NCBI GenBank assembly: GCA_036476315.1
Contig: JAZGBI010000090.1
Location: 1-45,478 of the forward strand
Length of the DNA stretch: 45,478 bases
Direction: 5' to 3'
From: Candidatus Neomarinimicrobiota bacterium
GTDB taxonomy: Bacteria; Fidelibacterota; Marinisomatia; Marinisomatales; S15-B10
Of the stretch, positions 1 to 45,478 are shown in pieces; position 1 is the first letter of the stretch; the number at the start of each line of letters is the position of its first letter. A program made the translations under genes and the position numbers. The notes under the pieces were generated by a model. That model was not told where the DNA came from and made no database searches. It worked only from the letters and a program-made list of their open reading frames with translations.

Positions 1-173
1 ATGACGCCTTCGTCAAAAAGAATCTCACCGTGGGGAATGGCCTTTGAGGAGACGGGATAGATGGCGACGTTCGTTAACAGAACGGGATGTTTTTGAGCTG
101 GAGCAGGAATTTGATCCGATGCAAAAAGGGAGGAGAAAACATACAGGAAACTTGTGCAGAGCCACTTTTTCAT
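1..173 (-). CDS. Amidohydrolase family protein, N-terminal fragment (runs off the window)
   Basis: Reverse-strand reading gives a signal-peptide-like start (MKKWLCTSFLYVFSSLFA) followed by a segment (LLTNVAIYPVSS, then IPHGEILFDEGV) that resembles the opening beta-strands of imidazolonepropionase-like amidohydrolases, where the first metal-site HxH lies further on. The catalytic part is outside the window. The ATG at 173-171 lies 16 nt after the stop of the upstream amidohydrolase gene and has an AAGGA-type ribosome site, so the two genes probably form one operon of exported amidohydrolases. Substrate cannot be told. No ORF of this frame reaches 60 codons inside the window, so it is easily missed. 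Confidence 0.75.
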   Translation of the reverse strand, partial: MKKWLCTSFLYVFSSLFASDQIPAPAQKHPVLLTNVAIYPVSSKAIPHGEILFDEGV

Positions 174-189
174 TTGATAATCCTTGATC

Positions 190-3100
190 TCATTCTTGTG
201 GGTATGCCACAACACCTTCCAGACAGCCGAAGGGGTGGATGGGAGGACTGTGCGATGATTCGGTGTTCATCTCTTCTCCCCCAGATTCCTCTTCATAGGA
301 GAGGATTTTCTGAATCAGCCGGCTCCGTTCGGCGTTCACCTCCCTGCGTTCCTGCTGATCGCGTACCAGGTCGAAGTACTTCATTCCGTCAATCCACGTC
401 TGTTCGCAGACAGTGTAAGTGGACAAGGGGTTGCCGCTCCAGACCACAAAATCGCCGTCCTTTCCCTCCTCGAGGGAACCAACCCGCTCATCAATTCCGA
501 GTTGAATCGCGGGATTGAGGGTGACAAACTTCAGAGCCTCTTCTTCGGATAGTCCCCCGTATTTGACGGCCTTTGCCGCTTCCGTGTTCAGCCGGCGTGC
601 AAGTTCACTGCTGTCGGAATTATAAGACGTTACCACTCCAACATCATGCATAAGGGAACCGTTGTATGGTATGGCATCAACAACTTCGTATTTGTACGCC
701 CACCAGTCGGTGAACGTGGATGCGCCGGCTCCCATCTTTGAAATTGCCTCCGCAATTTTGTACCCCTCCAGAACATGCTGGAACGTGGCGATCCGAAAAC
801 CGAAATCTTCTGCAACCCTGATAAGCATCAGGATTTCGTCCTGGCGGTAAGAGTGGCAATGGATCAGTCGGTTGCCTTCCAGTATTTCCACGAGAGCTTC
901 AAGTTCCAGGTCCCGCCTCGGAGGGATTTTCTTAAGAGCCTGGGCTTTTCTTCCTCCGTGTTCTTCCCATCTTCGCTGATAATCACGGGTGGCGGTGAAC
1001 GCATCCCGTATGATCTGCTCCACGCCCATCCGTGTCTGGGGGTAGCGAGTTGTGAATTTATCTCCCCAATTGCTCTGTTTTACGTTTTCACCCAGAGCAA
1101 ACTTGATCCCTCCAGGTGCCTCTTTGAACAGGAGGTCTTCCGGAGGCGAACCCCATCGCAGCTTTATTACGCCATTCTGTCCTCCGATGGGGTTGGCCGA
1201 GCCGTGCAGAATGTTCGCCACGGTGAGGCCGCCCGCCAGTTCGCGATAAATATTGATGTCATCGCTGTCAATAACGTCCTCAATCCGGACTTCAGCGGTT
1301 ACCGCCTGGGTGCCTTCGTTTATGGAAGATGCCGCACTGTGACTGTGAGCATCGATGAGTCCGGGGGTGAGGTGCTTTCCCCTGGCATTAATGATGACTG
1401 CTGCAGGGATGGTCTCGGATATCTTCAGGTTTTTCCCGATTTTCCAAATCTTGCCCTTCTTCAGCAGAAGATCACTTTCCGTCATGACGCCTTGAGGGCC
1501 ACATGTCCAAATGGTGGCGTTCTTTACCAGAACGAGTGGCGGTTGTTCCGGGAGAGCATCGAAGCCAAACGCACCTTCGGGAAATCGGGGACTTAAATCG
1601 CTGGGCTGTTCCGGTTCAGGCGGCTTCTTTTCTTCCTCGGATTCTTCGTGAGGAGAAACCCGCTGCGCAAACCACTGGATAACCTTTCCCGCCGGCGTTC
1701 GACCTTGCCCTTCTGCATATACTCCTTTCACGTTGCCGGAAAAACGGACAATGCCCGGCAGATGAAAGCTGTCTCCATCGATTTGAAACGACACCGCATT
1801 GCCGGTTTCTACGGTCATCAGTTTCAAAGGTATCTCCACTGTATCGGCCAGGAGCTTTCCGGTGGGTTTTAACTTTTTGCCATGAACATCGATGGTGTCT
1901 ATTCGCACGGTTTTCTCAAACTCCCACCGGAAGATCCATTTTCCCCGGATATCTTCCTCAGGCATCCTGACCAAAGGATATCGTTTCCCCTGAATCCAGA
2001 CTTCTACCAGATCGGTCGCACCGTCAAAATAGTCACCGTCTGTCACCACAAGATTTGCGATCTTTCCTTTCGCGATGGTTCCAAGAACATCTTCCAGGCC
2101 AAGTTGTCTGGCGGGAATTGTAGTGAGGGCCGCGAGTGCATCGTCTTTCGGAAATCCCCTTTCTACCGACCGCAGCACGTTTTTCCTGAATACTGACCGT
2201 TTTTCAAGGTCAGACGACGTCAGGGCGAAGCGGATGCCGGCGTCTGTCATCCGCTGTGGGTTGTCCGGTGCCTGATCCCAGTGACGAAGCTGGGCATTTG
2301 AGTACTGCAGTGCCGACTCCCATGTTTCCACATTGGGCTTACCGGGAAAGTTGAGGGGAAGAACCACAAACGTTCCAAGATCCGCAATCTCGCCTGGTCG
2401 ACGGTATTCATAGCCGTTTCCCTTGAGCCAGAGGGAAAGCTGGAATTCTTTGGCAATCTTTCCTGCTCTCAACGCCCCCAGCTCGTCATCCACCTTGAAA
2501 CAGAATATCCCGTCATTCTCCAGGTGCGATGCGAGCGCATCAAGAGCACGGTCCGTTTCCGGTATTTCATTATCGTTGGGAAATCGATGGTACGTTTTCC
2601 ATGCATCTGAGTACCAAAGAGCGTCGATGAATGTCTGGCGCATGAGCGCGACGCATCCGAGAAGTGAGTTCGGGTAGTCCCTTTCACCCCATCCTCCAAA
2701 TTCAAAGCCAAGATTCAGCACAGGTCCCTTTTCATCAATCACGGCTTTGGGTGACCAATCACCCAAGTGGACCACGGCAGATCTTCCCCGGAAAATGCCT
2801 GAGCCGGGTACAATTTGAGCTGCGGTAAATCCCAGTTCCCTCAGTTCCTTCAGTTCTTTCTCATCAGGCTCATACCCTTCGAGGACAGAGTATTCCGGTT
2901 TCACCTTTGGATTCCACGATTCAGTGACCGTCTCCTCTTCTTTTTCCTTTCTTGGTTTCCCTGCATTCGCCGGGATTTCGCTTCGCTCAACTTCGCTCTT
3001 TCTTACCAGGTAGCTTTCGATGAAGCCGGGGTAGACGGTCTTTCCGGTAAGATCAATTTCAAAAGCGTCCTCGGGCACGTTTGCCACGTTTCCCGTGGAC

Positions 3101-3327
3101 TCAATGAGTCCATCACGAATGACAATCTCACCTCTCGGAATCATCTGCCCCGGTTCGGAAATGATCGTTGCCCCCTTTAGAAAGTAAACTCTCGGGGTCC
3201 TGTCGTGAAGACCCTCTGTGGGCGCAACCTGAGCAAGTCCCAAGTTGCCCACGATAATGCAGAAGCCGGTAAGAATTGACAATTGTCTATTGACTGTTTT
3301 CGATTGACTATTTTCCATAAACGACAT
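190..3327 (-). CDS. Large exported tandem amidohydrolase (imidazolonepropionase-like), N-terminal unit apparently inactive
   Basis: About 1045 residues with two amidohydrolase units in tandem. The first (about residues 40-460) has the strand GKTVYPGFIESYL where active members have PGLIDxHxH, so its metal-binding HxH is missing. It still ends in a typical composite-domain tail (GKIANLVVTDGDYF). The second (about 600-1010) has GLIDAHSHS and, later, a HCHSYR-type histidine segment and the tail GSLEEGKDGDFVVWSGNP, so it looks catalytically competent. A signal peptide precedes (SILTGFCIIVGNLGLAQ), so the protein should act in the periplasm. Such fused enzymes hydrolyse cyclic amides or peptides-like substrates in related families; the substrate here is unknown. 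Start: a TTG at 3345, ATG at 3327 and ATG at 3318 are possible; I use 3327. The first codons contain a simple AGTCAAT repeat. Confidence 0.85.
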   Translation of the reverse strand: MSFMENSQSKTVNRQLSILTGFCIIVGNLGLAQVAPTEGLHDRTPRVYFLKGATIISEPGQMIPRGEIVIRDGLIESTGNVANVPEDAFEIDLTGKTVYPGFIESYLVRKSEVERSEIPANAGKPRKEKEEETVTESWNPKVKPEYSVLEGYEPDEKELKELRELGFTAAQIVPGSGIFRGRSAVVHLGDWSPKAVIDEKGPVLNLGFEFGGWGERDYPNSLLGCVALMRQTFIDALWYSDAWKTYHRFPNDNEIPETDRALDALASHLENDGIFCFKVDDELGALRAGKIAKEFQLSLWLKGNGYEYRRPGEIADLGTFVVLPLNFPGKPNVETWESALQYSNAQLRHWDQAPDNPQRMTDAGIRFALTSSDLEKRSVFRKNVLRSVERGFPKDDALAALTTIPARQLGLEDVLGTIAKGKIANLVVTDGDYFDGATDLVEVWIQGKRYPLVRMPEEDIRGKWIFRWEFEKTVRIDTIDVHGKKLKPTGKLLADTVEIPLKLMTVETGNAVSFQIDGDSFHLPGIVRFSGNVKGVYAEGQGRTPAGKVIQWFAQRVSPHEESEEEKKPPEPEQPSDLSPRFPEGAFGFDALPEQPPLVLVKNATIWTCGPQGVMTESDLLLKKGKIWKIGKNLKISETIPAAVIINARGKHLTPGLIDAHSHSAASSINEGTQAVTAEVRIEDVIDSDDINIYRELAGGLTVANILHGSANPIGGQNGVIKLRWGSPPEDLLFKEAPGGIKFALGENVKQSNWGDKFTTRYPQTRMGVEQIIRDAFTATRDYQRRWEEHGGRKAQALKKIPPRRDLELEALVEILEGNRLIHCHSYRQDEILMLIRVAEDFGFRIATFQHVLEGYKIAEAISKMGAGASTFTDWWAYKYEVVDAIPYNGSLMHDVGVVTSYNSDSSELARRLNTEAAKAVKYGGLSEEEALKFVTLNPAIQLGIDERVGSLEEGKDGDFVVWSGNPLSTYTVCEQTWIDGMKYFDLVRDQQERREVNAERSRLIQKILSYEEESGGEEMNTESSHSPPIHPFGCLEGVVAYPQE

Positions 3328-3478
3328 TCGATTTGTGACTCTCAATTGATGCCTCTAGCAGTCTTTCTCGATGCAAAAAATATGGCTGTTAATTCTTCCG
3401 CTTCATTCAACAAAGAAAGTACCCTATCTCTACGCAACAGCTTTTCATCTATTATGAATTCAAGCCAAAACCATGATT

Positions 3479-3511
3479 CAAATTGTCAATAGTCAATGGT
3501 CAATAGTCAAT
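3479..3511. repeat. AGTCAAT short tandem repeat between amidohydrolase and LOG gene
   Basis: The spacer ends with repeated copies of the 7-8 bp unit AGTCAAT / GGTCAAT (positions about 3484-3510), directly beside the stop codon of the LOG-family gene. The same words recur at 3278-3318 inside the start of the amidohydrolase gene. Sequence observation only; function unknown. Confidence 0.7.
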
Positions 3512-3513
3512 CT

Positions 3514-4305
3514 CTAGAAGTTCTTGCCATCAAGATGGGTCTTGGTGAGTTTATGTGTGAGAAATCCGAAAGCATCATCTACGGACTCAGAGAAGTGGAA
3601 AAGATCCAGATCATCGGGTGAAACGGTACCCGAATTCACGAGCTGATCGAGATCTATGATTTTGTCCCAGTACTTCTTTCCGTAAATGACCACCGGTAGC
3701 TTCTTTCTGATCTTTCCCGTCTGAATCAGCGTTAACAGTTCCATCAGTTCATCCAGCGTACCGAAGCCGCCGGGGAATATGATCATCGCTTTTGCCAGAT
3801 AAAGAAACCAGTATTTTCTCATGAAAAAATAGTGGAATTCGAGGTCGAGCTCTCTTGTGGTATAGGGGTTTCCCCGTGGTTCCCTTGGGAGAGATATGTT
3901 AAGTCCAATGGCATATCCATTGGCCTCATTTGCTCCCCGGCAGGCGGCTTCCATAATGCCTCCTCCGCCGCCGGAGGTCACAATGAAGCGATGTTTTGAA
4001 TTCTTCAACCCTTTCGACCATTTCGTGAGGCGGAACGCCAGATCCCGTGCCGCCTGGTAGTACGGGACCAGGGAAAGGAGGCCGCCATCCTCTGCGGGGT
4101 TTTCTTTCTTCATGGAATCCGCCTTTTCCGGAGAGGGTATCCTGGCGGAACCGAAGAACACGATCGTATCCTTTATTCTCATTTTCCTGAAAAGGCGCAT
4201 GGGACCAAAGTACTCCGCCAGCAGACGTGCGGGACGGGCTTCCGGGCTGTTGAGAAAATCGAGGTCTTCGTAGAATTTTTCTCGCTGTCTCTTGTTGTCA
4301 CTCAT
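3514..4305 (-). CDS. LOG-family (TIGR00730-type) Rossmann-fold protein
   Basis: About 263 residues. The lysine-decarboxylase-like/LOG signature is complete: a glycine-rich SGGGGGIMEAACRGA loop and PGGFGTLDE near residue 185, the nucleotide phosphoribohydrolase motif of cytokinin-activating LOG enzymes. The family hydrolyses nucleoside 5'-monophosphates to base and ribose 5-phosphate; in bacteria it is often a broad nucleotide hydrolase. The preceding segment (SPEARPARLLAEYFGPM, then IKDTIVFFGSARIPSP) is typical of a longer bacterial subgroup. Upstream in-frame starts exist (TTG 4371, ATG 4359), but the ATG at 4305 gives the usual N-terminus (MSDNKRQREKFYEDLDFL). It is transcribed alone; no operon partner is evident. 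Confidence 0.85.
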   Translation of the reverse strand: MSDNKRQREKFYEDLDFLNSPEARPARLLAEYFGPMRLFRKMRIKDTIVFFGSARIPSPEKADSMKKENPAEDGGLLSLVPYYQAARDLAFRLTKWSKGLKNSKHRFIVTSGGGGGIMEAACRGANEANGYAIGLNISLPREPRGNPYTTRELDLEFHYFFMRKYWFLYLAKAMIIFPGGFGTLDELMELLTLIQTGKIRKKLPVVIYGKKYWDKIIDLDQLVNSGTVSPDDLDLFHFSESVDDAFGFLTHKLTKTHLDGKNF

Positions 4306-5182
4306 GGTCGCAGCGACGTATTGGTTCCAGCCTGTGGCATCGATAAGGGGAGAGGACATTACCAACGGCAATTCGGAAAGACAAGGGAAAGTAACCTAAC
4401 CTGAATGGTTCGTCACCTCCAAGGGAGTCCCTGTGACCCGTGGGGTCTCCTACGGAGGGAGAAGAGCGCCAAGTGTGACAAAAGGTATAAGGCATAGGTG
4501 ATAAAAGGTTGACACGTCAACACACGAACAGATGCTCCGAAGGATTTCCTTTGGGAAACAGTCCAACACTCAGCCTAAAGTCATTAGAGTGTCTTCGCGA
4601 ACTTGCCCGCCCGCCTGCCCTCCCTTCAGTCGGGAGCGGGCAGGCCTTCCCCCTGATCCCGCCCAGGTGCGATAAGGCCGTTTCCTTGTCTGTGGGTTTG
4701 CGACTGGTCCTGTCACCGTCACGTCTCCGCCTCCTGACGGGAATTCCGGCGGGACGCTTTTAAGGCCGATTTTTTCCTTTTTGGTGCCGAATTCATCGGC
4801 ACCATCGGTGGCCCTAAAATAATTTGGGCAATAAGGGGAGGCCAAGTCCGTGGAGTAGAATCAATTGCTGTTTGAACCTGCAGAATGCGGGAGAGTTTAA
4901 TTGATTCCCACGGGCGCAGGCAGCCCCGCCCAGATTATTTTCCGGCCAGAGGCCTTTTGGCACTTTTCTGCCTGAGAAAAGTGCGAAAGAAACCACTGTC
5001 TAGATAATCCCGCGATGAGACCGTGGTTGACAATCGCCACAAGATTATCCACGCTTCCAACCTAACCTGAATGGTTAAGCGCGAAGAACACCACGAATCA
5101 TGAACATTCTAACACTCTTGGCATGGCATATCTTGCGTGCGTTTTTCGGAATCATGCAGGTGTCTTCGCGATGATGAATATG
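4306..5182. other. Non-coding segment with repeats, bounded by an 18-bp direct repeat
   Basis: No convincing gene. AACCTAACCTGAATGGTT occurs identically at 4393-4410 and 5059-5076, enclosing about 650 bp rich in inverted repeats: a GC-rich hairpin at 4614-4644 (CCTGCCCTCCC / GGGAGCGGGCAGG), a hairpin at 4783-4803 (GGTGCCGA / TCGGCACC), paired words GAATCAATT / AATTGATTC around 4858-4906, and a hairpin at 4960-4984 (GCACTTTTCT / AGAAAAGTGC). The right part recurs at 43376-43530. It looks like a decayed mobile or repeat element. Confidence 0.6.
4944..4990. repeat. 47-bp dispersed repeat with hairpin, copy 1
   Basis: Begins CCAGAGGCCTTTTGGCAC and contains the perfect hairpin GCACTTTTCT-GCCTG-AGAAAAGTGC, then GAAAGAA. 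It is nearly identical (two visible differences) to 43482-43528. The hairpin is not followed by a T-run in either direction, so it is not a convincing terminator. Confidence 0.8.
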
Positions 5183-8100
5183 TTAACGTCTGCCAAATCC
5201 ACCCCCACCGGGGGTCTTGATGATAATCCGGTCATTTTTCCCAACCACGAACTCTGCTTTCCCGCCCAACAGTCTCCTTGAACCGTCTGCCTTCAGAAGG
5301 ATATTCTTTCCTTTGACACCAGGTTTTCCGCCCTTCATGCCGTAGGGTGGATATTTTCTCCTTTCCGAGAGAATGGAGACAGTTCTGGGTTCCAAAAATC
5401 GAAATTCCCGGATGGTCCCGTCTCCTCCTCGGTATGCCCCTTTTCCTCCCGAACCGCGGCGAAGAGAGAAACGTTCAAGCCGAATCTCGGGATACCGTTG
5501 TTCTAAAACCTCCGGATCGGTAATTCTCGTATTGGTCATATGGATTTGAACTGCGGAGGCCCCCGGGAAGCCGTCACCAGCGCCCGATCCGCCGGCAATC
5601 GTCTCATAGTACTGTTTCCCTGATCCATCCGGGCGCCCAAAAAGGAAGTTGTTCATGGTTCCCTGGGATGCCGCCACCACGCCCAAAGCCCCGAGAAGAA
5701 CGTCCACAATCCTCTGCGACGTTTCAACATTCCCTCCCACGACCGCTGCTTCAGGAGAGGGGTCGAGCAGCGACCCTTTGCGTACGTGGATTTCCATGGG
5801 CAACAGGCATCCGGAGTTCAAAGGGATATCTTCATCGATGAGCGCGCGGAGAACGTAAAGGACGGCCGCCGTGGTGACCGAAACGGGGGCGTTCAGGTTG
5901 CTTGCCAGCTGGTCCTCTGTGCCCGAAAAATCGATCAAGGCCCTGTGGCTGTGAGGCGGATCGTCTCCCCGCTCGATGATGAGTTTGACAGCGATTCTTG
6001 CCCCCTCGTCCAGGAAATCTTCGAAACGCGATTCGAACCGGTGCGTGTCGGTCAGGAATTTTCCCAGGGCTTCCCGCATAGCCTCTGCGGCGTTCTCCCG
6101 CACATGGTTCATGTACGCATGGACTGTATCCAAACTGTATTTTTCCACGAGCCTCTTCAGTTCCCTGATTCCCGCATTCACGGCTGCGATCTGGGCTTTC
6201 AGGTCAGAAATACGTTCCTCGATATTCCGGGCGGGGTGGGAGCCGGAGAGGAGAAGCTCTCTGATCTCTTTTTCTCTGAATCTTCCTCCGTGCACAAGGA
6301 GAAAATTGTCGATGACCACACCTTCTTCTTTGATTTTCGTCGCGAAAGGAGGCATCGATCCGGGGGTGATGCCTCCGATGTCGGCGTGGTGCCCACGGGC
6401 TGCCGTAAAAAAGGTTGGACGCGAGGAAAGAAACACGGGGGCGACGACCGTAATATCAGGAAGATGGGTGCCCCCGCGATGGGGATTGTTCATCACGTAG
6501 ACGTCGCCGGGCTTCATCTTTCCCATGTTTGTCCCGATTATGGACGTCACCGATTCTCCCATGGCTCCAAGATGAACGGGAATGTGCGGTGCGTTAGCAA
6601 CCAGATTTCCCTCCCGGTCAAAAATCGCACAGGAGAAATCGAGCCGCTCCTTAATGTTTGTGGAATGAGCCGCATTCTTGAGAGTGTATCCCATCTGCTC
6701 GGCCACGCTCATAAAAAGATGATTGAACACTTCCAGCATCACAGGATCGCGCTTCGCACTTACGGTTTCCACCTGGATCTGCCTCGGTTTTACCACGATG
6801 TGACCGTAGTCGTTGATTGCCGCGAAGAATCCTGGCTCCACAACGACAGTAGAGTAATCCTCGGCGATAATGGCAGGTCCCTCTATCTGTTGTCCGGACG
6901 AACATTCTTCCCGCCTGTAAACAGGCGTAGCCGTGGCCTTTTTCTCAAAATGGACATCCACGAATTCAACCGGCATTGCTTGGTCACTTCTATCTTTTAT
7001 CTTTTGTCTTTTATCTTTGAATATGTCTCCTTTCCCCGCCGCTTCCACCCAGATGTTCACAAGTTCCAGGGGTGCACCGGACGGCTTGAATCCGAAATGC
7101 TCGCGATAGGCTTTCAAGAATTTGCGCTCAATAGTGGCCTGGGAGGTGTCCCGGAGAGAACCGGCAAAGGGAATGGAGAGATACGTGTCCGTTCCCAGGG
7201 GTCGAATATCCAGAAAGCGGCGGGTCTCTACCATGTTTTCGGTTGTGCCTCGGCCGACAAGTTCTTCGATCAAAGGTTTTTCCAAATGTTCGAATTGATC
7301 TTCAATGGACTGCATAAGGGCACGGTCCAATGTCTTCACGATGGATTGTATGGCATATCGAAGATGATTCGCCCGGGCAATTCCGTAAGCAGAAAGTAGT
7401 CCCACGAGGGGATGAATGACGATTTCCTGAACGCCGAGTATTCGGGCTATGGCGCACATGTGTTGAGGAGCGGCGCCACCTAAACAGATGAGGCCGTGCC
7501 GGCGAACGTCGTATCCTCTGGAAATAGAGATCTCTCTGACGGCTTTTGCCATCGTTTCGTTGGCAACTTTGACAAACCCGAGGGCCACTTCGATGGGGGT
7601 GAGTTTGGTGTTGAGTCTTTCGCTGATGGATGCGGTGAGCTCGCCGAACTTCTTCTGCGTGGCAGTTCCATCAAGGGGCTTATCCTGCCCGGTTCCAAAC
7701 GTAGCGGGAAAATAATCGGGCAGGATTCTTCCAAGCAGCAGGTTGGCGTCCGTCACGGTCAGGGGACCGCCACGCCCGTAGCAGGCGGGACCGGGATCGG
7801 CTCCGGCAGATTCCGGTCCCACTCTGAACCTCTGACCGTCGAACCACAAAATGGATCCTCCTCCGGCGGCCACCGTATTCACTTTGAGGCTGGGTGCTTG
7901 AAACCGGATTCCCCCGGTCTGAACCTCAAATGTCTTCTCGAACGTACCGTCCCACCTGGATACGTCTGTAGAGGTGCCTCCCATGTCGAATCCGATGCAC
8001 TCCTTTATGCCGTTCAATTTTGCCACTATGGCAGATCCGATGACGCCTCCCGCCGGCCCTGAAATGATGGCATCCTTCCCCATAAAAGAGTCTGCATCGG

Positions 8101-8845
8101 TCATGCCACCTGAACTCTGCATGAATTCCAACGGGATCTTTCCGGTATGTTTTCTCACGGATTCAATGTAGTCCCAGAGAACGGGACTCAGATAAGCATC
8201 CACCACACTCGTCTGTCCCCTCCCCACAATTTTGATCAGTGGCATGATTTCATGTGACGCCGAGACCTGTTTAAATCCCAGTTTGCGGGCCAGGTCTGCA
8301 ACCTTCCTTTCGTGACTGTTATTCTTCCAGGCATGCATGAGGACTATGGCTACGGACGATATTCCCATTCTCTGAATCCGAAGCAGATCCTCCTCGACAA
8401 TCTCTAAATCAATCTTTTTCCTGATCTTCCCGGAATGGTCAATCCGTTCGTCTACTTCTTTGACACAGCGATAGAGTTGTGCTGGTTTTTTTATGGCAAG
8501 CTTGAAAATCTCAGGACGGCTCTGGTAGCCGATCTCAAGAAGGTCACGGAATCCTTTCGTGATGAGAAGAGCCACCAAGGTTCCCTCTCGTTCCAGCAAG
8601 GCGTTCGTTGCCACGGTTGTTCCCATGCGAATTCCGGTAATGAGGTTTTCAGGCAACGGATCGCCTTCGCTCACTCCTAGAGTCCGCCTTATCCCTTCTA
8701 TGGCAGCATCAGGATAATTTGGTGATTGGGAGAGAAGTTTGGCGGTATGAACGTTCCTGTCAGGATCGACGCCGATAACATCGGTAAACGTACCACCCCT
8801 GTCAACGGAAAAAAGCCACTTTCCTCTAATGCCCGGGACCTTCAT
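5183..8845 (-). CDS. Fused hydantoinase A/B, 5-oxoprolinase-type
   Basis: 1220 residues, one chain combining HyuA (about 1-690) and HyuB (about 700-1220), as in eukaryotic-type 5-oxoprolinase. HyuA shows the ASKHA-like start FSVDRGGTFTDVIGVDP and GFDMGGTSTDVSRW with the SGPAGGVIGS phosphate loop. HyuB shows TNIKERLDFSCAIFDREGNL, VYVMNNPHRGGTHLPDI, and ends with the usual glycine-rich KTPGGGGFGRR tail. The family opens 5-oxoproline, hydantoin or related cyclic amides using ATP, in the cytoplasm. Substrate here is not decidable; full fusion favours 5-oxoproline. A simple repeat at 6989-7019 encodes KDKRQKIKDR in the linker region. Start ATG 8845 precedes the conserved first strand directly; no clear ribosome site. 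Confidence 0.9.
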   Translation of the reverse strand: MKVPGIRGKWLFSVDRGGTFTDVIGVDPDRNVHTAKLLSQSPNYPDAAIEGIRRTLGVSEGDPLPENLITGIRMGTTVATNALLEREGTLVALLITKGFRDLLEIGYQSRPEIFKLAIKKPAQLYRCVKEVDERIDHSGKIRKKIDLEIVEEDLLRIQRMGISSVAIVLMHAWKNNSHERKVADLARKLGFKQVSASHEIMPLIKIVGRGQTSVVDAYLSPVLWDYIESVRKHTGKIPLEFMQSSGGMTDADSFMGKDAIISGPAGGVIGSAIVAKLNGIKECIGFDMGGTSTDVSRWDGTFEKTFEVQTGGIRFQAPSLKVNTVAAGGGSILWFDGQRFRVGPESAGADPGPACYGRGGPLTVTDANLLLGRILPDYFPATFGTGQDKPLDGTATQKKFGELTASISERLNTKLTPIEVALGFVKVANETMAKAVREISISRGYDVRRHGLICLGGAAPQHMCAIARILGVQEIVIHPLVGLLSAYGIARANHLRYAIQSIVKTLDRALMQSIEDQFEHLEKPLIEELVGRGTTENMVETRRFLDIRPLGTDTYLSIPFAGSLRDTSQATIERKFLKAYREHFGFKPSGAPLELVNIWVEAAGKGDIFKDKRQKIKDRSDQAMPVEFVDVHFEKKATATPVYRREECSSGQQIEGPAIIAEDYSTVVVEPGFFAAINDYGHIVVKPRQIQVETVSAKRDPVMLEVFNHLFMSVAEQMGYTLKNAAHSTNIKERLDFSCAIFDREGNLVANAPHIPVHLGAMGESVTSIIGTNMGKMKPGDVYVMNNPHRGGTHLPDITVVAPVFLSSRPTFFTAARGHHADIGGITPGSMPPFATKIKEEGVVIDNFLLVHGGRFREKEIRELLLSGSHPARNIEERISDLKAQIAAVNAGIRELKRLVEKYSLDTVHAYMNHVRENAAEAMREALGKFLTDTHRFESRFEDFLDEGARIAVKLIIERGDDPPHSHRALIDFSGTEDQLASNLNAPVSVTTAAVLYVLRALIDEDIPLNSGCLLPMEIHVRKGSLLDPSPEAAVVGGNVETSQRIVDVLLGALGVVAASQGTMNNFLFGRPDGSGKQYYETIAGGSGAGDGFPGASAVQIHMTNTRITDPEVLEQRYPEIRLERFSLRRGSGGKGAYRGGDGTIREFRFLEPRTVSILSERRKYPPYGMKGGKPGVKGKNILLKADGSRRLLGGKAEFVVGKNDRIIIKTPGGGGFGRR

Positions 8846-9135
8846 GGAAGATGGTTACGGGTCAAGACGGTTCTTGACAGTGAGTGGCAGCGGAGTTATG
8901 CCACTATCTTCTTTATGGATGTCGAAGAAAAGGATAATATGCGAGATGGAATACGACGTGCATGAAGAGTACAAAGATCAACAGATACCTGGGCCACGTG
9001 TTCAAATCCGAACAGGATAAAGGGAGCTACCATGGTTCGAGCTTTCCGTGGGAGATGAGCAGAGCTCCAGAAGGAAAGTTAACGGATTCCCGTCAACTTA
9101 TCAACACATGGGAGGTAGCTCGGTCGACGCTCACT
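8846..9135. other. Intergenic region between hydantoinase and clpB
   Basis: About 290 bp with no supported gene. A short inverted repeat (GTGGCA / TGCCAC, about 8883-8903) lies just upstream of the hydantoinase start and could be a regulatory site or hairpin. Nothing else recognised. Confidence 0.4.
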
Positions 9136-11232
9136 TCAGGCATAGGCCCTATCTTCGTACGCGGTGTTGAGAACAATCACATTGTCCCTCAGATCAACAC
9201 GGATTTCTTTCTCATGGGGAAACTGGAGAGTGTATTTTGCCAATTCGGCAAGGATTTTCCCCTTGATTATTCTCTTAATAGGGCGGGCGCCGTATTGGGG
9301 ATCGTAGCCGTTTTTTGCCAGGTAGTTTTTCACATCATCTGAGACGGTCATTCGGATGTTTTGCTCAGCCAGCGTCTCCACAACCTCATTGAGTCTTAGA
9401 TCAACAATTCTCCTGATCGTCTTCACATCCAGATCGTGAAAAGTGATGATTTCGTCAATCCGATTAATGAATTCGGGCCGCATTGAGGAGACAATTCTTT
9501 CGTGAGGCAGATTGGAGGTCATGATAATGATGGCGTTTTTGAAATTGACTGTTCTTCCTTTGGCGTCTGTCAGCCGGCCGTCATCGAGGACCTGGAGAAG
9601 AATATTTAGAACATTGGGATGTGCTTTTTCAATCTCATCGAAGAGTATGACAGAATAGGGTCTCCGACGAATTTTCTCCGTCAGCTGTCCTCCTTCATCG
9701 TGACCCACATAACCGGGAGGACTGCCTATGAGCTTCGCAACGGAATGCTGCTCCATGAATTCGCTCATATCGATCCGGACAAGAGCTTGTTCATCGTCAA
9801 AAAGTACCTCTGCCAGTGTTTTCGCAAGTTCTGTTTTTCCCACGCCGGTACTTCCCGTGAAAAGAAAAGATCCTATGGGCCGGTCCTGATCAATGACACC
9901 CGTTTTTGACATACGGATCACGTCTGCAACCCTGCCCAGTGCTTCCTCCTGTCCCAGCACCCGCCCTCTCAGGCTCCCTTCCAGGTGAAGCACTATTTCT
10001 TTTTCACTGGAGAGCATTTTTGTCACCGGGATCCCCGTCCATTGGGAGACAATCCCCGCGATGTCCTCCGTGTCAACTTCAAGTCTCAAGAATCTGTTGT
10101 TTGCCAGTTCTCTGTCGACATCTTCAAGTTCCTTTTCCAATAGAGGGAGGTCGTTGTACTTGACTTTCGCCGCCGTTTGATACTCCCCGTCGCGCTGAGC
10201 CTGCTCGGCTTGAATGTTGAGCATGTCCATTTTTTCCTTGATCTGTTGGGCATGAGCCACCTTCTGTCTTTCGCCCTCCCATCGGTCATTGAGTTCCTTC
10301 AACTCTGAATTCAGGGCATCTATCTCTTTCTTAACCTCCTGCAAACGTTCCTTCGAGCGGCTGTCCTTTTCCTTCTTGAGAGCCTCCCGTTCCACTTCCA
10401 ACTGCAGAAGTTTTCGATTCGCATCATCGACGGCAGCGGGAGCTGAATTCATCTCCATGCGGATTTTTGCAGCCGCCTCATCCACCAGGTCGACCGCCTT
10501 GTCCGGTAGAAAGCGGTCGGAAATGTAGCGCTGTGACAAAAGGGCGGCGGAAATAAGTGCAGCATTCTTGATACGGAGACCGTGATGGAGTTCATACCTG
10601 TCCTTGATCCCCCGCAGAATGGTAATGGTGTCTTGAACACTGGGTTCCGCAATGTAGACCTGCTGGAATCGACGTTCCAGGGCTGCGTCCTTCTCCACGT
10701 ATTTCTGATATTCCTTCAGGGTAGTAGCGCCGACGACTTTCAAACGGCCCCTGGCAAGCTCCGGTTTGATCATGTTGGACACGTCCATCTGCCCTTCCAT
10801 TGCTCCGGCCCCTACAATCGTATGAAGTTCGTCGATGAATACAATGATTTCGCCATCTGTTTCAATAATCTGCTTCATAAAGTTCTTGAACCGTTCTTCA
10901 AACTGTCCCCTGAACATGGCCCCAGCCACCATGGCGCTCAGATCGAGAGCGACGATTCGCTTTCCTTTGAGATTCTCAGGGACATCCCCCTCTACAATTC
11001 GTTTGGCCAGTCCCTCCACTACGGTGGTTTTTCCGGTTCCGGGTTCTCCAATCAGGACGGGATTGTTCTTCTTCCGCCTTGACAGTATCTGGACAATTCT
11101 CCGAATCTCATCCTCGCGACCGATAACGGGATCAATCTTCCCTTCATGAGAGAGTTGGGTGAGATCGACGCTGTATTTTTCGATGGCATTGACGCCCTCT
11201 TCGGGATTGAATTGCTTCGCCTGTTCGTTCAT
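9136..11232 (-). CDS. clpB: ClpB-type AAA+ disaggregase lacking the N-terminal domain
   Basis: 698 residues. NBD1 has Walker A GEPGTGKT, Walker [11 protein letters not shown] and the pore-region [17 protein letters not shown] middle coiled coil (about residues 270-390) follows, then NBD2 with [16 protein letters not shown] and [13 protein letters not shown]. ClpB works with DnaK to rescue aggregated proteins. The chain begins directly at the linker [22 protein letters not shown], so the ~140-residue substrate-binding N domain is absent. In NBD2, [20 protein letters not shown] lacks the ~24 residues normally between the TSN and RPEF motifs. Start ATG 11232 has AGAGGT six bases upstream, which fixes the short form; an in-frame ATG lies at 11256. 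It is transcribed away from the Na/Pi transporter. Confidence 0.9.
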
Positions 11233-11609
11233 GTTAACACCTCTTGCATTCTTCATTCTACCCAGTGCATTTCTTGTGCCATGAGGAGTTCTGTGTCAAA
11301 AAGGTCGAGAACAGTTGACGTTCTGGCATTAGGACGTGACAATCTTGCCAGGAAGAACAATTCCCCTCAAACCGCTTTTGTGCGGTAAATTCCGTATCGC
11401 AGCGAATCTGCGGACATATCGCTATTTGAGGGCAGTAAGAGCCGGGTCACCACTTTGTTTGATTTGATCTCGTAGGACTCTGAATTCCCAGGTGCATACT
11501 CTCGGAGTTGACGGACGGTTGGGAACGAAGGAGAACCGTACGGTTCTGTACGAATGACATCCTATCAGAAAGAAGCCCAGTCAAGAAGTCAAGGGAAACC
11601 GTTCTTACC
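11233..11609. promoter_or_regulatory. Divergent promoter region clpB / Na-Pi cotransporter
   Basis: About 375 bp between divergently transcribed genes, so promoters for both should lie here. A small hairpin CCGC-TTTTGT-GCGG is at about 11374-11387. No CIRCE operator (TTAGCACTC-N9-GAGTGCTAA) is present upstream of clpB. I could not assign convincing -35/-10 boxes. Confidence 0.4.
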
Positions 11610-13406
11610 ATGTTAAGCATAAGCCGAGGCATGACTCGTTTAAGAAACTATCTCATTTTCATTTTCGTTTTCACCGGATCCCTCCTTGGGGCCGATAAAG
11701 ATTCGGAGACGGTTTCCTGGGGTGTATTGGTCATGACGTTACTGGGCGGCCTGGCCCTGTTCCTTTACGGCATACGGAAAATGAGTGTCGGCATGAAAAA
11801 GGCGGCGGGCAGCCGAATGAGCGGCATTCTTTTCCTTCTCACAAACAACCGGTTCGTGGGCCTTTTTGTCGGTGCATTCGTTACCATGGTCATCCAGAGC
11901 AGCAGTGCCACAACCGTTATGCTCGTGAGTTTCGTTCAGGCAGGACTCATGTCCTTTGTCCAGTCTCTGGGAGTGATTCTTGGAGCCGATATCGGAACAA
12001 CCATAACGGCTCAGCTCATTGCATTCAGGCTGACCGACTATTCCCTGCTGATCATTGCGGTTGGCTTCGGTCTAACCTTCTTTTCCAGAAGAGAATTATA
12101 TCAATACCTGGGGGAAGCCCTCCTCGGATTCGGCATTCTCTTTTTCGGAATGAAATTGATGTCGGAAGCGATGGACCCGTTGAGAACCTATCAACCATTT
12201 ATCGATGTCCTGAAGGGACTGGAAAATCCCATTCTGGGAATGTCTGTGGGAACGGTTTTCACGGCCTTGATCCAGAGCAGCAGCGCATTTACCGGCATTC
12301 TCATCGTGCTGGGGCAACAGAACTTCTTGACTCTTGAGGCAGCCATTCCTCTTCTGTTCGGTGCCAACATCGGTACCTGTGTAACCGCAGGATTGGCAAG
12401 CGTAGGCGCTACTCGAGAGGCCAAAAGGGTGGCTCTGGCTCATGTCCTTTTCAAGATAGGGGGTGTGGCGTTGTTCGTTTTCTGGATCCCTCTCTTCGCT
12501 GATCTTGTGCGGACTATTTCTCCCACGGCTCAGAGTATGGACGTGGCGGCACTTTCTTTTGCCACCCCGAGACAGATTGCGAATGCCCACACCGTCTTTA
12601 ACGTCAGCCTGGCTATGGCTTTTCTTCCCTTCACCGCCATTTTTGCGCGGTACGCCCGTAGGATTCTACCGGAAGAGGAGAGAATCGAGACAGGGACGGT
12701 GGAAAGGAAACTGGACGAGAGCAGCATTTCCACTCCGGCTCTCGCAATCGATGTGGCCAGATCGGAAATTTCCCGTATGGCCGGAATCCTCGGAAACATG
12801 CTGCAGGCAATCATCCATCCATTTCTCGAGGAGGAACCTTCACAGGATGTGGATCATCCTCATCTCTCCCTCGTGGAAGGGATAAAGATGAATGAGAAGG
12901 AGATTGATGTTCTCGATGAAAGGGTATCCCACTACCTGATTCGGATCAGCAGGGAAGAGCTGGACGGTGTTCAGGCCAAGAAAGTGTTCGCCATGATGTC
13001 CATCGTCAAGGACATGGAAAGTATAGGGGACGTCATCGACAAGAATATCCTCCCACTCATCGCCAAGAAGCAATCGCTTGGAGCAGCATTCTCACGGGAG
13101 GGGACGACAGAGATACTTGCCTATCACACAAAGGTCTGCAAGCAGATCAGTCGGTTGAAAGAGGCATTCGCAACATTGGACCCGGAGAAAGCGGCCAAGG
13201 TGCTCACCAAGGAAGAGAAGTATGTCGAATTGGAGTCAGAATACCGTCTCAAACACCTGGAGAGAGTTCAACAAGAGAAGGAGGAATCGGTAGCCACTCA
13301 TGAAATCCACATGGAGCTGCTGGATCTGTTGAAGCAGATCAATGTCTACACGGCCAGTATTGGGAAGACGATACTCGAAATGACGATCCCATCGATGGAC
13401 AAATGA
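11610..13406 (+). CDS. Na+/phosphate cotransporter family protein with C-terminal PhoU-like domain
   Basis: About 598 residues. The membrane part holds the two family repeats, each with a QSSSA signature (IQSSSATTVM and IQSSSAFTGI) and the paired GADIGTT / GANIGTC motifs. The C-terminal 200 residues are helical and PhoU-like (ISRMAGILGNMLQAI, MMSIVKDMESIGDVIDKN). Members import inorganic phosphate with sodium or export phosphate; the PhoU tail suggests coupling to phosphate status. Starts at 11508, 11610 (ATG) and 11631 (ATG) are in frame; 11610 is preceded by AAGGGA, and the hydrophobic segment follows 11631, so the first 35 codons from 11508 are doubtful. Monocistronic or followed at 70 bp by galK. 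Confidence 0.88.
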   Translation: MLSISRGMTRLRNYLIFIFVFTGSLLGADKDSETVSWGVLVMTLLGGLALFLYGIRKMSVGMKKAAGSRMSGILFLLTNNRFVGLFVGAFVTMVIQSSSATTVMLVSFVQAGLMSFVQSLGVILGADIGTTITAQLIAFRLTDYSLLIIAVGFGLTFFSRRELYQYLGEALLGFGILFFGMKLMSEAMDPLRTYQPFIDVLKGLENPILGMSVGTVFTALIQSSSAFTGILIVLGQQNFLTLEAAIPLLFGANIGTCVTAGLASVGATREAKRVALAHVLFKIGGVALFVFWIPLFADLVRTISPTAQSMDVAALSFATPRQIANAHTVFNVSLAMAFLPFTAIFARYARRILPEEERIETGTVERKLDESSISTPALAIDVARSEISRMAGILGNMLQAIIHPFLEEEPSQDVDHPHLSLVEGIKMNEKEIDVLDERVSHYLIRISREELDGVQAKKVFAMMSIVKDMESIGDVIDKNILPLIAKKQSLGAAFSREGTTEILAYHTKVCKQISRLKEAFATLDPEKAAKVLTKEEKYVELESEYRLKHLERVQQEKEESVATHEIHMELLDLLKQINVYTASIGKTILEMTIPSMDK

Positions 13407-13478
13407 TTCTACACGACTTGTTGGCGAAAAACTCGCGTGACAATTTGACGAGGGTCGAACATCATTGGAAAGCACGCG

Positions 13479-14660
13479 ATGAGGAGTCTTGAGAAGCTCA
13501 TACGTGAAAATGAACGGGTTTTTGCAGAGCATTTCGGCGGCAATCCCGCTTGCACATCGACAGCGCCGGGGCGAATCAATATTATCGGAGAACACACAGA
13601 CTACACAATGGGACTGGCCATGCCGGCGGCGATAGACCGGTGGATACTCGTTTCAATCGCTCCCAGACGGGATCGTATCTGCCGGATTGTGAGCAGGGAT
13701 TTCCACTCTGAGATGACGTTTGAACTGGGAGGGGAGTTCATTCCATCAGAAAACTGGCAAGCCTACGTTTTTGGGGCCGCATCCGTTGCCCATGATCTTT
13801 CTGAGCTTCCGACAGGATTTCAGGGAGTGATTTCGGGAAACATCCCTGTCGGATCAGGTTTATCGTCCTCAGGCGCGTTGGAAGTGGCTTTGATGAATGG
13901 TATTCGTTCCGTTTTCAGCCTCGATTTCGACGATTTGACCCTCATTCGGCTGTGCCAGAGAGTTGAGCACGAATTCATCGATGTTCAAAGCGGTCTGCTC
14001 GATCAGTTTGCATCGCAATTTTCCCGAGACGACGAGCTTGTGGTCATAGATTTTGACACACTGACGTTCGAACATTTTGAAGCGGACATGGGGGAATACA
14101 GGTGGATTGTGCTGGACACGGGAGTCAAAAGGGAAATTGCTCAGACAGAATACATGGAACGGGTCAGAGAATGTGAACGGGGCTTGTCGGAACTTCAGGA
14201 ATCCGGTTTTCCGTTGTCCGGATTTCGCGATATTACCGGAGATCATTTGAGCTATCTGACGGGGAAGACTCAAAAGCGGATTCGCCACTTCTTGAACGAA
14301 AACTCAAGGGTATTGAAAGTAAGGCAGCTCATTCTTGAAAAAGATTTCGGCGGAGTTGGTGCTCTACTCGCGGAATCCCACCGGAGTCTCAGGGAGGACT
14401 ATGAAGTCTCCTGCGACGAACTCGATTTCCTTGTTGAAAAAGCGTTGGATCATTCAGACTGCGCCGGGGGAAGAATGATGGGAGGCGGTTTCGGAGGATG
14501 CACCTTGAACTTGGTTCGGAATTCCGCAATTGGGCAATTCATGGAGAATTTGAAGGAGCAGTTTTATGTCCGGTTTTCTCAAGAGCCGAAATCCTACGTG
14601 TTCAATCTCGTGAGCGGTGCCAGGGTGTGGTGGAACTCACAGGCAGACGAGAGACATTAA
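13479..14660 (+). CDS. galK: Galactokinase
   Basis: 393 residues, the normal length. The three GHMP-kinase motifs are present: APGRINIIGEHTDY near residue 29 (sugar-binding signature), GNIPVGSGLSSSGALEVA near 121 (ATP loop) and GGRMMGGGFGGCTLNLV near 330. It phosphorylates galactose to galactose 1-phosphate in the Leloir pathway. No galT or galE is adjacent. A short spacer separates it from the HPP gene downstream, so they may be cotranscribed, though a functional link is not obvious. Confidence 0.93.
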   Translation: MRSLEKLIRENERVFAEHFGGNPACTSTAPGRINIIGEHTDYTMGLAMPAAIDRWILVSIAPRRDRICRIVSRDFHSEMTFELGGEFIPSENWQAYVFGAASVAHDLSELPTGFQGVISGNIPVGSGLSSSGALEVALMNGIRSVFSLDFDDLTLIRLCQRVEHEFIDVQSGLLDQFASQFSRDDELVVIDFDTLTFEHFEADMGEYRWIVLDTGVKREIAQTEYMERVRECERGLSELQESGFPLSGFRDITGDHLSYLTGKTQKRIRHFLNENSRVLKVRQLILEKDFGGVGALLAESHRSLREDYEVSCDELDFLVEKALDHSDCAGGRMMGGGFGGCTLNLVRNSAIGQFMENLKEQFYVRFSQEPKSYVFNLVSGARVWWNSQADERH

Positions 14661-14692
14661 TAATCAGAGCAAAATAATAAGGGACACTTATT

Positions 14693-15163
14693 ATGAATCT
14701 TGACGAGAAGTTTTCCAACAACTGGAGACCCTATGTTTACCAGAGTCTTTACGCGGCAGTTTCGATATTCATCATAATCCTGGTACTTCAGATGCAGCAC
14801 GCCGTGGTTATTGCTTCTATCGGGGCGACGGCCTTCATCGTCTTTTCAATGCCAAATGACATTGCTGCTACCCCCCGGAGAGTCATCGGTGGTCATTTCC
14901 TGGGTCTTGTTTCAGGGGCTGTCTTTTCCATGCTGACCTTTGGTCCACTGTTCTTCTCAGCGCTTGTATACTCTCTGGCTGTGGGGATAGCGCTATTTGC
15001 CATGGTTTTGACTGACACCGAACATCCCCCTGCAGCGGGTACGGCTTTGGGAGTTGCACTTACTGGCTTTTCTATTCGAATGGCAGTGGCAGTTATGGCG
15101 AGCGTCATTATTCTTTCGCTCATACATCGTTTCGCCAGGCCCCACATAAAGGATTTGGTATAG
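14693..15163 (+). CDS. HPP family membrane protein
   Basis: 156 residues with four to five hydrophobic segments and the family words SIGATAFIVFSMP and DTEHPPAAGTALGVAL (the conserved HPP of the family). The gene starts at an ATG with AAGGGA about 9 bases upstream. HPP-family integral membrane proteins have been linked to nitrite transport in plastids and cyanobacteria, but in most bacteria the role is unknown; I infer only an integral-membrane location. Confidence 0.85.
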   Translation: MNLDEKFSNNWRPYVYQSLYAAVSIFIIILVLQMQHAVVIASIGATAFIVFSMPNDIAATPRRVIGGHFLGLVSGAVFSMLTFGPLFFSALVYSLAVGIALFAMVLTDTEHPPAAGTALGVALTGFSIRMAVAVMASVIILSLIHRFARPHIKDLV

Positions 15164-15231
15164 CGCTGTAGCAGGTCCGGGCAAAAGCCTTGGTTTGCTT
15201 GTGGTGCGTGCATAATATTAACTGTTCATTG

Positions 15232-15422
15232 ACAGGTCGGTTTCGAGAGGGAAATCCGTGAAAATCGGGTACAGCCCCGCTACTGTGATCGCCTGGGAGC
15301 TTCCTCCGTTCAATACGGAGCCATTGCCCCGGAAGATTTAACCTGCCTCCTGGCAGACGGGATGAGAAGGTGAAAGACCTCCCGTGAGGCGTAAGTCAGG
15401 AAACCTGCGAAACCGCAATTCT
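15232..15422 (+). promoter_or_regulatory. Cobalamin riboswitch
   Basis: The leader carries the hallmark blocks of the AdoCbl/B12 class: GAGAGGGAAATCCGTGAAAA near 15245, TACAGCCCCGCTACTGTGA near 15270 and the B12 box AGTCAGGAAACCTGC at about 15394-15408. It ends about 33 bp before the ATG of the TonB-dependent receptor. Binding of cobalamin would repress receptor synthesis, the usual arrangement for btuB-type genes. Confidence 0.95.
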
Positions 15423-15454
15423 CGCCAAGACTTTCGAGGGAGAAGGAGAGAATC

Positions 15455-17542
15455 ATGAAAACCTACCCAAACATTTTCCTCTTAATTCTGTTCGTTCTAT
15501 GGTTTCCTGCCAGGGCCGTTCACGCCTCTGATTTCTTCATTGTGGGTCAAGTGACGGATCCCGATGGCAGTCCCATACCGTACGTGGAAGTATATTCCCC
15601 CGATCACGAGTTTGGAACCACGACAGACAGGGACGGTCGATTCATGCTGGAATACGAAGATGATGAAAGCGTACTCGTCATTCAGCACTCCGCTTTTGAA
15701 TCCGAGAGAATAGTGGTCAAAAGCTACCACGAGCGACCGCTGGAAATCATTCTTGAACCCAAAACCTACCACTTCGATCCGGTCATTGTGGAAGGGAATT
15801 TGTACGCCAGGGAGAATCTCAAGCTTCCGGTCAGTCACAGGTCGGTTCAGATCGACAAGTCCCCTAACTGGGGAAACAGCGTAGCCGAGAGGCTGGATCG
15901 CATGGGCGTCCAGATAAGGGACTACGGAGGATCGGCGGGACTGAAAACGGCGGGTTCCGCGACGGGTTATGCCGAACACATACTGGTGATGGTGGACAAC
16001 GTTCCCCTGAATTCCCCGCAAAACGGCGTTGTCGATCTCAGTTTTCTTCCAGCTGACCTATTCTCGCAAGGGGAATTCTACTTGGGTCACGGTTCATCTC
16101 TCTATGGTTCAAACGCTATGGGGGGAGTCCTCAATCTGATGACTGAGCGTCACGAACCGTCATACGTTCGAGTCAGATCAGGGCGGTTTGGGGAAAGAGG
16201 AGTCACCGGAAAGGTCCTGACCAGGATTGGTGCCGGCCGGATGTCCCTCTATGGAAATAAATACGAAAATGCAGGGGATTTCCGAGAAAATAACGACTTT
16301 GCCCAGGAAGCCTTTGGAGGCAGAGTTTTCTATCCCGTGGCCCGCCTGTGGAATGCTTCTTTGTTCGCGCTGACGAGCGCCATCAATCGGGGAATAGCCG
16401 GTTCAATTACCTTTCCATCGCCGGACGCACGCAAAGACAACATCGACAATATCTACATCGCGTCGGTACGGGGACTTTCTCCACTGGGACAATCTGAAGT
16501 CACTCTCGGAGCTACAGAATCTCGCGAACACTTCACGGATCCCGGCATATTCGTTGATTCCAAACACCTGGTCAACACCCAGAGGTTACGGGTCATTCAA
16601 CGGTTCCCTGAAACAGGATCCATCCAGAATACAGTCATCCTGGAAGCGGTAAAGGACAAGGTGGATAGCGATGACGCAGGTAAACATGAGAAATTCACAG
16701 GCGCACTGGGATTTCTCGGGCAACTTCGCTGGCGCCATTCCTTGCACCTTTATCCAAGCGTTCGTGCAGACTGGAATCAGGGTGAATCAAATCCTGTAAC
16801 TACGGGCAGCCTGGCACTGCACTGGTCTCCAAACTCCCCATTTATCAACTCCGTATCAATAAACGGAGGAACCAGTTATCGAAAGCCCACTTTCAATGAT
16901 CTGTATTGGGAGGATCCGTGGGGGTACTCCTCAGGGAATACGGAGCTGAAACCCGAGAGGGGGAGGTCAGCGGAAATTGCCGCTGACTTCAAACTGGGGC
17001 TCTCAAATCTTCTGAGGGTGAAAATAAGGGGATACCATTTCTTCAACGAAAACTTGATCCAGTGGATACCGGACGAGAATTGGGTATACACTCCCCAAAA
17101 CCTCTCTAAGGCCGAGTCCTTTGGTGGTTCAGCAACCCTCAACATCCGTCCCAAAGGCGTCCCGGTCACAGTTGAACTGGGAATGGAATGGAATAGGAGT
17201 CGGGTTCTTTCGAAGGGGGGGGATCATAATAAACGTCTGTTATACGTTCCCCCTATATTCCGATGGGGAGAGATTTCTTGGGAGATCAAGCCATTCTCAG
17301 TGAATCTAAGCTATCGCTACCTTGGACGGCGCCGATTCAGCTACCGTGAGGGTGGTTTTCTGGATTCCTATCAGCGGATTGACGCCGCTTTCAGAATCCG
17401 GGGACCGCAGCTCCTTGGGGTTCAGACGGTCGTGGACTTGGGTATGCGAAATATAGAAAACCGGGAGAACCAACAGTCTGTTTACGATTACCCCGAGCCA
17501 GGGCGCGCGACGTATGTCCGGCTATCTCTTGAGTTCAAGTGA
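15455..17542 (+). CDS. btuB: TonB-dependent receptor, probable cobalamin transporter
   Basis: 695 residues. Signal peptide (about 1-25, ending AVHA), then a carboxypeptidase-regulatory-like beta domain (about 28-110: VGQVTDPDGSPIPYVEVYSP), then a plug domain (about 120-230: HILVMVDNVPLNSP and GHGSSLYGSNAMGGVLNLMT), then a 22-strand-type barrel to a C-terminus ending in alternating aromatic residues (YVRLSLEFK). It imports a substrate across the outer membrane using TonB energy. The cobalamin riboswitch just upstream makes a B12 form the likely substrate. A strong ribosome site (GAGGGAGAAGGAG) precedes the ATG. No BtuFCD genes lie nearby. Confidence 0.92.
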   Translation: MKTYPNIFLLILFVLWFPARAVHASDFFIVGQVTDPDGSPIPYVEVYSPDHEFGTTTDRDGRFMLEYEDDESVLVIQHSAFESERIVVKSYHERPLEIILEPKTYHFDPVIVEGNLYARENLKLPVSHRSVQIDKSPNWGNSVAERLDRMGVQIRDYGGSAGLKTAGSATGYAEHILVMVDNVPLNSPQNGVVDLSFLPADLFSQGEFYLGHGSSLYGSNAMGGVLNLMTERHEPSYVRVRSGRFGERGVTGKVLTRIGAGRMSLYGNKYENAGDFRENNDFAQEAFGGRVFYPVARLWNASLFALTSAINRGIAGSITFPSPDARKDNIDNIYIASVRGLSPLGQSEVTLGATESREHFTDPGIFVDSKHLVNTQRLRVIQRFPETGSIQNTVILEAVKDKVDSDDAGKHEKFTGALGFLGQLRWRHSLHLYPSVRADWNQGESNPVTTGSLALHWSPNSPFINSVSINGGTSYRKPTFNDLYWEDPWGYSSGNTELKPERGRSAEIAADFKLGLSNLLRVKIRGYHFFNENLIQWIPDENWVYTPQNLSKAESFGGSATLNIRPKGVPVTVELGMEWNRSRVLSKGGDHNKRLLYVPPIFRWGEISWEIKPFSVNLSYRYLGRRRFSYREGGFLDSYQRIDAAFRIRGPQLLGVQTVVDLGMRNIENRENQQSVYDYPEPGRATYVRLSLEFK

Positions 17543-17660
17543 AAGGCGCAGTTCCTCCTGGTCCGACCCGGAAATTCATCCAAATGATATGACACCGGAA
17601 CAATCTCGCGTCATGGGGTTATTAGTAAGGTATTGAAGAAACTGAATGTGAAAGGGTAAA

Positions 17661-17963
17661 TTGGAAACCGGGGTTCAACACGATCCGGAAGGTCAACGCT
17701 TCTTCTTGAAGCTGGGATCAGAGGAAGCATACTTATCGTACACCAGGAAGGACACTGTTCTCGATTTCTTGTACGTTTATACACCAGTGGCTTACAGAGG
17801 CCAAGGCGCTGCGGGAAGGATACTCATCACCGCGTTCGAATATGCCAGGGAGAACGGCTGCCAGGTGATACCTACCTGTCCCTTCATAAAGCACGAATTC
17901 TTACCCAGGTTCAGTAAGTACCAGGATCTGGTTCAGTTGAATCAGATCGATTCTCAGACGTAA
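17661..17963 (+). CDS. Small GNAT-family N-acetyltransferase (YjdJ-like)
   Basis: 100 residues; the whole protein is one short GNAT fold. The acetyl-CoA loop is VYTPVAYRGQGAAGRIL (Q/RxxGxG/A) at about residues 34-50, and the chain has the typical C-terminal CPFIKHEFL segment found in the YjdJ-type uncharacterised N-acetyltransferase-like family. Start is a TTG at 17661 after an AAAGGG site; no better ATG exists. The acetylated substrate is unknown. Confidence 0.8.
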   Translation: METGVQHDPEGQRFFLKLGSEEAYLSYTRKDTVLDFLYVYTPVAYRGQGAAGRILITAFEYARENGCQVIPTCPFIKHEFLPRFSKYQDLVQLNQIDSQT

Positions 17964-18029
17964 CCGGGTGAGTCATTTAACCGATTGCTGCCAATAGTAG
18001 GGGAGCATAAAGCGTTAGGAATGAGTACA

Positions 18030-18695
18030 ATGAAGGGAAAAGCCATCTCAGGTTTCCTGTATATTTTTCTATATCTGGCCATGATTTTTTTTGCTGGTCC
18101 TGTATCTTCTCAGAAAGTTGACGACAATCCACTTCTTGATGAAAGAGTCAGAGAATTCCTTGAAAGTCACAGAGATACCTGGAGAGATTTGAATGTTCCG
18201 GAATCTGACGGAAAAGTATTGTACGATCTTATCGTTAAGAATAATTATCAAAAGGCTCTTGAGATAGGCACTTCCACGGGACATTCAGCGATATGGATCG
18301 CCTGGGCCCTCAGTAAAACAGGCGGCAAGCTTATCACGATTGAGATAGATAAGAATCGTTACAGAAAGGCGTTGAGGAATTTCGAACAGGCTGGGCTTTC
18401 TGACTACATCGATGCAAGGCTTGCCGATGCTCACATACTCGTGCCCGAACTCGAAGGTCCTTTCGACTTCGTTTTCAGCGATGCAGATAAGGACTGGTAT
18501 AAAAACTACTTAGTTGCACTATTGCCAAAACTTGAGGAGGGTGGCTGTTTCACCGCTCACAATGTATTGAATTCGAGGTGGAGCGGTATCAGGGAATTCC
18601 TCGATTATCTGAAGAGCTTGCCCAATTTGGAGACGACGATTATTGACTCGAGTCAAGCAGGAGTTTCAGTGAGTTATAAGAGAGCAGGAAAGTAA
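18030..18695 (+). CDS. Exported O-methyltransferase-like SAM-dependent methyltransferase
   Basis: About 221 residues. After a signal peptide (LYIFLYLAMIFFAGPVSSQ) comes a class I methyltransferase of the COMT/CcoMT type: ALEIGTSTGHSAIWIAWAL (SAM motif I), IEIDKNRYRKAL, and DFVFSDADKDWYKNYL (metal-binding aspartates). Start: AGGA lies about 9 nt before the ATG at 18030; TTG at 17985 is less likely. An exported SAM-dependent enzyme is odd, because SAM is cytoplasmic; the segment may instead be a membrane anchor. Substrate unknown. Confidence 0.82.
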   Translation: MKGKAISGFLYIFLYLAMIFFAGPVSSQKVDDNPLLDERVREFLESHRDTWRDLNVPESDGKVLYDLIVKNNYQKALEIGTSTGHSAIWIAWALSKTGGKLITIEIDKNRYRKALRNFEQAGLSDYIDARLADAHILVPELEGPFDFVFSDADKDWYKNYLVALLPKLEEGGCFTAHNVLNSRWSGIREFLDYLKSLPNLETTIIDSSQAGVSVSYKRAGK

Positions 18696-19124
18696 TGATT
18701 ACGATTCTTCAGCGATTAATTCGGGCAGTGAATCGACTGACTCTTCGTACAATGATAGTCTCTGCAGTCATTGTCCTTATTTTTCCATATTAACAGCGCA
18801 AACAGCTTATGGTAGTCGTCAACAAAAGGCACGTTTTCTTTGCCAGTGAATCTCCGCTTTCTGCTTGGTAACCGCCCCAACTTAACCATTGGTAAAACCT
18901 TTGGGGTGCAGGTCAGCTCTTCAGGAAACAGAACACAAACGGACTGCCGCCGGCGAGCGGAATCTACGTCTGTCGAATGCCGGCGTCTGATGTCAGCAGA
19001 GAAAGAGTGATATTCCGGAAGACCCGAAAGCCCGTCCTCATGAGATAGCGTGTGGACTTTCCCCGTCGTCATTTTGGTTGAATCTTATGGCCCCTGGGGG
19101 CTAAACTGACAGCCTGGAGAGAAG
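18696..19124. other. Intergenic region with an IS3-like end remnant
   Basis: About 430 bp. A reading frame on the minus strand (18716-19072) exists but has no recognisable protein family and no ribosome site; inside it a fragment (RKRRFTGKENVPFVDDYHKL) faintly resembles the start of IS3-family OrfA proteins. The repeat end at 18872-18916 lies in the same stretch. I regard the region as decayed mobile DNA rather than a gene. Confidence 0.5.
18872..18916 (-). repeat. IS3-like inverted-repeat end, copy A
   Basis: Read on the minus strand it runs CTGACCTGCACCCCAAAG... with the inner words TTACCAATGG and GTTAAGTTGGGG. It shares the pattern GACCTG-N-CCCC-AAAGTTGNACCAA-NGTTAAG with 20571-20605 and 24571-24618. 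IS3-family elements commonly end with sequences of this type. Confidence 0.65.
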
Positions 19125-19628
19125 ATGCTTAAGATTCCAGTCTGGATCACATCCACGACACTGCTCTTATCTACCGCCGGTGCCCTAACCATACCGCGGG
19201 GCCAGGAAGATCTGAGCGTTGACAACGTGGAAGCAACGGATCTAAAGGGAAAGGCCTTTCGGGGAACGGCTTTACGGGGCAAGGTTGTGCTGGCAGACTT
19301 TTGGGCGAGCTGGTGTACCCCCTGCGTCAAGGCGTTTCCCGTTCTCAAACAGGTCAATGCTGACTATAAGGACCAGGGGTTTCAAGTCCTGGGGATCGCC
19401 GTCTACTCGGGAACCATCGAAGATGTGGAAAAAGTGGTGGACAAACATGGCCTCGACTACACGGTCGTGATAGGGGATGAAGATCTTATTGAGACGTTCG
19501 GAGTCATTGGCGTTCCCACCTACTTCCTGTTTGGCCGGGACGGACACCTGGCAAGAAAATATGTGGGGCAGTCCAAAGACTTCCACGAGCGGGTCCAGGC
19601 CCACATTCGTGAACTACTTGAAAAGTAA
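19125..19628 (+). CDS. TlpA/ResA-type exported thioredoxin-like protein
   Basis: 167 residues. Signal peptide or anchor at the N-terminus (VWITSTTLLLSTAGALT), then a TlpA-like thioredoxin fold with active site ADFWASWCTPCVKAFPVLKQ (CxxC near residues 66-69), GIAVYSG, and the cis-proline stretch GVIGVPTYFLFGRDG. It should act as a membrane-facing or periplasmic dithiol reductant. An AAGGAG-preceded gene starts only 10 bp after its stop, so it is almost certainly cotranscribed with the selenocysteine MerB-like gene and is a natural candidate to reduce it. ATG start with a GGAG site upstream. Confidence 0.88.
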   Translation: MLKIPVWITSTTLLLSTAGALTIPRGQEDLSVDNVEATDLKGKAFRGTALRGKVVLADFWASWCTPCVKAFPVLKQVNADYKDQGFQVLGIAVYSGTIEDVEKVVDKHGLDYTVVIGDEDLIETFGVIGVPTYFLFGRDGHLARKYVGQSKDFHERVQAHIRELLEK

Positions 19629-19638
19629 GGAGCCGAAG

Positions 19639-20490
19639 ATGAGTATCATGGGATTTTTCTTATTAGGCATGACGGTGTCACTGTCGCCGGGTCCTTCCCA
19701 GGATGTGGATTTCAAGGACTTACCGGAGGACGGGAAACGGATTGTCACATACCTGAAAAGTGATTGGAAAAAGAGATTTCGATCCACCACCATTGCCTTG
19801 GCCATGGAGAACCTCGGGATTCAGTCAGATGATGAACTGAGAATTAAAGTGGGTCAATACTTCAGGGATCATCCCGGCCTGATAAAGAATCTACGGTTCT
19901 GGGGGGCGAACAACTACATCCTGACGGATGAGGAAAAGTTGATCGCCAAGTTCTTGATCAATACCTATGAGTTCGAAGAACAAATTCCGGGCTTGAATGA
20001 AGCTGCCAGGGCTTTGGCAACGAGCGAAGAGAGGCTGAAAGGCCGTCTCGATTTCATGAGCAAGGCGGGACTCTTACAGGTATCCGGAGACGAAAAGCTG
20101 GGCTACCGCTTAGCCGAGGGCTTCCATCGGTGGGGAGGTCCTCTGCGGCATAATTTTCACACTGTTTATCTGGAGGGTGAAAAACCCTTCGGTGTATGGT
20201 GAGCAATCGATTTTCTCCTGCTGGTCAGCAGGGAGGGTTATGGTGGGAAAACGATAAGAATTGAAGATTCCTGTGCCCATTGTCATTTAAAGATTGCCCT
20301 TGAGGTTGAGGGGGGAAAGATCACTTCCCTTGACCCGGAAACCGTATGGATCCAGGAAGGGGGCGGGTGAACGGTGGATAATCTCTTCTGGTCAGAAGAC
20401 CACGTAAACCAGTGGCTGAACGAGTATCCCGACTACAGGGACATTCAACAGGTTCCCATCCGGGATTTCTGGGAGGACCTGAAGGAATGA
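19639..20490 (+). CDS. MerB-family (alkylmercury lyase-like) protein with two predicted selenocysteines
   Basis: Read through two in-frame TGAs, one frame of 284 codons gives a 283-residue protein. An N-terminal helical part (about 20-150, with a winged-helix-like RALATSEERLKGRLDFMSKAGLL segment) precedes the MerB core: RHNFHTVYLEGEKPFGVW-U188-AID191, then a CAHC pair (212-215), then EGGG-U244-TVDNLFWSEDHVNQW. U188 and D191 fall on catalytic Cys96 and Asp99 of E. coli MerB (WCALD), and U244 on Cys159 (SFCCHVHFFAS). MerB cleaves carbon-mercury bonds. The ATG follows AAGGAG and comes 10 bp after the TlpA gene. Gene callers would stop at 20202 and lose the active site. Each TGA is followed by a SECIS-like hairpin. 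Alternative, a pseudogene with two stops, is unlikely because both fall on invariant cysteines. The first residues are hydrophobic, perhaps a short signal. Substrate is inferred, not shown. Confidence 0.88.
20200..20235 (+). promoter_or_regulatory. SECIS-like element 1 (UGA codon 188)
   Basis: TGA at 20200-20202 is followed by 12 nt and then a stem of 8 pairs with one bulged G: CTCCTGCT (20215-20222), loop GGTC (20223-20226), AGCAGGGAG (20227-20235). The loop starts 20 nt after TGA, and the G and T in the loop match the bacterial SECIS rule known from E. coli fdhF (GCAGGTCTGC). Such a hairpin recruits SelB and Sec-tRNA. Confidence 0.85.
20368..20403 (+). promoter_or_regulatory. SECIS-like element 2 (UGA codon 244)
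   Basis: TGA at 20368-20370 is followed by a perfect 6-bp stem TCTTCT (20384-20389), loop GGTC (20390-20393), AGAAGA (20394-20399). A lower stem GTGG (20374-20377) / CCAC (20400-20403) can form across a 5' bulge. The loop begins 19 nt after TGA. The eight-base apex CTGGTCAG is identical to element 1. Confidence 0.85.
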
Positions 20491-21166
20491 TGAATCTTGT
20501 GTACAGAAACGTCATAATGTGAATACCAAGGCCGTATTGGGTACGATAGACTCCGAGAACCTGACCTGCACCCCAAAAAGTTGTACCAATGTTAGGATTA
20601 GGCAGCTCACTTCCTCCGCCTAATTCATACAGAAACCAAGAAATCCCCAATTTCTCACCATTTTCTTGTCACTCCCATCTTCTACCAATCTGGCAGAGAA
20701 ACCATGAATCTCGACCATTCTGGTGGATGATTGGGACCACTCCGGATGGCAGTTTGTCAGTAACACATGAGAATTGGCGCCTGACACCAAATTTCTGTCC
20801 GACTGTCTGGAGGAGAGCCTGCAACTTCCGGCTCGACGGGCCGGCGTTATTCAGACGGAAAAAGGACCCTCCGCACGTTTATGGCCCGTTTTCATAACAA
20901 CTGATCCATCGGTTTTCTATGGCGACGGACTATGCAAGGCATCCTTCGGAAAAATCCATTGCCGGATTGAGATGTACGATGAGAAATAACGTCTTCACGA
21001 AACTCATATCCATAAAGCGTATCCATATTTGTGCTACTCAGCGGATTTCTTTCCCCTCCAACAGCCTTCACATTCCGGAAGGTTCTTATTGCCTCGTTAA
21101 GTTTTACTATGACAGATTTTCTTCATAAATTATTTTTTGGCATTCCTGTTACTACCAGAATTCTTC
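20491..21166. other. Long spacer holding MITE-like unit B
   Basis: About 675 bp without a supported gene. The left part (20571-20745) holds an IS3-like end and MITE-like unit B. Another palindrome, CCGGC-TCGACGG-GCCGG, sits at about 20828-20844. Several short open frames are present but have no family resemblance or ribosome sites. Confidence 0.6.
20571..20745 (+). repeat. MITE-like degenerate repeat, unit B
   Basis: Starts with the IS3-like end CTGACCTGCACCCCAAAAAG (20571-20590). The body then matches unit D at 31060-31276 in order: an AATC/AATTC-ATAC region, GAAATCCCCA, a pyrimidine-rich run, TTCTACCAAT, GCAGAGAAACCATGA, CCAATT-like end. The end opposite the IS3-like end has decayed. Confidence 0.6.
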
Positions 21167-22189
21167 ATGAAAAATGATCTTCGGAGCAAGTTCTTGAACC
21201 GGCCTCGCAACAGGAGGCTTTACCTGGCAATAGTAATTGTCAGTGGGAGCTTCGCCGGACTTCCTGGGCAGGGTTCCAGCGAGACACCCGTGAATTTCAA
21301 GATCGCATTCATTGGCGATCAGGGGTTGGGCAAAAATGCCGTAGCTGTTTTGAATCTTATTAACTCTGAAGGGGCTGACGCTGTCATCCATTTAGGCGAT
21401 TTCGACTATAAAGATGACCCGGCCGGCTGGGATGCCCAGATTAACGCTATCCTGGGAGAAGACTTCCCGTATTTTGCCGTCGTGGGAAACCACGACAAGA
21501 AGAAATTTTACGGAGAGGGAGGCTACCAAGATTACCTGGGAGCTCGAATGAATCGATTGGACATCAGCTGGGACGGGGAGCTGGGAGTGAAATCCGCGTT
21601 TCGTTACCAGGGAGTTTTCTTTGTTCTTACTGCACCTGCGGTCCTTGGCTCGGGACATGGAGAGTATATACGAAATAAACTTGAGGAAGATAATTCGATC
21701 TGGAGTGTCAGTAGCTGGCATAAGAACATGCGACTAATGCAAGTCGGCGGGAAAACTGATGAGACGGGATGGGGAGTGTACGAGGAATCAAGAAAAGGCG
21801 GAGCCATTATAGCAACAGGTCATGAACATTCCTATAGTAGAACCCATCTGTTGAGCAGTTGTGAGAATCAGACGATTGCCAGTACTTCAGATACTCTTTT
21901 CATCACAGGAGACCTGCCTGATACGGAAGAAGACGAGGGCAAAACTTTTGTTTTTGTTTCAGGTCTGGGCGGCAAAAGCATTCGTGATCAAGAGCTTTCT
22001 GGCGAATGGTGGGCCAGTATCTACACGTCGGATCAAAGGGCCAACTGTGGGGCTCTTTTCGGAACGTTTAATTTTGAGGGTGCCCCCAACATGGCGACTT
22101 TCTATTTCAAAGATATCGAAGGCGTAATTGTCGACACCTTCGTGGTAGTCAGTTTGAAAATGCCAGAGCATTTGAACAAGCGACACTAA
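21167..22189 (+). CDS. Exported metallophosphoesterase (calcineurin-like)
   Basis: About 340 residues. Signal sequence (RRLYLAIVIVSGSFAGLPGQ), then the phosphoesterase metal motifs: IAFIGDQG (D of GDxG), VIHLGDFDYKD (GDxxxD-like), FAVVGNHDKKKF (GNHD/E), a later SSWHKNM histidine and IIATGHEHSYSR (GHxH). All dinuclear metal ligands appear present. Fits purple-acid-phosphatase-like or general exported phosphohydrolases. In-frame TTG at 21137 exists; I use the ATG at 21167 since it starts the n-region directly. The substrate is unknown. Confidence 0.85.
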   Translation: MKNDLRSKFLNRPRNRRLYLAIVIVSGSFAGLPGQGSSETPVNFKIAFIGDQGLGKNAVAVLNLINSEGADAVIHLGDFDYKDDPAGWDAQINAILGEDFPYFAVVGNHDKKKFYGEGGYQDYLGARMNRLDISWDGELGVKSAFRYQGVFFVLTAPAVLGSGHGEYIRNKLEEDNSIWSVSSWHKNMRLMQVGGKTDETGWGVYEESRKGGAIIATGHEHSYSRTHLLSSCENQTIASTSDTLFITGDLPDTEEDEGKTFVFVSGLGGKSIRDQELSGEWWASIYTSDQRANCGALFGTFNFEGAPNMATFYFKDIEGVIVDTFVVVSLKMPEHLNKRH

Positions 22190-22606
22190 TTCCATCCTAA
22201 ATAAGAACACTACCTATCCTCGACGGTAAAGTGGGGTCTCGATGAGCGGGACGTCTTTCCGACGGAAAAGGTATCCCGGGCACATTTTCAGCACGTTTCG
22301 CGGAGGCCAAATCGTGACAGCGTTGTCGACTGTCCCGCCTGGTTTGGCCTGTCTGCGAATAGGACTTTGATACAACTTTTGGGAGCTCGTCGCCTGGCCC
22401 TGACTGGAAAGGTGGTCCAAATAAAGGGACTGGCCAAGGTCATCTCGAATGTTGCCCGATAGTCGTGGGTCTTTATTCGGAGAAGACCTGTAACGAGTTA
22501 TGCCTGAATTGCCTGGGAACAAAAATACTGTTTAGCGGTTTGTGTATTTGAATGTATACTCAAATAACAAACAAATAAGTGTTGAAGTGAAAGGTGTAAG
22601 ATCAAG
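22190..22606. other. Spacer upstream of merB
   Basis: About 415 bp. A faint IS3-like-end fragment (GATACAACTTTTGGGAG, about 22369-22385) occurs. An open frame on the minus strand has no recognisable family. The last 60 bp hold the putative operator described separately. Confidence 0.5.
22545..22566 (+). promoter_or_regulatory. Putative ArsR/SmtB-type operator upstream of merB
   Basis: Inverted half-sites TATTTGA (22545-22551) and TCAAATA (22560-22566) separated by 8 bp, about 40 bp before the merB ATG. The spacer contains TATACT, usable as a -10 box. The layout resembles operators of ArsR/SmtB-type metal sensors. No intact ArsR gene is in the window; a broken one lies at 27805. Inference only. 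Confidence 0.45.
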
Positions 22607-23302
22607 ATGACAGATATAAGAACAGGGGTCACCGAGAAAATGATCACCGATTTTCTGGGTGCATTTCCGAATGAGTTTCTCAGCCTGAATGACAAAGAAC
22701 GCATGATCTCTGCCCAGATATACCGGCTTCTGACCGAAAGCAAGCCTGTCTCTATTGGGAAGGTTGCTGCTACCCTGGACATGCCGGATTCTGAGGTGGA
22801 GCCCGTTATTAAGTCGTGGCCGGGCGTGTTTTACGACAAGACGGGTTCGATTATCGGATATTGGGGATTAGCATTGTCTCAATTCGGCGACCACCGATTC
22901 AACGTGAATGGTCACACGTTGTATGCGTGGTGCGCATGGGACAGTCTCTTCATACCGCAAATCATCCAGCGGACAGCCGTGGTTACGTCTAAGGATGCGG
23001 CAACCGGACGTCCTATCCGCCTCACAGTGACACCGGAGAACGGCATTGCGGAAGTTGACCCGGAAAGCACCGTGATTTCGTTTATGATGCCGCCCAACGT
23101 TGAGGAAATACGCGCAGATGTAGTGACCAGTTTCTGCCACTACCTGCACTTTTTCAGTTCCTCAGACTCGGCTAGAGAGTGGATATCGAAGAGCGAGAAG
23201 AAAGACGAGATGTTGATCCTATCCCCTGAGGAAGCGAACGATATCGGATTACGGAAAAACCGACTCCAGTACCGGGAACTGCTAAAACCTCTTGAGGTTT
23301 AG
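22607..23302 (+). CDS. merB: Organomercurial lyase (alkylmercury lyase)
   Basis: 231 residues, matching E. coli MerB in length and layout. An N-terminal winged-helix-like part (SIGKVAATLDMPDSEVEPVI) is followed by the catalytic core: TLYAWCAWDSLFIPQ gives Cys109 and Asp112 (MerB Cys96, Asp99); TSFCHYLHFFSS gives Cys177 (MerB Cys159). The enzyme splits carbon-mercury bonds by protonolysis and releases Hg(II) in the cytoplasm. Ends normally with TAG. No merA, merT or merP is present in the window, so the released Hg(II) route is unclear. It is 2.1 kb from the selenocysteine homologue; the two are clearly different subfamilies. Confidence 0.92.
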   Translation: MTDIRTGVTEKMITDFLGAFPNEFLSLNDKERMISAQIYRLLTESKPVSIGKVAATLDMPDSEVEPVIKSWPGVFYDKTGSIIGYWGLALSQFGDHRFNVNGHTLYAWCAWDSLFIPQIIQRTAVVTSKDAATGRPIRLTVTPENGIAEVDPESTVISFMMPPNVEEIRADVVTSFCHYLHFFSSSDSAREWISKSEKKDEMLILSPEEANDIGLRKNRLQYRELLKPLEV

Positions 23303-23586
23303 CTTGATTTCACCAATTCGGCGTTGCCAAGGTACGTGCTTGGTAGGACATGGAAGCCACCGGGAAGCATGAGGCTGCAGCCTGATGGCGTGCTGGGTGG
23401 GACATCTCCTTGCTTACTTGGCCACACTGCACAATAAGCGAGACCGGACTGCTACAACGGGCGCGTAAATGAGTAGAATCTGTGGAGATAAGTCAGCAGT
23501 TCGCGTTTCAGAGCGGCTCTTTTCTGTCACTCTGAAGTTTAAATGGAATTCTTACTCTCCCCATCCTCCGAAATAGACGTGTCAAT
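23303..23586. other. Spacer between merB and folE with an extended hairpin
   Basis: A strong imperfect hairpin occurs at 23357-23400 (CCACC ... GGTGG, with an AGGCTGCAGCCT palindrome at its centre). It could serve as a bidirectional terminator between the convergent merB and folE genes, though no T-run follows. No gene seen. Confidence 0.4.
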
Positions 23587-24174
23587 CTAAGTACTCCCTA
23601 TCAAGTTGTAGAATTTTAGCTCTAATTCTGATTCTGTCAGAAAAACGCCTCTTGCCGCGCTTGTTGTCGAGACAACATCTTTCTGTTTTACTCCTCTCAT
23701 TTGCATGCAGTAGTGCTCGCCTCTAATCAGGCAAATAGCGCCCTTGGTATGCATATGCTTTTCCATTAACTCAACAATCTCCTCGGTAAATGTTTCTTGT
23801 AATTCCGGTCTCTTTGCCAGCGATTCAATAATCCTCACCAGCTTACTGAGACCAATCCCACAATCAGTGGGAACATAGCCAACAGCAACTTCATATCTCA
23901 CAGGCAAGAAGTGATGTGGACACATAGAAAACACAACAATGTTTTTCTCGAAAACTATGCCCTTATATTCAGTTGGAAAACATTTTGTGAAAAGTTCCTC
24001 TATGTCTTCCTTCGTATGAGCTAGTCCACCGAATATCTCCTTGTAACTCTGAGCAATTCTGGAAGGGGTGTCTGTGAAGTTGGGATCACTCATATCCAAC
24101 CCAAGCCCTTGTTCAAGAATTGCCTCAAAATGCTCAGCAATGACGGCCGTATCAATTGTCCTGTTCTTCTTCAT
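23587..24174 (-). CDS. folE: GTP cyclohydrolase I
   Basis: 195 residues. The zinc and catalytic ligands are all visible: VFSMCPHHFLPVRY (Cys85, His87, His88) and EHYCMQMRGVK (Cys156), corresponding to E. coli FolE Cys110, His112, His113 and Cys181. It turns GTP into dihydroneopterin triphosphate, the first step to folate or other pterins. A GGGGA site precedes the ATG. It sits alone; other folate genes are not near. Confidence 0.94.
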   Translation of the reverse strand: MKKNRTIDTAVIAEHFEAILEQGLGLDMSDPNFTDTPSRIAQSYKEIFGGLAHTKEDIEELFTKCFPTEYKGIVFEKNIVVFSMCPHHFLPVRYEVAVGYVPTDCGIGLSKLVRIIESLAKRPELQETFTEEIVELMEKHMHTKGAICLIRGEHYCMQMRGVKQKDVVSTTSAARGVFLTESELELKFYNLIGST

Positions 24175-24627
24175 CTTATTTCCCCATCAAAGATTTCGAA
24201 AATCTTACATATCTGCAGGTTGGCAATCAACTCTTAATAACATTGTGATCTTTCCCCGGAAGCCGCGTAGTAGCTCTCCTTGGATTATTGGGAAAGTTTG
24301 GCATCCTTAATGCCCCGTGTCCATCAATGATTCTGAATGTCTTTCCGGGAAATAGCCTTCCACTACATCTTTATGATAATTCCTCCCTGGCCTCCCGATT
24401 GAATCCATGAGAAACCATGTAATCGTAGGATTCTCACCCCTTCCCTTCCTCTTTCATCCTTCACCGTATTTCCGAAGAAATCATGAATCTCGACCAATTT
24501 GGTGCGTTCTGTAGACATTATCAGTCATTGTTCGGACGATTCATACATGGAAAACGGATTGGAGAGGTTTGACCTGCTCCCCGAACTTAACGTTGGTACA
24601 ACTTTTGGACTACAGGTCAATACAGAA
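24175..24627. other. Spacer with MITE-like unit C
   Basis: About 450 bp; the right two-thirds is repeat unit C. The remainder shows no gene. Confidence 0.6.
24405..24618 (+). repeat. MITE-like degenerate repeat, unit C with IS3-like end pair
   Basis: Matches unit D over GAAATCATGAATCTCGACC, CCAATTTGGTGCG, TTCTGTAGACATTAT, CAGTCATTGTT. It ends with a palindromic end pair, GACCTG (24571) ... CAGGTC (24613-24618), enclosing CCCCGAACTTAACGTTGGTA and CAACTTTTGG. The relic frame starting at ATGAATCTCGACC reads MNLDQFGAFCRHYQSLFGRF, similar to MRISQFDLFCRDYPSLCRR in unit D. Confidence 0.6.
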
Positions 24628-25545
24628 TTAATCTTTAATGCTTGCAATGTAGATTTCCGAAGCCTCATACCAAGGTTGTCCTTGAAACCACTGATAACGC
24701 GAAAACAAAAGTAAAGAACCATCAGGATGCCACCAGGGTTGTCTGTCATCTAAGGGTGCATCATCGGAAATACGCGTTTTGTTTGTACCGTCGGCGTTCA
24801 CCGCAAAGATTCTTGTATGGTCTCCATATTCCGATGCATAAGCAATGCTCTTACCATCCGGAGACCACACCGGCCAACCGTCTATCCCATCCTGATTCGA
24901 GATGTTTTCAGGATTTGATCCATCACTGTTCATAACCACAATTTCCCAGTCTCCATTCTTGAGGATTTTTCGACAAACTATCTTTTTCCCGTCGGGTGAC
25001 CAAGAGGCATACGTCTCCACTTCCGGAGTCTTTGTTATCTGACGTACATGACTGCCGTCTGCATTCATTTCGAAGATGTCTATGTTATTATCTTCTTTGC
25101 CCTTTGTTCTTGTTCGGTCAGAACAAAACAAAATACGTTTACCGTCAGCGGACCAAAATGGATGCTCGTCATGACTCTCACTGTTTGAAATATTTACCTG
25201 ATTGCGGCCATCGGCACCCATGATGTAAATCTGAGAATGACCTTCTCTAAAAGATTGAAAAGCGATTCTTGAACCGTCCGGGGACCAAACCGGTGTGCCA
25301 TCCCTGTCTGCAGCATCTGTTAACTTGATTAATACTCGCTCACTCAGATGCAATACATATATATCAAAATCGCCATCTGCATTTGACATATAAGCCATTC
25401 TTAAGCCACTTGGTGAAAGGGCTGGATAAGCATTTGTCATACGTGTTATGAGCTCGGCCCGAGGTATTGCAGATTGCGCTTTAATAGTAGAAGCATGAAA
25501 CAGAATGATTACGGACAAAAGGAACCCAAAAGCCAATCTTTTCAT
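24628..25545 (-). CDS. TolB-like beta-propeller protein (PD40 repeats)
   Basis: About 305 residues. Signal peptide (RLAFGFLLSVIILFHASTIKA), then six PD40/WD40-like repeats with words such as GTPVWSPDGSRIAFQS, HPFWSADGKRILFCSD, ASWSPDGKKIVCRK and WPVWSPDGKSIAYASE. Such periplasmic propellers bind proteins or peptidoglycan-associated partners (TolB), or sit in surface-exported systems. No Pal or Tol genes flank it, so a role in the Tol system is not supported. Start ATG 25545 is fixed by an AGGAG site 8 nt upstream. Its 3' end adjoins repeat unit C, so the C-terminus could be altered, but the last propeller repeat looks whole. Confidence 0.82.
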   Translation of the reverse strand: MKRLAFGFLLSVIILFHASTIKAQSAIPRAELITRMTNAYPALSPSGLRMAYMSNADGDFDIYVLHLSERVLIKLTDAADRDGTPVWSPDGSRIAFQSFREGHSQIYIMGADGRNQVNISNSESHDEHPFWSADGKRILFCSDRTRTKGKEDNNIDIFEMNADGSHVRQITKTPEVETYASWSPDGKKIVCRKILKNGDWEIVVMNSDGSNPENISNQDGIDGWPVWSPDGKSIAYASEYGDHTRIFAVNADGTNKTRISDDAPLDDRQPWWHPDGSLLLFSRYQWFQGQPWYEASEIYIASIKD

Positions 25546-25682
25546 TTGATGTACTCCTAAGATAGAAAAACTTGGCAACCTCCCACTCCATCATCGGATA
25601 GTATGAATCGCCCATGAGACTGTCCAGGATTCATGTTTCAACTCAAATGGAGAACTGGAAAGGAGCCATACGGTTTTTCACC

Positions 25683-26357
25683 TTAATCTTTCGTTAATCT
25701 GCCCCTAACTGAAAAGCCAACTTGAATCTCATCGTCCACGCGGATTGGAAGGAAGGGTGCTCGGGGCCGCTCTATCGCATATTCGCTTAGCAATAGGGAA
25801 GTCTCCCCAGAGACGCGGATGTAATCTCCGCTCACCTCCCATTCCACTTCCATATTGATCTCGCGCTCCACGCCACGGATCTCCAACGTTCCGATCACCT
25901 TCGATATGTACACGGTCTCGAGCATAATGACAATCGGGCGTTTTCCGAGGTGCTCCAGCTTCCCTGGCACCATGGAAAAGCGGATTCTAGGATAGGTTTC
26001 TGCCTCCAATGCCCGGTGCATATCTCGATCCCGCGGTCTGAGGCCAGTCTCCATACTGGCCACCTCGATAACTACCTCGGCAAAAGTGTCCTTTTCCAGG
26101 TTGGACGGAACCCCGCTAATCGTCCCTTCGAATCGTTCAGCTTGACCCGAGAAGTCCGGCAGGATAGGGACTACCACCGCAAAGTGAATTTCGCTCTCCT
26201 CAGGAATCAGCCGAAACGTCGCCCTTTGGGAGAGATCCACTTGGGCACTGCTCACATTTTCAGTTTCATCCAGTTGAGCTACACTCATCTCGGGCATGGA
26301 AATCTCAAGGATTATCAAGGGTACCGCCAGCCCCATCTTTAGCCGTTGGATCCTCAT
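25683..26357 (-). CDS. YceI family exported protein
   Basis: 224 residues. A possible signal segment (MGLAVPLIILEISMPEMSVAQ) precedes a YceI-type lipocalin-like barrel: FRLIPEESEIHFAVVV, FSGQAERFEGTISG, ASMETGLRPRDRDMHRALE, YPRIRFSMVPGKL, and a C-terminal VDDEIQVGFSVRGRL. The family binds isoprenoid chains (polyisoprenoid carriers) in the periplasm. The UbiA prenyltransferase next door, with a shared isoprenoid theme, is suggestive but they are not in one tight operon (about 415 bp apart). Confidence 0.85.
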   Translation of the reverse strand: MRIQRLKMGLAVPLIILEISMPEMSVAQLDETENVSSAQVDLSQRATFRLIPEESEIHFAVVVPILPDFSGQAERFEGTISGVPSNLEKDTFAEVVIEVASMETGLRPRDRDMHRALEAETYPRIRFSMVPGKLEHLGKRPIVIMLETVYISKVIGTLEIRGVEREINMEVEWEVSGDYIRVSGETSLLLSEYAIERPRAPFLPIRVDDEIQVGFSVRGRLTKD

Positions 26358-26772
26358 CTTCCTAATACTTCTTCTTGGTGATGATCTATAATCGGGATCT
26401 TTCTTACACGCAGCATGCTGAAGCCGGCACTCTTTTTATGTTCCTGAGATTCCCAGATAATTTAGGCAGTCCATTGGCTTCTTACCTAGATGCAATTACC
26501 TGGATGAGGCTTCACCGTGAGGAGCTAAATCTTATCCACTTTGTCGAACCGTACAAATAAGGGGAGTGCGAACGGCCCGCCTTGAACAAAAACTGATTTC
26601 GGAAGGTGCGGGTCATTTCGATAATATCTTCTGACCCGGTTCGGCACGAGGACCAGGGGGATTCCAGCGTTTTGGGAGACAAGTTGCGCCAGCGATCACC
26701 TGGTCGCTGTGGTACAACCACGCTTCACACATCTTAGCTCCCTCATGACACCCCCTTTCATATTTCTCCCCC
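26358..26772. other. Spacer between YceI and UbiA genes
   Basis: About 415 bp. A plus-strand open frame at 26375-26560 (61 codons) has no recognisable family and no ribosome site. Hairpin CAGCGA-TCACCTGG-TCGCTG lies at about 26691-26710. No gene supported. Confidence 0.4.
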
Positions 26773-27597
26773 TCATTGAATAGCCGAAAGAAAGAAGACT
26801 CCTTGGACTGATGCTATTAGGATCGCGAGAGGCCATAACACAAGCCGATGATCAAACTCTGCGAGCACAGCAAACACTACTATGAACAAGGACGTTGCGA
26901 CAGATCCGACTGTAGCAACTTTCACTTGAAGGTCGTTAATCCAAACGACAGTGGGCATAAATGCGCTGACAAGGACGAATAAGCCGACTGCAACGCGACG
27001 CCCGCTTACCACGCCGAGAAAATGCATGAGGGAGCGCTCTCCACTGTGCGCAGCTTCCTCTGCGCCTGCCAGTTGATTTGCCAGATTCAACGCGGGCCCG
27101 AGCAACAAACCTAGAGGATACGACCAATACAATGCATTGGGTGTGTTTTCATTAATGGCTCCTACCCACACTAGTATTGTGGGAACCGCCAGAGAGAGTG
27201 GCAACCACGAAAAAAGTGTCCTCTTTAGACCGAGGTTATATGCCATGCCGCAGCAGAGTCCGAAAAGCATAATTCCCAGTGGTACCCAACCAAGAATTGA
27301 ACATGAAGCAAATGAGCAGATGACGAGACTGGCGAAAATTATGAGGGCGGTCCTTTTGCCGACTTTTTTGGAGGGTATCGGTTTCCACGGTTTTGCCTTT
27401 GAGTCGTAGCGTTGATCAAGCACATCGTTACTGACCCCAATGGAAAACTGAACCGTAAGCATGACAGACCCAATAAGGAATAGACGATGGAGATCGAACG
27501 GAGGATTGGATGATATTGCGATGATGACAGTCACAATCGCCACAGCCAGCGAAGTAAAGGGATGCATCAACCTGAGATACGGTAGAAGAATCTTCAT
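26773..27597 (-). CDS. UbiA family prenyltransferase
   Basis: About 274 residues with eight or nine hydrophobic helices. The first aspartate-rich site is NDVLDQRYDSKAKPWKPIP (NDxxDxxxD, Mg-pyrophosphate binding); a second is present as ANQLAGAEEAAHSGERS. It attaches a polyprenyl chain to an aromatic or other acceptor in the membrane, as in quinone, heme or archaeal-like lipid synthesis. Product cannot be named. An in-frame TTG at 27651 exists; the ATG at 27597 directly starts the first helix segment and is preferred. It is divergent from the arsR remnant. Confidence 0.8.
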   Translation of the reverse strand: MKILLPYLRLMHPFTSLAVAIVTVIIAISSNPPFDLHRLFLIGSVMLTVQFSIGVSNDVLDQRYDSKAKPWKPIPSKKVGKRTALIIFASLVICSFASCSILGWVPLGIMLFGLCCGMAYNLGLKRTLFSWLPLSLAVPTILVWVGAINENTPNALYWSYPLGLLLGPALNLANQLAGAEEAAHSGERSLMHFLGVVSGRRVAVGLFVLVSAFMPTVVWINDLQVKVATVGSVATSLFIVVFAVLAEFDHRLVLWPLAILIASVQGVFFLSAIQ

Positions 27598-28214
27598 TCT
27601 TTCTGGCAGAGATGATGAGTTAAGATCGCAGTCGGTGTTCTTGCGAAACAAAATAAGTTGATAGGAGATTCATTCAAAGAGTATTCAGGTGACGAGACCA
27701 ATTCCATCCCTCATTTTTAGATAACAGGACATCAAGACGTTGTAATCCCAAGGTTGTCTCGTTATATTTAAATAATCATAAAACTATTTAGCCAATCGCC
27801 AATTATGGACGAATTTGAAAAACAAGCAGTGAAGATCTTTAAGGCCCTTGGAGATCCCATACGCTACAGGATTATTCAACTCCTCTGCCAAAAGGGCGAA
27901 TTGAGCTGCGTCACATCACTACCGGGTTTTGGAAAACGCAGATCTCATTTCAACTAGAAAAAAGGGACAGCATGTAATCATTTCTCTAAATCGGGACGTT
28001 GTGACGAGTCTATTCCCAATTTGAGAAAACCTACGTAGATGCGAGGCAAGAAGAGGGAGAAGAGCAACGCGTAACAGTGCCACTTGAAGGCGTCGTTCTC
28101 CTTAGTTTTCGCACCTTGGATCTCTCCAAACATGTAACAATCACTCCTAATGCAACTCGTCAGAAACGAGAGATCAAACTTCGAAACCACAACCGCAAAC
28201 AAAAGAGGAATCAG
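27598..28214. other. AT-rich spacer with an arsR relic and likely promoter
   Basis: Most of this stretch is covered by the arsR pseudogene. The AT-rich part around 27760-27800 (TATTTAAATAATC) is a plausible promoter/operator for the remnant. The segment after 28023 to the lipoprotein gene shows no other gene. Confidence 0.5.
27805..28023 (+). pseudogene. Broken ArsR-family metalloregulator
   Basis: The first frame reads MDEFEKQAVKIFKALGDPIR then YRIIQLLCQKGELSC, the typical start of an ArsR/SmtB regulator. It then fails at a stop at 27955. A second frame from about 27920 reads RVLENADLISTRKKGQHVII, followed by SLNRDVVTSLFPI and a stop at 28023, the typical dimer/wing end. The recognition-helix part (about a dozen residues) is deleted and a frameshift lies near 27910-27920 (remaining word VTS suggests VTSHH). 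So the regulator is inactive unless the assembly is wrong. Original metal sensed is unknown. Confidence 0.8.
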
Positions 28215-28622
28215 ATGAAATCTAGGAGAATAAGCTTGGCAAGGCTTGGAGCTATCGGTCTTGTTTTCGTGGGTCTCTTAGTGTCATGCGGCAAGAAAGG
28301 TACTGAGGCGCACGAACACGAGATTGAAGTCTTTTTCTCACATGCACCGGATCCCGCAGTAGTGAACACATCCGTTTCACTGCTCTTCGAGGCTGAAGAA
28401 GACGGTGAACATGTGAGCGTGGACTCCCCGGAATGCGAGATCGAGAAAGCAGGCACAGGCGAACACGAAGAGATTCCACTAACGGAGGAAGATGACGAAC
28501 CGGGTCACTATTCAGGTACCTATGTGTTTACTGAAGCGGGTGATTATGAAGTGCACTTCAACTTCATTCATGATACTGAATCGGAAGAGCAGCATTTTGA
28601 TATGACCGTACAGTCCCCGTAA
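28215..28622 (+). CDS. Lipoprotein with YtkA-like / metal-resistance-type beta domain
   Basis: 135 residues. Lipobox FVGLLVSCGKK puts the acylated cysteine at about residue 23. The mature part has an acidic, histidine-bearing stretch (TEAHEHEIEVFFSHAPDPAV) and a YtkA/FixH-like beta-sandwich (GHYSGTYVFTEAGDYEVHFNF). Start ATG 28215 is fixed by AAGAGGA; a longer open frame upstream has no support. It begins a compact cluster with the cytochrome-porin (21 bp apart) and the diheme cytochrome, so it is probably part of the same electron-transfer apparatus, perhaps a metal or copper handling lipoprotein (inference). Confidence 0.8.
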   Translation: MKSRRISLARLGAIGLVFVGLLVSCGKKGTEAHEHEIEVFFSHAPDPAVVNTSVSLLFEAEEDGEHVSVDSPECEIEKAGTGEHEEIPLTEEDDEPGHYSGTYVFTEAGDYEVHFNFIHDTESEEQHFDMTVQSP

Positions 28623-28643
28623 CCAGGGAGGGAGTAAAATAAG

Positions 28644-30146
28644 ATGAATACGGTAGATCGCTCAATTAAAACCGCGGTTGTTTTTTTGTCCGTGGTTATC
28701 GTCGCAGCCATCTCAAACACAGTGTCTGCAATCCCGCAGTTCGCCAAGAAATACAGCGTGGCTTGTAATGCCTGCCATGTTGGTGTTCCTAAACTCAATC
28801 CTTTCGGTGAGAAGTTCCGGATGAACAGTTTTCAACTTCCCGGCACAATTGAGACGACTCCAGTTTGGCAGCAGGAACTGCTCCCTCTATCGGGGATGCC
28901 ACACCCCATGTACATGCTGCGAAACGTCAAGAACAATATGGAGATGACGACTCCCAATGGAATCCCCGCTGGGGAAGAGCTATCCATCAATACGTTCCGA
29001 GCGGCGTTTGAGTTCTTTTCCGGGGGAACGGTTGGTCCTCATCTATCTTACCTCGCTTTTCTTGAAATAGAGCTGGAACCGTCAGTAGGAACGGAAGGTG
29101 AAGAACCCGAAGAACATGCTCACCCGCTCGGAGTCAGCGATAATTATTCCAAATTGGGCAAGAAGGCGTCCGCGGCAACGGACGGAGACGATGTTGCAGC
29201 CATTGGAACAGAGGTCAGCGTAATATTCCACCAGCTCTTTTTCACCTACAACAATCTGGCGAACATCTGGGGAGAGAACGTTGGCAATCTAAATGTGAGA
29301 ATGGGTTTCTTTCACTTGGAGACGCCATTCAATTCATTGAGAAAGTTAACCGGTCACTCCTCCCCGTACCTTGCGTACAGTCTAAGTCCGGTAAAAGGTG
29401 GCTTCAGCCTCGCCAGTCGTCAGCTCGGTGTGTCAGTTAACGGCTGGCTCGGATCCATGCGACTTGGCGTCGAATACGAAATTGCAGCCGTAAATGGGAC
29501 AAACAGCTTGATTGATACCAATCCAGCAAAAGATTTCTACGGAAGATTAGCTGTTAACTGGCGGGAGAGGTTGAGGGTAGGCATCCTGGCTTATCGTGGA
29601 TGGCAGAATATTCTCGGCGGCTCGAATCTGAAGGAGCACGATGATTTCTTCTATCGTGTTGGGCTGGACTTCAGCTGGCAATCCAAGTCGGGACCAAACC
29701 TCTTCGGACAATGGATTCGAGGCTACGACGATGACACCGATGCAGATCTTGCGGGAATGCAGCCATTTCAATTTGATGGCGGTTTCATTGAGGCAGACGT
29801 TCCCCTGCGGACACTTGTTTCATACAGATCCTTCTTGAGCAAATTGATGATCGTGGGGAGAGTGGATCTGATCAGTGTGAGTAAGCAGATCGAACTTGCG
29901 GATCCTGTGAACAACGATATGCTAATCGGAAAGACGGGGGATGAGCATCAAATCAAGATGTATACGTTGGCACTGCGATACTATTTTCTCCCGAATGTTT
30001 TCCTGGTTTTGGAAGGTGGTGCACAGGACAACAAGCTTGGATATCCCAAGATTGACGAAATGTTTGAAGTAGGATTAGGGAGAGCCGGTCGTGTTGTTGA
30101 TGTCGATGCCATCTGGGCGATGGCAATGGTTGTCGTCGCATTTTAG
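28644..30146 (+). CDS. Cyc2-like fused monoheme cytochrome-porin (outer membrane)
   Basis: 500 residues. Signal peptide (AVVFLSVVIVAAISNTVSA) followed by a short heme domain: AIPQFAKKYSVACNACHVGV (CxxCH at 41-45), then PKLNPFGEKFRMNSF. This AxPxFA...CxxCH...PxLNxFGxxF block is the hallmark of Cyc2-like outer-membrane cytochromes. The remaining ~430 residues are rich in alternating hydrophobic beta-strands with aromatic ends, as in a porin barrel, ending in VVVAF. In Cyc2 the heme sits inside a barrel and passes electrons through the outer membrane, e.g. from Fe(II). Length is near that of Cyc2 (about 480). The donor here is not proven. A strong GGAGGG-type ribosome site precedes the ATG. Confidence 0.82.
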   Translation: MNTVDRSIKTAVVFLSVVIVAAISNTVSAIPQFAKKYSVACNACHVGVPKLNPFGEKFRMNSFQLPGTIETTPVWQQELLPLSGMPHPMYMLRNVKNNMEMTTPNGIPAGEELSINTFRAAFEFFSGGTVGPHLSYLAFLEIELEPSVGTEGEEPEEHAHPLGVSDNYSKLGKKASAATDGDDVAAIGTEVSVIFHQLFFTYNNLANIWGENVGNLNVRMGFFHLETPFNSLRKLTGHSSPYLAYSLSPVKGGFSLASRQLGVSVNGWLGSMRLGVEYEIAAVNGTNSLIDTNPAKDFYGRLAVNWRERLRVGILAYRGWQNILGGSNLKEHDDFFYRVGLDFSWQSKSGPNLFGQWIRGYDDDTDADLAGMQPFQFDGGFIEADVPLRTLVSYRSFLSKLMIVGRVDLISVSKQIELADPVNNDMLIGKTGDEHQIKMYTLALRYYFLPNVFLVLEGGAQDNKLGYPKIDEMFEVGLGRAGRVVDVDAIWAMAMVVVAF

Positions 30147-30172
30147 GGGCTCAAAACTTCCGGGGGAATAGA

Positions 30173-30976
30173 ATGACATACATGAAATCCATTCCAATTA
30201 GGTTACGCATACCTGGGTCTTTCGTTCTAATTACCGCTGTGATACTTCTAGCCCCGGGGGGCATCCTGGTGGGTCAGGGTGGCCAGGCAAGGACGATCGT
30301 ATCTCCAACGCCGGGGGAGATAGCAGCCGGGAAAGTCGTTTATGAACAAAGTTGCGCCTACTGTCATGGCTTGAACGGTGATGGAAATGGACCTGTATCT
30401 GCGTTTCTTGACGTTAGACCCAGAGACCTTGCCTCGGGCATCTATAAGTTCCGCAGTACCGCCAGTGGAAAAATCCCGACAGATTGGGACCTGATGCAAT
30501 CTGTTACCAGGGGGATTCACGGCACCTCAATGGTTGGTTGGTCATCCCTTGCAGAGACGAAAAGATGGCAACTGGTTCACTACATAAAGACCTTCTCGGA
30601 CGTGTTCGATGGCGAGGGTGATATTGAAACCATCCCTATTGGCACGCCTCCTCCCGCCACCCAAGAAAGTATCCAACGCGGCAAAGAGGTTTTCATGGAT
30701 TTTGGATGCTGGGCATGCCACGGATACGGAGGCAAAGGGGATGGTCCATCCGCCAAATTCCTACAAGACAGTTTTGGCGATCCCAGTGTTCCTCGGGATT
30801 TAACGGAGGGCGATAATTACGGCCGGGGGCATTCCCCAAGTGAAATCTATCAGACTCTCGTGACCGGTGTTGACGGCACTCCAATGCCATCATACCTGGA
30901 GGCTTTTGAGGGCAGCCAAGAGGACCTGTGGCATCTGGCACGATATGTTAGTTTTCTTTCCGGCGAAGACCGGTAA
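30173..30976 (+). CDS. Exported diheme cytochrome c
   Basis: 267 residues. Signal peptide or anchor (SFVLITAVILLAPGGILVGQ), then two class I cytochrome c domains: CAYCH at 61-65 with GDGNGPVSAF and GIHGTSMVGW (axial Met), and CWACH at 179-183 with GKGDGPSAKF and GVDGTPMPSY (axial Met). It should carry electrons in the periplasm, downstream of the Cyc2-like protein (26 bp upstream). Start at ATG 30173; a second ATG lies at 30182, both near a GGGGGAA site. Ends TAA at 30976. Confidence 0.9.
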   Translation: MTYMKSIPIRLRIPGSFVLITAVILLAPGGILVGQGGQARTIVSPTPGEIAAGKVVYEQSCAYCHGLNGDGNGPVSAFLDVRPRDLASGIYKFRSTASGKIPTDWDLMQSVTRGIHGTSMVGWSSLAETKRWQLVHYIKTFSDVFDGEGDIETIPIGTPPPATQESIQRGKEVFMDFGCWACHGYGGKGDGPSAKFLQDSFGDPSVPRDLTEGDNYGRGHSPSEIYQTLVTGVDGTPMPSYLEAFEGSQEDLWHLARYVSFLSGEDR

Positions 30977-31335
30977 GCGCTTGATTCCGGGTCAATCGTT
31001 CACAACCGATCATCTCAAAGCTCTTGAACCAGCCCGCCCGATTCTTTGGACCAGTTCCGGGGAAGCAGATCACCAGCTAATCCATCCGTAAACCGGGAAA
31101 TCCCCAGGTTCTCATTATTTTCCTCTTACTCCGCTACATTCTACCAATTTGACAGAGAAACCATGAGAATCAGCCAATTTGATCTGTTCTGTAGAGATTA
31201 TCCGTCATTGTGCAGAAGAATCTTGTACGGAATACAAATCGCCAGGCCCTAACTTAAAAGCTGGTCCAACAATGACCGCCGGTCACGGGGGAAATACTGG
31301 ATAGCAAGTAGTCATACAGCTTTAGAAGAGTTGAA
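30977..31335. other. Spacer with MITE-like unit D
   Basis: About 360 bp, mostly repeat unit D. No gene seen. Confidence 0.6.
31060..31276 (+). repeat. MITE-like degenerate repeat, unit D
   Basis: Aligns with units B and C: AAACCGGGAAATCCCC, TTCTACCAATTTGACAGAG, AAACCATGAGAATCAGCC, AATTTGATCTGTTCTGTAG, CCGTCATTGTG. It ends with the IS3-like end fragment CCCTAACTTAAAAGCTGGTC followed by CAACAATGACC. Confidence 0.6.
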
Positions 31336-31866
31336 ATGAAAAGAATAATGCTATTCCTAATACTTTTGGGATCCGTGGCATTATCACAGAACAGTGTACA
31401 TACTGAAAAATGGGGCCCGTTCAAATTCTTGATAGGAAAATGGGAAGGCAAAGGAGTTGGCAAATTTGGCGATTCGAATGTGACACGTGAATATGAATAT
31501 CTGATGGGGGGAACATTCATAGTTGGCAAGAATGAGTCAATCTATGAAAAACAAGAAAGAAATCCCCGGGGTGAAATTCATGACAATTGGGATATATTCA
31601 GTTATGATAAGATTAGAAGGAAGTACGTATTGCGGCAATTTCATGCCGAAGATATAACGAACACTTACGCTTTAGATTCTCTTAAGGCATCAAATGCGGT
31701 TTATGAATTCGAAAGCGAGGCAATCGAGAATTTTGGAGTAGGGTGGAGAGCAAAAGAAGTTTATCAAATCATAGGCAATGATCAATTTGTTGAAATATTT
31801 TATTTAGCAGCACCAGGAAAAGAATATTCGGAATATGTTAGAAACACTTTCACAAGAATTAAATAG
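31336..31866 (+). CDS. Small exported lipocalin-like protein (DUF1579-like)
   Basis: 176 residues. Signal peptide (RIMLFLILLGSVALSQ), then a beta-barrel-like domain starting WGPFKFLIGKWEGKGVGKFG, with FIVGKNESIYEKQ and NTYALDSLKASNAVYEFE strands. The opening LIGxWEGxGxG is typical of DUF1579/lipocalin-like and nitrobindin-like barrels. No catalytic residues recognised; function unknown. The gene is noticeably AT-rich compared with its neighbours, which may reflect transfer. No clear ribosome site. Confidence 0.6.
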   Translation: MKRIMLFLILLGSVALSQNSVHTEKWGPFKFLIGKWEGKGVGKFGDSNVTREYEYLMGGTFIVGKNESIYEKQERNPRGEIHDNWDIFSYDKIRRKYVLRQFHAEDITNTYALDSLKASNAVYEFESEAIENFGVGWRAKEVYQIIGNDQFVEIFYLAAPGKEYSEYVRNTFTRIK

Positions 31867-32096
31867 AGCTGCATAACAAATCGCTGAACGTGACGTGAGG
31901 GTCCGCAGTCTTTGTATGTACATCCTCAAAGCAATTGGGACAGTTTGGACTTGAAATTAAGAGAGCCTTTCTTCCTTCCCTAAGGGTGTGCTCTATGTTC
32001 ATTTGACACCCCCATTCCATTCCAGGGTTTTCTGAATTGACCTCAGGTCAGTTGCCGGGAAATATCGTCAACGCTTACTTGTCATAGGTACATAAG
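31867..32096. repeat. Direct repeat (left copy) flanking the pentose cassette
   Basis: The stretch 31917-32030 aligns with 40433-40545 in the same orientation: TGTACATCCTCAAAGCAATT / TGTACGCCTTCAAAACAATT, GGACTTGAAATTAAGAGAG / GAACTTGAAATTGAGAGAG, GTTCATTTGACACCC / GTTCATCTCACACCC. Roughly three-quarters of positions match by eye. No gene in either copy. Confidence 0.6.
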
Positions 32097-33599
32097 ATGT
32101 ATCTATTAGGTTACGATATCGGCAGCTCATCCATTAAGGCGGCCGTTATTGATGCTGAGAGCGGCCAGCTGGCGACCCGTGCCAGTTCACCGGACACGGA
32201 GCTGGATATCTCTGCTCCGAAGCGAGGTTGGGCAGAACAGGAACCTGAAACATGGTGGGAACATGTAAAACTGGCCACAGCCGAGATGTCCGGCAAACTT
32301 GGCGAGACAATGCAGGATATCGCTGCCATTGGCATCAGCTATCAGATGCATGGCCTTGTAGTGGTTGATAAGGATCATCAAGCACTTCGGCCCTCAATCA
32401 TCTGGTGTGATAGCCGCGCCGTTGATATTGGGGAAGAGGCTTTTCGTGTATTGGGACCTGAGTACTGTCTGAGCCATTTCCTGAACTCCCCGGGCAACTT
32501 CACCGCATCTAAGCTGAAATGGGTGAAAGACAATGAACCGGAGCTCTTTTCGGAAATTGACCGGTTCATGCTGCCTGGTGATTATATAGCGATGAAGTTG
32601 ACCGGATTCTCCTCGACTACGGAATCGGGATTATCCGAAGGTATTTTATGGGACTATGTTGAGAAAGGATTGGCGCAACCTATCCTTGATCAATACGGAA
32701 TTCCCAGCGACCTGGTGCCAGAAGTATACCCCAGCTTTTCCATACAGGGTAAATTAACCAGAGGTCCTGCTGCCGAACTGGGTCTCAAGCCCGGCATTCC
32801 CCTATCTTATCGTGCCGGTGATCAGCCCAATAATGCGCTCTCGGTAAATGTCCTGAAGCCAGGTGAATTGGCAGCCTCAGCCGGAACGTCCGGGGTTGTC
32901 TACGGAGTGAGCCAGAGTGCGAGCTATGATCAGCAGTCCCGGGTCAACACATTCATCCATGTCAATCACGATCAGGATAATCCCAGTTATGGTGTCTTGC
33001 TCTGCGTCAATGGGACCGGGAGCCTGAATAGTTGGCTGAAGGGCATGCTTGAAGGGGGAGGAGGATCAGAGCTGTCCTATAAGACAATGAATCGCCTGGC
33101 AGCGGATATTCCTATCGGTTCGGAAGACCTGATCATCCTGCCCTATGGTAATGGGGCAGAAAGGACCCTGAATAACCGGGATATCGGAGCATCGATCCAT
33201 AACCTGCAGCTCAACACACATACCCAAGGGCATATCCTCCGGGCGGCACAAGAAGGTATCGCTTTTGCGCTGAACTATGGTGTTGGAATTATGCGTGAAA
33301 TGGGTCTGGAGATTTCCACGGTAAGGGCCACCCGATCAGGGATGTTCCTTAGTCCATTATATGCGGAGATATTCGCAAATGTGACCGGAGCGGTTCTGGA
33401 GCTTTATGATACCGATGGTGCGGAGGGTGCTGCCAGAGGTGCGGGGATTGGCGCAGGGATCTTTAAAGACCCAACTGATGCCTTCTCGGGATTCAATCCC
33501 ATCGAGGTTCATGAGCCGATCCGAGAATTGCAGGAGACCTATCAAGAAGCGTACTCGAAATGGTATCAGGTGCTCAAACATTTTCTCCCTTCGATCTAG
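32097..33599 (+). CDS. xylB: Xylulokinase-type FGGY sugar kinase
   Basis: 500 residues, normal for the family. Opens with LLGYDIGSSSIKAAVIDAES (phosphate 1 loop) and carries GWAEQEPETWWEHV, IGISYQMHGLVVVDKDHQ, RPSIIWCDSRA, and the C-terminal GAARGAGIGAGI signature. Xylulokinase phosphorylates D-xylulose to xylulose 5-phosphate. This gives the cassette the same end product as the ribulose-phosphate branch. Transcribed first of the cassette; the symporter starts 137 bp downstream. FGGY substrate assignment is from general resemblance, so ribulokinase-like alternatives are possible. Confidence 0.85.
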   Translation: MYLLGYDIGSSSIKAAVIDAESGQLATRASSPDTELDISAPKRGWAEQEPETWWEHVKLATAEMSGKLGETMQDIAAIGISYQMHGLVVVDKDHQALRPSIIWCDSRAVDIGEEAFRVLGPEYCLSHFLNSPGNFTASKLKWVKDNEPELFSEIDRFMLPGDYIAMKLTGFSSTTESGLSEGILWDYVEKGLAQPILDQYGIPSDLVPEVYPSFSIQGKLTRGPAAELGLKPGIPLSYRAGDQPNNALSVNVLKPGELAASAGTSGVVYGVSQSASYDQQSRVNTFIHVNHDQDNPSYGVLLCVNGTGSLNSWLKGMLEGGGGSELSYKTMNRLAADIPIGSEDLIILPYGNGAERTLNNRDIGASIHNLQLNTHTQGHILRAAQEGIAFALNYGVGIMREMGLEISTVRATRSGMFLSPLYAEIFANVTGAVLELYDTDGAEGAARGAGIGAGIFKDPTDAFSGFNPIEVHEPIRELQETYQEAYSKWYQVLKHFLPSI

Positions 33600-33736
33600 G
33601 GGTATCATGTACGTCGACATTACTATGATAACAGATCATAGAGACGATATGAATATGCGACTGCTGAAAGGAGTTACATCTCTCTTGACTGCTTCGCAGA
33701 AATAATTCGTTAATTCTTGTCAGGAAGGATCATCAG

Positions 33737-35491
33737 ATGAATACAATTACCACAGTCGATTGGTTAGTCATAGGGGCATATTTTCTCGTTCTGATCGGCA
33801 TTGCCTCGTGGACCATCAAACAACGGCAGGATACGTCTACGGATTATTTTCTGGCCGGTCGCCATCTGAGTTGGTTTATCGTGGGAGCGTCCATTTTCGC
33901 CTCCAACATTGGTTCCGAACATCTGGTCGGGCTGGCTGGTACGGGTGCCACTGACGGGGTGGCCATGGCACACTATGAACTGCATGCCTGGTGTCTCCTC
34001 GTGCTCGGATGGGTCATGGTCCCATTCTACTCGCGGTCGAAGGTGTTTACTATGCCCGAGTTTCTGGAAAAACGTTTCTCATCGGCCGCCCGTACGGTTC
34101 TCTCGGTGATCTCCCTGGTAGCGTACATCCTAACCAAAATCGCAGTCGGCATCTTTGCTGGCGGCATCGTCTTCAGCGTCTTGCTCCCGGAAATGAGCTT
34201 CATGGGTCTGGATAGCTTCTGGATCGGCTCCATCCTGGTGATCGTTTCAACGGGCATCTATGCTGTTCTGGGCGGTTTGCGGGCGGTGGCCTATACCGAA
34301 GCGTTACAAACGATTGTCCTGATCATTGGATCAATATTAGTGACGTTCTTTGGATTACAGGCCCTGGGCGGTTGGAGTGAGCTACGTGCCATTGCCGGAT
34401 CGGAGATGTTCAATCTCTGGAAGCCACTGGTACCGGCAGGGGTAGAAAGCACTTGGGAACCGGTAAGGGAAGCAGGCCGCATGGCCTGGTACTTCAATGA
34501 TAATTACCCCTGGCCCGGGATGCTGTTTTGCGCCCCCATCATCGGGCTATGGTACTGGACCACAGATCAGTATATCGTGCAGCGGGTCTTGGGGGCACCC
34601 AATGAAACTGAAGCCCGTCGAGGTACCATAGCTGCCGCCTTCCTGAAGCTCCTCCCGGTATTCATTTTCATTATTCCAGGCATGATCGCATTTGCTTTGG
34701 CGAAAAGCGGGCAGGTGCAGGCTCTGCAGGATCAATTATTCGGATCTGATGGCCAGCTTCTTAGGGACAATGCCCAGAAAGCCTTCCCCTTGCTGGTGGC
34801 ACATGTTCTACCTGTTGGCCTTCGGGGTATTGTAGTAGCTGGACTACTGGCTGCCTTGATGAGCTCGCTCGCCGGTGTTTTCAACGCTTCCTCCACGTTG
34901 TTCACCATGGATTTCTACTCACGACTGCGACCCGATGTAGGTCAACACCAGCTGGTTTGGGTGGGTAGAGTTGCCACCACCGTTATGGTTCTTATTGGTT
35001 TGGCTTGGATTCCGGTTATCCGGGGAGGAAGAGGGCTATACGATTATTTGCAGGGCGTTCAGGCGTATCTGGCACCACCCATCTTTGTGGTATTCTTCCT
35101 CGGTATATTCAGTAAGCGGCTGAACGCCAAGGGTTGCCTGGCCGCGCTCGTTACAGGTTTCGCGATGGGCCTATTCCGACTGGCTGTGGATACCCCGGTC
35201 AAACTGATCCGCGGATTTGCTTACTCGGAGGGCTCATTCCTCTGGGTGATCAATAATATCTTCTTCCAGTATTACAGTCTGGTTATTTTTGTAGTCTGTG
35301 TGGGAGTAATGATCGTTGTCAGTAAGCTGACTGAAGTGCCTTCATACGAGAAGATCAACGGGCTCACATACGGTACAACAACAGATGAAGATCGACAGTC
35401 TTCTCGGGCCAGCTGGTCCACACGAGATGTGGTTGCGTCAGCTCTGGTACTGATTCTCATTGTTGCTGCCTACCTGTATTTTACAGGCTAG
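33737..35491 (+). CDS. Sodium:solute symporter family transporter
   Basis: 584 residues with about 14 hydrophobic segments. SSS/SGLT family words: TSTDYFLAGRHLSWFIVGAS, FASNIGSEHLVGLAG, FTMPEFLEKRFSS, YAVLGGLRAVAYTEALQ and LLAALMSSLAGVFNASSTLF. It imports a sugar with Na+ across the inner membrane; gene order suggests a pentose such as L-arabinose or xylose. A strong AGGAAGGA site precedes the ATG. Confidence 0.9.
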   Translation: MNTITTVDWLVIGAYFLVLIGIASWTIKQRQDTSTDYFLAGRHLSWFIVGASIFASNIGSEHLVGLAGTGATDGVAMAHYELHAWCLLVLGWVMVPFYSRSKVFTMPEFLEKRFSSAARTVLSVISLVAYILTKIAVGIFAGGIVFSVLLPEMSFMGLDSFWIGSILVIVSTGIYAVLGGLRAVAYTEALQTIVLIIGSILVTFFGLQALGGWSELRAIAGSEMFNLWKPLVPAGVESTWEPVREAGRMAWYFNDNYPWPGMLFCAPIIGLWYWTTDQYIVQRVLGAPNETEARRGTIAAAFLKLLPVFIFIIPGMIAFALAKSGQVQALQDQLFGSDGQLLRDNAQKAFPLLVAHVLPVGLRGIVVAGLLAALMSSLAGVFNASSTLFTMDFYSRLRPDVGQHQLVWVGRVATTVMVLIGLAWIPVIRGGRGLYDYLQGVQAYLAPPIFVVFFLGIFSKRLNAKGCLAALVTGFAMGLFRLAVDTPVKLIRGFAYSEGSFLWVINNIFFQYYSLVIFVVCVGVMIVVSKLTEVPSYEKINGLTYGTTTDEDRQSSRASWSTRDVVASALVLILIVAAYLYFTG

Positions 35492-35530
35492 GTTTGATAA
35501 TTTGAACCAGCGATTATTGGTAAGGAATGG

Positions 35531-37297
35531 GTGGAGCTGGAACGTGGTTGCGGAACGAATGGATTACACTGGACTATCCATCTTACTGATGATGTTGGTC
35601 AAAAGGAGAGCAACATAACGGCGTCTACTATCGGCTTTGATTTTGGGACCAATTCGGTGCGTTGTTTGATTGTAGATGTGGATACCGGAGAGGAATTGGG
35701 TACCGCGACGCATGTCTTTGAGACCGGGGATTCTGGTGTTATCACGGATTCCACAGATCATAATATGGCCCGGCAGAATCCGGCTGACTATCTGATTGGA
35801 ATGGAGGTCACCACCAGAAAGGCTCTCGTTCAGGCTAAGCAGCAGCATTCCTCCTTTACACCCCATGATATAATCGGTATTGGCACGGATACCACCGGTT
35901 CCACACCGTTGCCTGTCGATAAAAGCGGCGTACCCCTGGCTTTGCTTGAGGAGTTCAAGGATAATCCCAATGCTCATGCCTGGTTGTGGAAGGACCACAC
36001 CGGCTACGCCGAAGCCGCAGAAACCACCGAACTGGCAGCCAGGGAACACCCGGAGTACCTGACCAAATGCGGTGGTATCTACTCCTCCGAGTGGTTTTTC
36101 AGCAAGATTCTCCATTGCCTCCGAGTGGATCCTGATGTGTTCGATGCAGCGTATTCCTGGGTAGAAATCTGCGATTACATTCCAGCCGAATTGACGGGTA
36201 ATCTCGACCCGGATAAGATCAAGCGCAGCCGCTGTGCCGCCGGGCATAAGGCCATGTTCAATGTCGATTGGGGCGGTCTGCCGGCAAAAGAGTTTCTCAC
36301 CAAGCTGGATCCCAGACTCGGTCCGCTTCGGGATCGGTTGTACGCTGACAGCTATACGGTGGATGTGCCAGCTGGATATCTCACCGGTGAGTGGGCCGGG
36401 AAACTTGGACTTAAAGTGGGAATTCCTGTTGCTGTCGGTGCGTTCGATGCTCACCTGGGGGCTATAGGTGCTGGCGTGAAGGAGGGAACTCTGGTCAAGA
36501 TCATTGGCACAAGCACCTGTGACGTCCTGGTATCGTCGGAGCTCGATCAGGATATCCCAGGAATTTGCGGCATCGTGGACGGATCCGTTTTGCCTGGATA
36601 TTGGGGACTTGAAGCTGGGCAGTCGGCTGTTGGTGATATTTTCAACTGGTTTGTGAATTATGTCCAACCGGGTGGCAAGGAGCAAGGTTCCCATGAAGCG
36701 TTGACCCGCGAAGCTGCTCAGCTCAAGCCCGGCCAATCGGGACTTCTGGCGTTGGATTGGAATAATGGCAACCGAACCATCCTGGTGGATCAGCGACTAA
36801 CCGGATTGCTTCTGGGGCAGACACTTCATACTAAACCGGAAGAGATATATAGAGCCCTGGTGGAAGCCACAGCCTTCGGTGCCCTTGCGATCATCGAGCG
36901 TTTCGAGAAATATGGTCTGACCGTCAAAGAGGTCATCAATTGCGGTGGTGTTTCCGAGAAAAATGAGATGCTCCTGCAGATCTACGCTGATGTTACCGGA
37001 AGGGAAATGAAAATCTCCCTATCGGCACAGACCTGTGCCATGGGATCGGCCCTTGCAGCCGCCGTTGCTGCCGGCAAGGAGATGGGCGGCTTTGATGATT
37101 TTGAAGAAGCTCAGTCTGCCATGTGCAACGTCAAAGATACTACCTACAAACCTATCCCGGAAAATCACAAGATATATCAAGAGATCTTCAGGTTATATAT
37201 GCAGCTCCATGATGCATTCGGTTTGAGAGATACTCCCTGTGACCTCTCGAATGTGATGAAGGACCTGTTGACTATCAAGGAAAGGGTGACTGCGTAG
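35531..37297 (+). CDS. araB: Ribulokinase
   Basis: About 588 residues. FGGY kinase, ribulokinase type: IGFDFGTNSVRCLIVDVDTG at the N-terminus, GIGTDTTGSTPLPVD, ALLEEFKDNPNAHAWLWKDH, VGAFDAHLGAIGAG, LVKIIGTSTCDVLVS, GLEAGQSAVGDIFNWF and LDWNNGNRTILVD. It phosphorylates L-ribulose in the L-arabinose pathway. Start is uncertain: GTG at 35531 (AAGG 5 nt upstream) adds 28 unusual residues, while the family start lies near residue 29 (ATA at 35615, six bases after AGGAG at 35604-35608). Confidence 0.9.
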   Translation: MELERGCGTNGLHWTIHLTDDVGQKESNITASTIGFDFGTNSVRCLIVDVDTGEELGTATHVFETGDSGVITDSTDHNMARQNPADYLIGMEVTTRKALVQAKQQHSSFTPHDIIGIGTDTTGSTPLPVDKSGVPLALLEEFKDNPNAHAWLWKDHTGYAEAAETTELAAREHPEYLTKCGGIYSSEWFFSKILHCLRVDPDVFDAAYSWVEICDYIPAELTGNLDPDKIKRSRCAAGHKAMFNVDWGGLPAKEFLTKLDPRLGPLRDRLYADSYTVDVPAGYLTGEWAGKLGLKVGIPVAVGAFDAHLGAIGAGVKEGTLVKIIGTSTCDVLVSSELDQDIPGICGIVDGSVLPGYWGLEAGQSAVGDIFNWFVNYVQPGGKEQGSHEALTREAAQLKPGQSGLLALDWNNGNRTILVDQRLTGLLLGQTLHTKPEEIYRALVEATAFGALAIIERFEKYGLTVKEVINCGGVSEKNEMLLQIYADVTGREMKISLSAQTCAMGSALAAAVAAGKEMGGFDDFEEAQSAMCNVKDTTYKPIPENHKIYQEIFRLYMQLHDAFGLRDTPCDLSNVMKDLLTIKERVTA

Positions 37298-37298
37298 C

Positions 37299-37996
37299 AT
37301 GTATGACGATTTAAAACAGAAGTCTGTGTGGCCAATCTAGAGCTGGATAGGCAAGGACTGGTGATCCATACTTGGGGAAACGTGAGTGGCATTGATCGGA
37401 AGAATGGGGTGGTAGCTATTAAACCAAGTGGCGTGGCCTATGAACATCTCACTGCAGATAGGATTGTACTTGTTGATCTTGAGGGCAAGGTCGTGGAGGG
37501 GGACTTACGGCCCTCATCCGATACCCCAACTCATCTTGAGCTTTATCGGGAGTTCGAGGGTATCGGTGGTGTGTGCCATACCCACTCCACCTATGCCACG
37601 ATCTGGGCTCAGGCTTGCCGTGAGATACCCTGTTTAGGCACTACTCATGCAGATCATTTTCCTGGTCCCATACCGATGACGGAGGACCTGAATGAGATCG
37701 AGATTGCTTCGAATTACGAACTTAATACGGGCAAAGCGATCATACGCAGATTTCGGGACCTTGACGCTCTACGTCAGCCAGCTGTGCTCGTGGCCAACCA
37801 TGGTCCCTTTACATGGGGACGTAGTGCAGCCAATGCGGTAGAGCATGCGGTCATCCTTGAGCAGGTTGCCAAGATGGCTTACGGAACACTTATGCTTAAT
37901 CCCGGACAGGGACACATCCCTCCGTCGCTCCAAGATAAGCACTTTTTGCGAAAACATGGTAAGGATGCCTATTACGGACAGGAGAATGAAGAATGA
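37299..37996 (+). CDS. araD: L-ribulose-5-phosphate 4-epimerase, N-terminus behind a -1 frameshift
   Basis: Class II aldolase/epimerase fold: GLVIHTWGNVSGIDRKNG, VVAIKPSGVAYEHL, IGGVCHTHSTYATIWAQA (metal histidines), CLGTTHADHF and VANHGPFTWGRSA. It converts L-ribulose 5-phosphate to D-xylulose 5-phosphate. The conventional ORF starts at a GTG (37328), but the ATG at 37299, 1 bp after the araB stop, reads MYDDLK and then, after a -1 shift at TTTAAAA (37310-37316), continues TEVCVANLELDRQGLV in the main frame. That is the normal family N-terminus. Without a shift the ATG frame stops at 37338-37340. It could be programmed frameshifting or a one-base assembly loss. Ends overlapping the next gene by 4 nt (ATGA). 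Confidence 0.85.
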
Positions 37997-39456
37997 AATC
38001 AAAAGAAGTGACACTCGGAGTCATTGTTGGTAATCGTGGATTCTTCCCGGATCATTTATGCGAGACTGGTCGCGAGACGGTCTTGACTGTATTGAAGAAG
38101 GAGGGTATTCGTACTGTTGTGCTAAGCCTCAAGGACACCAATAATGGGAGTGTTGAGTCGCTCGAAGATGCCCACAAGTGCGCTGACTTGTTCAAGCAAC
38201 ACCGGGATGAGATCGATGGGATCCTGGTTACTCTACCCAACTTCGGAGACGAACGGGCTATCGCCAATACTCTACGCTGGGCGGAATTGGGTGTGCCGGT
38301 ACTTCTACATGCTTTTCCCGATACAGCTGAGAAGATGACCATCGCTGATCGCCGCGATTCGTTTTGCGGTAAGATGTCGGCAGCCAACAATCTCAATCAG
38401 TATGGAATCAGGTTCAGCTTGACTACCCTTCACACCATCAGTCCCGAAAGTGAAGGTTTTCAAACTGATCTTGACAATTTCGTAGGCACTTGCCGAGTTG
38501 TGAGAGGACTCAAGAATGCGCGTATTGGCGTTGTAGGAGCCCGTCCTGCCGCCTTTAATACTGTTCGGTACAGTGAGAAGCTCTTTGAGAGGGCTGGCAT
38601 TAGTATCGAGACGCTTGATCTCTCGGAGGTTTTCGGAGCCGCAGAGCGTCTGAGGAACAATGACGCGATAGTAAAAGCGAAGGTAGAACAGATCCAGGCC
38701 TACGTCTCCACCAAGGGGATTCCAACTGTGGCCATCGACAAAATGGCCAAGTTCGGTGCGGTCGTAGAGGAATGGATGAAGGAGAAGGAATTGGTCGCCA
38801 GTGCTGTTCAGTGCTGGACGTCCATGGAAGAGTATTACGGAGTGGTTCCCTGTACGTTAATGAGCATGATGAGTAATGGCCTGATGCCGAGCGCATGTGA
38901 GACAGACATCGGCGGAACAATCGGTATGTACGCCATGGTACTGGCGTCCGGGAAGCCCAGCGCAATTGTGGACTGGAATAACAATTACGGCGATGATCCG
39001 GATAAATGCGTCATCTTCCACTGCTCGAATTTGCCTAAGGATACATTTCTTGATAAGGCTACCCTCGCCACCTGCCGTCACTGTACCTTGAAGGACTTGC
39101 CCGTCATGGATTACCAGGAGATTATCGCACGCGACGTGGGGAAGGAGAATACGTTTGGCACCATCGTTGGAAGAGTTAGGCCGGGGCCATTCACTTTCTG
39201 CCGGGTATCCACTGACGACTTCTCCGGGAAGATATCAACTTACATCGGACAGGGAGAACTCACCGACGATCCGCTAAATACGTTCGGCGGGTTCGGAGTT
39301 GCCCATATTCCCAATCTTCAGGGATTGCTTAAGTATATCTGCCAGCATGGCTTTGAGCATCATGTGGCGATTAATCATTCCCGGTGCAGCGCTGCCCTTC
39401 AGGAAGCTTTTACGACGTATTTAGGTTGGGACGTCTATAATCACGGCGAGGATTGA
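37993..39456 (+). CDS. L-fucose/L-arabinose isomerase-like protein
   Basis: 487 residues, related to the L-fucose isomerase-like family (COG2407-type) rather than classical AraA. Signature parts: GVIVGNRGFFPDHLCETG, VVLSLKDTNNGSVESLEDA, CWTSMEEYYGVVPCTLMSMM, LMPSACETDIGGTIGMYAM and VIFHCSNLPK. The acidic and histidine residues of the metal site are in these segments. Between ribulose kinase/epimerase genes it most probably isomerises L-arabinose to L-ribulose (inference); a hexose role is possible. Its ATG overlaps the araD stop (ATGA), indicating translational coupling. Confidence 0.8.
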   Translation: MKSKEVTLGVIVGNRGFFPDHLCETGRETVLTVLKKEGIRTVVLSLKDTNNGSVESLEDAHKCADLFKQHRDEIDGILVTLPNFGDERAIANTLRWAELGVPVLLHAFPDTAEKMTIADRRDSFCGKMSAANNLNQYGIRFSLTTLHTISPESEGFQTDLDNFVGTCRVVRGLKNARIGVVGARPAAFNTVRYSEKLFERAGISIETLDLSEVFGAAERLRNNDAIVKAKVEQIQAYVSTKGIPTVAIDKMAKFGAVVEEWMKEKELVASAVQCWTSMEEYYGVVPCTLMSMMSNGLMPSACETDIGGTIGMYAMVLASGKPSAIVDWNNNYGDDPDKCVIFHCSNLPKDTFLDKATLATCRHCTLKDLPVMDYQEIIARDVGKENTFGTIVGRVRPGPFTFCRVSTDDFSGKISTYIGQGELTDDPLNTFGGFGVAHIPNLQGLLKYICQHGFEHHVAINHSRCSAALQEAFTTYLGWDVYNHGED

Positions 39457-39492
39457 ATGGGGGATTACCTCCTCAATATCCTCTGAGCTTTT

Positions 39493-40362
39493 CTAGGCGC
39501 TCGTAACAGGATATCGGTTATTCTTAATTACGATCGCGCCCTTTTCAACTCCCAGTTCTCTGGCAACCACATTGCACTTGGGTTTGAGTAGAAAGTAGAT
39601 ATTCTCAGGCCGGGTATCGCAGGTTTCGAAATGGCCGTGCCCCTTGGCGAGAATAAGATCTGCGGACTTGAAGGCCTTCATGAATTCATCACTTGCATTG
39701 TCGAAATTGATCCCGATGTCTCCCGAACCTGTCTCGATCACCCTGACTAGGTCGGTTATTCCGGATGTTTCGGCATCTTCCAAAGTGGCATCATTGATGA
39801 TCGGGTGGGACTTCACACTGTATGTGACTTGTATCCCTGTTCTCAGGAGTTCTTCAATCAATATCCGGTCGAAGATGATTTCTCCAGCATTATCTCCTAA
39901 CATCAGTAGTCTTCTGCCTGATACTAACTCTCTCTTGAATATATCCGTATGGTCGATACTGAACGGAGTCTGCAGGATGACATCAACATCTCGACGGAGA
40001 TCATATGTATGGCCTATACCAAGGTCGATGATATTCCCCGCCACAGAAACATGCAGGGCAACTGCTATCCGGTCCTCAGCCTGTTCAACCGTTCTTTGGA
40101 AATCCGGCAGCAGTCTGAGCGCCTCCTCATTGGACTGTCGCTTTAGTGCTTGATAGGGATCTTTTATGCCACTCACCCGCGCGGCAATTTCAAAGATTGG
40201 TTTGGAATTCTCTGCGGGCGTTAATTCCAGATCAGTATGTTGGATCAGTTGAGCTGCACTATTGAGTATCTCGCGATGCTGATTGCGGTCCTCGACCACG
40301 ATTCTTGCAGTGTTCCATGCCTGATTCATCATACACGCAAGACACTCTGGTTCCGATCTCAT
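39493..40362 (-). CDS. DUF89 / damage-control phosphatase family protein (ARMT1-like)
   Basis: 289 residues. N-terminal CLACMMNQ (CxxC) followed by a helical part, then LGDNAGEIIFDRILIEELL, VKSHPIINDATLEDA and LAKGHGHFET, the aspartate/asparagine sites of the metal-dependent DUF89 phosphatases. These enzymes remove phosphate from damaged or side-product sugar phosphates. Convergent with the pentose cassette (stop 36 bp beyond the isomerase stop), it plausibly protects against phosphopentose by-products; inference from position and family. Confidence 0.8.
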   Translation of the reverse strand: MRSEPECLACMMNQAWNTARIVVEDRNQHREILNSAAQLIQHTDLELTPAENSKPIFEIAARVSGIKDPYQALKRQSNEEALRLLPDFQRTVEQAEDRIAVALHVSVAGNIIDLGIGHTYDLRRDVDVILQTPFSIDHTDIFKRELVSGRRLLMLGDNAGEIIFDRILIEELLRTGIQVTYSVKSHPIINDATLEDAETSGITDLVRVIETGSGDIGINFDNASDEFMKAFKSADLILAKGHGHFETCDTRPENIYFLLKPKCNVVARELGVEKGAIVIKNNRYPVTSA

Positions 40363-40432
40363 TCCCGTTCCCTTGTTGATCCTTGGACTCTATTGATTGT
40401 TCTCACTAAATGAACATACAAACGAAATTGAT

Positions 40433-40545
40433 TGTACGCCTTCAAAACAATTGAGACAGCTTGAACTTGAAATTGAGAGAGACTTTTTTTCTTCCTAATG
40501 GATGTGATGCACGTTCATCTCACACCCTGATTCCAAGATTTCCTG
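40433..40545. repeat. Direct repeat (right copy) flanking the pentose cassette
   Basis: Same orientation as 31917-32030; see that entry. Both copies lie on the outer edges of the pentose cassette, bracketing 8.5 kb. Confidence 0.6.
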
Positions 40546-40860
40546 CCCACCTGGTGACACCGGAATACACCAAGTCCTTCAGGATGGCACTGCTGAAGTA
40601 GGGTGGAGGCTGGGCCTTTCTGGCAATCGCTGGCAAATGAAAAGGAGCTGGGATTCTTCCTAAGGTCTTGTTTTTATTAAACGGGACCGACCCCGATAGT
40701 CATCGGGGGATGCAATCGGGAGTGAAAACCGTATTAAGACCATATCTGTTAAATAGTTGAGAGTTCGCATAACATCGTGGACAGTTTCTTGACAGGTAGT
40801 CATAGCCAAACAATAGAAGTATAACAATGTTGCATCTTGCAATATCTATTTGATTATTAA

Positions 40861-40907
40861 GCACATTTTTCTCCCTTGACACTGTACAATGGGGGAGAAA
40901 AAAGTGC
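40861..40907. repeat. Long inverted repeat
   Basis: GCACATTTTTCTCCC (40861-40875) pairs with GGGGGAGAAAAAAGTGC (40891-40907), one mismatch over about 15 bp. Its GCAC-TTTT / AAAAGTGC ends resemble the hairpin at 4960-4984 and 43497-43521. It may be related to that repeat class. Confidence 0.55.
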
Positions 40908-41064
40908 GATTACGCCAATATGTCGTGTCCACGATGTTATGCTATTTGTCAAATAGTCATTAGGAAAGAGATCTCTTTCCCTCTAACAGCAGACTTAAGC
41001 CACTTTCTACTCATTTAACTGCGGGTCTTGTTGTTCACGAAGTCTCTCCAATTCTTCTTTCTTT

Positions 41065-41238
41065 CTATTCTGGCTCTGGCATCCAAATACTCGGAATCAC
41101 CAGATTATCTAAACCAACATTTGATTCGATGGTTGTAGACGGATAGACGGCCGTCTCAACCTGAGAATGGGTCAGGGCAGAAAAGAGGGTTGACTTTCCG
41201 ACGTTGGGAAGTCCAATGAGTCCGCATTGGAGGGACAT
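41065..41238 (-). pseudogene. Truncated YchF/OLA1-type GTPase fragment
   Basis: Starting at ATG 41238 on the minus strand it reads [20 protein letters not shown] then [20 protein letters not shown], matching the P-loop (GLPNVGKST) and switch region of YchF-type GTPases. The frame stops at 41065-41067 after 57 residues, long before the remaining ~300 residues. Other frames continue ([17 protein letters not shown]), so a deletion is likely. Non-functional. Confidence 0.75.
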
Positions 41239-41341
41239 GGTAACGTGTTAAGGTGTTTGGGTGTTAGAGTGTTTGAAGAGGAACCGTACTGAGCGAGCAG
41301 TTTAACAGTTGAGCACGCCAGCACACGAATACTTCAGTGAG

Positions 41342-42607
41342 TTAATCTTCGATTTTTCCAAAGACGAGGGTGCAGTTGGTACCCCCAAATCCAAAGCTGT
41401 TGGACATGACGTTTCTCAGTCCGGCCTGGGTGACCATGGTGTGGACGATGGGATACCCTTCCGCCTTTGGGTCGAGATGATCGATATTCACAGAGGGACA
41501 GATGAAGTCGTGTTCCAGCATAAGGATACAGTAGATGGCCTCGTGGACCGCAGCCGCCCCCAGGGCATGGCCCGTGAGGGATTTTGTGGAGCTGATTGCG
41601 GGGATATCCGGCTGGCGGCTGGACGGACCGGAATCGAAAGCTTCCCTGATGGCTTCCAGTTCAACAATGTCACCCGCTGGCGTGCTGGTACCGTGGGTGT
41701 TGACGTAATCGATGGGGCCGTCAACTGTTTTTAGGGCCATTTCCATGCACCGGTGAGCCCCATCACCCGAAGGCCGGACCATGTCGTCACCGTCGGAGGT
41801 GGCTCCGTATCCTTTTACCTCGCAATAGATCTTGGCTCCCCTGGCTTTAGCGCGATCGTATTCTTCCAGCACGATGACTCCGCCCCCGCCCGAGATCACA
41901 AACCCGTCCCGGTCCCGGTCGTAGGTGCGACTGGCTTTGTCCGGGGTATCATTGTACCGGGAAGAGAGAGCTCCCATGGCGTCGAATGGGATGGCCACGG
42001 TCCAGGAGATTTCATCACCGCCCCCCACGAACATGAGGTCCTGCTGCCCCATCTGGATGAGTTGGTAGGCATTTCCGAGACAGTGACCGCTTGTGGCACA
42101 GGCGGAACTTATGGTGTAGTTATACCCCTTGATCTTGAAGGCCGTGGAGAGGTTCGCCGAGTTGCCGCTGGACATCAATTTGGGAACGTTAAAGGGTCCC
42201 ACCCGCCTGGCTCCCCGCTGCCGGAGGGTATCCGCCATCTCAACGAGAGGGAGGCCGCTGGCGACCCCGGAGCCCATGATGAGGCCCGTGGATGGATTCG
42301 AAATGTCGTCCTGGGACAACCGGGCGTCTTCGAGGGCTTCCACCATGGCTACATAATTGTAGGCGGTTCCGTCCCCCATAAATCGAAGAAGCTTTCTTGG
42401 GACCGACTCCGACGGATCGGTGTCCACAGTGCCGCAGACGTGTGAGCGAAAGCCCAGGTCGGCGAACTCCTGGTGGAACACAATACCGGTCCGCTGGTCC
42501 ATGAGGGACTTCAGGACCTCCTGCCGGTTCCTTCCGATACTGGAAAGAATTCCCAGGCCTGTTATGACCACTCTTTTCACAGGATCAGAAGGGTTCCGCC
42601 TCACCAT
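41342..42607 (-). CDS. fabB: Beta-ketoacyl-ACP synthase I
   Basis: 421 residues. KAS I/II thiolase fold: VKRVVITGLGILSSIG, the catalytic Cys170 in ISSACATSGHCLG, VNTHGTSTPAGD (first His) and SLTGHALGAAAVHEA (second His); C-terminal SNSFGFGGTNCTLVFG. It elongates acyl-ACP and, with FabA, makes unsaturated fatty acids. The chosen ATG 42607 overlaps the fabA stop by 23 bp; a GTG at 42580 would give a start nearer the family norm. Coupled with fabA. Confidence 0.92.
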   Translation of the reverse strand: MVRRNPSDPVKRVVITGLGILSSIGRNRQEVLKSLMDQRTGIVFHQEFADLGFRSHVCGTVDTDPSESVPRKLLRFMGDGTAYNYVAMVEALEDARLSQDDISNPSTGLIMGSGVASGLPLVEMADTLRQRGARRVGPFNVPKLMSSGNSANLSTAFKIKGYNYTISSACATSGHCLGNAYQLIQMGQQDLMFVGGGDEISWTVAIPFDAMGALSSRYNDTPDKASRTYDRDRDGFVISGGGGVIVLEEYDRAKARGAKIYCEVKGYGATSDGDDMVRPSGDGAHRCMEMALKTVDGPIDYVNTHGTSTPAGDIVELEAIREAFDSGPSSRQPDIPAISSTKSLTGHALGAAAVHEAIYCILMLEHDFICPSVNIDHLDPKAEGYPIVHTMVTQAGLRNVMSNSFGFGGTNCTLVFGKIED

Positions 42608-43127
42608 CTGGCGGGGGATACCTGAGATTCTCGAAAAGACCCACCCTCAGGTTCTTGGCGAAATAAATGGCCCTTCCTGCCACTTCCACAGTGGCATCTG
42701 TCACAGCCATGAAAATAGGTTTCTTGATGACCCTCCGGATGTCGAGCTGGTAGATGATTCTCTCGTGGTGCGGCCGGATCTGACCTTTGAATTTGACCTC
42801 CCCGCACCCCAGGGCTCTCCCTTTTCCTATGCCACCTATCCACGAGAGGAAAAATCCCGTCAGTTGCCACAGGGCGTCAAGGCCAAGGCAGCCCGGCATG
42901 ACAGGGTCGTCCTTGAAATGACACTTGAAAAACCAGTGGGAAGGTTTGATGTCCATTTCAGCCACAATGACACCGCGGTTGAACTTGCCGCCCCTGTCAG
43001 AGATTCGCCGGATGCGATCTACCATGAGCATGGGGGGGAGAGGGAGTTTTCCCTGGGTCATTCCAATGAGTTTTCCCTGGGCTACTTTCAGCAGTTCGGT
43101 CTTGGTGTAACTTGATTTCCTCTTCAT
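42585..43127 (-). CDS. fabA: 3-hydroxydecanoyl-ACP dehydratase/isomerase
   Basis: 180 residues. The active-site histidine FKCHFKDDPVMPG falls at residue 70 and the aspartate GCLGLDALWQL at residue 84, the same numbers as E. coli FabA (His70, Asp84). It dehydrates and isomerises the C10 intermediate, introducing the double bond that FabB then elongates. Start ATG 43127 is preferred over longer frames; a GGTGG-like site lies upstream. Operon with fabB. Confidence 0.93.
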   Translation of the reverse strand: MKRKSSYTKTELLKVAQGKLIGMTQGKLPLPPMLMVDRIRRISDRGGKFNRGVIVAEMDIKPSHWFFKCHFKDDPVMPGCLGLDALWQLTGFFLSWIGGIGKGRALGCGEVKFKGQIRPHHERIIYQLDIRRVIKKPIFMAVTDATVEVAGRAIYFAKNLRVGLFENLRYPPPDGEAEPF

Positions 43128-43375
43128 AGGGTCCCACCTTTTTTGCGTGAACCACAGGATAAGGGATAATTGTTGCCTGAACCGGTCATATTCTCGAGTC
43201 AATCAATCCGACATTCCTCATATCAACTTGATCCGCCAGCTGGACACTCGGTTTCCAATTGACTTATGCGCAGTCTTTAGGAACCTGTGGACACCTTACG
43301 GATATTCAAATGATATCATTTTTCTTTACATGAAGCAATTGTTTTTTAGCCTGATTAATTCATGAGCTTTCATCC

Positions 43376-43530
43376 CGACTTATCGGCATCATCAGTGGCC
43401 TTATCCCGCCCTTGCGGGATTCAGCTTGTCCGTCGTAGCGACCTGTTCATCGTAAGGAACTGAAGATGAAAGTGTAGACGGACCAGAGGCCTTTTGGCAC
43501 TCTTCTGCCTGAGAAAAGTGCGAAAGAAGA
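43376..43530. repeat. Dispersed repeat, copy 2 (matches 4783-4990)
   Basis: TTATCGGCATCATCAGTGGC corresponds to TCATCGGCACCATCGGTGGC at 4795; then a divergent middle, then CCAGAGGCCTTTTGGCAC with hairpin GCACTCTTCT-GCCTG-AGAAAAGTGC, as at 4960. Includes CCCGCCCTTGCGGGA-type palindrome. Confidence 0.7.
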
Positions 43531-43546
43531 TCCGGTTTGGATGGTT

Positions 43547-43714
43547 TCACGACGAGAACGTGTCGACAAGATCCACATGATTTTGTGTAAATCCCCGGTC
43601 TTTCAGTATTCCAAATTGCTGAGCCGATCGGCAGAGCCTGTCAATCCAATTAATTATCTCATCGCGCGCAAATTGATCGATCGCTTCTTCCATTGTGATT
43701 CGCTTGTCAGACAT
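43547..43714 (-). CDS. Small hypothetical protein with strong ribosome site
   Basis: 55 residues, reading MSDKRITMEEAIDQFARDEI on; continues INWIDRLCRSAQQFG and ends DLVDTFSS. A near-perfect AGGAGGTGAAT site directly precedes its ATG (43714), stronger than for most genes here, so the frame is probably translated. No family recognised; acidic, helical by appearance. Divergent from psd. Confidence 0.6.
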   Translation of the reverse strand: MSDKRITMEEAIDQFARDEIINWIDRLCRSAQQFGILKDRGFTQNHVDLVDTFSS

Positions 43715-43768
43715 ATTCACCTCCTAAAAGTTCTGGTCGCAGCCCTGGGAATAGGCTAAACTTCCCGC

Positions 43769-44434
43769 ATGGTTAGCCCACGCCTACCCATCGCCAAGCA
43801 GGCCTGGGTGGAGCTGTCTCTTTCGACGGCCGCCTTCTTGACCGCCGGGTTTGGACTGGCCATCCGCCCAAGCGTGGTCACCGCTGTTCTCGCGGCATTC
43901 CTGGGCACGCTATGGGCTGCACTGATACTCTTCTTCCGCGACCCGGAAAGACATCCCCCGTCAGAGCTCGGAATCTTCACGGCGCCGGCCGACGGACGCG
44001 TGATGGAGGTGACCACCACCGAGGAACCGACCTTTATCAAAGGCCAAGCGGCCAAGATTGCCATCTTCATGTCGCTGCTGAATGTGCACGTCAACCGGGC
44101 GCCTGCTCACGGGTCCGTGGAATGGATCCAGCATGTTCCGGGGAAGTTCTTGGCTGCCTTCCGGCCCGAAGCCGCCACTCGCAACGAACACAACCTGATC
44201 GGCATGCTGCACGACGGTCAGCGCATCCTGGTTCGACAAATCGCCGGGATCCTCGCTAGGCGCATCGTCTGCAGTGTGAAACCGGGTGACACGCTTTATC
44301 CCGGCCAACGGCTTGGCATGGTCAAGTTCGGTTCCCGCGTCGAGGTCTTCCTGCCTCAGGATGTGCAGCCAACTGTCGCGGTCGGTGACCAGGTGCGCGG
44401 CGGCTCAACCATTATCGCACGCAGGTCGAGTTGA
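43769..44434 (+). CDS. psd: Phosphatidylserine decarboxylase (short, pyruvoyl type)
   Basis: 221 residues; the compact archaetidyl/phosphatidylserine-decarboxylase-related type. Two N-terminal membrane helices, FFRDPERHPP, IFMSLLNVHVNRAPAHG, AAFRPEAATRNEHN and the self-cleavage site KFGSRVEVFLP (Gly-Ser; the Ser becomes the pyruvoyl group). It makes phosphatidylethanolamine. pssA overlaps its stop by one base (TGATG), so the two are cotranslated. This pair looks more GC-rich than the regions upstream. Confidence 0.9.
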   Translation: MVSPRLPIAKQAWVELSLSTAAFLTAGFGLAIRPSVVTAVLAAFLGTLWAALILFFRDPERHPPSELGIFTAPADGRVMEVTTTEEPTFIKGQAAKIAIFMSLLNVHVNRAPAHGSVEWIQHVPGKFLAAFRPEAATRNEHNLIGMLHDGQRILVRQIAGILARRIVCSVKPGDTLYPGQRLGMVKFGSRVEVFLPQDVQPTVAVGDQVRGGSTIIARRSS

Positions 44435-45141
44435 TGGCCGATCTCTCTCAAGCCACAGCCTGGAAGCCTCGATTGGCCAATCTGATCACCTTCACGACGC
44501 TTGCGATGGCGATCGCCTCGATAGCGCTCTCAATCGAAGGGGCCTACCGGTTGGCGTGTGCGTTGATCCTGACTGGCTACTTGCTTGATGGAGTGGATGG
44601 CGAAGTAGCGCGACGCATGGGCGGCATTTCCGACTTCGGTACGCAACTCGATTCACTGGTCGATCTGGTTCATTTCGGAGTGGCCATTACCGTGCTGATC
44701 AGCCAGCACCTGCGTAATGGTCCGGTGGGGGGTTGGCCGATCTGGGTATTCCTGGTGGGCTACGTGATCGCTGCTTGTTTTCGACTGGCCCGCTTTAACC
44801 TCGCTGACGGAAACAACAAGCAGGTCACCACCGGCCTCACGATTTCGACTGGTGGCGCCTATCTGACTCTGACGGTGCTGGCGAACCTTGGATTCGGCCA
44901 GCCATTCGTTTCCGATTGGATCTTCCTCCCCTTGCTGCTGATCGTCTCGCTGCTGATGGTGAGTCGCATCCCCTTCCCGGACTTGAAAGGCCTGCTGCAC
45001 TATCGAGTCCCGGTGCTGGCCACTTTCGGCGCGGGCGCGCTCGTTTCCCTTTGGCTTTCCTGGGAATTCGGACTTTTTGCTATGTGGACCGTCTACGTCT
45101 TGTTTGGAACGATCCGAGCGGGAATCCGGGCCTTCGATTGA
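44434..45141 (+). CDS. pssA: CDP-diacylglycerol-serine O-phosphatidyltransferase
   Basis: 235 residues with several membrane helices. CDP-alcohol phosphotransferase signature DGVDGEVARRMGGISDFGTQ then LDSLVD (D-x2-DG-x2-AR-x8-G-x3-D-x3-D). It joins serine to CDP-diacylglycerol, giving phosphatidylserine for the Psd encoded directly upstream. An in-frame TTG lies 3 bp earlier; the ATG overlapping the psd stop is preferred. Confidence 0.9.
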   Translation: MADLSQATAWKPRLANLITFTTLAMAIASIALSIEGAYRLACALILTGYLLDGVDGEVARRMGGISDFGTQLDSLVDLVHFGVAITVLISQHLRNGPVGGWPIWVFLVGYVIAACFRLARFNLADGNNKQVTTGLTISTGGAYLTLTVLANLGFGQPFVSDWIFLPLLLIVSLLMVSRIPFPDLKGLLHYRVPVLATFGAGALVSLWLSWEFGLFAMWTVYVLFGTIRAGIRAFD

Positions 45142-45223
45142 ACCCCAACCTCCAACGCGCCCAAGGCCGGTTTCTGGCCGAATACGCGAATTTGTTGGCT
45201 CGCACCGTCCGGCTCTCAATCTA

Positions 45224-45287
45224 CGGCGAGCACGCGAGACTCGAACTCGCGACCTTCCCGACAGGGAAGTCGGGACGTTCTAACTGT
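45224..45287 (-). other. tRNA-like 3' fragment
   Basis: On the minus strand, just past the GIY-YIG stop, CAGTTAGAACG (D-loop-like) is followed by an anticodon-arm-like hairpin CCCGA...TCGGG and the T-arm AGGTCGCGAGTTCGAGTC, ending TGCTCGCCG. It resembles the 3' two-thirds of tRNA-Asp. No 5' acceptor partner is visible, so it is a fragment or mimic. Confidence 0.6.
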
Positions 45288-45478
45288 TCCTGGATTCGCG
45301 AGATTCTTCGATGAGTTTCACCAGCTGATTCCGGCTCCATTTCTTGATCTGCTTTTCCCGTCTCATTGCTTCTGATCGAGAATCAAAGCCTTCTGTATAG
45401 ACGAGTTTCCAGGGGCCCTTGTTCTTTGTGAAGGGAACGCGTCCTTCATTATGCCTGGTAAGCCTGGTCTTTATGTTA
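45280..45478 (-). CDS. GIY-YIG endonuclease family protein (YhbQ/URI type), partial
   Basis: About 65 C-terminal residues before the stop at 45280-45282; the GIY-YIG start is outside the window. The visible part (TRLTRHNEGRVPFTKNKGPW, then KLVYTEGFDSRSEAMRREKQ and IKKWSRNQL) is characteristic of the small UvrC-N-like/YhbQ group, including the catalytic-region Glu and the KK-x-x-R basic helix. Its 3' end abuts a tRNA-like fragment. Confidence 0.88.
   Translation of the reverse strand, partial: NIKTRLTRHNEGRVPFTKNKGPWKLVYTEGFDSRSEAMRREKQIKKWSRNQLVKLIEESRESRNS

Follow-up and report, generated by a model that had tools for sequence, protein, structure and literature searches.

A MerB-like protein family with predicted selenocysteine at both catalytic cysteine positions, encoded beside a thioredoxin gene in two bacterial phyla

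In the organomercurial lyase MerB, two thiolates together with Asp99 hold the mercury, and Hg(II) leaves by transfer to external thiols (PMC4525700); Cys96, Asp99, Cys117 and Cys159 make up the published four-residue signature of the enzyme (PMC8261052). A selenium-containing member of this superfamily has already been described, namely SaoL (NF040728), a MerB-like organometallic lyase selenoprotein with one selenocysteine (Sec) in a CU motif (PMC13188914), which is the nearest known relative of the protein analyzed here. SaoL is the sole MerB-like entry in a 2026 inventory of 119 prokaryotic selenoprotein (sub)families, where no double-Sec MerB is listed; the original prediction, whose author knew of no published protein of this kind, agrees in this with the open-access literature.

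The window, that is, the entire stretch of 45,478 nucleotides analyzed here (contig JAZGBI010000090.1 of a Candidatus Neomarinimicrobiota bacterium), contains a MerB-like gene in which translation with TGA read as Sec (U) encounters just two TGAs before the stop, at codons 188 and 244 (Table 1). The original prediction described a frame of 284 codons; its coordinates, codon numbers and motifs stand, the one correction being that the 284 codons include the stop, itself a TGA. Directly after this terminal TGA comes a second one, and the stop has no GGUC hairpin behind it. Features that the original prediction did not mention are the probable export of the protein, its added N-terminal domain, the pairing with a thioredoxin gene, the ordinary MerB nearby and the existence of one-Sec relatives such as SaoL. 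A Shine-Dalgarno-like GGAG lies 5' of the ATG, which is separated by 10 nt from the end of the gene before. Given that the chance of a frame free of TAA and TAG behind the first TGA is about 5%, the single sequence proves little; the double selenoprotein reading is settled by the conservation of both TGAs in homologues and by the two SECIS hairpins.

Table 1. Features of the double-Sec locus and its surroundings in the window.
Feature	Coordinates	Strand	Evidence or remarks
TlpA/ResA-like thioredoxin, WCTPC, N-terminal signal/anchor	19125..19628	+	Pfam Redoxin 1.5e-15, AhpC-TSA, Thioredoxin_8
Double-Sec MerB-like gene	19639..20490	+	283 aa, then TGA stop
UGA codon 188, predicted Sec at MerB Cys96 position (VW-U-AID)	20200..20202	+	alignments; TGA in 12/12 loci
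Asp191, MerB Asp99 equivalent	20209..20211	+	alignments; invariant in double-Sec family alignment
SECIS hairpin 1	20216..20233	+	apical loop GGUC 20223-20226, 20 nt after UGA
Cys212, MerB Cys117 equivalent	20272..20274	+	alignments; invariant in double-Sec family alignment
UGA codon 244, predicted Sec at MerB Cys159 position (GGG-U-TVDNLFWSE)	20368..20370	+	TGA in 11/11 loci reaching it
SECIS hairpin 2	20383..20400	+	apical loop GGUC 20390-20393, 19 nt after UGA
Ordinary Cys/Cys MerB (YAWCAWD, SFCHYLHFF)	22607..23302	+	Pfam MerB 2.5e-30; 2.1 kb downstream

Pfam, profile-profile and Foldseek comparisons place the window protein in the MerB superfamily; compared with MerB, it carries an extra domain at its N-terminus. 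Its score against the Pfam MerB family PF03243 is 29.1 bits (E 1.1e-6), above the gathering cut-off of 27; the homologues L027, L029 and L039 score 29.8-30.4 bits and the remaining members 25.2-25.9 bits, just under the cut-off. Profile-profile comparison with canonical MerBs of related genomes yielded an E-value of 3.7e-9. The placement of both UGAs on the catalytic cysteines of alkylmercury lyase, as originally proposed, was recovered by Pfam, by alignment to MerB2 (5c17) and by the profile-profile match, with U188 on the cysteine of WCA(L/W)D and U244 on that of SFC(C/H); the alignments to MerB2 and canonical MerBs and a PDB profile search equate U188, D191, C212 and U244 with Cys96, Asp99, Cys117 and Cys159, respectively. 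The literal signature of functional MerB therefore fails, both catalytic cysteines being read as Sec, with its four positions nonetheless occupied, Asp191 and Cys212 being present; the predicted exchange of Cys for Sec at both catalytic positions is a chemically homologous replacement. An AlphaFold2 model (mean pLDDT 83.9) searched against the PDB with Foldseek gave MerB structures as the best 11 matches, the sole ones with E <0.001. The TM-scores to these structures are low (about 0.3-0.48) and the rmsd is high, a pattern to be expected if the relative placement of the winged-helix and catalytic domains differs. The middle region resembles winged helices, and residues about 28-95 form a further helical region that is conserved but matches no family. 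The similarity to MerB is distant (25-30 bits in Pfam, ~15-20% identity), with a long stem in the tree, and the NCBIfam MerB models NF009710 (cut-off 193) and NF033555 (cut-off 200) each give only 21 bits.

The window protein thus shares with MerB (PF03243; PDB 3f0o, 3f0p and 1s6l; MerB2 5c17) the catalytic-domain fold, the four signature positions and a winged helix before the catalytic domain, but differs from it in the predicted Sec at both catalytic cysteines, in probable export (MerB is cytoplasmic) and in sequence, identity being at most about 20%. With SaoL, it has in common the superfamily and Sec at an active-site cysteine, but it has two Sec, no CU motif, an extra N-terminal domain, probable export and a thioredoxin partner; assignment to SaoL was rejected at 25.3 bits versus an equivalog cut-off of 140. 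No model of NCBIfam 20 (June 2026) is satisfied by the window protein, and the double-Sec, probably exported MerB-like protein seems to represent a new selenoprotein family.

Evidence of conservation comes from homologues in at least twelve genomes of two bacterial phyla, the window's included. A scan of 84,980 species genomes produced L018, from an Acidobacteria-labelled MAG (52% identity), with both TGAs. Comparison of the window protein with 245 genomes of its own phylum added six homologues, five with two TGAs and a sixth whose contig ends after the first, and comparison with 396 genomes of the phylum of L018 added four, in G246, G262, G276 and G491, each with two TGAs. Altogether, the 11 homologues are 45-53% identical to the window protein, and apart from the copy cut by the contig end all have the double TGA; the same TGAs recur in independent assemblies. 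When the ten complete frames were aligned by codon, all ten had TGA at both positions and at no other (the L018 copy has a one-base frameshift shortly before its first UGA, but the regions around its two UGAs were retained). The sequence behind each UGA remains under purifying selection, with dN/dS of about 0.09, 0.31 and 0.05 between L040 and L041. The MerB relatives, that is, canonical MerBs, carry Cys at both positions, whereas within the family no Cys version was found in the 245 + 396 genomes of the two phyla. No relative was found on plasmids; none was found on viral contigs either, with a method that back-translates Cys and so misses UGA forms. Two weak matches, L087 and L088, were discarded as noise.

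According to the published bSECIS model, a small apical loop with G in its first two positions lies 16-37 nt after the UGA (PMC13188914), and both sites of the double-Sec gene conform to it. At all 23 UGA sites (12 first and 11 second), a hairpin with a GGUC or GUUC loop 19-20 nt downstream can form, and at most, not all, of them it is also the lowest-energy structure predicted for the longer flank; in the window copy of hairpin 2 the outermost pair is broken. At the first site, 98.6% of cells are paired, three pairs show two-sided changes, and the covariation score is 0.270 versus 0.131 for shuffled data (0/500), the compensatory changes being UA to CG (three sequences), CG to UA and GC to CG. 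At the second site, the corresponding values are 98.7% and 0.234 versus 0.060 (0/500), and the closing pair appears as UA, AU or CG, with a Trp, Ser or Arg codon changing together with a Ser codon. Slid controls paired in 17-75% of cells at site 1 and 47-64% at site 2, compared with ~99% for the real structure. Over the whole window, both strands, there are three TGA+GGUC hairpins with a stem of at least 5, two of them those of the double-Sec gene. Rfam at gathering thresholds reported no bacterial SECIS in the window.

The machinery for Sec decoding, which the original prediction had named as a check, is encoded in the window's genome in full: selA (524 bits) lies directly upstream of selB, which is interrupted by the end of contig C30 and resumes at the beginning of C94; the tRNA-Sec (selC) scores 62 bits; and SelD (L045, G000:C73, minus strand) itself contains Sec (SHGSGUACKLG), with a GGUC-loop hairpin after its UGA. 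The tRNA-Sec exceeded the Rfam threshold in seven of the eight double-Sec carriers counted (G000, G189-G193, G197 and G245), the exception being G192 at 46 versus 47. On the computational evidence, recoding of both UGAs is close to certain, and insertion of Sec at both codon 188 and codon 244 is predicted with very little doubt.

Examination of the gene neighborhoods shows a TlpA/ResA-like thioredoxin gene directly upstream of the double-Sec gene in 12/12 loci, always with a WCxPC motif; it is the first gene of a two-gene unit with the double-Sec gene, and the other neighbors are not conserved between groups. The window's thioredoxin matches the NCBIfam ResA subfamily at 7e-23, under its cut-off. 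Most of the double-Sec proteins have an apparent signal peptide or lipobox, as judged by eye from the N-termini, the lipobox being seen in three of them (L026, L029 and L030); the signal peptide of the window protein is weak, the least clear of the family, with no basic n-region at its ATG. These N-termini point to export or membrane anchoring as the most likely fate of the product, and export of the double-Sec protein is, in our assessment, very probable. We know of no established exported MerB. Farther upstream in the window, an ordinary cobalamin riboswitch (15209-15426) directly precedes a TonB-dependent receptor gene (15455-17542).

A link to mercury is suggested by the company that these genes keep. 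The ordinary MerB of the window matches the NCBIfam MerB models at 6e-49, under cut-off (166 and 156 bits versus 193 and 200), and a MerB gene is found within ~3 kb of the double-Sec gene in four loci of two phyla (the window, L038, L040 and L041). A separate MerB is present in 6/7 double-Sec genomes of the window's phylum versus 6/238 others (Fisher p 2e-8) and in 3/5 versus 25/391 in the phylum of L018 (p 0.003), p-values that are inflated by the phylogenetic relatedness of the compared genomes, with the MerB of G193 counted here being of the single-Sec type. Two carriers, G197 and G491, show no second MerB. The window's genome also encodes an authentic MerA (544 bits); for HgcA, the mercury methylation protein, it yielded one match under cut-off, and a scan for the cap-helix motif found nothing. 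Five loci (L076, L079, L082, L054 and L055) encode divergent MerB homologues that lack Asp at the Asp99 position, with CCA(L/V)(V/I)A compared to WCA(W/L)D; the first three lie near the double-Sec gene.

Further Sec-containing branches of MerB-like proteins were detected. One is also double-Sec, represented by L083 (G504), L084 (G625), L085 (G349), L086 (G448) and G366:C12, with the motifs AAUAEDA ... YURKSVFFWSEEH. Like the window family, it has UGA at both catalytic positions, a GGUC SECIS at site 2 and FFWSEEH; unlike it, it has AAUAEDA, no signal peptide and an atypical first SECIS, and forms a separate clade. Another branch, which is common (L051-L053, L063-L071, L073, L074, L077 and L081), has a single UGA at the Cys159 position (FTUxTMLFFRSEEH); it resembles the window family in its GGUC-type SECIS (GUUC in two members), in the position of this Sec and in FxSEEH, and differs from it in having Cys at the Cys96 position and neither a signal peptide nor the extra N-terminal domain. 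Because its members reach only ~43 bits against the SaoL model (cut-off 140), this branch is probably another unlisted selenoprotein family. In the tree, each Sec branch is a single group and the backbone is unresolved, so that one or two origins of the first-site Sec are both possible. A different UGA-containing gene, in L094, L095 (the gene in L049), L096, L098 and L099, encodes a lipoamide-dehydrogenase/MerA-like flavoprotein in which UGA takes the place of the first redox cysteine (GGTUVNEGCIPTK); it adjoins an ordinary merB in four of its five genomes, and no GGUC hairpin was found at the usual distance after the UGA.

Selenolates stay deprotonated at neutral pH and have a higher affinity for Hg than thiolates. 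With all four MerB positions conserved and selenium in place of sulfur, the same chemistry carried out with selenolates would be the simplest reading. SelB and Sec-tRNA, on the computational evidence, would recode each UGA at its own SECIS hairpin; outside the cytoplasm, an organomercurial or Hg(II) would then be held between the two selenolates, and the C-Hg bond would be protonated with the help of Asp191, as MerB does with thiolates. There is virtually no glutathione pool outside the cytoplasm, so that the invariant thioredoxin could naturally serve as reductant or Hg acceptor: exported, it would keep both selenols reduced and/or take Hg(II) off them, the job of glutathione or MerA in the cytoplasm. 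Product release would be the hard step, given tight Se-Hg binding. The protein likely acts on mercury or an organometal, while the chances that it is a true C-Hg lyase appear evenly balanced. The explanation as a whole, an exported double selenoprotein of the MerB superfamily acting on mercury with a thioredoxin partner, strikes us as quite likely. The best hypothesis on function is that the protein acts as an organomercurial lyase outside the cytoplasm; its most specific form, an extracytoplasmic diselenolate lyase that is recharged by thioredoxin and demethylates mercury outside the cell membrane, is plausible, at somewhat short of even chances.

Several other explanations deserve consideration, some of which concern the reading of the UGAs. 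The frame in the window, taken alone, would have the look of a MAG frame broken by two stops, with a first part of 187 codons, and could signify a pseudogene or an assembly error; this is refuted for practical purposes by the TGA conservation, with 12 independent loci sharing the same TGAs, covarying SECIS at both, purifying selection downstream and the sel machinery pointing the same way, and we give it hardly any credence. A changed genetic code or general read-through would equally leave the frame open, whatever residue TGA stood for. The long genes of the window, however, stay open when translated with table 11, in which TGA is a stop, TGA terminates the double-Sec gene itself, and the SECIS hairpins are specific to SelB; a recoded code was accordingly rejected, and a non-Sec reading is just as improbable as a pseudogene.

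The alternatives on function carry more weight. The MerB fold might serve a double selenoprotein that is not a lyase, such as a secreted selenenyl or diselenide redox protein or a trap for Hg(II) or other metals, reduced by the thioredoxin. The sole invariant operon partner is indeed a thioredoxin and no mercury gene, two facing Sec could pair as a diselenide, a redox role is presumed for most selenoproteins (review), and the overall sequence is far from MerB. Against this, the equivalents of Asp99 and Cys117 are invariant, which redox activity alone would not need, and there is the linkage to MerB genes; on balance, we regard a non-lyase as unlikely, although it is the stronger of the two functional rivals. 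The other, a MerB-like lyase for a different organometal or organometalloid (e.g., organoarsenic, organotin or organolead), could appeal to SaoL, the nearest named selenoprotein, being called an organometallic lyase and to the many genomes with single-Sec MerB-like proteins that show no Cys/Cys MerB. The window protein scores only 25 bits against the SaoL cut-off of 140, however, and the co-occurrence and neighborhood of MerB, along with the true merA in the window's genome, speak for mercury, making a different substrate less likely still.

Selenium binds mercury exceptionally tightly. If the reading as an exported double selenoprotein acting on mercury is true, evolution has put selenium in place of both metal ligands in a mercury-cleaving enzyme, and has done so in two phyla. 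The S/S, S/Se and Se/Se active sites within one superfamily offer a natural comparison for the use of selenium in organometal chemistry, and the mercury chemistry of the double-Sec family is now testable. Since normal gene calling splits double-Sec genes at the UGA, the potential for methylmercury demethylation in environmental genomes may be under-counted; if the extracytoplasmic lyase is real, it would be a demethylation route that surveys built on cysteine MerB have missed.
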